Assembly (NCBI RefSeq): GCF_004011695.2
Contig: NC_082423.1
Location: forward strand, 1,302,001-1,366,000
Origin: Ascochyta rabiei
Lineage: Eukaryota > Ascomycota > Dothideomycetes > Pleosporales > Didymellaceae
Length of the DNA stretch: 64,000 nt
Reading direction: 5' to 3'
Shown here in pieces: positions 1 to 64,000 of this stretch. Both the position numbers and the translations under genes were made by a program. Below the pieces are notes generated by a model, which was given only the letters and a program-made list of their open reading frames with translations, had not been told where the DNA came from and did no database searches. Every line of letters begins with the position of its first letter. Position 1 is the first letter of the stretch.

Positions 1-716
1 ACGACCATAAAGAGAAGTTAGACCTTAACATTCTTAGGACAGCTGCCTACAATGTTATATTAGGACTACTATAGTTATAAGAGCATAATCTACACATTAA
101 CTAGAAAAAGCAACAAATCTTGTTTAACAGATGTAAGCACTATATAGCTGCACTAATACCTACGCAACATACGCCGCAGTTAGTAGATAAGAAGAAGATT
201 AATAATATCTCTTTAACACATAAGACGCGCTAAGATAGAGCAGTTGGCTACAACGTAAAAGAACAACAGTTAGTAGTTAAGGAGAAGGACAGTGCACCTC
301 CTAACATCCTAGATAAATATAAGAGTTATATAGAACTCTTCTAGTATAAGAAGACTATAAAGGTATTACCGCAGCACAAACTATAGGACTGCGACATTAA
401 GCTCTAGGAAGGGAAGGAACCGCCCTTTAAACATATATACGGACTCTTAGAAAAGGAACTTAAGGTACTATACAAGTACATTAAGGAAAACCTTAAGAAA
501 GGATTTATTAGAGAATTAGAATCCCTAGCAGGATTTCCTATTACCTTTACAGCTAAGAAGGACGGCTTACTACGCCTATGTGTTGACTACCAAAAGCTTA
601 ACAACATTACAATTAAGAATTAATACCTGCTACTAAACATTAAGGAGTTATAAGACAGACTTAGTAGAGCACAGTACTTTACTACACTTAACTTACGCAG
701 AGCGTACAACCTTATA

Positions 717-2579
717 ACGTACTCCACAGGTAAGCGGATCAAACAGGTAAGCGGATCACTCTGCCAAGACCACACCAAACCTCCACCTTACCACGCAATG
801 CCTTAACAACAACATTAATCTACGCCCTTAAGAGAAGCTGCGATACAGCTTGCGCTTTAGGCAATTAAACAAGACGCAACGCTTACTCTATAACGCGCTG
901 CAGCTATATATAACACGCCTTACAGCACACTACATGCTTAATATACAGGACAACCTACACAAGCTAATTATACGCCAGTTTAACAGATTATAGACTAGAC
1001 TAAGGAGGACGTGATTGCTAAGTACATCCTTAAGCTAGATGTATAAGGATTTGCCCCTTAGCTGGCTGCTGTAGCTAATATAGCTAATTCTTTACGTACT
1101 AAGCGTAATATAGGCCATGTTAGCATAAACTAGCCTAACACATTTGTTAAGCGCCGCCCTAACCTTAAAGTAAGGTTTAATTGCAAGTACAACTACAAGA
1201 GAGCCCTCTGTAAGGATCTAGAGATTATTAGGGGCTAGTTTAGGCTTATAGCAAATGTTAAAGCTAAGTATAGTATCTAGGACAATAACACGTACAACTT
1301 TAATAAGACAGGCTTTATAATAGGCTAGATATTAACAGGAGTAGTTGTTACAGGCTTAAAGCGTTAAGGACAGCTAAAGGCAGTGCAGTAGGGTAATTAA
1401 GAGTAGACAACGGTTATACAGGGCATTAATGGCACAGGGTAGGCTATTCTACCCTTTATTATCTTTAAAGGCCGCAACTACCTCTCTGCCTAGTATAAAG
1501 AGGACAATCTGCCCTATAACTAGGTTATTAGAGTCTCTAAGAACAGATAGACTACTAACAAGCTTAGTCTAGACTGGTTAAAGCACTTTAATGCCTATAC
1601 AAAGACGCGCACCTAAGAAGTATACTAGCTGCTCCTTATTAACAGCCATAAGAGCCACAACTCCCTTAACTTCTAACAATACTGTAAGGAAGCAAAGATT
1701 GTTATACTGTGTATACCTCTACACTTATCTTACCTCTTATAACTACTAGATATAGGTTGTTTTACCCCTCTAAAGAAGGTATATAGGCGCTAAGCTAAGA
1801 ATCTTATACGCAACTATATTACTTATATTACTAAAACTAAGTTCCTACTATGCTTTATAGACGCCTATAAGGAGACATTTACTTCTAGTAATATCTAAGG
1901 AGGCTTCTAAGGCGCTAGAATAGTCCCCCTTAACCTAGAACGGGTTATAATAGGTCTTGATGTCCGCCTACGTACCCTACCGCTACCTACTGTAGAAGAT
2001 AAGCCCTAGCAGTCCTAAACCCTAAGCACTACCCTGCAATTAGGGTCGCAATTAACGCTGGTTTAAGAGAGGATTTAAAGGCATGCAAGCAGCTTACCAA
2101 CTTTAATAGTTAAGGCCTTTAAAAAGCTTACTAAAGGCGCAGCTATAGTAGCGTATAAGCTAGTGTTAGCTTAAAGAGAGATTACTAGGCTTTAAGCAGC
2201 AAATAAGGCTGCTACGCGACGTAAATCGCATAAAAGAAAGCAATTACAGCAGAAGGGAGTCCTAACAGCTAAGGAAGGCCTTTAATTAACTACTCTAACT
2301 AAGTTTAGGGCGCGTGGTAATAGTAAGAAGGCAAAGAAGCAAGTGCGCGCTAAAGGAGGGGAAGTAACCCAAAGACGCTGTACAAAGTGCTACAACGTTA
2401 GACATAACTTGCGTACATGTAAGAAGGCTGTAGAAGATGTTTCTAAATAATATTATGTACTGCACTACTGTATACAAGGCTAAAGTGGGCTAATGCGAGC
2501 TATAATAGGGTAGAAATTTGGTGTGGTCTTAGCAGAGTAATCCGCTTACCTGTTTAATCCGCTTACCTGTGGAGTACGT
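717..2579 (+). mobile_element. Fot1/pogo-type DNA transposon, copy 1 (complete, RIP-mutated)
   Basis: This 1,863-bp element has about 63-bp terminal inverted repeats starting ACGTACTCCAC and is flanked by TA on both sides (715-716 and 2580-2581), the expected target duplication of Tc1/mariner-pogo elements. Each terminus holds two direct copies of a 17-bp block ending AAGCGGATCAAAC. The decayed transposase reads on the plus strand with DDE-family segments such as YNFNKTGFIIG, IQGINGTG, LDWLKHFNAYTK and LLLINSHKSHNSLNF. A Cys/His knuckle-like stretch lies near 2380-2420. It interrupts the Gypsy-A reverse transcriptase. Many TAG/TAA codons break the frame. Confidence 0.9.
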
Positions 2580-2581
2580 TA

Positions 2582-4320
2582 CGCATAAAGGAAGGCAAGG
2601 AATAGAAGACAGCATTTAGAACCTGTTACAGTTACTACAAGTACCTGGTTATGCTATTTAGGCTGACTAATGCACTAGCTACGTGCTAGGCTCTAATTAA
2701 CAACGTGTTAAGAGCGTACCTAGACAGAACAACAGTAGTATACCTTAATAATATCCTAGTGTACAGTAAGACACTAGAAGAACACATAATCCACGTTAAG
2801 GAAGTGTTAGACTACCTAGGAAGGGCAGACCTCTACCTAAAACTAGAGAAATGCGAATGGCATAAGGAAGAAGTAGAGTTCCTTAGCTATATTATAGGAA
2901 GATATAGAGTAAAGATAAGCCTAAAGAAGATTTAGGTTATAAAGGATTAGCTAACGCTAAAAACAGTTAAGGGAATCTAGAAATTCCTTAGCTTTGTTAA
3001 CTTTAACCGACGCTTTATTAAGGACTACTCCACAAAAGCACTACTGCTTACCAAGCTAACGCAGAAGGACGTCCCATTTAAATAGGAACAAGCATAAGAA
3101 GATTCCTTCTAGTTACTTAAGCAAGTATGCGTAGAACCACCTACAATAATCACCTTTAAGAGTGGAAAGCTACTTTAGATTAAAACTAATGCCTTAGATC
3201 TAGTATTAGGAGCTTATGTAACGTAAGAACAAGATAGCCTATAGCACCTAATCGCCTACTATTTATAAAAGTTTATAGGACTAGAAGAAAATTACAATGT
3301 GTATAACAAAGAACTTATAGCAATTGTATTAGCCCTAGAACATTAGAGAATCTATGTAGAGAGTTGTTTAGACCTTACTATATACACAGACCACAAGAAC
3401 CTAGTTTATTTCACAACAACTAAGGTTCTTAACAGAAGACAAGTTAGATAGTTAGAGTTACTAGGAAGATACAAGTTTAAGATACTGTATACCCTAGGAA
3501 AGGACAATAGAAGAGCTAACGCACTTAGTTAACAACACAACCTTGCTAGAACTAAGACAATTAATAAGCACGCTATACTCAGAATTAACAAGGATAGATC
3601 CTTAGGACTATTACAGCAGCTTAACAACATAATGCAAGTTCAACAGAAGCAGCGCATCCCGTCGTAAGTACTAGAGGAACTTTAAGAAGAAATTATAGCT
3701 AGTTATTACAACAACCTACTACACAGACACCCTAGAATCACGTACATAATAGAACTTATTAAAAGACATTACAAGTTTAAGAACATAAAAGATAAGGTTA
3801 CTAAGTATATTAAGAACTATGTTAATTATTAACAAAACAAGTACAGTACACACATAAAATATAGAGAAATGTAGGCTATAGAGCCGCTAACAGCACTATA
3901 GACAAACATTACTATAGACTTTGTTACGCAACTACCTGTCTCTAAGGACCCTGTTACAGGATATGCCTACAACGCAATCTTTGTTATAGTAGACAGATTC
4001 ACTAAACACGCTAAGATAATACCTTTTTAATGCAATTATACTGCTAAGCAACTAGCCTAAGTATTCCTAGATTAAGTGATTAGGTACCACAGTATACTGG
4101 AATCTATTATTAGCAATTAAGATAAGCTCTTTACGTTAAACTATTAGACTACGCTGTTAGCAGCTATAGGTACTAAGAAGAAGCTATTAACTGCCTACTA
4201 TCCGCAGACGGATAGAGAGACTAAAAGAACAAATTAGACTATAGAAACATACCTACAGATATACAGCAACTAGCAGCAAGACAACTAGGTTTTACTGTTA
4301 CCTATAGCACAGATTGCGTA
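2582..4320 (+). pseudogene. Gypsy-A pol fragment: reverse transcriptase, RNase H, integrase
   Basis: This is the middle of the Gypsy-A polyprotein between the two Fot insertions. It contains the palm motif (about 2735-2775), the thumb/connection, an RNase H region (ALDLVLGA about 3190, IYTDHKNLVYF about 3377) and an HHCC-type integrase zinc region followed by the catalytic core (NITMDFVTQLP-like, about 3905-3935; TAYYPQTDRETERTN-like, about 4190-4230). The only stretch open beyond 70 codons is 2705-2935. Stops are mostly TAG at Trp sites and TAA/TAG at Gln sites. Not functional. Confidence 0.85.
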
Positions 4321-4322
4321 TA

Positions 4323-6185
4323 ACGTACTCCACGGGTAAGCGGATCAAACGGGTAAGCGGATCACTCTGCCAAGACCACACTAAACCTCCACCTTACCAC
4401 GCAATGCCTCAACAACAATATTAATCTACGCCCTAAAAACAAGCTGTAATACAGCTTGCGCTCTAGGCAATTAAACAAGACGTAACGCTTATCCTGTAAC
4501 GCGCTGCAGCTATATATAACGCGCCTTACAGCACACTACACGCTTAATACACAGGACAACCTGTACAAGCTAATTATACGCCAGTTTAACAGATTATAGA
4601 CTAGACTAAGGAGGACGTAATTGCTAAGTACATCCTTAAGCTAGATACACAAGGATTTGCCCCTTAGCTAGCTGCTGTAGCTAATATAGCTAATTCTTTG
4701 CGTGCTAAGCGTAATATAGGCTATGTTAGCATAAACTAGCCTAACACGTTTATTAAGCGCCGCCCTAACCTTAAAGTAAGGTTTAATCGCAAGTACAACT
4801 ACAAGAGAGCCCTCTGTACGGATCTAGAGATTATTAGGGGCTAGTTTAGGCTTGTAGCGAATGTTAAAGCTAAGTATAGTATCTAGGACAATAACACGTA
4901 TAACTTTAATAAGACAGGCTTTATAATAGGCTAGATATTAACAGAAGTAGTTGTTAAAGGCTTAGAGCGTTAAGGACAGCTAAAGGCAGTACAGTAGGGT
5001 AATTAAGAGTAGACAACGGTTATACAGGGCATTAATGGTATAGGGTAGGCTATTCTACCCTTTATTATCTTTAAAGGCTGCAACTACCTCTCTGCCTAGT
5101 ATAAAGAGGACAATCTGCCCTATAACTGGGTTATTAGAGTCTCTAAGAACAGATAGACTACTAACAAGCTTAGTCTAGACTGGTTAAAGCACTTTAATGC
5201 CTATACAAAGACGCGCACCTAAGAAGTATACTAGCTGCTCCTTATTAACAGCCATAAGAGCCACAACTCCCTTAACTTCTAACAATACTGTAAGGAAGCA
5301 AAGATTGTTATACTGTGTATACCTCTACACTTATCTTACCTCTTATAACTACTAGATATAGGTTGTTTTACCCCTCTAAAGAAGGTATATAGGCGCTAAG
5401 CTAAGAATCTTATACGCAACTATATTACTTATATTACTAAAACTAAGTTCCTACTATGCTTTATAGACGCCTATAAGGAGACATTTACTTCTAGTAATAT
5501 CTAAGGAGGCTTCTAAGGCGCTAGAATAGTCCCCCTTAACCTAGAACGGGTTATAATAGGTCTTGATGTCCGCCTACGTACCCTACCGCTACCTACTGTA
5601 GAAGATAAGCCCTAGCAGTCCTAAACCCTAAGCACTACCCTGCAATTAGGGTCGCAATCAACGCTGGTTTAAGAGAGGATTTAAAGGCATGTAAGCAGCT
5701 TACCAACTTTAATAGTTAAGGCCTTTAAAAAGCTTACTAAAGGCGCAGCTATAGTAGCGTATAAGCTAGTGTTAGCTTAAAGGGAGATTACTAGGCTTTA
5801 AGCAGCAAATAAGGCTGCTACGCGACGTAAATTGCATAAAAGAAAGCAAATACAGCAGGAGAGAGTCCTAACAGCTAAGGAAGGCCTTTAATTAACTACT
5901 CTAACTAAGTTTAGGGCGCATAGTAATAGTAAGAAGGCAAAGAAGTAAGTGCGCGCTAAAGGAGGAGAAGTAACCTAAAGACGCTGTACAAAGTGCTACA
6001 ACGTTAGACATAACTTACGTACATGTAAGAAGGCTGTAGAAGATGTTTCTAAATAATATTATGTACTGCACTACTGTATATAAGGCTAAAGTGGGCTAAT
6101 GCAAGCTATAATAGGGTAGAAATTTAGTGTGGTCTTAGCAGAGTGATCCGCTTACCTGTTTAATCCGCTTACCCGTAGAGTACGT
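4323..6185 (+). mobile_element. Fot1/pogo-type DNA transposon, copy 2 (complete, RIP-mutated)
   Basis: This is the same element as copy 1, with the same 1,863-bp length, orientation and TIRs, flanked by TA at 4321-4322 and 6186-6187. It sits in the integrase region of the same Gypsy-A copy. Differences from copy 1 are almost all C/T or G/A, as expected of independent RIP after a recent duplication. Each terminus carries two subterminal GGGTAAGCGGATCAAAC-type blocks. Confidence 0.9.
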
Positions 6186-6187
6186 TA

Positions 6188-6760
6188 ACAACAAATTATT
6201 AGAAGTAATAGGCACAACGCTGTTCTTCGCAAATTACAGGAGACACCTAAATCTCTTTACCAGAAGTCTAAAAACAACAGTTTAGACTAAATTAGCAATA
6301 TCCTCAGTAGCTAAACTAAAGGAAGTACACTAGAAATTGCTAGAAAACATTAGTAAGGCTTAAGAACAAGCAATCTCTTATATTAACCAGAAAAGAAAAA
6401 TAGCACCTTAGCTAAAAGAGGGGGATAAAGTCTACCTCCTTATAAAAAACCTTTAAACGCAAAGACTAACAAAAAAACTAGACTACGTTAAAGTTAGACC
6501 CTTTTTTATTTCTAAACAGATAAGCTTAGTTAACTACAGACTTAACCTGCTAAAGGATGCAAAGATCTATCTAGTGTTCCACATATCCCTGTTAGAACCA
6601 GCTAACTCTAGAACGCCTATCCAGTAGAACTTCTATTATTAAGCCAACAGTAAAGATAAATAGGAAGTTAAAAAAATAGTAACATATAAAGGAAATGGCA
6701 ACTAACAAAGGTATCTAGTTAAATAGTTAGGATACCTAGACTTAGAAAACACATAGGAGC
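6188..6760 (+). pseudogene. Gypsy-A integrase C-terminus and chromodomain fragment
   Basis: The reading resumes from the integrase core after Fot copy 2. A stretch reading YINQKRKIAP and EGDKVYLL-like (about 6395-6440) is typical of Gypsy integrase C-termini. A chromodomain-like segment (YLVKWLGY-type, Trp sites now TAG, about 6712-6755) follows. The chromodomain is split by the solo LTR at 6761. Confidence 0.75.
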
Positions 6761-6957
6761 TGTTAGGCCCACTCCTTCCGCTTGTTCCGCATAAGGAGCC
6801 AAGGGTCCGATTGCGTAGCAGGGGTGGCGTAACTATATAGCCTACGTGAATTGCTCTGATCATTTCAGCAGCGATTCGTCTCTCCATAACCTGCAAATAC
6901 ACACTCCATCTTCAAATGCTTAATAACGTGCCACCCCTCTGAAAAGAGATCCTGACA
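6761..6957 (+). mobile_element. Small solo LTR (197 bp), barely RIP-mutated
   Basis: The sequence starts TGTTAGG and ends CCTGACA, inverted TG...CA ends. It is flanked by perfect 5-bp duplications GGAGC (6756-6760 and 6958-6962). Comparing the antisense Gypsy-A copy near 57.95-58.0 kb shows the host element lacks this insert. It keeps many TCA, TGA, TGG and CCA triplets that are scarce in the surrounding sequence, so it is younger than the RIP or too short to be a target. Internal part of the parent element not seen here. Confidence 0.78.
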
Positions 6958-6962
6958 GGAGC

Positions 6963-7581
6963 CACCTACACATCTTAAGAGTTACTGCTAATTAGTACGC
7001 GAGTACTATAGTTCGCTACAGACTCTTTAATTAAGCTAAGGGTACCCTAGGTAGCCGGCGAAGCACACATGCCAATGGACGCCGCAGGACAGTTAGGATT
7101 AACTTCCTTAGCTAGGTCTAACTTGCCTGCCTTAACCATCCTATTTACTAAACACAGCGCCTTTTGCTACGCGCGTTCATTTGCCTATTTTAGGATTTTC
7201 TTAATACGCAACAGTTGCGCAATAACAGTTATAAGGAGTAACTTGTCTTCTTCTACCTTCTTTTTATACTCCTTGTAAGTCTTATCTAATAATAACTAAG
7301 ACATGTTTATATATAGCTTACTAGCCTTTATACACTTAGCACACTTTAGACCTTTTAGACTATCTAGCATAATGTAGCACTTGTAGCTGCTAAAGAAACA
7401 ACAATTATAGGGGACTTTAGTAGGTGTATTAGCTTAATAGATTTCTAATATAAGATAGATGTTGTAAGCGTATAAGGACATCTTAACTTATAGGTTACTA
7501 GATATAGAGATTGTAGATTATATAAATCTCTAAAATATAATTACGTAGTTTAAGGACAAACTAAAGAGGAAGGGGGGATAG
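6963..7581 (+). pseudogene. Gypsy-A 3' untranslated/tail region and polypurine tract
   Basis: This stretch matches, in reverse complement, the start of the antisense Gypsy-A copy (about 57359-57900). It ends in a purine tract (AGAGGAAGGGGGGA) directly before the 3' LTR, the usual plus-strand primer. Short open stretches here are broken on inspection. Confidence 0.65.
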
Positions 7582-8075
7582 TGTTACAATCCTGTGCAGA
7601 GGAAGCGGCACAGCAACAAGTATTGTCCAACTAAACCCCTAACTCCTCCCTAAAGGAACAACAAGTAGAGAAAGACAGAACACCTAGGGTTGTTACGTAA
7701 CTGCTTGTTAACAAGCATAACGTACATAACTGCTTATTAATAAGCATAGTATAATATGCTTGTCTATAAGCACCCTTATGTATTTTATTAGACTAACTCT
7801 AGTTACTTGTTAATAAGCATTATATCTCCTTAGTATATAGATTACAGGAACACAACCCTTATAGTTTGTGTTTAACTTTATTAATTAACTTTGTTATTAG
7901 AATATCTTAACCCTGCTTATAAAACAGATAGTCTACTCTATACCCCTCCTTACAACCCTAGTCGCCACAGTCTTTAACTAGACAACTACCCCTTTAAGAA
8001 CCCCTGCACGTACTTATCCCTAAGACCTAATTGAACAATCACTTACGGACTTTGTCTAAAGTGTGAAACTTAATA
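7582..8075 (+). repeat. 3' LTR of Gypsy-A
   Basis: It begins TGTTACAATCC after the polypurine tract. It is homologous to reverse-complement LTRs at 8955-9441 and 56875-57358, sharing the purine-rich start, palindromic GCTTGTTAACAAGC-type blocks (about 7708-7765) and the ACAGTCTTTAACTA region. The downstream end is set by alignment to the copy at 56875 and is uncertain by about 15 bp. Confidence 0.7.
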
Positions 8076-8610
8076 GTAGGGATTCCTTCTCTTTTTATAA
8101 AGAAAAGAAGAAATAACTAAAAGAGAGCTTGTTATTGCACAGGCAGAGGTACCTAGTCTCTATCTGCTTTTTAAGGCTGAAAAACAAGGAAAAAGGCAGT
8201 CTTAGCTTTACTAATCTTGCCTTTCTTCTATTCTTACTAGCCTAACTAGTTGACCTCTAGGAGTAGAAAGAAGAGGTAAAAAGTAGAAAGCTAAGGAAAG
8301 GCTTGTTGCTATTTAGTGGAGATAGGATGTTTTGTTATTTTTGTGTTCTTTTAGATATAATCTAAGAAGATAATATAAGATAAGATTTTTGTTGCAGGGG
8401 TAGTCTGTGCTCTGCAAATCTGAATTTTTTTGCAACAGAACAGGTTGGATAACCAGGCAACGTGCAGCAACCAGACGCCTAGAGGCTCTAGGAAGTTCAG
8501 GATAGTATATCCTCGCTTGGTTAAGATAGATTCTAATGTTTTTTTTTGGTTTGCAGGGCACTATGTCGAAATTTCGCTTTGTTGTGTTGCAATGTAATCT
8601 TTTCTTTAAA
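8076..8610 (-). mobile_element. Isolated 5' end of a Tad-type LINE (reverse orientation)
   Basis: It is the reverse complement of the 5' end of the full LINE at 31410-31940. Both carry the tract near the CTATGTCGAAATTTC / CTTTGTTGTGTTG start and the block with GCCTAGAGGCTCTAGGAAG. The open stretch 8313-8561 is part of this leader, not a gene. LINE relics normally keep the 3' end, so a lone 5' end points to a later deletion or rearrangement. Confidence 0.75.
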
Positions 8611-8954
8611 TAGATTAAAATCTCTTATCTATACATCTATATTGTCTAAAGTTTTACTAGCTTAGTACTGCTATACGAAGAGTTTAATCTTAGTATACAT
8701 TTTACTACGCATATAGCTAGCTGCAAGAACTACTTATTTAATCTTCGGAACCTTCTTACCTTACAAGGTAAAGAAGAGGTCTTACTAAATAAGTTAGTTG
8801 TTAAGCTTATTACAGTTGCTGTAGTAAAGGTTAGAATTGTTAACGTTTATAGTGCTGGTAGTAATAGTTGCATCTATGTTAACGTTGCTAGACGCAGAGT
8901 TACTAGGGGTAGCACAGCATCCTGTAGAGGTACTTATCTTAGCGGTGTTTAAAA
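8611..8954. other. Unassigned AT-rich repeat-like DNA
   Basis: RIP-like base composition (CTA, TTA and TAG abundant) with no open frame and no match to the other elements that I could recognise. Probably a transposon remnant. Confidence 0.4.
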
Positions 8955-9441
8955 TATTAAAGTTATACTTTAGTTAAAGACTGTAGGGACTAATTCTATT
9001 AGTTTTTAGGGATAAGTATAGGTACTGGACTAGTAAGGGTAATTAACTAAATAAAGCTTGTAAAGATAGAGTGTAATAAGTGGTATAGAGTAGACTGTCT
9101 AGCTTAAGAGCAGGTTAAGATTCTAAAGACAAACTTAATTAACAAGGTTAAACACGAACTATAATGGTTATGTTCCTACTATCTATATACTAAGGAGATA
9201 CAATGCTTATTAATAAGTAACTAGAGTTAGTCTAATAGAATGCATAAGGGTGCTTGTTAATAAGCATATTATACTATGCTTGTTAACAAGTAGTTACGTA
9301 TGTTATGCTTGATAACAAGCAGTTACGTAACAACCCTTTCTATTCTGTCCTTCTCCACTTTTCGTTCCTTTAGGGCGGAGTTAGTGGTCTTAGTTGGTTA
9401 GTACTTATGTTTGTGCTGTGCCCCAGCCTAGGATCGTAACA
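8955..9441 (-). repeat. Solo LTR of Gypsy-A, reverse orientation
   Basis: This is the reverse complement of the LTR at 7582 and parallel to 56875-57358. It reads from TATTAAAG (a mutated TGTTGAAG end) through GGAGATACAATGCTTATTAA to GGATCGTAACA. No clear target duplication remains. Neither flank carries Gypsy-A internal sequence, hence solo. Confidence 0.72.
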
Positions 9442-9735
9442 TATACACAAACTAAGAAATTATAGCTACTCTAGCTTTTATTTTAGAGACTATAGTAAGC
9501 ATACGCAAGTAGTACCTATAACAAATAACAGACACCTAAAATCCTTTGTTTACTACTAAGAGTATAGGCTCTTACTATAGAACTATAAACACATATTTAC
9601 TATCCCTTTACACAAATCACTCCTTAAATTACTAGAGTAGATGAACTGCTCTTGTCTTATGTACTCTTAGACTTACGTAGGACATTAAACTAATTTATTA
9701 ATCAACTATTTGATTAATTAATACTTAAATCCTAA
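9442..9735 (+). mobile_element. 3' end of a Tad-type LINE, 5'-truncated
   Basis: It matches the 3' end of the full LINE at about 37270-37520 (CTACTCTAGCTTTTATTTTAGA, the AGTCTTAGACTTAC block, then a TTAATTAAT-rich tail). It is followed by about 170 bp of unassigned AT-rich DNA up to the Copia element at 9904. Confidence 0.7.
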
Positions 9736-9903
9736 ATATCTAAGCCTACTCCTTCTTATGCCTTTAAACCTTTAAGTATAGGAGAGAATAAGAGGTATTA
9801 ACTAGGGTGTAGGATAGAAACAGGATGTAAAGGCACTAAGCTAGATATTATTTAGGTTAGGAACCTTAAGAAGGACTAGTGCCTTATATATAATGTACCT
9901 AAG

Positions 9904-10076
9904 TGTTAGATGGTATAATGAATGTGTGATGAGGTAACTTAATAATATTAATGGTTGTTCTGTGTTCCTGTTCCCCTGTTTTCAGTAAGATTTAGGTTCT
10001 TCGCTAGTGTGCCAAGCCTATCGGTCCCTGCTTAATTGTACAGATCCGACCTTGCTAGAGCTTGTTCTATCTAACA
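9904..10076 (-). repeat. Copia-1 3' LTR
   Basis: 173 bp with TG...CA ends. Near-identical to 14843-15015 and 19244-19416, differing mainly at C/T and G/A sites. Confidence 0.9.
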
Positions 10077-13000
10077 CACCCCTTTAGCTTAGAGACTTAT
10101 TAAGCTAGTAGTTATATAAATATAAGGTCTTTAAGTTGCTCTTAAATTTCCTTAAGAGGCACACTATTTGTTACCTGTACTAGCTCTGTAATAGCTAGGC
10201 TAAGTTATTAAAGGAAACCCTACTATTTATTTGCTAGTAGGACCTTTATTATGCTGTCTGCGATTATATTTGCTAACTACACAAATTCTATCTTAATTAT
10301 ACCCTTAGATACTTCTTATCTAATCTAATAGTTATAGATATCTACATGTTAAATTTTAGTTTAGAGATAGAAAACTTCCTCTGTTACTAAGCGTATAGTT
10401 TGCTTATTATTACACTAGATAGTAATAGTACGCATGTCTATTTTTATTTAGAGTTTGTAGAGCAGTCTTAATATAAAGAGTGCTTCTTTAGCTACTTATA
10501 AGAGAGCTAGTAGCTCTGCTTTAGTAGTTAATGTAGTAACTGTGTCTTGCTTATTAGCTCTCTATGTAATAGGTCTACTAAATAGTCTTATAGCGTATCC
10601 TTGTAAGCTTTTATAATTTAGGGTAATATCTTTAAATAAAGTGTTACTTGCAATCTGTAGTCCATTAGCTCCTCCTAGTTATAGGGCTTATTATCTAGTA
10701 TCTTAGAGGTATAGTAGTACTTAATCTACAGCATTATAGTGCTTAGGTCCTAGATTTACTAGAAAGTAAGCTAGATGTAAGGTAGCAAAAGCAATATCTA
10801 GCCTTGTAGTAACTGCAGCAAAGAGCAACAACCTAATCTTACGTTAATGTTTATTAATTTCTGCTAGCGCTGCTAAACCCTTCCTTAGCTAAAGCTCTAT
10901 TGCTGCTATATGAGTATTATGTTAAATATCCTGCCTATTAGCTAAGCAGCTAATCTTGTCTAAGTATGCAGCTTGTAATAGTTAGATCTTTAATCTGCTC
11001 TTTCTTAGATAATTTCTATGCTAAGGAACTACTAAAGGTTATCTCCTTTAGTAAATTTGTAACTATTTTGCAAGTATCTAATTGCTTCTTATGCTTTGCG
11101 CTTCTTATCTCTGTAGTACACAAGTATAATATTGTTAACATAGAAGAAAATAATAACTCTATCTTTAATTAGGCAGTACAGCTTATAGGGTACAATCTAG
11201 AACCCTAGTACCTTAAGTGTTATAGTAAATTCTTTCTACTAGAGAAGTAGGGAGATACAGAGACTGTATAACGCCTTATTTATTTATAGAATTGTTCTAG
11301 GCTTCTAGTAGCCTTAAGGCATTTTTATATAAACCTCTTAATCTATTATTACATAGACAAATGCGTTTATAACATTATATTATTTTAGCTCTATATTATA
11401 GTAAGCTACAATTGCTATTATTATTTAAAACAATTAGCTAGCAAGCGTGGCTGTATAAGTGTCTTATAAGGTTACGTTTTATTATTAGTTACCTCTAACT
11501 ACTAGTTGCGCCTTATACTTTAGTAAATAATAGTATTTATTAAGCTTATATATGTATACCCACATACAGTTAAGGATCTGTTATCCTATTAATTTAATCT
11601 TCTTTAATAGTATTTCTAACTATAATTTTATATCCTAATAACTTGCAAGGTGTACTTGCTCAGCCTCTTAGAATAATTTGCCTATTAGGTAATCCTTAAG
11701 CTTGGTTTAGCAAGTTAGTAAAGGTAGAAGTTAACTGCGATAGGGCTTTAAGCCTGTAGTAAGTATTCTTATTATCTTAGCCTTGTCTATAACTTCTTCT
11801 CTATATTATCTAATAAAACTAGCTTAGGTTCCTGCTATAAAGGCCGCTGCCTAGGGGACAGTTGTTAAGGACACTTATTGCGTTAGATCTAGTTGTTCTC
11901 TAGTTATTAACTATGCAAGTAGTGCTATAGGAGGTAGTGTAGATAGAGGTGTTAGGTAATTATCTCTAATCTTCCTTCCTTATTAGTAGCCTAGTTAGTC
12001 TACTTTGTTTTGTTCTTCTAAACGTTCTTTAGCAACATTGTCTTTATAGAAGGATTCTGTTTCTAGTTGCTAATATAGAGTTGGTAGCTTAATAGTCCTA
12101 ACATGTGTTACTATCTCCTCTATCGTCTCATGCATTAGGCTAGCTTTTACATCTTTAATCTCTCTATTAAATATTAACAGTTTATTAAATACAACGTCCT
12201 AGGTACTAATTACTTTAGCAAGTAATAGTATCTATATTTAATATATGTTTAATAATTAGTATCCTACTAGATAACTAATCTATACCTTAAGATCTAGGCG
12301 TTAAAGGCGTAATCTGCCTCTGTGTGTATTATTAGTTATTGCAAATGCCTTGCAGCTGTATGCTTTAAGGTGTGTAAGATTAGGTTTGCGTAATAATATT
12401 ACTATCTTATTACTAAAAGTAACTTATATAAAGAATATTTTATATAGTGTTTTCTAATAGTTTATGTAGTTTAGAGTTCTGTTATAGAGGTATACCGCAG
12501 CTCTTATAACTTCTAGCTACAGTTCTTAGGAGAGGTTAGCGTTAAGTTGCATAGCGCGAGCTTTCTCCTTATTTACGCCCCCTAAGCGTTCTATACCTCT
12601 ATTTTGTGCTTATATATCTAGTGCAGAAGGCCTAATAATAATTCCTTACATTGCTAACTATCTTTTAACCTCTAGCTTAACAGTTATTATTTTGTTATCT
12701 GCCTTAATTGTCTTTATAGATATGTTATAGTAATTTTTATGAAATAGTATAAATATTAATAAGGCTTTAATAATAGATTCTGCTGTTTAGTTGTTAGTAA
12801 AGTAGAGTTCCTATTGTAGGCCTAAGAATTTGTTAGTAATTAATAATTAGCTCTTCTCTTTTATTACCCCTTAAGCTTTATAGGTGTAGAAATTAATGCT
12901 TAGTCTTTCTTCTAGGCTGTTATTATTTGTGCGTAGGGCTTAGCTTATTTATTACTTTAACTTTGCTCTTCTGCAGGAATTGCACTCTACTGTAGTAATG

Positions 13001-14842
13001 CCCTTAATGCGCACCCTCTAAGTTTGTTATATAAGGTGTTCTACTGCTACTAGGCTAGAATAACCTAGTTGCTTGTGCTATAGTGTAGTAGAGGCTCTTT
13101 ATAGTCCCTTTTTAGTTTTTAATATAGTTTTGTGCGTGTAGTATAAGGCAACTTACAATTCCTTATACTCTAGTACCTATTACCTAAATATTTTAGTAAT
13201 AGTGTAGATAATTTTATTGTCTAGTCTTTATAGGGTTGTTAGATTCGTCTAGGTATCCTACTATATCCCTTGTTGTCTTAGGAGGTAGAAAGATACTAAA
13301 TTGTATAGTAGGTTAGGGTAGACTGCTACGTTATGCAGTGTTATACTGCAGGTTCTAGACTAGTTTATTAGACTTAGCTTAATTAATCTGTATCCCTTTA
13401 TCTACACTTTTAAGTTTCTAGCCTAGATATAGTTACTAAGCATTAGTAGGTAGAAGTTATGTATATAGTTAGGGTTGTTTATTATATAGCAGGTTAATCC
13501 TAAGTTAAGGATAAATAACTTCCTTAGTAGATAGCCTTTAGTATTCCTTCTGCCTAATGCTGTATTAAAGACAGCTTTTACGTTTGTGACTCTCTAGTCC
13601 TCTAGTTATTCTTTAAGGATTTTAGGTGTTAGAGTGTGTAATTGTTTTATAACTAGTGTTCTTAAACAGGTTCTGCTTTTCTGCAAATTAGCCCTTAAAA
13701 TATAGTGTCTTTCTTACGCTTAAATTATATAAGCTTATTTATAATCTTATTTAGTTTCTACTACTTAAGTGCCTTGTCTAGATTAATATAATAGTAATCC
13801 TGTATAGTGTAGCATTGTCTACATGCAGGGCATTTTACTCCCTCTATAGTAGTAGGTCCTTAATCTAAAGGCTGCTTAAGTGTAGTAGTTTTCCTACCTG
13901 CTGTACGTTGATTGCAGGGTCTGCCCTAGTTGCTAGATAGCGCGCTTTCAGTATATTAGGCGTCCCCTTTAGTGCTCTAGAAGGTTCTACCCCCTTTAGT
14001 AAGAAATAATGCATTACTAGCTATAAAGGCCTTATGTTTCCCTAATCTAAGAGGATAATGTATTATTATGTGTTCTTAGAAGCGTTTTATTATCTCCTTC
14101 TAGCTTATGCTAGTTGCAAATCTACTATTATCCTAAAAATTTGTAGACTATATAGGCGCAACTTTGTTTATATCTACTAGAAAGTCTTTTGTTATTACAT
14201 TTAATTATAATAATTTAGTAACTTAATAAGTCTCTGCCTCTATAGCTGCCTAGTTATACTTAGCTAGCTATATGTCCTATTATAACGTGCTTCTTATTAG
14301 CTTAAGAGCTAAGAGGTATCTGTTGCGGGCTTGTTCTTGTTTAATTTGTTTGTTAATTCTGACTGTTAATTGCAGGTTAGTAATCTACTGTTAGAGTAGT
14401 TTGTCTGGAAGACAGTATGTGCGTAGCAAGTGTAGTAACACAGTTAACTAGATAAATGCAACAATCTGTTGCATGCTGCTTTGTTCTTTCTTATACTTAT
14501 ATTAATTGCTCTTGTACTATTTAAGGAGTATCTTGTAATATTTAAGGTCTTCCTTAAAAGCCTTCTAACCTCTGGTTGATAGTTTAGTTAGTCTTGTGAG
14601 GACTTTAATGCTAGAAGCTAGCGCGTAGTCTGTAACGACAGGCGCACGTATAGCTAGTAGTTTTAGTATTTCTTAGACACTAGATTTTAGATTTATCTTG
14701 TCCTAAATGTTGTAGACTATATATTTAGATTGTAGTTATGTAAACTATCTAGTATAATTAGTGTAATCCCTTAGCGTTATTGTAGGGTTGCGGTAGGTTA
14801 ATTACGCCATTTTGTGTTAGTTACAGCAGTAAGACTCTTAAT

Positions 14843-15015
14843 TGTTAGATGGTATAATAAATGTGTAATAAGGTAACTTAATAATATTAATAGTTGTTCT
14901 GTGTTCCTGTTCCCCTGTGTTTAGTGAGATTTAGGTTCTTCGCTAGTGTGCTAAGCCTATTTGTCCCTGCTCGATTGTACAGATCCGACCTTGCTAGAGC
15001 TTGTTCTATCTAACA
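14843..15015 (-). repeat. Copia-1 5' LTR
   Basis: 173 bp, partner of 9904-10076. The primer-binding region 14828-14842 adjoins its inner edge and is shared base for base with Copia-2 (30880-30894). Confidence 0.9.
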
Positions 15016-15587
15016 CTAAGATTAGTATAGCTTACTATACAGTTAAGTATATTACTACTATATACTATAGTATTACAAAGTAGTTAAAGTAATTGTGTAG
15101 TATTAGTTAAAGTAGAAAGCTTACTTAAGCAGGTACCTTACTTAGGTAAGTAGCTTACTAATAGAGTATGTTATAAAATTTATATCTACATATAAAAACT
15201 GTAGAATTGTCTCCTAGTAATAAGTCTGAATAGTATTTCTATCTTCCGTGGATTAAGTAAAGAGTAGTAGTGTTATGGTATGTACTGTATTAGAAGTAGA
15301 GCTTAGCAAGGTAGACAGATTGTCTAGGTAAGATAGAGTACTTATTAACTACGTTTTAAATATATAAAAATTGATCAATACTAATAATTAAAATTAAACT
15401 AAAGTGGTACTTAAGTAGGAGTGTTAACTACTAAGATGTCTTGTGTGGACAAGTAGCGATGTAAGGCGTGAATGATGAGTACTCTTACTCTCTTCGTACT
15501 AGCGTTTACAAGGGCTAAAAGTTGTGCGCGAACAACCCCCTGACTGCTTCGCTTCACACATACCAAGCACGTCCGACCCACCCATAG
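15016..15587 (+). promoter_or_regulatory. Upstream region of the homeobox/zinc-finger gene
   Basis: The first 400 bp are AT-rich and repeat-like. From about 15410 composition changes abruptly to normal genic DNA with CT-rich stretches before the start codon at 15588. The minus-strand open frame here overlaps exon 1 and looks like a shadow. No clear TATA box was identified. Confidence 0.45.
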
Positions 15588-18015
15588 ATGATGGACGATC
15601 TTGACGCAAGGAACTCTTCTCATGATGTCAGATTTGTCGCGCTGTCGGAACTATCGTTGGACAGTCCAGCGATGACGCCATTTGATTTGCAGCCCCATGC
15701 TGCAGGCCTCGACAGCTATTTTAATAGCTGCTCTGCTTCTCCAACAGTCGTTTCGTCAACCACAAATGCCACACTACCGAAACAAGGTGGGCGCTTTAGC
15801 AAGGAAGCAATTCGTGTCCTCAAAACCTGGCTGAGGACGCATGAAAATAGACCTTATCCTCGCCCTGAAGACTTGCAATTCTTGCAGCAGCAAACTGGCC
15901 TTGATTGCAAACAAATAACGACCTGGTTTGCGAACGCTCGGCGTCGCGACCTTTCTCGCGCCCCTCGACCCCAGTCTCCGCAAGTAACAGCAAGCCCTGT
16001 TGACATTATTGCGCGGCCTGCTACACCAGCAGTGCAGCTTCGGACCCAGCACGAAGATCCTTTGCAGCGATGGGTAGAGTCACCACCAGAGCAAGAGGCT
16101 GCGCTTTTTGGTGATATCGTTCGTGCTGTAGCCACGCGCCCGGATCACACCGGTGGTAAGTTGTAATTGAACGCGTATAGCGCAATCAAGCTCACCTTTT
16201 CTCTAGATAAGGACTGCAAACCAGAAGCATTGTATTACTCATCCTCCGCAAGCAGTGCTGGAACATCTTTTTCTAATCCACTATCGGACTGCAACTCGTC
16301 TGGGTCTCGAAAGTCATATTCACTATCTCGAAAACCGCGCAGACGGAGAGTGAAGAAGAGCCATCGACCTAGAGAAGGTCACGCCGCATCCCAATTGCCA
16401 TTCCAATGCACCTTTTGTGTTGAAACATTCAAGACCAAGTATGATTGGCAACGTCATGAAAAGGCCCTACATCTCTCTCTAGAGCAATGGACGTGTGCAC
16501 CCGAAGGGCCCAGAGCTTCGGTGTTAGGTGGGTCTGGAGAGCTCTGTTGCGTATTCTGCGGTGAATTGTCTCCTGACGATGCCCATCTTAATACTCATCA
16601 GTACTCGGCCTGTCAAGCACGAGATGAGGGTGAGCGCAGCTTCCATCGGAAGGATCATCTCGTCCAGCATCTAAAGCTGGTACACAAGGTTGACAGCAAA
16701 CATGTCCAGTTAGACCGGTGGAAGACATCGACGCTAGATGTCCAATCAAGGTGTGGGTTCTGCACTCTGGCCATGAGTACCTGGACGGAGAGAGTGAATC
16801 ATCTGGCGGACCATTTTAAAGCGGGTGCAACAATGTCGCAATGGCAGGGTGATTGGGGATTCGAAGACCACGTCTTAGAGCGTGTGGAAGACAGTGTACC
16901 GCCTTGTAAGTGCTCAACCAGGTCGATAAGTAGTGCAGGAACAACAGTCTGATGAAACACTAGACTTCATCCATCTTGAGATGAATACGCCTTGGCCTTT
17001 ACGCGCAAGCGATACACCAATTGCCACGCTTGTCAACGCTTACGAACTCCTCAAATTTGAAGTGAACTTTTTCCGACAGAATTACCTTGACAAGAACGGA
17101 TCGCCACCGAATCATCGTGCTTTTCAACTCGAAGCATGCCGTACTGTGTTCGCATCAGATGCATTATCAGATAAGAAAGTCTCGACGCCGCAACGAGATG
17201 ATGACGAGTCTTGGCTTCGCGACTTGATCATGTCGAATCCAGATATCACACAAGAAGCTCTATTTGGGCCGCTCCGAACACCTTCTGAGGGCATTTCGAC
17301 GTTGCGAATATACGGCCGAACTCACCTCTTCGAACAATGTCCACTTGAAAATCAGCTCCTCGCTTTTGTGCGAGCTCAGGCTGATGCAGGCTTGCCAGAC
17401 TGGCGACTTCAGCAAGAAGCTTGCGATATCATTCGTCGCGCTGAGGCATCGTCCAATGCTACACTCGAAGGCTTTTCCGACTGGGTAATCCACGCTATTG
17501 GAGCTGACAGTGACTGGCTCCTACCATTCAAATTACGCGTGGGCTTGGACATTGGCGATCAATTTAATCCTGCCGCAGTTCCCTCACTCGAGTCAGTCGA
17601 TCATCAGCAAGTGTCTGCGCCATTTTTCCCGGAAGCCTTTACCCATGTTGGGCTCCCTGAAAACTCATCTAATGCACCTATTCATTACCTGGCTGCGCCT
17701 CCGTCCGCCTCCAATTTTCCGGACAGCTACTCACAGAGCAATAGGTCTATGGGCCCGAACTTCTTCCGTCTTTTTACTGGCGACCTCAGGCGCTGGGTCT
17801 TTGCGACAATGTCCCCCTCTAACCCGGGAAGTCACGTGCCGTCTGATACAGAGATCCAGCACCATGCGCGCTGGATCATGTATGAGTCTGATGACCCGTG
17901 GAATCAGACTGCAGCGGATCATCCGGAATGGCTTTGGCGATTTAAAAAGGACGTCGGAATTTTGAGGGAAGGGGAGGCGGCTGTGGGTGGGGATCCGGGA
18001 TTCCCGGCTCTATGA
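15588..18015 (+). CDS. Homeobox (TALE/KN type) and C2H2 zinc-finger transcription factor, 3 exons
   Basis: Predicted 772-residue nuclear DNA-binding regulator. Exons are 15588-16155, 16207-16905 and 16964-18015, with introns of 51 and 58 bp, both GTAAGT...TAG. Phases match at each joint and the summed length is a multiple of three. Residues about 67-124 form a homeodomain with the extra three-residue loop (RPYP) of the TALE class and the recognition-helix motif WFANARRR. A basic stretch RKPRRRRVKK (about 231-240) looks like a nuclear localisation signal. A C2H2 finger follows (about 255-278: C257, C260, H273, H278), then two or three degenerate fingers, including CVFCGELSPDDAHLNTHQ and CGFCTLAMSTWTERVNH. 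The 350-residue C-terminal exon is open throughout and contains a Trp-rich block near DDPWNQTAADHPEWLWRFK. Homeobox plus C2H2 fusions are a known, often expanded, fungal family with unclear targets. It sits alone between transposons and shows no RIP. Confidence 0.88.
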
Positions 18016-18227
18016 GCTGTCTCGGCAAACAAGCCAATGAACACCATTGCCGCCGTTCGGAGAAGCCATGAATTTATCTAGCAGAAATCTTCGTCTAATG
18101 GAATTTTTTAACGGAAATTGTCATCTTAGGTCATGTTCGAGCGAATACTAGATTTATTTTTAGAAGTCAATGTAGTAGTATTGTCTAGATGTCGTACGCT
18201 CTGATTGATTGATTAATTAATTGCTTA
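18016..18227. other. 3' flank of the homeobox gene, ending in a LINE-type tetranucleotide tail
   Basis: Ordinary sequence for about 180 bp, then GATTGATTGATTAATTAATT (18202-18221), which resembles the tails of the LINE 3' ends at 43217 and 55446. No gene seen. Confidence 0.4.
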
Positions 18228-19243
18228 ACGTACTCCACGGGTGAGCGGATCAAACGGGTGAGCGGATCAAACGGGTGAGCAGATCACTCTGCCAAGACCA
18301 CTCTAAACCTCCACCTTACCACGCAATGCCTTAACAACAATATTAATCTACGCCCTTAAGAGAAGCTGCAATACAGCTTGCGCTCTAGGTAATTAGATAA
18401 GACGTGATACTTACCCTATAACGCGCTGTAGCTATATATAACACACCTTATAGTATACTCTATACTTAATACACAAAACAACCTATATAAGCTAATTATA
18501 TGCCAGTTTAACAGATTATAGACTAGACTAAGAAGGACGTAATTGCTAAGTATATCCTTAAGCTAGATGCATAATAATTTGCCTCTAAGCTAGCTGCTAT
18601 AGCTAATATAGCTGATTCTTTATGTGCTAAGCGCAATATAGGCTATGTTAGCATAAACTAGCCTAACACGTTTATTAAGCGCCGCCCTAACCTTAAAGTA
18701 AGGTTTAATCGCAAGTACAACTACAAGAGAGCCCTCTGTAAGAATCTAGAGATTATTAGGGGCTAGTTTTAGCTTATAGCTAATGTTGAAGCTAAGTATA
18801 GCATCTAGGATAACAATATATATAACTTTAATAAGACAGGCTTTATAATAGGCTAGATATTAACAGGAGCAGTTATTATAGGCTTTAAGCGTTAAGGATA
18901 GCTAAAGGTAGTGTAGTAGGGTAACTGTAAGTAGATAACAGTTATACAGGGCATTAATAGCATAGGGTAGGCTATTCTACCCTTTATTCTTTAAAGGCTG
19001 TAACTACCTCTCTACCTAGTATAAAGAAGACAATCTGCCCTATAATTAGGTTATTAGAGTCTCTAAGAATAGATAGACTACTAACAAGCTTAGTCTAGAC
19101 TAGTTAAAGCACTTTAATGCCTATACAAAGACGCGCACCTAAAGAGTATACTAGCTACTCCTTATTAACAGCTACAAGAGCTACAACTCCCTTAATTTCT
19201 AACAATACTGTAAGGAAGTAAATATTATTACACTATATATACC
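18228..19243 (+). mobile_element. Fot1/pogo-type transposon, copy 3 (3' half missing)
   Basis: It starts ACGTACTCCAC after TA (18226-18227) and aligns with copies 1 and 2 up to the transposase middle, where the Copia LTR at 19244 interrupts it. Its terminus carries three rather than two direct blocks of the GGGTGAGCGGATCAAAC type and keeps TGA triplets lost in copies 1 and 2. The remaining half of the element is not found in the window. Confidence 0.85.
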
Positions 19244-20857
19244 TGTTAGATGGTATAATAAATGTGTAATGAGGTAACGTAATAATATTAATAATTGTTG
19301 TGTGTTGCTGTTACCCTGTGTTTAGTGAGATTTAGGTTCTTTGCTAGTGTGCCAAGCCTATTAGTCCCTGCTTGATTGTACAGATCTAACCTTGCTAGAG
19401 CTTGTTCTATCTAACACACCCCTTTAGCTTAGAGACTTATTAAGCTAGTAGTTATGCAAATGTAAGGTCTTTAAGTTGCTCTTAAATTTCTTTAAGAGGT
19501 ATAGTATTTGTTTCCTATACTAGCTCTATAATAGCTAGGCTAAGTTATTAAAGGAAACCCTCCTATTTGTTTGCTAGTAGGACTTTTGTTATGCTGTCTG
19601 CGATTATATTTGCTAACTGTATAAATTCTATCTTAATTATACCCTTAGATACTTCTTATCTAATCTAATAGTTATAGATATCTACATGTTAAATTTTAGT
19701 TTAGAGATAGAAAACTTCCTCTGTTACTAAGCGTATAGTTTACTTATTGTTACACTAGATAGTAATAGTACGCGTGTCTATTTTTATTTAGAGTTTGTAA
19801 AGCAGTCTTAATATAAAGAGTGCTTCTTTAGCTACTTATAAGAGAGCTAGTAGCTCTGCTTTAGTAGTTAATATAGTAACTGTGTCTTGCTTATTAGCTC
19901 TCTATGTAATAAGTCTACTAAATAGTCTTATAGCGTATCCTTGTAAGCTTTTATAATTTAGGGTAATATCTTTAAATAAAGTGTTACTTGCAATCTGTAG
20001 TCCTTTAGCTCCTCCTAGTTATAGGGCTTATTATCTAGTATCTTAGAGGTATAGTAGTACTTAATCCGCAGCGTTATAGTGCTTAGGTCCTAGATTTACT
20101 ACAAAGCAAGCTAGTTATAAGGTAGCAAAAGTAATATCTAGCCTTATAGTAACTGCAGCAAAGAGCAACAACCTAATCTTACGTTAATATTTATTAATTT
20201 CTGCTAGCGCTGCTAGACCCTTCCTTAGCTAAAGCTCTATCGCTGCTATAGGAGTATTGTGTTAAATATCCTACCTATTAGCTAAGCAGCTAATCTTGTC
20301 TAAGTATGCCGCTTTTAATAGTTAGATCTTTAATCTGCTCTTTCTTAGATAATTTCTATGCTAAGGAACTACTAAAAATTATCTCCTCTAGTAAATTTAT
20401 AACTGTTTTGTAAGTAACTAATTACTTCTTACGCTTTGCCTATCTTATCTCTGTAGTACGCAAGTATAATATTGTTAATATAGAAGAAACTAATATTCTA
20501 TCTCTAATTAGGCAGCACAGCTTATAGGGTACAATCTAGAACCCTAGTACCTTTAGTGTTGTAGTAAATCCTTTCTGCTAGAGGAGTAGGGAGATACGGA
20601 GACTGTATAACGCCTTATTAATTTATAGAATCATTCTAGGCTTCTAGTAGCCTTAAGGCATTCTTATGTAAACCTCTTAATCTATTGTTGTATAGACAAA
20701 CGCGTTTATAACATTATATTATTTTAGCTCTATATTATAGTAAGCTGCAATTACTATTATTATTTAAAGTAATTAGCTAGTAAGTGTGGCTGCATAAGTG
20801 TCTTTTAAGGTTATATTTAGCTGTTAGTTACCTCTAACTACTAGTTGCGCCTTATAC
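19244..20857 (-). mobile_element. Truncated Copia-1 copy (LTR plus 3' part of pol)
   Basis: A 173-bp LTR (19244-19416) is followed by internal sequence collinear with 10077-11515 of Copia-1, covering RNase H and part of reverse transcriptase. It stops at 20857 where the Gypsy-B LTR begins. The rest is missing beyond Gypsy-B, so this junction is a rearrangement rather than a clean nested insertion. Confidence 0.8.
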
Positions 20858-21081
20858 TGTAGTGGAGTAAAAGTACAAGGCTAACTAGTAAGGGCTTAGT
20901 AAAACATTGGGGTTTGGATGCACGTGATTATTGGGTGTGTTAACTAGCAAGGGCTTAAAGGGCTATTAGGGATTAAAGGCACGTGATTGTTGGGAGGGTA
21001 TATTAGATAATCTCAGCAAGCTATTAGGGCTTGCTATTAAATACAACTACCTTCTTGTATTAAGCAATATTTACACCTACA
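20858..21081 (+). repeat. Gypsy-B 5' LTR
   Basis: 224 bp, partner of 42471-42694. Includes a TATTAAATA-like stretch near 21040 and two copies of a CTAACTAG..AGGGCTTA.. motif. Confidence 0.82.
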
Positions 21082-21355
21082 AAATAGTAACTAATATGCA
21101 ACTTAAACGCCTATAAGCCTTAGTTTTAGGAAGGCTAAGGCTACTTTAGCTAGTACTTAATAGGATAACAATATACAGTACGTGAAAAACAGTATCTTCT
21201 TTATGATTTCCTTTTACGTAGTTGCAACACAGTGTTTATAGGACAGGTCTAGCAAGCAGTTACAGACTAAGCAGTAGGCCTAGAAAAACAGCATAGAGTA
21301 AAAGGCGTTAGAAAGATCTAACACTAACAACACAGAACTAAGCTAGGCTTAGAAA

Positions 21356-21610
21356 TCTATTAGGACTTACAGTAAAAGGTCTACACATACCAGCAGTACA
21401 GAGCTAAGCTAGGCTTAGGAGTCTATTAGGACTTGCAGTAAAAAGTCCACACATGCCAGCAGTACAGAACCAAGCTAGGCTTAGAAATCTATTAGGACTT
21501 GCAGTAAAAAGTCTACACATGCCAGCAGTACAGAACTAAGCTAGGCTTAGGAACCTATTAGGACTTGTAGTAAAAAGTCTACACAGTTATAACAGTTACA
21601 GCCCTTACGT
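21356..21610 (+). repeat. 66-bp minisatellite in Gypsy-B (about 4 units)
   Basis: Units start at 21356, 21422, 21488 and 21554, an exact 66-bp period. The period is 22 codons, so copy number can change without shifting a frame. One frame gives a Ser/Thr/Lys-rich repeat (RTCSKKSTHASST core) upstream of the gag-like region. Confidence 0.8.
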
Positions 21611-21879
21611 GCAGCGTGCACAGCCCTAGTAAGAGAGCGTTCTTATAGTTTTGTTAAGGCTACAAAAACCTCTGCCTATTAGATAATTATATAGTAACAG
21701 GAAATAACAGAAAGGTATAATAGAACTAAGTTATGTTAGAAAAAGGGACAAGTATAGAGAATACCTAAGCAAAGACTATTTAAACAAGACAAGAAGACAC
21801 CTTCTAACAAGCAATTACCCACAATTTTTAGCACTAACAAATACCTAAAAATAAAAATAGTAACTAAAACTTACTAGTA

Positions 21880-24800
21880 TGTTAAACACTCTAACCTATA
21901 AAGCTCCCTCTAGCACCTATTAGGATGCTGTAAGGGGAGGATCTACTACATTACCTCTAGAAGCAGAAACTACAGCAGCTTATCTCTATCCTAAAAATTT
22001 AGAGACCCTAAACGCGTTACTACTAAGCAATAATGCTTTAGGAGACCTAGACTTACGCTAAATCCTTTCTATCATTGCTAATAGAGTGGGACATATTGCC
22101 TAGGAGATCTAGTGCACCTACGCTAACAAGTAAGCCCCTTTTACAGACGTACCTCTAGTATTTAGCAGAGAAAATATAACCTATTTCCTAAAGGAGATTA
22201 AACAACGCTTTAGTTTCTACAAATAGACTATTAAGGACTGTATTAGTAGACTCCTTAGTTACTATAACTATACTTACTAAGAGACTATTAAGTTAAGTCT
22301 AACAGACTTTACAGCCGCCTAGGCAGCAACTAATTAGCAAGCTGTTAAGGAAGCACTCTAACGTTAATTCTAAAGCTAGGATAAGGCCTAGCAGGAAGAG
22401 ACTAAAGATTTACTCCGCACTTAGTGCATATTATGCTTATTAACCCTAAATTTGTTCCTCTAAGGATACCTAGACAACTTTAGCCCTAGGTTTAAATAAT
22501 GCCTAGAAGCTAGGACAGTAGCAGAATTATATAAAGGATTCTACTTAGCAAAAGGCCTAAATAAAAAATATCTTAATAAGGTATTAAACAAATATAAACT
22601 TACTATAACCTATCTAGAGGACTTTTACTACGCTGAAATTAAAGCGTTCCTTAGCAAGGTTGCCTTACAAGAATTAGAAATTAAATTATTTAAACTAGTA
22701 TTTAAGAAGAAAACAACAACAACTAAGTTATAGGCACCTAATAAACTATTAGGACTCCTAAACACATTTAAACTAGCCTAGTTAAACAAAGAAGGCGTGC
22801 TAAAGAGGCTATCTAGAGCACGCCCCCTAAGTAAAAGAGGAGTCTAAATGCTACCAGGGCATTAGCCTACACAAGGAGAAGTTAATAACCTTATTAAGAA
22901 GTTCTCTAGGATTAAGCTTAACGGCATAAATCTCTTACTTGCCCCTTAGGAGCTATAGGAAGCAGAACTGCTTTTGTATAAAGACATATAACAGGAAGTT
23001 AGTACAGCCCTTATAGGTCTTAAAAGGCAATACTAAAGACCTATTAAGACGCAAAACCCTACCAGCTTTAATTAATCCCATGTTACTTAACAAGAAGGGC
23101 TTTTTCTAGCTAGGACAACGCCGCAGGGATATAGCTAACTAAGAGGCCTAATAGTTTGTTATGCCTGTAGAAAGGAAGGCTGCCTAGCGTTAGCATGCGC
23201 AGACAGAGAGAAACTAATCTAGGTCCACCTTAACTAGTAAGGACGTCTTATATGGGGATTAGCTAAAAACCTATAGGGTAATATTTATAACGTGTTAGAG
23301 ACGTATATTATAAAAACAGTTATAAAAGGCATTACGGAATAGCTTAAGAGATAAGGGCACGTAGTAGTTAAACTACTAACTACTATTAACCTATACGCGC
23401 AAGAACACTATACCTAAGGTAATATTAGGGCTACTAGCAGTGCTATTGTTATAAACCTTAACGCAGATTAAGAGGCAGGCCTTTTAAAAGAAGAAGACTA
23501 CGCCTAAAAACTAAAGACAGTTATAATAGTGTAAAAAGAAAGCAAGAGCTGTAAGGTTTAAAAAGGACAACTTAACAGTTAATCTGTAGAAATAGTTAAC
23601 CTAATATAGACTAATTACTATATAAGGGATGTAGTAGTTTCTAAAGCATTATTAGGTTACACCCCTACTATTTAGAACAACAAAAGTAAGAACGCAGGAT
23701 AGAAGGTCCCTAAGGCAGTGGCATTTAAAGAAGAAATAGATGTTAACAACTAGGCCCCTAACCTAAGAACATAGGAAGATGTAAAAAAGCACTAACTACT
23801 AGATAACCTTATAGTAGACCTAAACAAGATAGTTTGCTAGGTCCTCTAAACTACCATTAAGGTATCCCTAAAGGATCTGTTAGCATTAGCCCTAAAGCTC
23901 CAGCGAAGACTAGGCAAGCTATACTACGCTAAAGCAGACCTAGACTTATTAGGCATACTAGCACCTAATTAGAAAAAAGATTAATAATGTTTCTAGGTTA
24001 ATAATATAACACTCTCCTGTTCTAAATATGTTTATATAGAGGCTTACAACAGACAAATTATTTAAGCTAGCTCTTATAAGTTAAGTACTAATAGAACATT
24101 AATAGCTAGACCTATGTTCCCTTACTAGCAGCTCTAGTATACTTATAGTATAAACCTTAAAGAAGAAGAACATAAAAGGACTATAGAGGAGCAAAGAGAG
24201 TATAATTAAGAATATAATTTTAAGCACGTCTAAAGAGACTGCTAGCAAGCCCTAATAGCCATTAATAATGCTTAGATGTTAGCACTGCTAGATTCTAGAG
24301 TAGAACTTAACACTATCTTGCTAAAGACAGCTTAAGTAGCTAGATTAGTAATAACGTCTGTGCTAAACAAAATAGCGTCCTTACGCCTGCAGGCTGCTAA
24401 TAGCACCTTTAAAGCATTTACTAGGATAATTTAGCATGCCCTAGTTATAATTAGGAACATTATAATCCCTACTAATTTCTTTACGCTAAAATTATTATTA
24501 AGCCTAGTTATCCTTAGGAACCTATACCTGGCAGATGCACAATACACCTTCTAGTACTAGGCAGATAGACAAATAAGGTGTACTATCTACTCTAAAGACT
24601 GCAAATTATATATAACATTTGTAGAAGCAACAGATAACACTATTAGAGTAATTACTTGCAGGTTAATTCATTTAAAAGAATAAGGAGAGCAAGCGTTAGG
24701 CCTAACTCGCTATAACCTTTAAAAACCCTAACAGCAAACAGACAAAGACTTAGTAGGCTTTTAAGATGCGCCTCTACGCAACTAGTTAGGCCCTAGCTAG

Positions 24801-25572
24801 ATTACTATCTGCTGTGCACTATAATTAAGGAAGATTAGCACCTCTACAAGAGTAGACATAACAAGGTACTATCTAACATGCTTCTAGACCTAAACTACCT
24901 CTATTAGGCAGAACTAGCACAATTAAAGGAAGAAGTTACTTAATGTCCTATTAAACTTAGGTGTAGCACCGCGTATAAAACTATAGCTAAGAAGGTCTAA
25001 CTAGTCTATAACTTAACAGTAACCCTACATGCTGGAGAGGGACGCTAAGACTAGTAGGAAAGGGCTTAATTTTAACAGCTACTAAACCTAGATTAGAGCT
25101 AGCAGCAGTTTTAGAGGCACATTAAGGACTACACTGCCAGCTTTCTATTAGGTACTAGATTAACCCTAGAACAACTTTAGAAAATGAAGATAGCGGACTA
25201 GCTGTAGCCTAGGGAACAAGAGATGTTAATTCAATTATTCTACTGTTAAGAAGCAGCCTTATACTTTAATTTCTTTAAGTCTAGGCAAATCTATACAGAT
25301 GTCTACCCTCTAGTACAATTTAACACAGTACTACATGCTGCTTAGAAGGGAAACAGCTTCCTAGTCCTAAGTAAACTTAGGGGCGTAGTAGAACAAATAA
25401 TCTAGGAATAACTTAACTGTGTAGTCTTAGAGTACAGTAAGAGCCTATACAGTAAACTATAGTTCTTAGTTAAGAAAAAGAACACTAAGTATTAGCTTAT
25501 TAATAATGCCTAACAGATTAATAAGGTTATAATAAGAGATGCAAACTTACCGCCTAATCCTAATAAGTTCTT
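21880..25572 (+). pseudogene. Gypsy-B gag-like and pol N-terminal region
   Basis: A gag-like frame is readable from about 21881 (YLYPKNLETLNALLL and FSRENITYFLKEIKQRF segments) with TAG/TAA at Trp/Gln sites. From about 24880 it becomes the protease/reverse transcriptase entry (FLVKKKNTKY, INNAQQINKVIIRDANLPP, about 25457-25557). Between them is a long RIP-damaged linker with no sure domain. The frame is cut by Copia-2 at 25573 and resumes at 31054. Confidence 0.6.
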
Positions 25573-25726
25573 TGTTAGATAATATGCTTAATATAAAAAG
25601 ATAATGATAAAGGTAATTAATTAATAATTATCTGTTTTAATGGCTAACTTTATGTGTGTGTGCCGCTAGCCCCTAAGTTAGCTAAGGTTAACTCCAACTT
25701 GGTTCAGCAAGGTTGGTTATCTAACA
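25573..25726 (-). repeat. Copia-2 3' LTR
   Basis: 154 bp, TGTTAGATAA to TTATCTAACA. Confidence 0.87.
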
Positions 25727-27239
25727 CACTCCCTCAGCTTTAAGGCTCTATTAAAGCTGGACACATTTGGCTCTTATTGTACCTCTAGGTTAGCAAGCTT
25801 TTAGTTAAGTAATTCTATCAAGGTGTTGGCTGGCTTTCTTCGTTCAGTATGTTTCTCTAGTCCTAGCTGCCTTAGAAAGGTTAACCACTTACTTGCAGGC
25901 AGAGCCTTTATAAGTCTGTTAGCTAATATCTTAGTAGATAGGACATAGGTAACTGTTATAGTGCCTTTCTTTACCTCTTATTGCAGCTAGTGGTTGTAAA
26001 TGTCTACATATTGTAGTTTAGTTTGTAGTTTAGAGACTTCCTTATTAATCTATAGATAGTCTAGGTATTATTATATTAAATAGTAATCATTAATTATAAG
26101 AGGTTTATACTAAGTTCTAATAATAGTTATAAGATAAAGATAGCTTCCTTAGCTACCTATACTAGGGCAAGTAGCTCTGCTTTAGTTATTAATGTAGTAA
26201 CTATGTCTTACTTATTAGCTCTTTAGGCAATAAGTCCTCTATATAGTTTAATAGTATATCCTTAGAAGCTCTTCCTGTTAAGAGTATTATTAGCAAAAAA
26301 TGTATTACTAGCAACTACTAGGTGCTTACTGCCTCTAAAGGTAAGAGATAGGTCTTGTGTTCCTTATAGGTACAATAGTACTTAATCTGGTGTGTTATAG
26401 TGCTGCTGTTAAGAGTTAGTTAGAAACTATGCCAGCCTAAATATAGCAAAGGCAATGTTAGGCCTAGTAGTAACCGCAGCAAAGAGGAGAGATCTAACCT
26501 TCCTCTAGTATTTGTTAATTTCTAATACTACAGCTTCCCCTTTATTTAGTAGAAGCTTAATGCTTAATATTAGTGTGTTATAATGTATGTCTGTCTTATC
26601 TGCTAGAGAGCTAATTTTGTTAATATATAACGCCTGTAAGAGGAGGATCCTTAGGTTGTCTTAGTCTTAGGTTATCTCTACTCCTAGAAACTATTACAGA
26701 TTGTTTCCTCCTATAACAGAGTATTTGTTAGTAATATAGCTAAGAGCCTTGTCTGCCTTATGTTTTCTAGTCTAGTAATAAGCTATAATAATATTATCTA
26801 TATAGAAGAAGATAGTAACTCTATTCTTAAGTAAATAATAGGGTTTATAGGGAACAACTGCAAATCTATAGTTTGTTAGAGTAGATGTAAATTTCTTCTG
26901 CTAGAGGAGTAGAGAGATTCTTAGTCTATATAGTGCCTTGTGTAGCTGTAAGACTATGCCCAGTTTCTAATGCCTGCGTAGCATCCTTATATAGACTTCT
27001 CTAATAATTAATACATAAATAAAGGCGGTTATAACATTAAACTACTTAAGTTGTAGGTTATGTGCTGCTGAAATTGCTATAAGCATTCTATAAGACCTAC
27101 TAGCTAGTATTACTGCGTAGGTATCTTAAGAAGTAATATTTTGTTGCTAGTTACCTAAGACTACTAGTCGCGCCTAATATTTAAGTAGGTAGTAGTTCTT
27201 GTTAAGCTTGTACGTGTATACCTACATACAATTAAGTAT

Positions 27240-27535
27240 TGAAACGCACTAGTCACCTAAAGCCTTGTCCGATTCCTCTCCGACTTATCACCGACTCGGT
27301 GCCGTTACATCCGTGTCCACCCCACACCCCAGGCCAGCACTCTAATTCTTTATAACTCTTATGAGGTATAAAAGGCACAAGGCTAAAAGGCATAGAGAGC
27401 TAATTTTTAAGTATTCTTTCGTATAAGACCTATAGGAATAGAACGATTCTCTGTGTAAACTATCCTAGTGCTCCTATACACCTTGTAGCAGATACCCACC
27501 CCTTTTAGAGACTTCTATCATCCTGCGTCGTTACA
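27240..27535. mobile_element. Solo LTR (296 bp) nested in Copia-2, little RIP
   Basis: The insert runs TGAAAC to GTTACA with perfect AGTAT duplications at 27235-27239 and 27536-27540. A TATA-like GGTATAAAAGG lies near 27364. Its first 110 bp keep many TCA, CCA and TCC triplets, unlike the host Copia. It belongs to an LTR family with no other member recognised in the window. Confidence 0.82.
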
Positions 27536-30500
27536 AGTATCTAGTGTCCTACTACCTTAGTCTTTGTTAGGGGTACTTTAGAGTATGACTTTATGTTCTA
27601 ATAGCTGCTAAGGTGTTCTTGCTTAGCTTCTTTAAACTATTTGTGAAGCAGGTAGTCCTCTAGTTTAATTGTGCTGTTGGCTCTGTTAGGAGTTAGCTTT
27701 AATAAGGCTTAAGACCCTTTATTAGTATTTGTTTTAACCTAGCCTTGTTAATATTGTTGCCCTAGCATGTGCCTATGCATCTGCCCTATATACTAGCTAT
27801 AAATGTAGCTTTCTACAGGATAGTTTATAAAGTTCCTTAAGATTACGCTAGCGTTAATTCTAACTAATTAGCAGTTAACTAGTGCCATCTGCTAACTCCT
27901 GATTAGCTGTTACCTCTTGCTGACTAGGATAACAACAGCATGTTTATTAACAGTGTAACTAGTAGCAGAGTTAGAGGAGGGGTTAGATATATATATCTAG
28001 CTCTCTGTCTATTATTATATCCTAGTTAATCTTCTGTAGTATTTAAGTGTGTAATAGTGTTGTCCTTATAGAATAACTAGATTTTAGCCTTATTTTAGGG
28101 TAGAGGTAGAAGCTCTACGCTTCTTATCTATATTGCTATCTCTTTAAGAGTGCTGTGCATAAGGTTGTCTATTAGGTCCTAAGTCTAGCTACTAAAGACA
28201 GTATCCTTATTAAAGATTATATCTCTTATGCTAATAACTTTTGCTAAAGTTGGAATCTATATCTAATATATGTTTAAGGATTAGTATCCTACTAGGTATC
28301 CTACCTATGCTCTTAGGTCTAGTTACTAGAGTTGTAACTTTCCCTAAAGGGTGTTACTTATAAGAGTAAAGGCTTTATATCTATATGCTTTTAGATATAC
28401 CTAGTCTAGTTTCCTACTTTATATGTTTAAGCTAGCTAGTTAAGCTGTATAGGTAAAGAACATATTATAGAGTATTTTCTAGTTATTTAATAACCTTAGT
28501 ATTTAGTTGTGTAGGTATACTGCTGCCCTTATAATCTCTAGCTACATTTCCTATAGTAGGTTTGCGTCTAATCTTATAGTGTATGCCTTATCTTTTATTA
28601 CACCCCCTAACCGTTTAGCACCTCTGTTTTATACTTAGGTGTCTACTGCAGAAGGCTTAAGCCTAATTAATTGCGCAGCGCACTATTATAATACTTCTAG
28701 TTTTCTTATAGTAATTTTACTATTACACTTAATTACTTTAACCTAGATCTTGTATTGTTTTAACAGGAATTATGTAAGAGTGTCTAAGAAGTAGATATTT
28801 GTTTTTCCTAGTTAATTATCTTTAAAGTAGAAGTCCTAGAGGAAGCCAGATTGCCTGTTAACAGCAAGTTAATAGCTCTTTTCCTTAGTAAAGCTTCCTT
28901 CTTTATATAAGTAGAAGTTAATTACTATGCGTTCTCCTAGTCCTTTATTGCTTATTCGCAGTATTTAACTAATTTGCCTCTTAGTCTTAGCCTGTCTGCA
29001 AGTATTACATTAGACTCTAGTAATACCCCTAACTCTTACCCCCTAAGATTGTTAGATAAAGTGTTTAATAGTAGTAGCTCTAGGGTGCCTTATTTGCTTA
29101 TGCTATAGTAGAGCAGTAGCAGTCTTAGGTATTTAGCTTTGTGTTAATTATATTGCAAATGCTGTCTATAGCTGTTCCCTAAGTACCTATTATCTATATT
29201 GTTTATCTAAGGATGTAATAGCTGTGTTATCTACTTGTCTAAGCTAAGTTAGATCTCCTTTTGTGTCCTACTAGATGCCCTGTTAACATAATTGTTAGAA
29301 AGAGATAAGGTTGCAAAGAATGTCTAGGCACTATGCTACGTTGTGTAGTTTAAGAGTAGTTAGTTAGCTTATATTTAATAGATAGAGATAGACAGTGCTA
29401 TATCCCTATATCTATACCTAGGAGTTTCCTGCCTATAGGTAGTTGTTTAATGTAGGTAGAGTAAGGTCTTATATCTAGTCCTTATTGTTTATAATATAGA
29501 TTATTAATCCTAAGTTAGGAATATAGGAGTTCCTAAGAGAGTAGCTTAGTAGCTCTATATTGTATAATTCTTTAACTAGACTTATGTTAATTATTAATAA
29601 CTTCTATCTCTGTAGTTATTCTAGAGGTGCCTCTAGTGTTTAGGATGTCTTAATAGCTAGTGTCTTAGTGCAAGCTTGTTTTGCAGATCTAACCTAATCT
29701 TAAAGGTTAGCATTTTGTTCTATCCTAAATTGTACTATCTTAGCAATTCTATTGCGTAGGGTAAACTATTCTAGTGCTTTATCTTTGTAGACGTAGTAGC
29801 AATCTTCTAGTCTATAGCATTGTCTACAAGCAGGGCATTTTACTCCTCTACCTGCTGCTGTATCCCGTCTTAGGGACTGCTTAGATATAGTTATTTAACT
29901 AATATTCTGTTTTTAATAAGGTCTTCCCTAACTCCCCTATGTAGTAGGAGTAGAAAATAGGTCTTTAATAACATAAAAGGCGTCCCTGTTAGTGTCTAGG
30001 GTAGATTTACTACTAGTAGTAAGAGTTAAGTTATTCCCTGCAGCAAAGGCGCCCCTTTACTGTTTCCTCTTAGAGTAGTACTTACTTATATGCTATTAGA
30101 ACCGTTTTATTATTTCTTTACAAGTTATGTTTTATTCTTGTCTGCTATAGTCCTAGAATATTATTACCTAGGTTAGCGCTATTTTTATTACTAAATCTAA
30201 GAAGTCTTAGACAGTGTCTTGTATATTATATATTTCAGTAACACCCTTAGTTTTAGCATTAGTTGCAGCATATTATACTTAAGGAGCTAGGTATCCTAGC
30301 TCCTAGGTTATCTTATTAGTTTAAGGGCTGCTAGGTATTAGTAGCGTGTGCGTAATTGTTCTTCTTTAGCGTTAATACTAATAGTATGTTTAAGGCTAAT
30401 AAGCTATATTTAAATTTATTTACCTAGATAGCAGTAGTTCTTTATAAGGTAAGGTGATACTAAGCCTTAGATAAACATTACTACCTTATCTTAGTTAGCT

Positions 30501-30894
30501 TATTTATTATAGTAGTCTCTATCCGCTATCTTATAGGATTTAAAGCAGCTTTTCTAATAGTTATTATCTTCCTTCTATGCCTTTAGGCTGTTAGCTAACA
30601 GTTTAGATAGAATTTCTAGAAGCTATAGGTTTCCTTATTTATTATTACTAAGGGCTGGCCTCCTCTTGTAGTTAGTAATGTCTAGGGCGTTAGGTACTTG
30701 TTGTTTAGTCCTTAGAGAGATAGTCTAATTTAGGTCTATCTTCTCCTATACGTCTAGAGAGGCGCAGCAGGTCTGTAGTTAATGCAGCTAAGGTGTGTAG
30801 GTTATGTAATCTATAATTTAATATTAATAAATTACGCATTATTAATAGCAATATATTAAACGAGTGTTTTAGTATTGTTAGTAAGACTCTTAAT

Positions 30895-31048
30895 TGTCAG
30901 ATAATATGCTTAATATGCAAAGATAATAATAAAGGTAATTAATTAATGATTATCTATCTTAATGGCTAATTTTATGTGTGTGTGCCGCTAGCCCCTAAGT
31001 TAGCCAAGGTTAACCCTAACTTAGTTCGGCAAGGTCGGTTATCTGAAA
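30895..31048 (-). repeat. Copia-2 5' LTR
   Basis: 154 bp partner of 25573-25726. The primer-site block 30880-30894 lies at its inner edge. Its outer end reads CTGAAA instead of CTAACA. Confidence 0.85.
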
Positions 31049-31053
31049 TTCTT

Positions 31054-31396
31054 AGAAGAGTTTGCTAGATGTTAGGTTGTATCCCTTATTAACTTCTTCT
31101 CTAGATACGACTAAGTAGAGCTACACCTAGACTCTTACCTATTAACTACGTTTATAACCCTAAGCTATAGGCTTGTACATTAATACACACTTCTAATAGG
31201 AACAACAAACTCTGTAGCAGAGTTTGTACGCGTAGTAACAAAAGTGCTCTAGGATCTAGTCCTATCCTGTTATATGCTATACATAGACAACATTACTATA
31301 AAGGGTCTAAAAACAAACTACAACAACAAGTTGCTTAAACACAGGATCTAGAGGTTTATTAGGGAGCACATAATAAACATTAACTAGGTACTCTAA
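31054..31396 (+). pseudogene. Gypsy-B reverse transcriptase middle fragment
   Basis: It continues the palm region after Copia-2 (VVSLINFFSRYDQVELH-like, TNSVAEFVRVVTKVL at about 31208-31252, and the polymerase box now YIDN at about 31280). It is cut by the LINE. Confidence 0.7.
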
Positions 31397-31409
31397 AACC
31401 CTAAGATAC

Positions 31410-34400
31410 AACACGACAAAGCAAAATTTCGACATAGGGCCCTGCACACCAAAAAAACTTCAGAATCCATCTTAACCTAGAGTGGATATACTATCCTGAG
31501 CTTCCTAGAGCCTCTAGGCGTCTGGTTGCTGCACGCTGCCTAGTTATCTAACCTGTTCTGTTGCAAAAAAATTCGGATTTGCAAAGCACAGACCACCCCT
31601 GCAATAAAAACCTTATCTTATCTTCCCTTCTAAGATCTTATTTAAAGGAAACAAAAAATAACAAAACATCCTATCTCTACTAGATAGCAAAAAGCCTTTC
31701 CTTAGCTTTCTGCTTTTAACCCTTCTTTCTACTCCTAGAGGTCTACTAGTTAGGCTAGTAAGAATAGAACAAAGGCAAGATTAGTAAAGCTAAGACTGCC
31801 TTTTCCTTGTTTTTCAGTTCTAAAAAGCAGATAGAAAATAGGTACCTCTATCTGTGCAAAAACAAGCTCTCTACTAGTTATTTCTTAGTTATTTCATTTT
31901 TAAAAGAGAAGGAAACCCCTACCTAGGACCAGGACCCAGGACTATAGAACCAGAACCACCACCTAATAGAGAACACTCTCCAAACGCAGGGATAATAGAA
32001 ATAAGCCCCCCTAGCTCCCTAACCCCTCTAGGAGAGATGTACTAACCTACACTTACCCCTAGACCTCTGTCTATACCCTTATCAGCAACACTACACTTAC
32101 AATCTACTCTAGGAATACACTAACCTAATATATTTAACAGAACTGCAACTGTACCTCTACCCTCTGCTCCCTCTAAGCAACCAGCTAGCAGACCTGCTAC
32201 TCTAACAGCACCTAGGCTTCTCCCTTTCTAACTTAACATAGCTACTAGGCCTATTACCTAAGCTCCTATTGCTAAGACAGTAAAAGAAGCCCTATCTATT
32301 GCCAGGACAATAGTTATTTAGGCTTCTTCCCTAGCCACATTAAACAAGGAACAATTAAACCTCCTAGACCTTCTAGAAATCTTCTAAGACTACACAGAAA
32401 ACAACAGGATAAACAAACAAGGCCTCTCTATCCTAGCGTCCTGAGTATTAAACCTTAAAACAGTGTCTAAATTAATTAAAATAAGAGCAAAACTCCTTTA
32501 AAAACCTACCCTAGCTACTAAGACTTCTACTATTTAACCTTCTACCTAGCCTACTTTATACGCATCTGCAGCTTTAGCCAACCTCCCTTAAAACATAGAC
32601 TAGCAAACAGTTACAAAGAAGAAGCAACCTACTATTATTAAGAACGCTCTAAGTGCACGCTAACTAGTTCTTACAATAGAGCAAGAACTACCCTCTTTTG
32701 CCCCCCTAGAGATACGTAATGCTTTTAACAAGGCCTTTATAGATAAAGGAGTAAGCCTCCCTATAATTACTTCTGCAGGCCTAAGTAGAAGGAATAATAT
32801 TATTCTTACTATAACGCCCTCCTTTACAGCAAAATACCTGCTTAAAAACTAAGTAATCTAGTAATTAGTTACTACCTACAAGGAAGCCCTCCTAAGAGAA
32901 CTATGGCACAAAGTAATCCTACACAACATCCCTACGTCTCTAGAAACAAACTAGGACCTAGAGGTGCTTAAGTCAGAAATAACTACCTTTAACAAAGGCC
33001 AGATAATAGTAGGAAACCTATTCTAGCTAATAAGCTACAAAAGGAGATAAAAGTAACAACTAGGATCTGTCTGTGTAGCGTTTGCAATAGAAAAGAAGTA
33101 CAACAAGCTATACAGAATAGACTATACCTACTAGAAGCTAGTATAAGAGTAGAGAGGTTTATTACTACACCTCCTACTACACAATGCTAAAAATGTTAGC
33201 AATTTAGACATATAGAGAATAGACGTCTTAATAGCACTATATATAAAATATACGTAGATATAACACCCTACAACACTATATAAGTGTAATATATATAGCA
33301 CTACAGGTAAAGCCTGTGTACACACTATCTCTAAGTGCATAAACTATAAAGAAGCACATACAGTAGATAGTAATTAATATGCAGCTAAGAAGGCTATAAA
33401 AAACCCACAAACACATCTAGAATGCTAGACAACCTAAGGATTCTATAAGTAAATCTAAATAAGAGTGCATAAGCTACAGAGAGTGCCTTGTAACTTACAG
33501 TAGAACTAGCTATAGACCTTATCTTAGTACAAGAACTATAGCTTACCCCTACTTAACAACAACCTTTAGACTACTAAGACACACGCTCTGTAAACCACCC
33601 CTCCCTTACACAAATCCTACCTCTACTACAGGACTACAGTATAAGGCCACGTGTTCTTACCTACATTCTACGTTCAACACCAGTACAAATCTCCCTAACT
33701 GCAGATTTAAGCCCTAACCTAGACTTTCTAGCTATTACAGTCTAGTAGTCTAGGTTAAACTTTACAATCTACAACATATATAACTAAACAAACATATAAG
33801 GAAAAATAACAGTAGAGAGAAAGCTTCTAAATAGCCGCACTCTGCCTTACTTAATCCTACTAGGGGACTTTAACACCTACTACCCTTAGTAGGACCCTAC
33901 TATAACTACTATAACACTAAAAGCTAGTAGTTTTATTGCCTAGATAGAAGAGTAAAACGTAGAGCTACTAAACAACCCTGGCACAGGCACCTTCTACAGG
34001 CTAAACATAAGTAGGGAAAGTGTTCTAGACCTTACCTTTGCTACACACAGGCTTGCAAACTAAATAGAAGACTAGCAAACCCTAGCAGGTATAGGCTTAG
34101 ACTACCTAGGCATCCTATTTACAATTACATTGCCTAGAACACAACTCCTAAATAACTCTACTCCTTAGTGTAACACTAAGAAGGCAGACTAGGACCTATT
34201 TTAAAAGGAGCTAGTAAAGGAATTAGTAAAAAGCCCTGCTCTAAATACCACAAGCCCTAGACACTCTACTAGCACCTCCCTACTTCTTATCTAAGGAGAG
34301 GACAGAGAACTAGAGAAGCAGCTAGAAGCAATAGGGAAGGAGCTTACTACAGTAATAATAAACACAGCTAAAACTATAATCCTGTAAAGCTTTACTAGTA

Positions 34401-37400
34401 CAAAAAGTAAACCTTAGTAGAACCTAGACCTAAAATTACTTAGGACAAATATGCTTAGCAAACAACGCCTCCTATAGAGAGAACTAGTAACTAGCCCTAT
34501 AACCATATACATATAGAAAAGCGACTACCTAATTACTAGAAACAGATATCTATAAACAGTAAAAGCAGCAAAGCGCAACTACTAGAATTAATTACTAAAA
34601 AAAATAGGACACAAAATTAATCTTTAAGGTAATGTCTTATACTAGGTCTGTAGGTAACTAAAACATACCTGCTATACAAGGCCCTAGGGGAATAGAGAAC
34701 TCCTTTTGAGGCAAGTGCTTAGCACTAAGAGACACTCTCTTCCCTAGCCTACCTTCCTCTCAGCCTATAGAGTGGAGAACCTACTAAGAAGGTAGCTAGG
34801 AATAGCCACCCCTTACTAAAGAAGAGCTAGAACACGCCTGCTCCTTACAAATCTAAAGTAGCTCCCTAAGACTAGATGCAATAAACTAGGAGATTATTAC
34901 TACAGTATATAAAGCAGAAACAGACATATTCTTCTATGTGTTCTCTACCCTATTTAATTATAGGTACTACCCTTAAATCTAGAAAAGAGTAACAGGAATT
35001 ATCCTAAAAAAGCCAAATAAACTAGAATATACAGCCCCTAAAGCCTATAGGGTAATTACTCTCCTAAGCTGCCTAGGCATAGTTGCAGAAAGACTAGTAG
35101 CTAAACAACTTAGCATACCAGCAGAAACAACTACCCTACTACACCCTTTATAACTAGGAGGAAGAGTACAAAAATCAGCAATAGACGCTTCTTTACTGCT
35201 ACTAAACTAAGTGCAAGAACAAATAAAACTAAAGCGTACAATAACTATAGTGTTCCTAGACATTAAAGGAGCCTTTAACTACGTCTTACTAGGCTAACTA
35301 CTTACTATCCTACAACAACTAAAGCTACTGTGCAGCCTAATAGCCTAGATCTAATCATTCCTCTTAAGACGCTAACTACAACTGTCCTTTAATAGAGAAA
35401 TAGAAGAATTTAGCAATATAAACACTAGAATCCTATAAGGAAGACCTGTCTTACCTATTCTATTCCTAATATATATTAGACCTCTATTCTAGTTAATTAC
35501 AAACTACTCGCTATCCTACCTAGACAACCTGGCTATTACAGTATTATCTACTAGCCTAAAGAAAAACATCTGCCTACTAGAAAGAGATATAGCTAGCCTA
35601 TTTGCAAAAGGATCTAGCTATGCAATTTAGTTTAATGCGCTAAAAACTAAACTTATCTACTTTACTACAAGCTAAAAAGCAGAAAACAACACCCTTACCC
35701 TGCCAGACACGTCTATAATAACTCTAAAAAAGACTGTTAAATAGCTAGGAATCTACTTTAACAACAGGCTCTCCTTTAAGGAGCACGCCGCTACAAGGAT
35801 TAGCTAAGCAAGAAACGCCTTCTACAGAATGTGCAGACTAGCAAACAGCAATAAAGGCCTTACACCTACTGCCCTCTAATAAATATACCTAGCCTGTGTT
35901 ACTAGCATAGCAGACTATAGATGCCAGGTCTTCTAGAAGCAACAAGCTAGAATAGCAAAACAACTACGAGGACTACAGAACCTAGCACTTAGGAAAATCT
36001 TAGGCACCTTCTAAACCTTACCTTTAATCCCCTAAGAGGTAGAGGTAGCACTAGCCCCTCCTACAATAAGGCTAAACACTGTAATAAGAAAGTACGCCTT
36101 TAGAGCTAGGAAGCTCCTAAAGAACTACCCTATCTACACTGCTACAACACAGCTAAAATCCACCCTACAAAACACAGACCTAGACTCTAGCACAGAGCAA
36201 GGAGAAGTTAACTGTATTAGGCTAAGAATAGGACCTCCTATACAGCTTATGCAAATTACACAGTCTATAGAAAAAGCTATACCTAGAATAAGAGAAGAGA
36301 AACTAAAAGACTTCTACTTCTGCCCCTAGAACAAGGCTATTGCATACTAAACTGAAATCTTAAGACTACTAAAAGAAGAAGAAGCAAAAGTATACAAAAC
36401 ACAGATGCTACAAAGAGTAGGAAGTAATATACTAGCTATCTACACAGAAGCTTCTTCTATAGAGGAAGGCCTAGGGATAGAAGTAGGAATTACAGTCCTA
36501 GACTACAACTAAGAGCCTAAGGAAATCTAAACTACAAACTACAACATTAGCAAAGGCCAAATTGTATACAACAGAGAACTAGAAGGAATAATAAGAGGCT
36601 TTAAAATTGCAGCTACTATAGCTACTACAGGACAGGACGTCTAAGTCTTTGCAGACAACTAGGCAGCTATCCTAAGACTAAAAACTCCTTTAAACAAGCC
36701 TAGATAGGCTTAGCAAATACGCTGTATAAAGGCAGCTAAAACTATTAAAGATAAAAGAGCCACTATAAGCCTCAAATAGACCCCTAGCTACTAAGATATT
36801 GCAGGAAACAAGAAAGCAGAATTTCTAGTAAAAGAAGTAATAAAAAAGAGGCCTACCTCTAACGCTATAAGCATCACTCTAACTAGAATTTAAGTAAAGG
36901 CTATTACAACAGATAAATGGGATTACAAACTAGTTACCTACACAGCTAGAGTAATCCTAAGAAAAGCAGACACCTACGCAGTAAAATACTGGCTAGGACT
37001 AACAAACAGGATAAAACTACCTAAAAACACTAAACAAGAGGTAGCAAGTGCCTACTACTAACTGAAACTAGGACATAGATATAATAAAGCATACCTCTAC
37101 AATATATAGAAGGTTAATAGCAAAAGATGTATCTGCAGATACACATAAACAACATAACACCTTCTACTTAGCTATAAAGAATACAAATAAGCAAGAAAAA
37201 TAATATAGGACAACCTACAAGGACAACAACTTTTAATGCAACTACTACTACATACAACCTACGGAATTCTAGCTACTCTAGCTTTTATTTTAGACACTAA
37301 AATAGGCACCTATAAGTGGTACCTACAACAAACAACAGACACCTAAAAAATGCTGTTAACTCCCTAGACCATAGGCTCTTACTACAGGACTCGGAACCTA

Positions 37401-37522
37401 TATTTACTATCTCCTTTTACAATCACGCTCCTTAAATTACTAGAGTAGCTTAACTGCTCTCGTCTTATATAGTCTTAGACTTACACAGGACGTTAAACTT
37501 ATAAATTAAATTAAATCAAATT
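31410..37522 (+). mobile_element. Full-length Tad-type LINE with RNase H, RIP-degraded
   Basis: The 6,113-bp element is flanked by 13-bp duplications AAACC(C/T)TAAGATA (31397-31409 and 37523-37535), one RIP-type mismatch. ORF1 (about 31930-33400) includes a Cys/His knuckle region near 33180-33350. ORF2 holds an AP-type endonuclease (LLGDFNTYYP at about 33855), a reverse transcriptase (AYRVITLLSCLGIVAERLV about 35045-35105, FLDIKGAF about 35260, polymerase box YLDN about 35518) and an RNase H (about 36500-36850). The tail is TTAAA-rich. It interrupts Gypsy-B reverse transcriptase. Confidence 0.86.
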
Positions 37523-37535
37523 AAACCTTAAGATA

Positions 37536-39950
37536 GCAGGAGCTACTGCCTTAGCCCTAAAGAGCGATTAGTGCTATAATAGTATAGGAGTAGTAGGGTA
37601 CGTTGTAGATAAAAGGGGCAGGCATCTAGCAACAAAAAAGGTTTAAAAGATTATCAACTAGCCCCCCTATACAACCCTAAAGGATGTCTAAATATTACTT
37701 AGACTTTGTGTTTACTACCGCATCTAGATTCCTAAATTTAGCCCTATTGCAGCACCTCTGTTCAACTTGCTCTAGAAAGATGCTAAGTTCTAATAGACTA
37801 TTAAGGCAAGCTAGGCAATAGAGAAACTTAAAGCGTGTCTAACAACTACTCCTGCCTTAGTAACTATTAACTATACAGAACCTCTACAGCTAGTAATTAT
37901 ATTAGTAGACAGCAGCAAGAAAGGTTATGGAGCAGTTATTAAACAGGAAGACCTAATAGGCTGTTAGCACCTAGTGCGTTATAAATTAGGAGTCTGGTCT
38001 ACTGCAGAATAAGGCTAGGACTTAGGCAAACATAAGTACAAAGCATTGTTACTAGCTCTTAAGAAATCCTAGCTATAGATAAATAGCATCTACTTTATTA
38101 TTAAAATAGACACCCGCACCTTAGTAGATCAGCTTAACTAAAGTGCCACAGACCTTCTAGGAGCCCTAATTCCCTGATAGTTAGCCTTACTTAACATGTA
38201 GGAATTTAAGGTTTAACATGTTGCAGGAAAGAAGAACGTAGTAGCAGACGCACTCTCTAGACAACTAGAGAGAAAGGCATAGTAAGCCCTAAGCTAGCCT
38301 AGAGAAGATATTAAGGACTTTATTAATAAGCATCTTAGATCTATAACAATATTAAACAATATAATAAGCTATTAGGATCTGCAGCACGCGTACTAGGTAA
38401 ACTTAATTAACCTTATAGTGTTAGAGTCTCTTTATACAGAATACTTCTATAATATTACATAATAGCTACTTACAATAAAGAACCCTAATAGTCTTTCCTA
38501 ATTATTCCTACGCAAACTAAGAAAGAAGGCTTTAAAATTTACTGTTATTAACAATATCCTCTAGGCGAAAGCAGCACCTAATAAACTATTAAGACAAGTT
38601 ATTAACAATCCTAACCAGTAGGAGGAGATTATCTGCACCCTACATAGCGAATCTAGGCATTAAGAAGAGAACAAACGTAGAAGAAGATCTAGTAGTAATA
38701 CTTCTAGCTAAAGATGTTTAATTAGATTAAACAATACGTTAAGACATGTAAAGAATATCAATTCTACTCTGCCTAGCAGTTTAACAAACAACTGCACCCT
38801 ATAGGTAGCCTTAATAGTCTATAGAAATAGATTATAATTAACGTTATATAGATGCCTAATAGAAGAGGAAACTACAAATATCTAGTAGTGTCTTAGGATT
38901 ACATGTCTAGATACGTGGAAGCCTAGGCACTAGTTAAGAATAACTTAGTAAGTGTAGTTTAATTCCTAGAACAGGATATATTTGCAAGATAAAGTCTTCC
39001 CCTAAAGATATTAATAGACAGTAGACCTAAAAACTAAGTACAAGTTAAAGCGCTGACAATGCTTTATAGGATTTATTAGGTAATAGTAAGTACCTTCTAC
39101 CCCTAGGCCTGAGGACCTATTAAGCAAGGACATAAAGATATTATTAGCGCGTTAAGAAAAATCACTAGTAACTAGACCTTAAACCTACACCTAGCGTTAT
39201 AGGCAGACTAAGTTACAGTAACATAGTTAATAGGGGAGACGCTAATATACTTAGTGTGCAGGAGAAAGCATATCCTACTAATTAAATTACAGATACTAAC
39301 CTAGAAGACCCTACTATAATCTAAAATCTAGACTACAGCAGAGCTACTAGCACTTAGAGCAAAACAATTCGAGCACAGGGGTAAGCAGCTTAGAGAGGCA
39401 GTAGATTATGTTGTTTAAGTAAGGGAACTAAATAAAGAATAGTTTAATAATTAAGCAACGCTTAGGCTGGTTCTAATAGACTATAGCGACTTAGTATTAC
39501 TCTAAGACGTAGTCTGCGATATTAATATAAGCTAACTAAACAAACTTACAGTAAAATAGAAAGGTCTATTCTAAATTATAAAGAAAACAGACAAAGGAAC
39601 ATATATGTTAGAGGAGCTTAATAATGTAGTACTAAAAGGAATATACGCTAGGAATAGGTTAACTAAATTCTATTAACAAAAAACTGTAGACTAAAGGATA
39701 GTGCTGGCTAAGGACTTAGAAACGGAACCTAATAGACTACTAAAACAACAGTTAGTTAGGGTTTACCTGCTATAAACAATAATAGATAAGTAAAGAGCAG
39801 AGTACAAAGTATAGGACAATTTAAAAAAAAATGCTAACTAATAGAACTTGGCTAAGGGTCAGCTAAAGATTTAGGTAGGGGAAGGAGTCACAATAAGGAA
39901 ATAAAAACTAAGATATGTTTTTTAGATTTTAATACTAGTAGAACTAAAGA
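37536..39950 (+). pseudogene. Gypsy-B RT thumb, RNase H and integrase
   Basis: The reading resumes after the LINE with AGAT...VGYVVDKRGRH (about 37536-37625). RNase H segments follow (about 37900-38280), ending in VQHVAGKKNVVADALSR, typical of Gypsy elements. A degraded integrase continues to about 39800. No long open frame is left. Confidence 0.72.
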
Positions 39951-40149
39951 TAGCACTAGTAAAGGAACAAATTAAACAGCACTAAAAGAACCACTACGGC
40001 CGCTACAACTAGAATATTAGGGAGCATTACTAGGGCTATAGTAACAATGTTTAGAAAGGAGCTAGGAATAATTATTATAACCTTTAGCTAGAGGCATGTA
40101 AGAAGACTAAGCAGCAGGCTAAGCGCCTAGGGAGCTACAAGCTAAATCG

Positions 40150-41800
40150 CCCTTAAGAACCTAGCTGATAAAAGAAGACTAACAGCAATAACCTAGAGGC
40201 CTAATAGGGCGTAGCGGAGAACTAGAGAACAACAAGGGCTGCTAAAACTCTCTACAGCATCCTTAAAAATGCTAGGAGACCCCCCTAAAGAGATAAATAC
40301 AGGACTGCAAGCAGAAGCAGTATAAGTTTTAGGAGAGAAGCTAGCTAAGCGCATAAACTGCCCTAACCCACTATTAGTAACTAGAGGAGAACTGCTAGGG
40401 GCATAGAGAGGCTTATCCAAGTCTATGTTATTAGCCTCTAATATAGTATTAGTATCTATTTAGCAACCTGCACAAGAAGCTAGAGCGCTAATAGCCTGTT
40501 TATTATTACTTAGAGGAGTATTCTAAAAACCTAAAGCCTGTAAAGGAGAAGTAGATTTCCTAGCCCTATAAATTGCTTCAGCAGTAGCAGCAAAAGTCTA
40601 GAGTTAATTAAAAAGGGAAGCACGAGGAAGAGTGCCTAATAACCCCTTGGAGCAAACTAAGTAAGCAATATCCTAAGCAGTAGAGATCTTGTAGCTATAG
40701 CTTGCTACCTCTTCCTCTAAGGTTTTCTAAGCGTCCTCCTAACTAGCGCTGAAATAATTATTAGCAAAGTAACTGTAACTAGTAAAGGAGTTATTAGTGT
40801 CTAAGTAAGAGTAATCTTTAGCGCAGCCTGCCTTGTAGTAGTTAGCCTTAGTAGGACTAGGCATTGTAGAAGCGGCACAACAAGTAACAGCTAAGAAGAA
40901 GTTAGCAGAAATAAGGCTTAATAGGATATTAGGACTTACTAAAAGAACAGTTCTTATAGCTGTTAGCAAAATACTTAGTGTAAGAGCCTAGTAGGTTAAG
41001 ATTACTATTAGCATTATAAGCCTAAGCACATAGCGCAGACCTCTTCTAATAATAATTATAGTAAGTATTAGGATAGTTAGGGTTGTTATAAGTGGAGTAT
41101 TTAAACAACAGCGTTAGTTATAGCAAGTAAGAACCTTTAAATAAGAGGACTATAGGCACTAATAGTATATAGAGGTTAGTAACTGTTATTAATAGCAGCT
41201 TAATAGTACTGCTGTTAGGCACTAAGAGTGTCTAGACACGCAGGATTGCTAGGAACTTAGGCGCGTAAAGAATAGTAGAGGTAATAAAAGAAGTAGGGTG
41301 CCTAGTTGTAGTATATAGCGTTAGAATTAATTTAGTAATTCTCTCTAGAAGGTAGGGCGTTAAACTAGCAGATACGTGCATAGGCAGCAGTAATGTTAAA
41401 AAAAAAGGAGGAAGATTAGCCCCTCTAATAAGGGCTGTTGTAAGAGCTCCTGTAATGTTATGCGCTAAGGTGCCGTCTATGCAGTTATTTAGGAAAGGAA
41501 GTACTAGAAAGAACTGTTAATAGCCTATTAGGGTTAAAAAGAGAAGAAATAAGGGTCTTATAAATAAGCTGAGCTTGTTCCTATAGAGAAAGACAACGAG
41601 CTTTAGTTAGGCTAACGCTAGAACCTGTGCGGCCTTAACCTCTAGGTAGGAGCTTCTTACTGCTGCTGCTGCTACTACGCTTAACTAGGAATCTAAGAGA
41701 CAAGGTAGATATAACAAAAGAGGAGGTTAAAATAAGGGCCTAAAAGCCTTAATGTTATCAAAGGTTAAAGAGGTAGGGATTTAAGAAATTTAACAAAGTA
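40150..41800 (-). pseudogene. Antisense frame of unknown identity between Gypsy-B integrase and 3' LTR
   Basis: I do not recognise this product. On the minus strand one frame runs from about 41110 to about 40150. It is broken mostly by TAG at likely Trp sites (for example the TAG before GCTCTTACACTAAG, and two TAGs near 40727-40741), so it looks like a once-coding frame hit by RIP. The two surviving open stretches (40969-40739 and 40420-40193) are in the same frame. The N-terminal part has three hydrophobic segments (LTILILTIIII; VLRLIMLIVILTY; ILLSLISANFFLAV), suggesting a multi-pass membrane protein. Further hydrophobic, coding-like sequence continues to about 41800 but changes frame. It could be an extra ORF of the element or a captured host gene. 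Confidence 0.4.
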
Positions 41801-42470
41801 GAAGTTAAAGATAATAAGGAAGAGAAGGAGCAGATCTGGGGCTGCTTATATAGATCCTGGCTGCTGCCTCCTCTATAGCTACTGTGCTTAGATGTGTTAT
41901 TCTAAAGGGACCTAAAGCTAGTAAAAGTTGTTTACTATTATGTTAGTAAGAGCAATATTACCTAGTAAAAGGCGGTAGGTTGCTAGACTAGACTAAACAA
42001 CCTACTAATTAGTAGGCCTAGGGCTAGAGGGTTATAGGTTCTTAAAACAGTCTAATAGGCTATTAGGTTGTCCTCCTTAAACAATATAGGCTAACAAACA
42101 CACAAGCAGGAGATTTACTAGACAAATAAACAGCAGGCACCTAGACTTACCTTAGCTGTTATAGCAAACAGATTAGGTTACACGCAAGGATCTTTCTTAA
42201 AGTCCTAAATTAATAGGGCTTTAGGAATTAGTTGTAACAGGCTTAGATGCCTAAATGCTAGAGTAAACGTAGCTATGTAAGTACAAACTATTAAGTAACA
42301 GCCTAATAAACTGCTATGTAGTGCTAGGAGGTTGTTTAAAGTAAAGGGGCTTAGAGGCAAACACTAGTGGGTCTTCTGTTAGGGCAGACAGTGAAGCTAC
42401 AGAAGGGCAGAATAACAGATAGAGACAGGCGTAAGCTTAAGAGGACTAAGCTCTTAGGGTAGGGGAGATG

Positions 42471-42694
42471 TGTAGTAGAGTAAAAGTACAGGGTTAACTA
42501 GTAAGGGCTTAGAAGGCTATTAGGGTTTAAGTGCATGTAATTATTAGGGGTGTTAACTAGCAAAGGCTTAAAGGGCCATTAGGGGTTAGAGGCACGTGAT
42601 TGTTGGGAGGGTATATCAGATGATCTCAGCAAGCCATTAGGGCTCGCTATCGAAGACAACCACCTTATTGCATTAAGCAATATTCTTACCTACA
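42471..42694 (+). repeat. Gypsy-B 3' LTR
   Basis: 224 bp, preceded by the purine tract 42456-42470. It keeps more CCA/TCA triplets than the 5' LTR. Confidence 0.82.
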
Positions 42695-43190
42695 ATATTT
42701 ATCTACTCTTAGTTATATTACTATACTGCCTTTAGTCTCCCTTAATAATTAAAGCCTGTAATAACAACTCCTGTTTATATATTGTCTATTATAAAGCTAG
42801 ACTTTTTAAAATTTTAGGTGTTCTTACCTAGGATACTATACTTAGCTTTTGTATTCTCTACTAGGTAGTACTAGTCTCTAATCACCTAAGGATCCTTATA
42901 TTAGGCTCTATTATAGTCATACTTATAATTAAACTTAATTTTAAGCTTCTACTAACGCTTAATAAAGTTAGCAGCCGAGTCCTTACTAATAAATAGCTAG
43001 TAGTGCTTAGTATGTAGAGAATTATAAATATCATCTATATTAGTAAGCACGCCTATCTAGCTCTAATAAATGCTAGACAATTACCTCCTTCTTAGTAATT
43101 GTTAGCCTTAATAATTTAGGCTTGTAATTGTGTTATAAAGAGGCTCTAGTAATATAGTTACTAGTTACTGCAGCGCGTAACTAAGATGTT
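42695..43190 (-). mobile_element. Fragment of a second Fot/pogo-type transposase
   Basis: On the minus strand, segments KFNYKYDYNRA, YLVENTKAKYSIL, FKKSSFIIDNI and TGVVITGF align with the transposase of the Fot copies at 717 and 4323, but the sequence is clearly diverged. No TIR is attached. RIP-mutated. Confidence 0.65.
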
Positions 43191-43209
43191 GTTACGTCTT
43201 ATTAGATAG

Positions 43210-43440
43210 CCTAGATTGATTGATTGATTGACGAGTTAAACGTTATGTGTGAGTCTACGACTATATAAGACCAGAGTAGTTAAGCTACTCTAGTAATTTA
43301 AGGAGCGTGTTTGTGTAAGGGGATAGTAAATGTGTGTTCGCAGTCCTATAGTGAGAGCCTATGCTCTAAGATTAATAGCCTAGAAAGTAAGCTGTATGTC
43401 TGCTTTATTTAAAAGCGTTTTCTTATTATTGCGTTAAGGC
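43210..43440 (-). mobile_element. 3' end of a LINE (5'-truncated)
   Basis: It begins with a GATTGATTGATTG tail (43216 onward) and matches the reverse complement of the LINE 3' end at 37300-37520 and the copy at 55446-55732. It marks the left edge of the second gene island. Confidence 0.7.
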
Positions 43441-43448
43441 ATTGTAGG

Positions 43449-43593
43449 TAGTATGGAGTTTAGTGTGGTCTTAGCAAAAGTGAGCGGACTGCTTGGGTTG
43501 AGCGGCATGCTTGTGGAGTACGTTAGTGTTGGTGTGGTCTTGGTAAAACCCGGTTACTTGCTTGTGCCGGTCACTCGCTTGTGGAGTACGCTA
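43449..43593. repeat. Two tandem orphan Fot-type terminal repeats
   Basis: 43453-43523 and 43526-43591 each resemble the right TIR of the Fot elements: GTGTGGTCTT...subterminal blocks...TGTGGAGTACG, followed by TTA or CTA. The subterminal blocks differ (TGAGCGG.. and CGGTTACTTG.. types). Neither has a partner end or transposase. They are not RIP-mutated. The open frame 43453-43863 across them has no support as a gene. Confidence 0.6.
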
Positions 43594-43733
43594 TTGATTG
43601 ACTATTTAGTTTTACTACAACACTACTCTCCTAACAAAATTGGAATGAGCAGGGATGCACTAGTGACGAAATTACATCACACATTGCAAATTTGTGCAGC
43701 CAGAAACAGGACGGACAAGGTTGAACCATATGT

Positions 43734-46005
43734 TTACTTGTATATCTTCCCTGGTCGGTCTCCTACCCAGCGTTCTGCCCATTTGATCATCATTTCCTGC
43801 CATTGGGCGAGATTATCTGACTTCGCTATCGTGTGGCCCTCATCTGGAAACATGAGAAACTGAGATGGCACGCCTAAAATCTGGCATGTGTTGTATGCTG
43901 CGAGGCTCTCAGATATGGGCACACGATAGTCAATGTCTCCATGAGTGAAAAACATTGGTGTTCTCCAACTTTGGCATAAGCGAGATGGATCCCACTTCGC
44001 CCACTGTTCAGGGTCCTCCCATGGGAAGCACCCAAAATCTGCCTTGTAAATGACAGGCAGGTCTCCACCCAGTAAGTTCCGGACGGAAAACACCCCTGCG
44101 TGCACAATCAGTGCGCAGAATCGAGCGGACAGACTGTTCCCCGCTATCCAGTTCATCATGTATCCACCAAAACTGTAGCCTGCTCCAACAACGCAAGACA
44201 AATCGACGAACGGCATGGATGTTTCCATGTGAGAGAAGAGACACTCGAGATCTCTTAGCGTCTTGTTGCCCCAGTTTTGATAGATTGAAGATGCGAATGG
44301 AACTCCGTATCCTGTCGAGCCGCTAATGTTTGGCGTGATGACCACATAACCTTGATCTGTCCAGAGTAACGGGTTCCAGACCCTCGCCCAGCAGTCTCTC
44401 CAAGCATCGTTCGGGCCTCCATGCAGTATAATGATCAGTGCATATCTTTTCTTAGGATCAAAACTCCCAGGCTTATGAACAAAAGCTGATACGGTGGTCT
44501 CGGCACCCTGGAAGGAGATCTTGTCATGTGTTGCAAAACAGGATGGAATGCAATGCTCAGCGATCAGGTCAACACGAGCTGGACAGTCCACACCCATTGA
44601 CACAATCTCGATGATTCCTGCCCTATCAAATGTTGATCGGACCACCAAGAGGTTTTCCTGGCCTCCTGGTGCTGTTAAAGGAAACAGTGACGAGGTGCAG
44701 CCATCGCGTACTATTGGCATGTAAAACCCCTTCCAGGCCCTGGTTCCGTGACTTTGAGACAAGGAAATCTTCCAGACAGACATGCTACCTTCCTCATCTA
44801 TGATAGCATAAAGAGTTGATGAGCTTTTGGAGCTCCAAGATATTGAAAGTATCCGCGGGTTCAAAGGGCCAGCACCTGTTCCCTGCTGAGCTGGAAAGAG
44901 ACTGACCCGATACGTATCCTTGGGACTAGCAAGAGAAACGATAAAGACTGAATCGTGATCGAAACAGTTCTCCGAACTCTGGGACTGGAGAAATGTAGCA
45001 AAGAGTCCATCGTGGGAAACACAAAACGAATGGGGCATCCCAGTCCAGGTCTTCCAACCAAGTTGTGTTATCTTAGACACTCTGTCTTGGTCTAGCCAAC
45101 GTTTCTCTAGATAGAAAAGCTCCCTGTGAACCAAGGTGGTATTCCCGATGTCAGTGTGTTCCGTAGAGAATAACAAGCCGTGTGGACTGAGTACGAAGGA
45201 TACCCCATTCGGCCACAGCCCAAGACGTAGGTCGAGGCCCTCTAGGATATCGAGCGGAGGAGACTCTGAGAGACGCAACTCTAATCCCACTCTTTTCAGT
45301 AACATGAAATATATAGTAGATCTGACTTCCGCTTTAGGGCGGTAGCATTTTCCGAAGCGAAGAGGGAAATCGGTAAATAACATTCCGGAACCTCGGAATT
45401 CCGCCAAAGGGCTTTCTTCAACGGTTTTGGCCAGGGCCGATCCAAAAACGAGTCCGTATATTGAATTTGCGAGTTTTAGCAACTTCATGCGCGAAGCTAC
45501 ACATGGGACGCATCCAATCATCTGTTCCCTGCACTCAGAAGAAAAGTATTAGAGGAGATCTCTAGAATACTAGACAATAGGACATACTGACCTTGGAGAA
45601 GCACTCTCCATATCCATCGACCAAATTTGAGTTGTTTCATTACAGACGACGCTCCAAACAAGCACTTTGTGATCAAGCCACAGGGGTGAATCAAGTGACT
45701 GATTCCCGGGAATGACATAGTTTTGACCATCTGATATGCGTTTAACTCGGTTTGTAAGCAACTCAGAGCCATACAGTGTCCCACATCTGGCTTCTGAGAG
45801 AAGTATGTAGCTACAGTCGTGATTAGGCAGTACGTTTAGCCAACGGTGAACCTTCGACAAGGTTCTAAGGGAACCGGATGTTAGCAAAACGTCAGAAGGA
45901 TTACATAGCAAACCTAAGCGCAGCAGGAATTACTTACTTCCACATAGGTCGAGGTTTACTAGTCTCCTCGCTCTGAAGCCCACATTCTGGATGCACTGTA
46001 TCCAT
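43734..46005 (-). CDS. S9-family serine peptidase (dipeptidyl-peptidase 5 / acylaminoacyl-peptidase-like), 3 exons
   Basis: Predicted 711-residue peptidase. Exons on the minus strand are 46005-45938, 45864-45592 and 45528-43734. Introns are 73 bp (GTAAGT...TAG with a perfect GCTAAC branch site) and 63 bp (GTCAGT...CAG). Phases match and the total is a multiple of three. The C-terminal alpha/beta-hydrolase domain carries HGGP (oxyanion region), the nucleophile motif GAGYSFGGY (Ser566), HGDIDYRVP (Asp647) and DEGHTI (His679), so the triad is complete. The N-terminal 400 residues fit a beta-propeller but are poorly conserved. There is no signal peptide, although fungal DPP5 is often secreted, so a cytosolic role is likely. 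Start: first Met in frame. Intron 2 has an alternative in-frame pair (GTATGT / GAACAG). It diverges from the repeat-peptide gene, sharing about 950 bp of promoter, which suggests co-regulation and possibly precursor processing (inference). Confidence 0.87.
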
Positions 46006-46957
46006 TCTGGTAGTGTAATAGGTCAAAATACAAAATTGTGTTCTCTTAGACACGGAAATCTTCCCTGGGAATTTTCAATATGGTAAAAAGTTTAGAAAAA
46101 TAAGTGCAAAGCATAAATAACTGTCATTAGGCAGTAGCAGGTAAGAGAGTCCAAGATCGGCAGGTCTTGAGCCTACATTCCGGTAATTAGTAACCGAAAG
46201 ACGTCGTTTAGATCGTTGATGCTGATGTCATTTCCAGGGTTTCTATTGAGGCATCATAATGGGTCCGGATGTCAAACTCAACGCATGGCCTCGTAAGCCG
46301 TAGGCCATTTCACTATGATCCGTAGCATGGGTTAGCTCAGTGGCTTACGTAGCATGCATATCGTGTGCAACCTACGTACCATCAATAGCTTCCGGAGCGT
46401 CCGGAGCGTCCGGAGCTTTGCTGTTACCTAGAACATAGTATGAATGGACAGAAGAATACCAGGGTTATCCCGTACAGTGGAGTGTACATTTAGTCAAAGT
46501 TTAAAACCCTTGAACACTGCGTAAGCTATGCCGTTGTACAGCGCTTAGCTGCATTTTAGACACGGGATGATTTTACTTAGAGGTTCGGCACTGAATCTCT
46601 TCGCCGATGTAAAAGCTAAACGGACCAGAGGGCGCATTAAACTTTGTGGAAACGGCAAAATATTGCTGAGGCAAGAATTGGTCAAATCCATGTTCATAGC
46701 TGCATGCAGCTATTTCTGGTACTCGGCTTCAGATAAAGCTCTCGGCGCGCGTTAAAGCGAAATAGTCAGAAATGCCGACAAATAGCGCAGACGGACCGAA
46801 CCATTTCAATGACATAGTGACTTTGGCTTTGTTAGGACGCACTTTTCATATAAAGCCTGTCTTACCTACACGGCTCATATTCCTTAGCATTCATCTATCT
46901 ACAAACACAGGACCATTCATCACTTCAACTTTTCTATCTATCTTTATATCTTACATC
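46006..46957. promoter_or_regulatory. Divergent promoter between the peptidase and the repeat-peptide gene
   Basis: It contains three TCCGGA hexamers at exact 9-bp spacing (46391, 46400, 46409) and a fourth near 46264. These are CGG/CCG-type sites of the kind bound by Zn2Cys6 fungal regulators. A TATA box (TATAAAG, 46849-46855) lies about 105 bp before the repeat-peptide start, followed by a pyrimidine-rich leader. The open frame 46567-46755 has no coding support. Confidence 0.5.
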
Positions 46958-47447
46958 ATGGCCACTACTGTATGTTGGAAACGAGAAATGCCTTGGATTT
47001 ACAGTAAATAACTTTAGAAAGGAGTCCGTACGTACCGAGGACATCGTCTTCATCAACGAGGCCCAGTATGCCAATGTCAAAGCCGGCGTCGAGGCTGAGG
47101 ACATCGTCTTCATCAATGAGGCCCAGTATGCCAATGTCAAAGCCGGCGTCGAGGCTGAGGACATCGTCTTCATCAATGAGGCCCAGTACGCCAATGTCAA
47201 AGCCGGCGTCGAGGCTGAAGACATCGTCTTCATCAACGAGGCCCAGTATGCCAATGTCAAAGCCGGCGTCGAGGCTGAGGACATCGTCTTCATCAATGAG
47301 GCCCAGTACGCCAATGTCAAAGCTGGCGTCGAGGCTGAAGACATCGTCTTCATCAATGAGGCCCAGTACGCCAATGTCAAAGCCGGCGTCGAGGCCAAAG
47401 ATATTGTCTTCATCAACGAGGCCCAGTATCTTAGTGTATGCGCGTAG
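46958..47447 (+). CDS. Repeat-peptide precursor: 20-residue unit repeated about 6.8 times (candidate RiPP precursor)
   Basis: Not a family I recognise. The coding frame is GAG-GAC-ATC from 47037, reading EDIVFINEAQYANVKAGVEA six times, then a last unit changed to KDIVFINEAQYLSVCA and a TAG stop (47445-47447). Across units the nucleotide changes (GAG/GAA, GAC/GAT, ATC/ATT, AAC/AAT, TAT/TAC, GCC/GCT) are silent in this frame, except the final unit's first residue and its tail. In the other two plausible frames the same changes alter residues. Only this frame is under protein-level constraint. There is no ATG in the frame. The proposed start is ATG at 46958 (after a TATA box and CT-rich leader) with exon 46958-46969, an intron 46970-47021 (GTATGT...AAAG, 52 bp) and exon 47022-47447, giving 145 residues. 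The acceptor is weak, so the 5' end is uncertain. No signal peptide and no Kex2 dibasic sites are seen. Confidence 0.65.
47037..47427 (+). repeat. 60-bp in-frame tandem repeat
   Basis: Six full units (47037, 47097, 47157, 47217, 47277, 47337) and a partial seventh (47397-about 47429). The period is exactly 60 bp. Units differ at zero to three positions from a neighbour, and the seventh is most diverged. Long open frames on the opposite strand and in another plus frame arise only because the period is a multiple of three. Confidence 0.97.
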
Positions 47448-48073
47448 ACATAGTGTCTTGAACAAGAAGACATCACTCAATGTCACGAACTTTTGTTCAT
47501 GAAAAGTTGCTTAGTACCTTGGCCAATAATTCAATTACTTTGTGACAAACTCTACCAAACAACCTTTGATTTTGTGTTACAATTCTGAATCAAGCTGTTA
47601 CGACTTGTCCCTCTTACTAACTATGTCAACACAGCAGACCTGTTGTGGATAGATCCACGGAGTGTCCCTGGATCACATTGTTATAGCGTCCGCGCGCACG
47701 TTAGGCACACAAAAGTGATACTGGTACTTAAGGTCTCCACTATCGCCGTGGTGTTTTGCGGCAACAGCCCGCTTAAGACAACTACGTTTCCAACGTTGGT
47801 CTAATTTTCTCGGCATTTGGGTAATAACTTGCATAGGCTGCTGCTACGCGTGGTTTCTCGAGTAGACGTGTGCGCCTTGAAAGTGAACCGGAATATACGC
47901 AGAGCAACGATCTTAAAGTATGTTATCATAAGCAGAGTTTATAATTGAATCTTGTCTACTCCAACGTGTAAGAAGACTTGAGCAGCTATTAAGAAAACAG
48001 TTCTCTGTGTTTTTTCATCCTTTCTTCACACAATCAGGCCTATCTGAGAGACCCTCGCTCTACTTGTAACACC
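47448..48073. other. Intergenic region between convergent genes
   Basis: Ordinary base composition with no RIP. It should hold both 3' untranslated regions. No coding signal, repeat or RNA gene was seen. Confidence 0.5.
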
Positions 48074-49219
48074 TTAGTTAGAGCAAACGACCAGTATTCG
48101 AACCTCAATGCTTTCACGTTGTACACTGCATTTGTGCGGGTCGTTCCTCCAAAATGCAGTGTGAGGGCAGTCTGATAGTATGTAAGTACGACCACACGTC
48201 CACCTTGGAGGGAAAGGGGCGCATTGTTCTAAACCTACAACGTGTGCTACTCCGCTCTTCCGTGTCGTGCTGTTTGAATATAATGACCTCATCAATTTGT
48301 TGGTTACTCAACCAATACCACTTTTGCTCTTCGCAGGGAGCTGCATAATTTGTTTGACTGATATAGTCAGGGTTGACGATAAAGTCCCCATGAATGCATT
48401 TATCATGCTGAACTGTGGATGCATCGCAGATGGCAAGTTGACAGTCTTCAACTGGATTGTTTATCGGCTTCCAAAAACTAGGTTGGCTTCTCGTCAGTAC
48501 TTAATCAAACAAACGAAACAAAATTGGTGACATGCTTTATCAATCGAACACGCTTCGATGCTAAGATGGTGTCGGTCTCTGCGCCCAACAATGCTCGGAT
48601 ACGTTTGTCCCCACCGTAGTAGTTACAGTCTACTCTAAAGTTAGTCGTTCGAAAGGGTGGGGTATTATAATATTCTACGCTTACCGTTGTGGACGTAGGT
48701 ATCAGGGGCAAATGCTCGGAAATCTTGGCCAGTCATGTCGGCGTTGGCAAACATTTCGTCTTTCTTCGCAGTGCGAAACTATTTTACATACTCAGCAATA
48801 GTCGCATGTCTCGCACTCTTGCATGTGCTTGGAGAGATACTGACCACCCAATTGATGACTTTGACCTGCTCTACTTGTACTCCCTCTGCCGTCAATACGT
48901 CGCGAGCCAGCTGTTGGATTGCATCAAGATATCCACCAGGTTCTTTGATCGCCTCTTCATTTGCCGTAGACTGCTCAAACTTGTGCTGGATCGTAGTGAA
49001 TCCATTCTTCTCAAGCGTCACTTGGCCTGGATCTAAGCCTCGAATGTCAGTGAGATGCTCTAGAGGGCCTTCCTCAAACAGCAAGTTATTCGTTGGAAAG
49101 CCCTCATCCACTTTACACGCAAGTGTGTACGGCCGAATAGCCTTGTAAATTTTAGATCGTTTGAGATATCTCAGCCGGGTCCAAATGTTTTGAGACGGGA
49201 GAAAAACGGAGGAAGTCAT
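48074..49219 (-). CDS. AsaB/CmcJ-family Fe(II)-type hydroxylase/desaturase, 5 exons
   Basis: Predicted 299-residue enzyme. Exons (minus) are 49219-48845, 48778-48685, 48629-48536, 48477-48239 and 48171-48074. All phases match and the sum is 900 bases. Introns are 66, 55, 58 and 67 bp. Intron 3 starts GC (GCATGT) and is a GC-AG intron that yields the expected family join VRLINFWKPI. Family hallmarks are PTNNLLFEEGP, DIRGLDPGQVTLEKNGF (about residues 58-74), the metal motif HxD in YVHND (His155, Asp157), KRIRALLGAE, NNPVEDCQLAICDAST, EEQKWYWLSNQQIDEVIIFKQ, CPHTAFW and RESIEVR. Members act in fungal secondary-metabolite clusters as non-heme oxygenases or desaturases. The gene diverges from the P450 and converges with the repeat-peptide gene. 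The substrate is unknown. Intron 4 has an alternative donor 12 bp upstream. Confidence 0.88.
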
Positions 49220-50105
49220 AGCGATGATGCGGTTAGGCAGTTACTGATCCAGGTGAAAGCCGAGGAACGAAGCTCATATAATGTTCCAATTGCCGATATT
49301 CTTTGGTAGAAACCTTAGCGTGCAGAGGAGTTATCTTTGATATGCCTAGAATTCGATTAGTTGCCTGCGGATGTAGCACCGTCGAGTTCACCGGCATGCC
49401 ACCCAGTGTAGCACCGCGAATTCACCGCGACCTCACCGAAAAACCGCCGGCATGCGACCATTGTTGAGGCCTAGTAGAGGTCTTATTTTTCGGAAGCGAT
49501 ACACAGATACCGTCAAAGTTCGGTTCTTTGGCCAGCAGGGCACGGCACGCCCCGGATAACCCTAGATAAATCTACACTAATTATAACACGTTCCGATGGT
49601 TTGAAAACAGACTCCACAGCATTTTATTAGCACATCTTGGCCTATATCTAAGAGCGTCTACGTACAAGGAGGGTGCCTGAACAAAGTAGAAATACGAGCC
49701 GCTTGCACTGAGCATCTGGTGATCTTTTACAAGAAGAAAACCCTGGCTGCGGCAAATCGTATTGCTACTCCGTTCAGGCACCCCCTTTGTAATCGTCTTG
49801 CACATTACCCAGCAGCGGCCCCATCGTGCCGCCCCGTGCTAGCGTTTTGCCGAAGAATCGATTTTTTACGGTTTCTGGACACGACGGAAACGACTGGTCT
49901 AGTCGGGCCATGTCTTTCTCGAGTCAGCTCACGATCTAAGACAGCCTTTATGTGAACCTAGTACGATCAAGATCTTGTTTTACTTGATATGGATGGCCGA
50001 CTCTCGAATATTTGAATGTTTGAAAACACTCCAATAAACTTCTGCAAAAGCTTCTGTCGAAACCAATTTGCCTTCGCAGCTGCACTTGAGATAGTTGCTG
50101 CAATC
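49220..50105. promoter_or_regulatory. Divergent promoter between the AsaB-like gene and the P450
   Basis: It contains a 22-bp element at 49449-49470 (core GCATGCGACCATTGTTGAGG) that recurs with two C/T differences 120 bp before the 2-oxoglutarate dioxygenase start (53738-53759). Nearby is a TTCACCGGCATGCCACC block (49387-49403) with relatives at about 52985 and 53630. Short open frames on both strands (49581-49955) have no coding support. An imperfect 18-bp inverted repeat links 49667-49684 and 49773-49790. Confidence 0.45.
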
Positions 50106-52029
50106 ATGCCAAATCTTTGTTACTTGATAGTTGCAAGTGGTCTTGTGACGGTAAGGGCCCAGTTCTAGTCCGTACTGAGTGACAGAATCTATCCTGACCA
50201 TCAAACCATAAGGTACTTTCAATAGCCCTCTACAGGCGGTTCTTCCATCCCCTCAGCAAATTCCCAGGACCCATCGCCTGTAGTGTCTCGCGTCTTCCGT
50301 GGGCATATCATGTGTGCGTAGGAGATTGGATACACAAAGTACATGCAATGCACGAAAGATACGGTTCTGTTGTACGAGTTGCACCGGACGAACTCTCATT
50401 CATTGACTCAGCTGCACTTCGGGACATTTATGGGCATCGTCCCGGAGGCGAATTTCCAAAAGCCATCCGTCTCTTTCGGGGAACGGACAAATTTCCAGTT
50501 TCTCTCCTGGTCACTCAAGACATTGAAGCACACCGCAAACTCCGTCGACGACTAGCACCTAGCTTCTCCGATCAGGCCATGCGATTGCAGGAGCCATCTA
50601 TGATCCGCTATGTGGATCTGCTCCTCAACCGTTTGAATAAATTATGTGGTATTGGAAACCTTGAAGTCGATCTTTCGATGTGGTTTAGTAAGTTAAAATT
50701 TCTAACCCAACGTTCTGCACACAGCACTAACATCATATTACAGACTTCACTACTTTCGATATGATTGGTGACTTATCTTTTGGAGAATCGTTCCAATGTT
50801 TAGAGAACTCCGCTTATCATTCTTGGATCTCCGCCCTGAATAGAATGACTAGACAAGGTGCTTATTTTGTTGTTCTAGGTAACATGGGTTTCGAATGGCT
50901 TGTTACGCTCTTGTTCAAGACTGGGAGATTAACAAGCCGAAACAAAAATTCGAATCTTGTATCCGAAAAACTTCTTCGACGTATGCAAATACAGAGGCAT
51001 GACTTCATAGAGGCCCTTCTAAGAGAAAACGAAAATGTACGCAACCCTTTCTCCAATTAACGTCAATCCATATTTGATTTTCTTGTTTGTAAGGTTGGAC
51101 ATGCTAATGGGAATCACAAAAGGACCAGCCATTACCTATGGAATCATTGACTGCAAATTGCAGCATGCTTATGCTCGGTGGCTCTGAAACCACCTCAACA
51201 CTTCTTTGTGGCGTCACATTCCTTTTAGTCACTAACTTGGAGTCATACAAGAAAGCAGTGCGAGAAGTTCGTGACACCTTCAAGTGTCTCGATGATATCA
51301 CTCTTACTTCCGTGTCCCAGCTTCATTTCATGCATGCCTGCATCAAAGAAGCGCTCAGGTATGTTGAGTTTGAGTTGTTTCGTACTACTATCAGTGCGTT
51401 AACAAAGACTTCGTCATGAGCAGACGATATCCACCCACTGCTGGAAGTCAACCCCGATTCGTCCCCCCAGGGGGGGCTAAGGTAGCAGGACATTTTGTCC
51501 CAGAGAAGGTAAACTGCCCTAAAGTCATTAATCTTCAGCCAAAGACGACAGAGAAACACTGACAAAATCTTAATGTTATAGACAGTCGTATCAATTTATC
51601 CTTTCGCGGCCAGGTATTTGAAAATTCATCCTTCCAATGAGGCCCTTAACTGTCACATCTTAGGAAGCTAATTTTTACTACAGTCTAAGCTCGACAAACT
51701 TTCGAAATCCCTTTGAATACTGCCCGGATCGACATCTAGATCCATCGAATACTGTGGATGATATGGCAGCATCCCAGCCTTTCAGTGTCGGTCCCAGAAA
51801 CTGCATCGGAAGAAAGTAAGTCATTTACCACAATGTCCATGATCTCAAGACTAAAAATGTTCCTAGTTTGGTATTTGCACAGAGTCGTTTGATACTCGCA
51901 AGAATTTTGTTTTCTTTTGAAATCGAACTTGCTGAAAGTAGCCGCGATTGGATGAATCAAAAGCATCACATCTTGTGGGACAAACCTCCCCTGAACGTGT
52001 ACCTAACTCCAGTAATGAGGGAATCATAG
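50106..52029 (+). CDS. Cytochrome P450 monooxygenase, 8 exons
   Basis: Predicted 486-residue membrane-anchored heme monooxygenase. Exons are 50106-50150, 50213-50687, 50744-51036, 51123-51358, 51424-51508, 51582-51613, 51684-51815 and 51867-52029. Introns are 51-86 bp, most with CTAAC/CTGAC branch sites. All phases match and the total is 1,461 bases. The N-terminus has a hydrophobic anchor then RRFFHPLSKFPGP. Other marks are RYGSVVRVAPDELSF, NFTTFDMIGDLSFGESF, helix I GGSETTS (290-296), ExxR EALR (347-350), CPDRHL in the PERF position and the heme loop FSVGPRNCIGR (Cys429). The C-terminus WDKPPLNVYLTPV is complete. The style resembles fungal CYP65-like enzymes (isotrichodermin C-15 hydroxylase type). 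It diverges from the AsaB-like gene and probably oxidises the same pathway intermediate (inference). Confidence 0.93.
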
Positions 52030-53009
52030 TGAGATAATGGCATATGATTTCCGGTCACTTTGACAAGGTGGAATTTGATCTCCGGGCGAGACTGGAGGAA
52101 TCAAGTAGCGACAAGAGTCTATTGCTAGGTCCTGCCTTTTGAGGGTATTTGTGAGGCGCAGGCCCCAGAGGTACCTTCATCAGACACGGTGAGGTGATCT
52201 GAGACTAGTCGAGACCAAGAATATAGAGGCGTCAGACTTTACAATTACAACACCAGCAACTGATTTATAGAACTTAGTACTTAAAATATACTGTACTAGT
52301 GCAAAGAGTGATTGCCTGAGTAATCACTCAGATGTAAGGCATAAGAGAGGCATCCATTTGTCCCACCTGTCCATCTAAATCAATCCATCCGACACTCTCG
52401 AATCTCATCCATCTATCTCCTTACTCATTACCTACCTCTCCTCTCTCTCCACCTTCTAACGGGTACTTGAACCCTCCTGCTCAATTAGTGAGCTAATCAG
52501 GGGGCACAGTATAGTATACAGAGAGAGAAAGATTTCAGCCGGCATAGAGACAGTTCTGGCTATCTCACCCGTCCAGCCACGCCTCTCAGCACGCTCCTCA
52601 GCGCTAAGTCAATCCTCTCAGTGCTCATTCCCATCCTGCAGATCCGGCGCACACAGCAGATCTAGCGCATCCCGCAGATTGGGCAGATCCAGCGCATCCG
52701 GCACATTTAACAGATCCGGAGGCATACGTGGTACTGGCCAATCAGCATCTATCAGGAGATACCTATTAACTCACGATTGGATAGAGGCCTGCCTCTATTA
52801 GATTAAGATAGCCCATGATTAGCTTTCCATAGGACAGGATTCGTTAGTCTAATCTAATGATTGTACCAGATTCAATGCGGCGTTACGCGACTGCGGGCAT
52901 TATGCGTACGGACACGATACCGCGCGTACAGACACAGTACCGGTAAACCCCAACCAACCCAACTATGACCTATTTACCAGCCTTTCCACCGACATGCCAC
53001 CTAGTAACG
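52030..53009. other. Intergenic region with degenerate short repeats
   Basis: No coding signal. At 52637-52722 four or five degenerate copies of a GCAGATCCAGCGCATCC-like unit are clustered. A TC-rich stretch spans 52366-52455. A TTCCACCGACATGCCACC block (about 52984-53001) relates to copies upstream of the P450 and the dioxygenase. Confidence 0.45.
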
Positions 53010-53577
53010 CATTTTCTGGTGAACATCGTCTGTTTTAGGCTGTTTTGGGGCAAACCTCCGAGCTAGTCAGGTAACAATTAGGTAACAGTGCGGGGCTCTG
53101 CATATGCCAAGATATCGAGATCTAATTAGGATATGTCTATCTAGCAAGTTAGTACTGTAGCAACATTAATATACCCTAGTATAGCTTATTTTAAATACCT
53201 TATAATGTTTAGAACCCCCTATTAACCTCTACATAACCTACTAGTTAGCTACAACGTACTAGTATTAGCTAATTCTTAATCTAAATACACACTGTATCTT
53301 ATTTACTTTAAGATTAGCTGCAGTTAGGATAATTGTAGGTTGCAACTACAGATAGGGATAAGCTGGGGCAGCTAATATAGGTACTGTTGTACTTACAAAC
53401 TCCCCTACAATTATCTACAACTATTTTTAGGTCGCTATTTTGGCTGCAATTAATACTACTGTAATGCTGGAGAGTGACTGAAGGGGTGTTGTTGAGTGGT
53501 GGGTCACCACTAGCAATCTAATTAGCCCTCGGCGATTTCCTTAAAGAGCCTAGAACAGACGATGTTCACCAGAAAAT
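53010..53577. mobile_element. MITE-like element with terminal inverted repeats
   Basis: CATTTTCTGGTGAACATCG (53010-53028), continuing through TCTGTTTTAGGCTG, is repeated in reverse complement at about 53547-53576. The paired ends are about 30 bp with one or two mismatches and enclose about 500 bp that is AT-rich and RIP-like (CTA, TTA and TAG abundant). No ORF. It lies in the upstream region of the dioxygenase gene. Confidence 0.6.
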
Positions 53578-53711
53578 CCGGTATGGCACCGCAAACTTCC
53601 CGGCATGCCGACCCATGAAGCATCGAGTATTCACCGACATGCCATCCGATATGGCACCGCAAACTTCCCGGCATGCCGATCTGTGAAGCATTGAGTATTG
53701 ACCGACATACC
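53577..53711 (+). repeat. Two 67-bp direct repeats before the dioxygenase
   Basis: Units 53577-53643 and 53645-53711 (period 68) share TATGGCACCGCAAACTTCCC, then GGCATGCCGA and GAGTATT..ACCGACAT. Differences are mainly C/T or G/A. They end about 170 bp before the start codon. Confidence 0.75.
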
Positions 53712-53737
53712 GCTCAGTATACTACGGTAGATCTACC

Positions 53738-53759
53738 GGCATGTGACTATTGTTGAGGC
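53738..53759 (+). promoter_or_regulatory. Shared 22-bp upstream element
   Basis: It is 20 of 22 identical to 49449-49470 in the AsaB/P450 promoter and lies 120 bp before the dioxygenase ATG. It is either a common regulatory site or a relic of one dispersed repeat. Confidence 0.4.
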
Positions 53760-53879
53760 TTGCTTTTCTCCTTGCTCTAGCTTTGTCCACTTGTAGTATA
53801 TTGCACATGTTTGTTTGTTTGCCTTCTGAGCACCATCATCTTCACCACAAAAATCTGTTGGCTTTTCTGTAAAACCATC

Positions 53880-55447
53880 ATGACGTCTCTTCTCTCACCC
53901 CCTATGCTATCGGTTACGAATCAGAATCGTATGTCTCTTTACTCTCCATACATTTGTCTTCGCTCACGAGTTTTAAGTGCGTTACGCTGAGCCCCATGTA
54001 ATTGATTTTCAATCACTGCAAGCAGCGACTATCGAGGGTGCATTTGATCAATCTTTATTCGAGGTATTAAAGAACGCCGCGCCCACTGGACTTCTGCATA
54101 TTGTTAATCATGGCCTTGATCCAAGCCTTGTACGACTTCTCGAGCTTGCAAGAGTTTTCTTATTCTAATAATTGGTTTTCTAGTTTCAGAAACTCCGAGC
54201 GATCACATACACATATATGATGACAGCAACAGCAGAGGAGAAGGATGCAGCGTCTACTGTAAACGGGACAGGTTCTTTCGAGGGTTACAAACCACGCACT
54301 GATGAAGAGTAAGCTTCGTTTTAATTTGATGCAATGCAAAATCAGTAACCCTTGGGAAGAAAGCGCAAAAGTGTCTTGCCAGTAATAGAAGAGTACAATT
54401 ACGATTATCACTCCAGCGGAACGATAAATCGACCAAAGCTTATCAAAGACAACGAAGAGCCTTTATCTAAGATCTTCAATGTAAGTATACAACGGGACTA
54501 CATGTAGAGGGTATGTACACGCTAACCACTTAAAGTTCTATCATCAGGAACTCACACCACACTTGTTGGATTTCATTGGCAAGTTCTGTGGGTTACAGCC
54601 TGGAGTTTTGCGGCAGACGCATGAAGAGTCCAGTGAAGTGGCGCATTTGCTTCTGTACCGTAAGTGCTTGACTACGAAAATTCTAACGTCAAGTCTCCTA
54701 CTGCGTCACTGCTGTAAAGTGATGCGTCTTCTTCCTTTGGAAGTAAACAGTAACTAATCTTTACGACACAGATCCCAGATGGTACGAACATTTTGCAAGA
54801 AAAAGGGCGGCATACGCTGGTCACACAGACATCGGATCACTCACGTATCTATATGCAAATCCGGTGGCTAGCTTGCAGGTTTATGGTACGCGAGGTTGGG
54901 AATATGTTGCTTATATTCCCAACTCGATTGTCGTCAACATGGGAGATGCAATGCAATTTTTAACAAAAGGTATGATGAATGCAACACTTCACCGAGGTAC
55001 GTAATACTTTTTTGTGCGCATAGAACGCGACGTAAGCTAACCATTAACTTCTTGGATACTTGTAGTTATCAAACCTACCTCCGATCAGAATGAGGCTATA
55101 AGAACGGCACTTGTTTACTTTGTTCATCCGAACCATTCTTCGATGTCTGCATCTTTATCACATTTCCAACAACTGCGAGCTCACTACACTCGCGAGACCA
55201 AAAAATCTCCAGGATGTCTCATCAATGGTATGGGTCGTAAGTTATGACCTTAACTGATTTTGCATGCAATTATTTAATGTCATTTGCAGTGAATCGAGTG
55301 ATATCAAGCCTTTCGGCTATTAGAGAAGATCCATATCTCTCACTAGTTGACTATAAAGCGTGGGAATCATCAAGGAACGGTGGCTTAGTAGCTTCACCCC
55401 GAGAGTTTTGCGTCAATTTTGAGACCCTGGCTGTTAATTTGGTGTAA
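53880..55447 (+). CDS. Fe(II)/2-oxoglutarate dioxygenase (isopenicillin-N-synthase-like), 8 exons
   Basis: Predicted 368-residue soluble oxygenase. Exons are 53880-53928, 53978-54129, 54190-54308, 54360-54480, 54548-54659, 54772-54996, 55066-55236 and 55290-55447. Introns are 49-112 bp and all phases match (1,107 bases). An N-terminal DIOX_N-type region includes VIDFQSL and GLLHIVNHGLDPSL (to residue 67). The iron ligands are seen as HTD (His202, Asp204) and His258 in TLHRV, at family spacing. Arg272 (IRTALVYF) is the likely 2-oxoglutarate anchor, but the usual RxS motif reads RTA, so the Ser is missing. The join at 54309-54359 uses a weak AAG acceptor. The stop codon TAA lies at the start of the tail of an inserted LINE, so the natural C-terminus may be slightly changed. 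It is the last gene of the putative cluster. Confidence 0.87.
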
Positions 55448-55732
55448 TTGATTAATTGATTAATTGATTAGTTTAACGTCCTGTGTGAGTCTAAGATTAT
55501 TTAAGACGAGAGCAGTTAAGCTACTCTAGTGATTTAAGGAGTGTGTTTGCGTAAAAGGATAGTAAATGTGTGTTTGCAGCCCTATAGTAAGAGCCTTCGC
55601 TCTTAGAAGTAAACAGAGGGTCTTAGACGTCTGTTGTTTATTGTAGGTACCACATACGTGTGCCTACTTTAGTCTTTAAAGTAAAAGCTAGAGTAGCTAT
55701 ATTTCCTTAGTTTGTGTGTAGTAGTAGGAATA
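55446..55732 (-). mobile_element. 3' end of a LINE abutting the dioxygenase stop codon
   Basis: A TAATTGATTAATTGATTAAT tail begins at 55445, then sequence matching the reverse complement of the LINE 3' end at 37270-37520 and the copy at 43210. It is less RIP-mutated than the full LINE. It forms the right edge of the gene island. Confidence 0.75.
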
Positions 55733-56803
55733 TGTTATGGACTAGCCTTAGGGTGGGATGCAATGAGGGTCGATATGGTATTGTATCTCTTAAGGAGGTA
55801 ACTTATTGCATGTCCTTCTAATATGTCTATAGGGCACGTAACTGTACTGTCTTGCTTAAGGCTTAGACAAGGTCTAAGCCTATAACATAAATCCTTTCCC
55901 TATCTCTCCTAAGCTGTATGTATTTTACTAGGTCCTTTCTACATCCTGCGTAGGCCTAAGGACGCTAGTAGTAGGTAAACCCTAGGGCTAGTTGTAGTTC
56001 CATAAGGGTCTAGCTCTTAGTAGGTTAGCTGCTAGTCTAGTCTGTAGTTTACCTAGGTCAGTCCCTACGCGCACCTAGGTTGTTTTTGTTTTACCTAGCG
56101 CACCTACCTAAGTTAGACACTATACTACTCTATACTTCTACCTAACCTACCTATATTATACCTACTAAATTTCTTATATACGCTATTACTACACCTACTA
56201 TATCTGTTGTTACCTCTAGTTATAGCTATTAGGCTACTAGCTAAGAGGCTAGTAGTCCTCCTAGAGGGGGCAGTTATAGTCTACTATAGTTCTTCCCCTC
56301 TAAGGCTCTACCTATAACATTTCCCTAGTTTTTTATGTCTATAGTTCCTAATTTAGTTATAGGGCCTAACTATTTTTATAGAAGTCTTACTACTATTATA
56401 TAGGCAACTATAAAGTTAAGAGTAACTTAAATAATAAGAACCTAGTCTTAGTCTCTGCTACTACTATCCTACACTGCTAGTGCTACCTCTTTACTATTCT
56501 TACTAGCTAGCCTTATAAGTGTTTTACGTCTGTTATAGGCCTACTTACCTACTAATTTCTTCTACAGCTAACTATATTCCCAGTGCTAGTAAGACATACT
56601 ACACCTAAACTAAGCGTAAACACGTCTGTATTTATAATAATAACCTTTTGTTAGAGGCTAAGACCTTGTCTAAGCCTTAAGCGAGACGGGGCGGTCACGT
56701 GCCCTACAGACATGTTAGAAGAACACGCAACATGTTACCTCCCTAAGAGATACAATACTATTTTAACCCTTATTACATCCTACCTTAAGGCTAGTCTATA
56801 ACA
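55733..56803. mobile_element. Inverted pair of 155-bp LTR-like ends around a gag-like remnant
   Basis: 55733-55887 (TGTTATGGACTAGCC to CCTATAACA) recurs in reverse complement at 56649-56803 with the same length. Both have TG...CA ends, which suits LTRs, yet they face each other, unlike a normal element. Differences are mostly C/T and G/A. The 760 bp between are AT-rich with CTA and TAG abundant and no clear domain. No target duplication was found. Confidence 0.65.
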
Positions 56804-56874
56804 TTTATATATCTTCTTCTAGAAGAATAGCTAGTACTTACGCCTGTACTATGTCACCTAGTCCCTAGAATAAC

Positions 56875-57358
56875 TGTTGAAGTTGTACTTTAGTTAAAGA
56901 CTGTAAGCACTGATTCTATTGGTTCTTGGGGATGAGTACTGGTGGATTGGTTGGGGTTATCAACTAAGCAAAGATTTTAAAGATAGGGTGCACTAAATAG
57001 TACAGAGTAGACTGTCTAGTTTAAGCGCAGGTTAAGATTCTAAAGACAAACTTAATTAACAAGGTTAAATATAAACTATAAAAGTTATGTTCCTACTAGA
57101 TATATACTAAGGAGATACAATACTTATTAATAAGTAACTAGAGTTCGTCTAATAAAATACATAAGGGTGCTTGTAGATAAGCATATTATACTATACTTAT
57201 TAATAAGCAGTTATATATATTATGCTTATTAACAAGCAATTACATAATAACCCTTTCTATCCTGTCCTTCTCTACTGTTTGTTCCTTTAGGGCAGAGTTA
57301 GGGGTCTTATTTAGCTAGTACTTATATTTGTGCTGTGCCCTAGCATAGGATTATAACA
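56875..57358 (-). repeat. 3' LTR of the antisense Gypsy-A copy
   Basis: 484 bp, TGTTGAAG to TTATAACA on the plus strand. Homologous to 8955-9441 and, inverted, to 7582-8075. Confidence 0.8.
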
Positions 57359-60300
57359 CTATCCCTTCTTCTTCTTAAGTTTGTCCTTAAACTACATAAT
57401 TGTCTGTTAGAGTTTTATATATTCTGTAATCTCTACATCTAGTAACCTATAAGTTAAGATGTTCTTTTATACCTACAACATCTGTCTTATATTAGAAATC
57501 TGTTAAGCTAATATACCTGCTAAAGTCCCTTATAATTTTTGTTTTTTTAGCAGCTATAAGTGCTATATTATGCTAGGTAGTCTAAAAGGTCTAAAGTGTG
57601 CTAAGTGCATAAAGGCTAGCAAGCTATATTTAAAAATTTCTTAGGTATTATTAGATAATACTTATAGGGAGTATAAGAAAGAGGTAGAAGTAGACAAGTT
57701 GCTCCTTATAACTGTAATTGCGTAATTATTGCGTAATAATAAAATCCTAAAACAGGCAAATAAGCATGTATGGCAAAAGGCGCTGTATTTAGTAAATAGA
57801 ATAGTTAAGGCTAGCAAGTTAGACCTAGCTAAGGAAGTTAATTCTAACTATTCTGTAGCGTCTATTAGCATATATGTCTCGCCAGCTACCTAGAGTACTC
57901 TTAGTTTAATTAAAGAGTCTACAGTAGATTATAGTACTTAGGTACTAATTAGTAGCAGCTTATAAGGTATATAGGTAGTTCCTATATATTTTCTAAGTCT
58001 AGGTATCCTAATTATTTAACTAGGTCCCTTTGTTAATCGCTATTTCCCTTATATATTACTGTTTTTTTAACTTCCTATTTATCTTTAATATTAGCTTAGT
58101 AATAGGAGTTCTTCTAGATAGACGTTCTAGAGTTAGCTAGTTCTAATAGCAATATGTGGAACACTAGATAGATCTTTGTATCCTTTAGCAGATTAAGTCT
58201 ATAGTTAACTAGGCTTATCTACTTTAAAATAAAAAAGGGTCTAACTTGAACGTAGTCTAGTTTTTTTGTTAGTCTTTATATGCGAAGGTTTTTTATAAGG
58301 AGATAGACTTTATCCCCCTCTTTTAGCTAAGGCGCTGTTTTTCTTTTCTAGTTAACATATAAGATTGCTTATTCTTAAGCCTTACTAATATTTTCTTATA
58401 CTTTCTTATGCACTTCTTTTAGTCTTACTATTAAGGATATTACTAATTTAGTCTAAATTAGCGTGTCTAGGCTTCTAGTAAAGAGATTAAGGTGCATCCT
58501 GTAATTTAGGAAGAACAGTAATTCTTCTATTACTTCTAATAATTTGTTATTATATGTGATTTGTGCTATAGGTAACAGTAAAACCTAGTTATCTTGCTGC
58601 TAGTTGCTGTATATCTGTAGGTATGTTTCTATAGTCTAATTTATTCTTTTAGTCTATCTGTCTGTCTATAGATAATAGGCTGTTAAAAGCTTCTTCTTAG
58701 TACCTATAGCTGCTAAGAGCTTAGTCTAATAATTTAACGTAAAGAGCTTGTCTTAATTACTAATAATTAATTCTAGTATGCTATAATGCCTTATGTGTTA
58801 ATCTAGGAACACTTATATAAGCTGCTCTGTAGTATAACTATATTAAAACAGTATTATTTTAGTGTACTTAGTAAATCTATTAGCTATAACAAAGATTAAG
58901 TTGTAGTTGTATCTAGTTATAGGGCCTCTTAAGATAGGTAGCTGTGTAACAAAGTCTATTATAATGTTTATCTATAGCGCTGTTATTAGCTCTATTACCT
59001 GTATTTCTCTCTATTTTGCGTGTGTACTGTGTTTTCTTTGCTAACAGTTAATAAAGTTCTTAATGTATTTAGTAGCCTTGTCCTTTATATTACTAAATCT
59101 ATAGTGTTACTTAATAAGTTCTGTTATGTGTGTAATTCTAGAGTGTCTATATAGTAGGTTATTGTGGTAATTAGCTATAATTTTGTTCTAAAGTTCCTTT
59201 AGTACGTCTAATATAATGCGCTGTTTGTTTTTAATTTGCATTATATTGTTTAGTTACTGCAATAGTCTAAGTAACCTATTATTATTAATTCCTAGTACTG
59301 TAAACTAGTTTATTGTCTTTTCTCTAGTAAGGTTGTATTGTCTGCTAAGCGTGTTAGCTCTACTATTGTCTTTGCCTAGCGTATATAATATCTTAAATTT
59401 ATATTATCTAAGTATCTTAGACTAACGTACTTGTTGTTAATTTAAGACCTTAGTAGTATTAAAGTATACTAGGTTCTTATAGTTAGTGTAGATAGTAAGT
59501 TCTAAGTAGCTTTCTACGTATAGTTGCTAATATTCTAGAGCTAATATAATTATAAGTAATTCTTTGTTATGTATATTGTAGCGTTCTTTAGGTCCTAAGA
59601 ACTTACGTAAGTAGTAAGTAATAGGGTGCTATAGTGTATCCTTTTCTTATATAATATATGCGCCTAATTTAAGATCTAAGGCGTTAGTCTCTATGCACAC
59701 TAGTTGACTACTATAAAATATAATTAGCGTAGGAAGTGTAATATAGGCTTACTTAAGTGCCTTAAACACATTGTTCTGTTCTTATCCCTACTTAAATAGT
59801 GTATCCTTCTGCGTAAGCTTTGTTAGCAGAATTGCAATCTTAGAGTAGTCCTTAATAAAGCGTTAGTTAAACTTAACAAATCCCAAGAATTCCTAGATCT
59901 TTTTAACCGTTTTTACCGTTTACTAAGTCTTAACTACTTCTACTTTTATTAGACTAATCCTAACTCTATATTGTCCTACAATATACTCTAGAAATTTAAC
60001 TTCCTCCTTATGCTATTTACACTTCTTAGGTTTAATTTATAGGTCTGTCTGCCTTAGGCATTCTAGCACTTCTGTAACATGTTATTTATGCTTTTCTAAT
60101 ATCTTTAAGTATACTAGGATATTGTCTAGAAATACTACTACAGTTCTGTTAACGTGTAATCTTAGGACGTTATTAATTAACCCCTAGTATATTGCTAGTG
60201 CGTTTGTTAGACTAAATAGTATAACTAGGTACTTATAGAGTCTATATTGCGTTCTAAATGCTATTTTCTATTCTTCTTCTTCCTTTATGCGTATAAGGTT

Positions 60301-62040
60301 GTACGCGCCTTATAGGTCTAACACAGTAAAGTACTAAGCTCTTACTAGCTAGTCCTGCAACTCTGTAATGTTTAGAAGCAGGTAGTAGTTTTTAATAGTT
60401 ATTTTATTAAGCTTCTAGAAGTTAATATAAGGTTATAGCTTGCTATCCTTCTTGGGAACAAACATAATTAGGTACCCTGTAGGTAATTCTAATCTTCTAA
60501 TAAATCCCTTCTTAAGGTTCTCCTTAATATACTTGCAAAGTACTTTAAGTTCCTTTTCTAATAACTAATATAATAGCCTAAAAGTTAGTATCTTTCCTTT
60601 CTAGAGCTTAATCTTATAATCCTAGGGTTTATGCTTAGGTAGGGCTTTTACTAAAAGCTCTTCTCTAAACATCTCTGCGTACTGTCTGTCCACGTTAGGG
60701 ATAGCAGAAGGTGCACTCCTCTCCTCCTTAACTCTTGCTTTGTAATCTGTAGGGCGTTTAGCATCTACATAGTTAACTACTCTATCTTAGCGCATCTTAT
60801 ATATTAAAGAGACATTATTTATCTCCTTTTTATCTACTAGCTACTGCGTGCGCTGCGTAGGCGTAGATACATTAGTGCTGTATTTATATCCTTTTTAATA
60901 AAAGTCTTTCTTATACCTAGTCTATCTTTAGGTTATACTTTTATAACTAGGGAAGTCCTAATATGTTATTGTGCGTGGGCTTTGTAAAGATGTCTGGGTT
61001 TATTTCCTTATAGTGCCCCTATATCTGTAGGGGTGCTGCTATTACTTTAAACATAATTAATAGTTTGTCTAGCATTAATTCTCTATTAGCTACTTAAAGT
61101 AAGTAAGGGTTCTCCTTATAATATAATCTAAGTCTAGCCTACTATATTGCTGTTCTAGATATATAACTTACTTATGCTCCTAAGTCTAAGAGTACTGTTA
61201 AGGGTACCCTATTTAGTTTAATAGGTAGCTTAATAAGGTAATTGTTTCTAATGCTATTAATAGATTGATCCCTAGGGCCTGTAGGCGCTAGCCTAAAAAG
61301 GTCCTCTCTTTACTAAACCCTTTAAACTCCTTAGTACTGCAATGCTCCTTACAATCTGCTTTAAGGCAGTTCTATCAGCGTGTGTTGTAGTAACTTCTAT
61401 TAACTACTAGCTGTATTTGCATTGTAGCCTGTAGGTTATCTGTTCTAGGAAAGTGTGTATTCTAATGTTTGTTAATAAGATAAAGTTTACATAGGTTATT
61501 ATAACACTAGTACTTTTAACTACAACATAGGCTTTGTTATGCTAGGAACTATCTTGTACTAAGCTTCTTGTTATAGTAGATTATGTATTTGTCCTTAGTG
61601 TATACTGTCCACGTAAGGTTTCTATATTTTAGGTTTTAGTAGTCTAAGATATACTATAGTTATAGGCTAATTATTAGTAGTACTTCTTTCTACTTCTGTA
61701 TACGTTCTAGGCTAAGCTATATTTCTTATTTACACTAAAGCTAGTCTTTAGCTTCTTCTAGGTTATTAGCAAACTATTTACTATTGTTAATTTCTTTTCT
61801 AAACTAGTAAACAAGCTGTTAGAGTTCTAGTTTAATTCTGTAAATTTAGGTACTCCTATAGAACTAACAAGTTCCTAATACATTTAGTAATAGGCTTCTT
61901 TATTGTTACGCTTCTAGCGTTATTAAGCTAGGCGTTCTTGTTTGCGTGTTAGTAGGGAGCTAACTTAGTTAAACTCTTGCCCTAAGGTGTCTAGTAGGTT
62001 ATCTATCTTTTGCTGGTTATTGTTAGAGTAGTATTCTAGA
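57359..62040 (-). mobile_element. Gypsy-A internal region, antisense, RIP-degraded
   Basis: It is collinear in reverse with the element at 1-7581: a polypurine tract (57360-57372), chromodomain/integrase end (about 57950-58400), integrase (58500-59200), RNase H (59350-59800), reverse transcriptase (about 60000-60650, polymerase box readable as VVVFLDNILVY near 60125-60150) and gag (about 61250-62040). It lacks the Fot inserts and the solo LTR found in the first copy. A 5' LTR was not found. No long open frames. Confidence 0.82.
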
Positions 62041-62211
62041 AGAGGGAAAACAGGTATAGGGTTAGACGAACATTAAAATTTTAAATTTTAAATTTTAGGG
62101 TGGAATAGGAAGCGCACAATTGCGCAAAGAGAACTTACTCTTCAGAATTCCAGCCTAAGCAGTGGTTCTTAAGTTATTGGCGCTGGAAGGGGGTGCTGTT
62201 GCGGGCGCAGG

Positions 62212-63520
62212 ACACAGAGCGCGCTAGGCTAAGAAGAGTTATTATTGCCTACCTCTACCTCTAGCGCCACGCAGCTAGCAACTACTGTAGCTAAGCCTAG
62301 AGAGGTAGAACCTTATGCTGTAAGTTAAATATAACTTTTAGAGCTATAATATAAGTTATAGTTATAGTGCTGTTAGTAGGTACTACTACAGGGCAGGACG
62401 CAGAGCGCGCTAGGCTAAGAAGAGTTATTATTGCCTACCTCTACCTCTAGCGCCACACAGCCAGTAACTACTGTAGCTAAGCCTAAAGAGGTAGAACCTT
62501 ATGCTGTAAGTTAAACGTAACTTGCAGAGCTATAATATAAGTTGTAGTTATAGTGCTGTTAGTAGGTACTACTGCAGCGCAGGACGCAGAGCGCGCTAGG
62601 CTAAGAAGAGTTATTATTGCCTACCTCTACCTCCAGCGCTACGCAGCTAGTAACTACTGTAGCTAAGCTTAGAGAGGTAGAACCTTATGCTGTAAGTTAA
62701 ACGCAACTTACAGAGCTATAATATAAGTTATAGTTATAGTGCTGTTAGTAGGTACTGCTACAGCGCAGGACGTAGAGCGCGCTAGGCTAAGAAGAGTTAT
62801 TATTACCTACCTCTACCTCTAGTGCTACGTAGCTAGTAACTACTATATCTAAGCCTAAAGAGGTAGAACCTTATACTGTAAGTTAAACGTAACTTACAGA
62901 GCTATAATATAAGTTGTAGTTATAGTGCTATTAGTAGGTACTGCTGCAGCGCAGAACGCAGAGCGCGCTAGGCTAAGAAGAGTTATTATTACCTACCTCT
63001 ACCTCTAGCGCCACACAGCCAGTAACTACTGTAGCTAAGCCTAAAGAGGTAGAACCTTATGCTGTAAGTTAAACGTAACTTGCAGAGCTATAATATAAGT
63101 TGTAGTTATAGTGCTGTTAGTAGGTACTACTGCAGCGCAGGACGCAGAGCGCGCTAGGCTAAGAAGAGTTATTATTGCCTACCTCTACCTCCAGCGCTAC
63201 GCAGCTAGTAACTACTGTAGCTAAGCTTAGAGAGGTAGAACCTTATGCTGTAAGTTAAACGCAACTTACAGAGCTATAATATAAGTTATAGTTATAGTGC
63301 TGTTAGTAGGTACTGCTACAGCGCAGGACGTAGAGCGCGCTAGGCTAAGAAGAGTTATTGTTGCCTACCTTTATCTCTAGCGCCACACAGCCAGCAACTA
63401 CTACAGCTAAGCCTAGGCAGGTAGAACCTTATGCTGTAAGTTAAACGCAGCTTATAGAGCTACAATCTAAGATGTAGATATATTATACTATAACTTATAG
63501 TTATAGATATATAATTCTTT
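62212..63520. repeat. 186-bp satellite array (7 units) with higher-order duplication
   Basis: The landmark GAGCGCGCTAGG recurs at 62217, 62403, 62589, 62775, 62961, 63147 and 63333, an exact 186-bp period. Units 2 and 5 and units 3 and 6 appear identical over most of their length, while units 1, 4 and 7 differ, so a 558-bp block was duplicated recently. Variation between other units is largely C/T and G/A. Each unit has a self-complementary pair (CTACCTCTACCTCTAG and CTAGAGAGGTAG). Confidence 0.92.
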
Positions 63521-64000
63521 AACTTGCATATAACTTATAGAGCTATAATCTAAGTTATAGATATATTGTTCTATCCTAGGGCGTCAAGTCAACTCAGCCC
63601 TAAGTTGCGTTAGGGGCTTGTTTTAGTTAGGGACAAGATATCCCAGCGCCGGCGTATTTTTAAGCATATGGGCCTGGTTGCGTTATACTTAAGAGCTAGT
63701 TTTAATAGGTTCCTGCAGGCTAATCTTTCTAAAACTTAAGTATGTTAATTAGTAGGTTACATTATATATTAACAGTAATTTGCAGACCTATAGCTTGTGT
63801 AGTTAATGTTGTTAGGGTTTTGTGTTTGAGGTTGGGGTAAGGTTTGTGAGGCCGCAACAGCCCACGCGACTAGGTTCGGAGGCGTTCTGAGATTACGACC
63901 AGCGATCACTAACGTTACCCACACGCGTAGCTGCGTTAAATATACAGGTAGAAAGACGCGTCAACAGCGCTATAGATAGCATGCAGTCCGTAGTTAAATG
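63521..64000. other. Unassigned region after the satellite
   Basis: It starts with AT-rich TATAACTTATAG repeats, then changes from about 63585 to mixed composition. From about 63810 it is GC-richer with TCA/TGA triplets, possibly the edge of non-repeat DNA. No gene seen. Confidence 0.4.

What the first reader, a model, noticed from the sequence alone, without database searches (positions are those of the whole stretch)
46958..47447. Hidden gene for a 20-residue repeated peptide, revealed by silent changes between repeats
The 60-bp tandem repeat has open frames on both strands, but between the first six units only silent differences occur in one frame (EDIVFINEAQYANVKAGVEA). The last unit carries one replacement at its first residue and a new end before a stop. 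That pattern is expected of a coding repeat under selection or gene conversion plus selection. The frame has no ATG, so it needs an upstream exon; ATG 46958 with a 52-bp intron fits TATA box, leader and phase. I know of no family with this unit.
Basis: partly seen in the sequence, partly recalled or inferred. Interest (0 to 1): 0.9.

Follow-up and report, generated by a model that had tools for sequence, protein, structure and literature searches.

The report
Repeat peptide gene in oxidase cluster
In a fungus that is likely an Ascochyta, a 60-base unit repeated almost seven times has a plus-strand frame with coding-like codon usage, and because it lies among genes for a peptidase and three oxidising enzymes it is likely the precursor of a modified small peptide that the peptidase would cut out.

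Summary
The array is real: 6.6 copies of a 60-bp unit at 47037-47429, the only match found in the 40.9-Mb genome. Its codon score is reached by 1 of 4000 shuffled units and 1 of 2917 non-ORF 60-mers, but by 9% of 1162 coding windows. Seven of eight variable sites are its third positions, while two other arrays in the window show no phase and no open frame. Around it, a GC-balanced island in AT-rich DNA holds an S9 peptidase, a CmcJ/NvfI-type oxidoreductase, a P450 and a 2OG-Fe(II) oxygenase; no ketosynthase, condensation or UstYa match lies in the window. I read the array as a multi-core precursor of a modified ribosomal peptide (RiPP) without Kex2 sites, likely processed by the S9 peptidase. 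No homologue was found; no transcript or product data were available; the first exon is unresolved.

The parts
46849..46854 (+). TATAAA box-like element upstream of the predicted start
   Evidence: read by eye; not tested
   Evidence: ties for first of 25 enumerated models under an ad hoc score; unproven
46970..47021 (+). predicted 52-bp intron, GTATGT ... AAAG
   Evidence: weak acceptor, a TTTAG lies 4 nt upstream of it
47022..47447 (+). predicted exon 2: ESVRT, seven 20-residue units (the last partial), LSVCA, stop
   Evidence: codon score of the unit reached by 1 of 4000 shuffles
47037..47429 (+). 60-bp tandem array, 6.6 copies
43737..45869 (-). S9 peptidase (DPP-V-like), two matched exons (43737-45542 and 45588-45869), divergent from the array
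   Evidence: PF00326 5.1e-41; 90% identical to an Ascochyta lentis protein; exon matches
48074..49219 (-). CmcJ/NvfI-type oxidoreductase, predicted 301 aa with four introns (the third uncertain)
   Evidence: splice model; 138.5 bits against a cut-off of 80
50198..52029 (+). cytochrome P450 gene region (ends approximate, by eye)
   Evidence: PF00067 in three ORFs, one of them over the curated cut-off; haem-binding motif near 51775-51816 read by eye
53880..55447 (+). 2OG-Fe(II) oxygenase gene region (ends approximate, by eye)
   Evidence: PF03171 2.2e-14 in the ORF 54747-55001

Best explanation
The array is likely an exon of a plus-strand gene for a small multi-core precursor protein, predicted to be made in the cytosol and cut by the neighbouring S9 peptidase into near-identical peptides that the adjacent oxygenases would modify. 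Shown: the array, the four enzyme genes around it, the coding-like codon usage of plus frame 0, and the absence of dibasic Kex2 sites in the predicted exon 2. Inferred: translation, the first exon, cytosolic location, that array and enzymes form one pathway, and which residues are cut or oxidised. In this reading the tandem units multiply the yield of one core peptide; selection plus turnover of units keeps the peptide the same while third positions drift. No PKS or NRPS match lies in the window, and a ribosomal precursor would fill that gap.
For: Codon score of plus frame 0: 1 of 4000 shuffles and 1 of 2917 non-ORF 60-mers reach it, 9% of 1162 coding windows do. Seven of eight variable sites are third positions, whereas two control arrays with the same transition bias have even phases and stops in all six frames. 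GC of the array 54.5% against 43.4% and 43.7% in the flanking kilobases. Neighbours: S9 peptidase, CmcJ/NvfI-type oxidoreductase, P450 and 2OG-Fe(II) oxygenase. No ketosynthase, condensation-domain or UstYa match in the window among 25, 10 and 25 matches in the genome. S9 peptidases cut the cytoplasmic precursors of cycloamanides and borosins (PMC9769878, passages).
Against: No homologue of the unit, so no conservation test. The antisense frame is nearly as silent (P 0.061 against 0.035), and another antisense frame has the second-best codon score, 0.285 against 0.336. The array's codon usage differs from that of its neighbours, which score -0.007, -0.042 and 0.046. The splice acceptor is weak. 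Co-location alone links array and enzymes; terpene synthases and other backbone types were not searched for genome-wide. No transcript or product data were available.
Confidence: 0.42

Rival explanations
1. A non-coding minisatellite: a GC-richer 60-bp unit amplified by slippage, with transition-type changes and open frames by chance.
For: Open frames are expected in such a unit (mean 2.98 of 6). All eight variable sites are transitions, six of them at CpG, and two other arrays in the window vary mostly by transitions too (8 of 8 and 23 of 26 columns), so one mutation process explains the changes. No ATG in the frame and no homologue.
Against: Codon score reached by 1 of 4000 shuffles and 1 of 2917 non-ORF 60-mers; third-position phase 7 of 8, which the two other arrays lack.
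Confidence: 0.2
2. A genuine coding repeat on the plus strand, but a structural or other protein that has nothing to do with the neighbouring enzymes.
For: The same coding evidence; codon usage unlike the neighbouring genes; co-location is the only link to them.
Against: The array lies between the S9 gene and the oxygenase genes in one island bounded by AT-rich DNA.
Confidence: 0.25
3. The gene is on the minus strand: ATG 47473, 179 aa, unit YWASLMKTMSSASTPALTLA.
For: Open with its own ATG and no intron needed; as silent as the plus frame within units 1-6.
Against: Codon score 0.116 against 0.336; two replacements against one; no Pfam or NCBIfam match over a cut-off.
Confidence: 0.07
4. A dikaritin-type, Kex2-processed secreted repeat precursor whose signal-peptide exon was not recognised.
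For: Multiple near-identical repeats that hold Tyr and Ile, with oxidative enzymes nearby.
Against: No KR, KK, RK or RR in P0001; no UstYa match in the window among 25 in the genome. By eye none of the 25 enumerated start models begins with a convincing signal peptide, but no signal-peptide program was run.
Confidence: 0.05

Closest known systems
Dikaritins and Kex2-processed repeat proteins (ustiloxins, phomopsins, asperipin-2a, victorin; possibly epichloecyclins)
   Same: A short ascomycete protein made of near-identical repeats, beside genes for oxidative enzymes and a peptidase
   Different: No dibasic Kex2 sites in P0001, no signal peptide recognised by eye, no UstYa match in the window. 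Definition from PMC7329392 and PMC9769878 (passages).
Cycloamanides (amatoxins, phallotoxins; MSDIN precursors with a prolyl oligopeptidase)
   Same: An S9-family peptidase, which in those pathways processes the precursor in the cytoplasm (PMC9769878, passage)
   Different: Those are cut after conserved prolines (PMC9233826, passage) and have one core per precursor (recalled); this unit has no proline and is repeated; the S9 protein here is DPP-V-like.
Borosins
   Same: Cytoplasmic S9 processing (PMC9769878, passage)
   Different: Borosin precursors are fused to or paired with an N-methyltransferase (recalled); no such domain was seen in P0001.
CmcJ/NvfI/EfuI oxidoreductases (a neighbour, not the array)
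   Same: The 301-aa splice model scores 138.5 bits over a cut-off of 80
   Different: Known members act on small molecules (recalled); a peptide substrate would be new.

Membership tests
Kex2-processed repeat protein / dikaritin | three or more tandem repeats of 8 or more residues | tested here: met
   six full 20-residue units and a partial seventh, if the frame is translated
Kex2-processed repeat protein / dikaritin | repeats separated by KR, KK, RK or RR | tested here: not met
   none in P0001; one RK lies in the open frame just upstream of the predicted exon 2
Kex2-processed repeat protein / dikaritin | ER signal peptide | tested here: inconclusive
   none recognised by eye in 25 start models; the N terminus is unproven and no predictor was run
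Dikaritin | UstYa (DUF3328) genes in the cluster | tested here: not met
   25 matches in the genome, a lower bound, none in the window
Cycloamanide | precursor cut after conserved prolines by a prolyl oligopeptidase | tested here: not met
   no proline in the unit; the peptidase is S9 but DPP-V-like
Borosin | N-methyltransferase fused to the core | tested here: not met
   no full domain of any kind in P0001
RiPP in general | a ribosomal precursor that is modified and cut by cluster enzymes | not testable with these tools
   only gene proximity and coding signals
CmcJ/NvfI oxidoreductase (neighbour) | NF041278 score over its cut-off | tested here: met
   138.5 bits against 80, profile positions 11-262 of 263, on my splice model
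Non-coding minisatellite | no frame preference in composition or in the changes between units | tested here: not met
   codon score and third-position phase

The most novel reading that the evidence does not exclude
A new architecture of fungal ribosomal peptide: a cytosolic multi-core repeat precursor without Kex2 sites, cut by a clustered DPP-V-like S9 peptidase and oxidised by CmcJ/NvfI-type, 2OG-Fe(II) and P450 enzymes. It joins dikaritin-like repeats to cycloamanide-like processing and would be missed by screens that require a signal peptide and dibasic sites.
Probability: 0.27. Interest if true: 0.8.

Novelty: new variant of a known kind. Interest (0 to 1): 0.55.

Why it matters
The published screen for fungal repeat precursors that I looked at requires a signal peptide and dibasic sites (PMC7329392, passages). 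If this array is a precursor, such screens would miss a route in which tandem cores are processed in the cytosol, and gene finders could miss the gene because its start codon would lie in a tiny separate exon. It would also give a substrate to a group of oxidative enzymes that has no visible PKS or NRPS partner in the window, and it suggests a simple search rule: in-frame repeat arrays next to S9 peptidases and iron oxygenases.

Tried and rejected
Homologues: two protein searches with the unit found none (141-aa query, no candidate sharing three words; 325-aa synthetic repeat, 1 candidate, none at E <= 10). Viral contigs gave nothing. In prokaryotic genome contigs 27 stretches matched a pattern and none was a relative. 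In the own genome four further matches at E 0.02-0.12 and 12-15% identity, three of them with stops inside, were rejected. One weak PDB match (E 0.045, an IgA1 protease) was rejected.

Pfam hits to P0001 (three of the 11 listed are over their cut-offs: PF21558, PF04952, PF14511) were rejected because each adds up short partial matches over identical repeats and none covers its domain. The AlphaFold2 model was rejected as evidence: one of five models scored pLDDT 90.3, the others 35-43, on a single repetitive sequence. No Rfam family reached its threshold in the window. The sigma-70-type promoter scan is not informative for a fungus. A hexamer shared by the five upstream regions was rejected as not significant.

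Splicing of the CmcJ-like neighbour: a first enumeration kept 0 of 3 models because my donor filter was too strict. The relaxed one gave 360 models; I used the second best by an ad hoc score because it keeps the stretch FWKPI, so the third intron is uncertain.

Papers: eight searches listed no paper that I recognised as describing a Kex2-free multi-core fungal precursor with an S9 peptidase and iron oxygenases. Long lists were seen in part (for example 15 of 618, 25 of 36, 12 of 64). Passages only were read of PMC8022934, PMC7329392, PMC7341154, PMC9233826 and PMC9769878. Most subscription papers are not held.

Full report
Where it lies. The window is C19:1302001-1366000 of a 40.9-Mb assembly in 23 contigs, and the array lies about 35 kb from the contig end. 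The S9 neighbour is 90% identical to a protein of Ascochyta lentis, so the host is likely an Ascochyta. The size is close to the 40,927,385 bp reported for A. rabiei ArME14 (PMC7341154, passages), but that paper gives 33 contigs, so the species and assembly are inferred. GC is 32-39% in the 2-kb blocks left of 44 kb, except one block of 51% at 16-18 kb, and 29-34% between 56 and 62 kb; the island between has 41-48% and holds the array and four enzyme genes.

The array. Six full units and a partial seventh, 60 bp each. Units 1-6 differ at unit positions 2, 20, 32, 47 and 59 (counted from 0); the aligned part of unit 7 adds 0, 5 and 8, after which it diverges. All eight are C/T or G/A differences, and six lie at CpG in the consensus used. 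In plus frame 0 seven are silent and one gives E>K. In the antisense frame six are silent and two give S>L and M>I. Within units 1-6 the two frames cannot be told apart, so the claim that silence picks out one frame fails.

Is it coding? I trained codon frequencies on 62 ORFs of at least 250 aa (23,904 codons) from 20 stretches of 10 kb of the same genome. Unit 2 scores 0.336 in plus frame 0, 0.285 and 0.116 in the two open antisense frames and 0.042 in the other open plus frame; the remaining two frames have stops. Of 4000 dinucleotide shuffles treated as tandem units 1 reaches 0.336 in any open frame, and of 2917 non-ORF 60-mers 1; of 1162 windows cut from the training ORFs 9% do (these windows are part of the training set). 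The antisense frame that scores 0.285 does badly on silence, with seven of eight changes replacing a residue, and the silent antisense frame does badly on codon usage. Plus frame 0 is the only frame that does well in both. Against this, the neighbouring genes score much lower (S9 -0.007, P450 piece -0.042, CmcJ-like piece 0.046), so the array is unlike its neighbours; high expression could explain that, but this is untested.

Controls. The 66-bp array at 21332 and the 186-bp array at 62205 vary by transitions in 8 of 8 and 23 of 26 columns, so a similar mutation bias acts there, but their phases are even (2:3:3 and 11:8:7) and all six frames hold stops (whole units only, 3 and 6, compared without gaps). 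The 7-of-8 third-position count has P 0.0035-0.019 depending on the CpG weight (0.006-0.021 for any phase). A test on possible C>T/G>A changes gives 0.035. This is suggestive, not strong on its own.

The start. The frame has no ATG. Of 25 in-frame two-exon models, ATG 46958 with GTATGT and a 52-bp intron ties for the top with ATG 46772 using the same intron, by an ad hoc score. The acceptor AAAG follows a better TTTAG by 4 nt; using TTTAG would put the array into a frame with stops. My splice model of the CmcJ-like neighbour also passes over a TTTAG for an AG five bases later, so such skipping is not excluded.

The neighbours. S9 peptidase: matched exons 43737-45542 and 45588-45869, minus strand; PF00326 5.1e-41; the NCBIfam Dpp5 model matches its C-terminal part at 167 bits, far below the cut-off of 900. 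Three other genomic places match its catalytic part at 37-42% identity and a fourth at 27%. CmcJ/NvfI-type oxidoreductase: 138.5 bits against 80 on my splice model. P450: PF00067 in three ORFs, one over the cut-off, with a haem motif read by eye. 2OG-Fe(II) oxygenase: PF03171 2.2e-14. No UstYa (25 matches in the genome), ketosynthase (25) or condensation domain (10) lies in the window; these counts are lower bounds. Terpene synthases and other backbone types were not searched for genome-wide; of the window's ORFs only those named were scanned against families.

Mechanism. Oxidative enzymes without a PKS or NRPS match, a peptidase gene that runs away from the array about 1 kb upstream, and a short protein of near-identical units together suggest a ribosomal peptide pathway. 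Known ascomycete multi-core precursors carry a signal peptide and dibasic sites for Kex2, whereas cycloamanides and borosins are cut in the cytoplasm by S9 peptidases (PMC9769878, passages; PMC9233826, passages). Here P0001 has no dibasic site, so S9 processing is the more likely route. Cut sites and modified residues are unknown. The first unit is preceded by SVRT where full units have GVEA, and the last ends in LSVCA where full units have ANVKA; this may mark the cut region, but it is a reading by eye.

What stays open. No homologue was found, and no transcript or product data were available. In my judgement the chance that the array is merely a minisatellite inside an enzyme island is about one in five.

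Noticed in passing
15588-18015: Plus-strand ORFs with homeobox KN, C2H2 zinc-finger and a weak Tc5-type DNA-binding match, in a 51% GC block inside AT-rich DNA.
   Followed up: partly
62205-63482 and 21332-21585: Two other tandem arrays (186 bp x 6.9 and 66 bp x 3.8) that vary almost only by transitions, without phase and without an open frame; used as controls.
   Followed up: partly
726, 2538, 4332, 18237: Short tandem copies of one 17-bp motif (ACRGGTRAGCGGATCAA or its reverse complement) at four separate places in the window.
   Followed up: no
53576-53743: A 68-bp repeat between the P450 and the 2OG oxygenase; similar words appear by eye near 49380-49470, perhaps transposon remnants.
   Followed up: no
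upstream of the five island genes: The hexamer TCGGCA occurs in all five upstream regions tested, but this is not significant given the number of hexamers tried.
   Followed up: partly
48074-49219: CmcJ/NvfI-type gene; five other places in the genome, partly in pieces, match the same family.
   Followed up: partly
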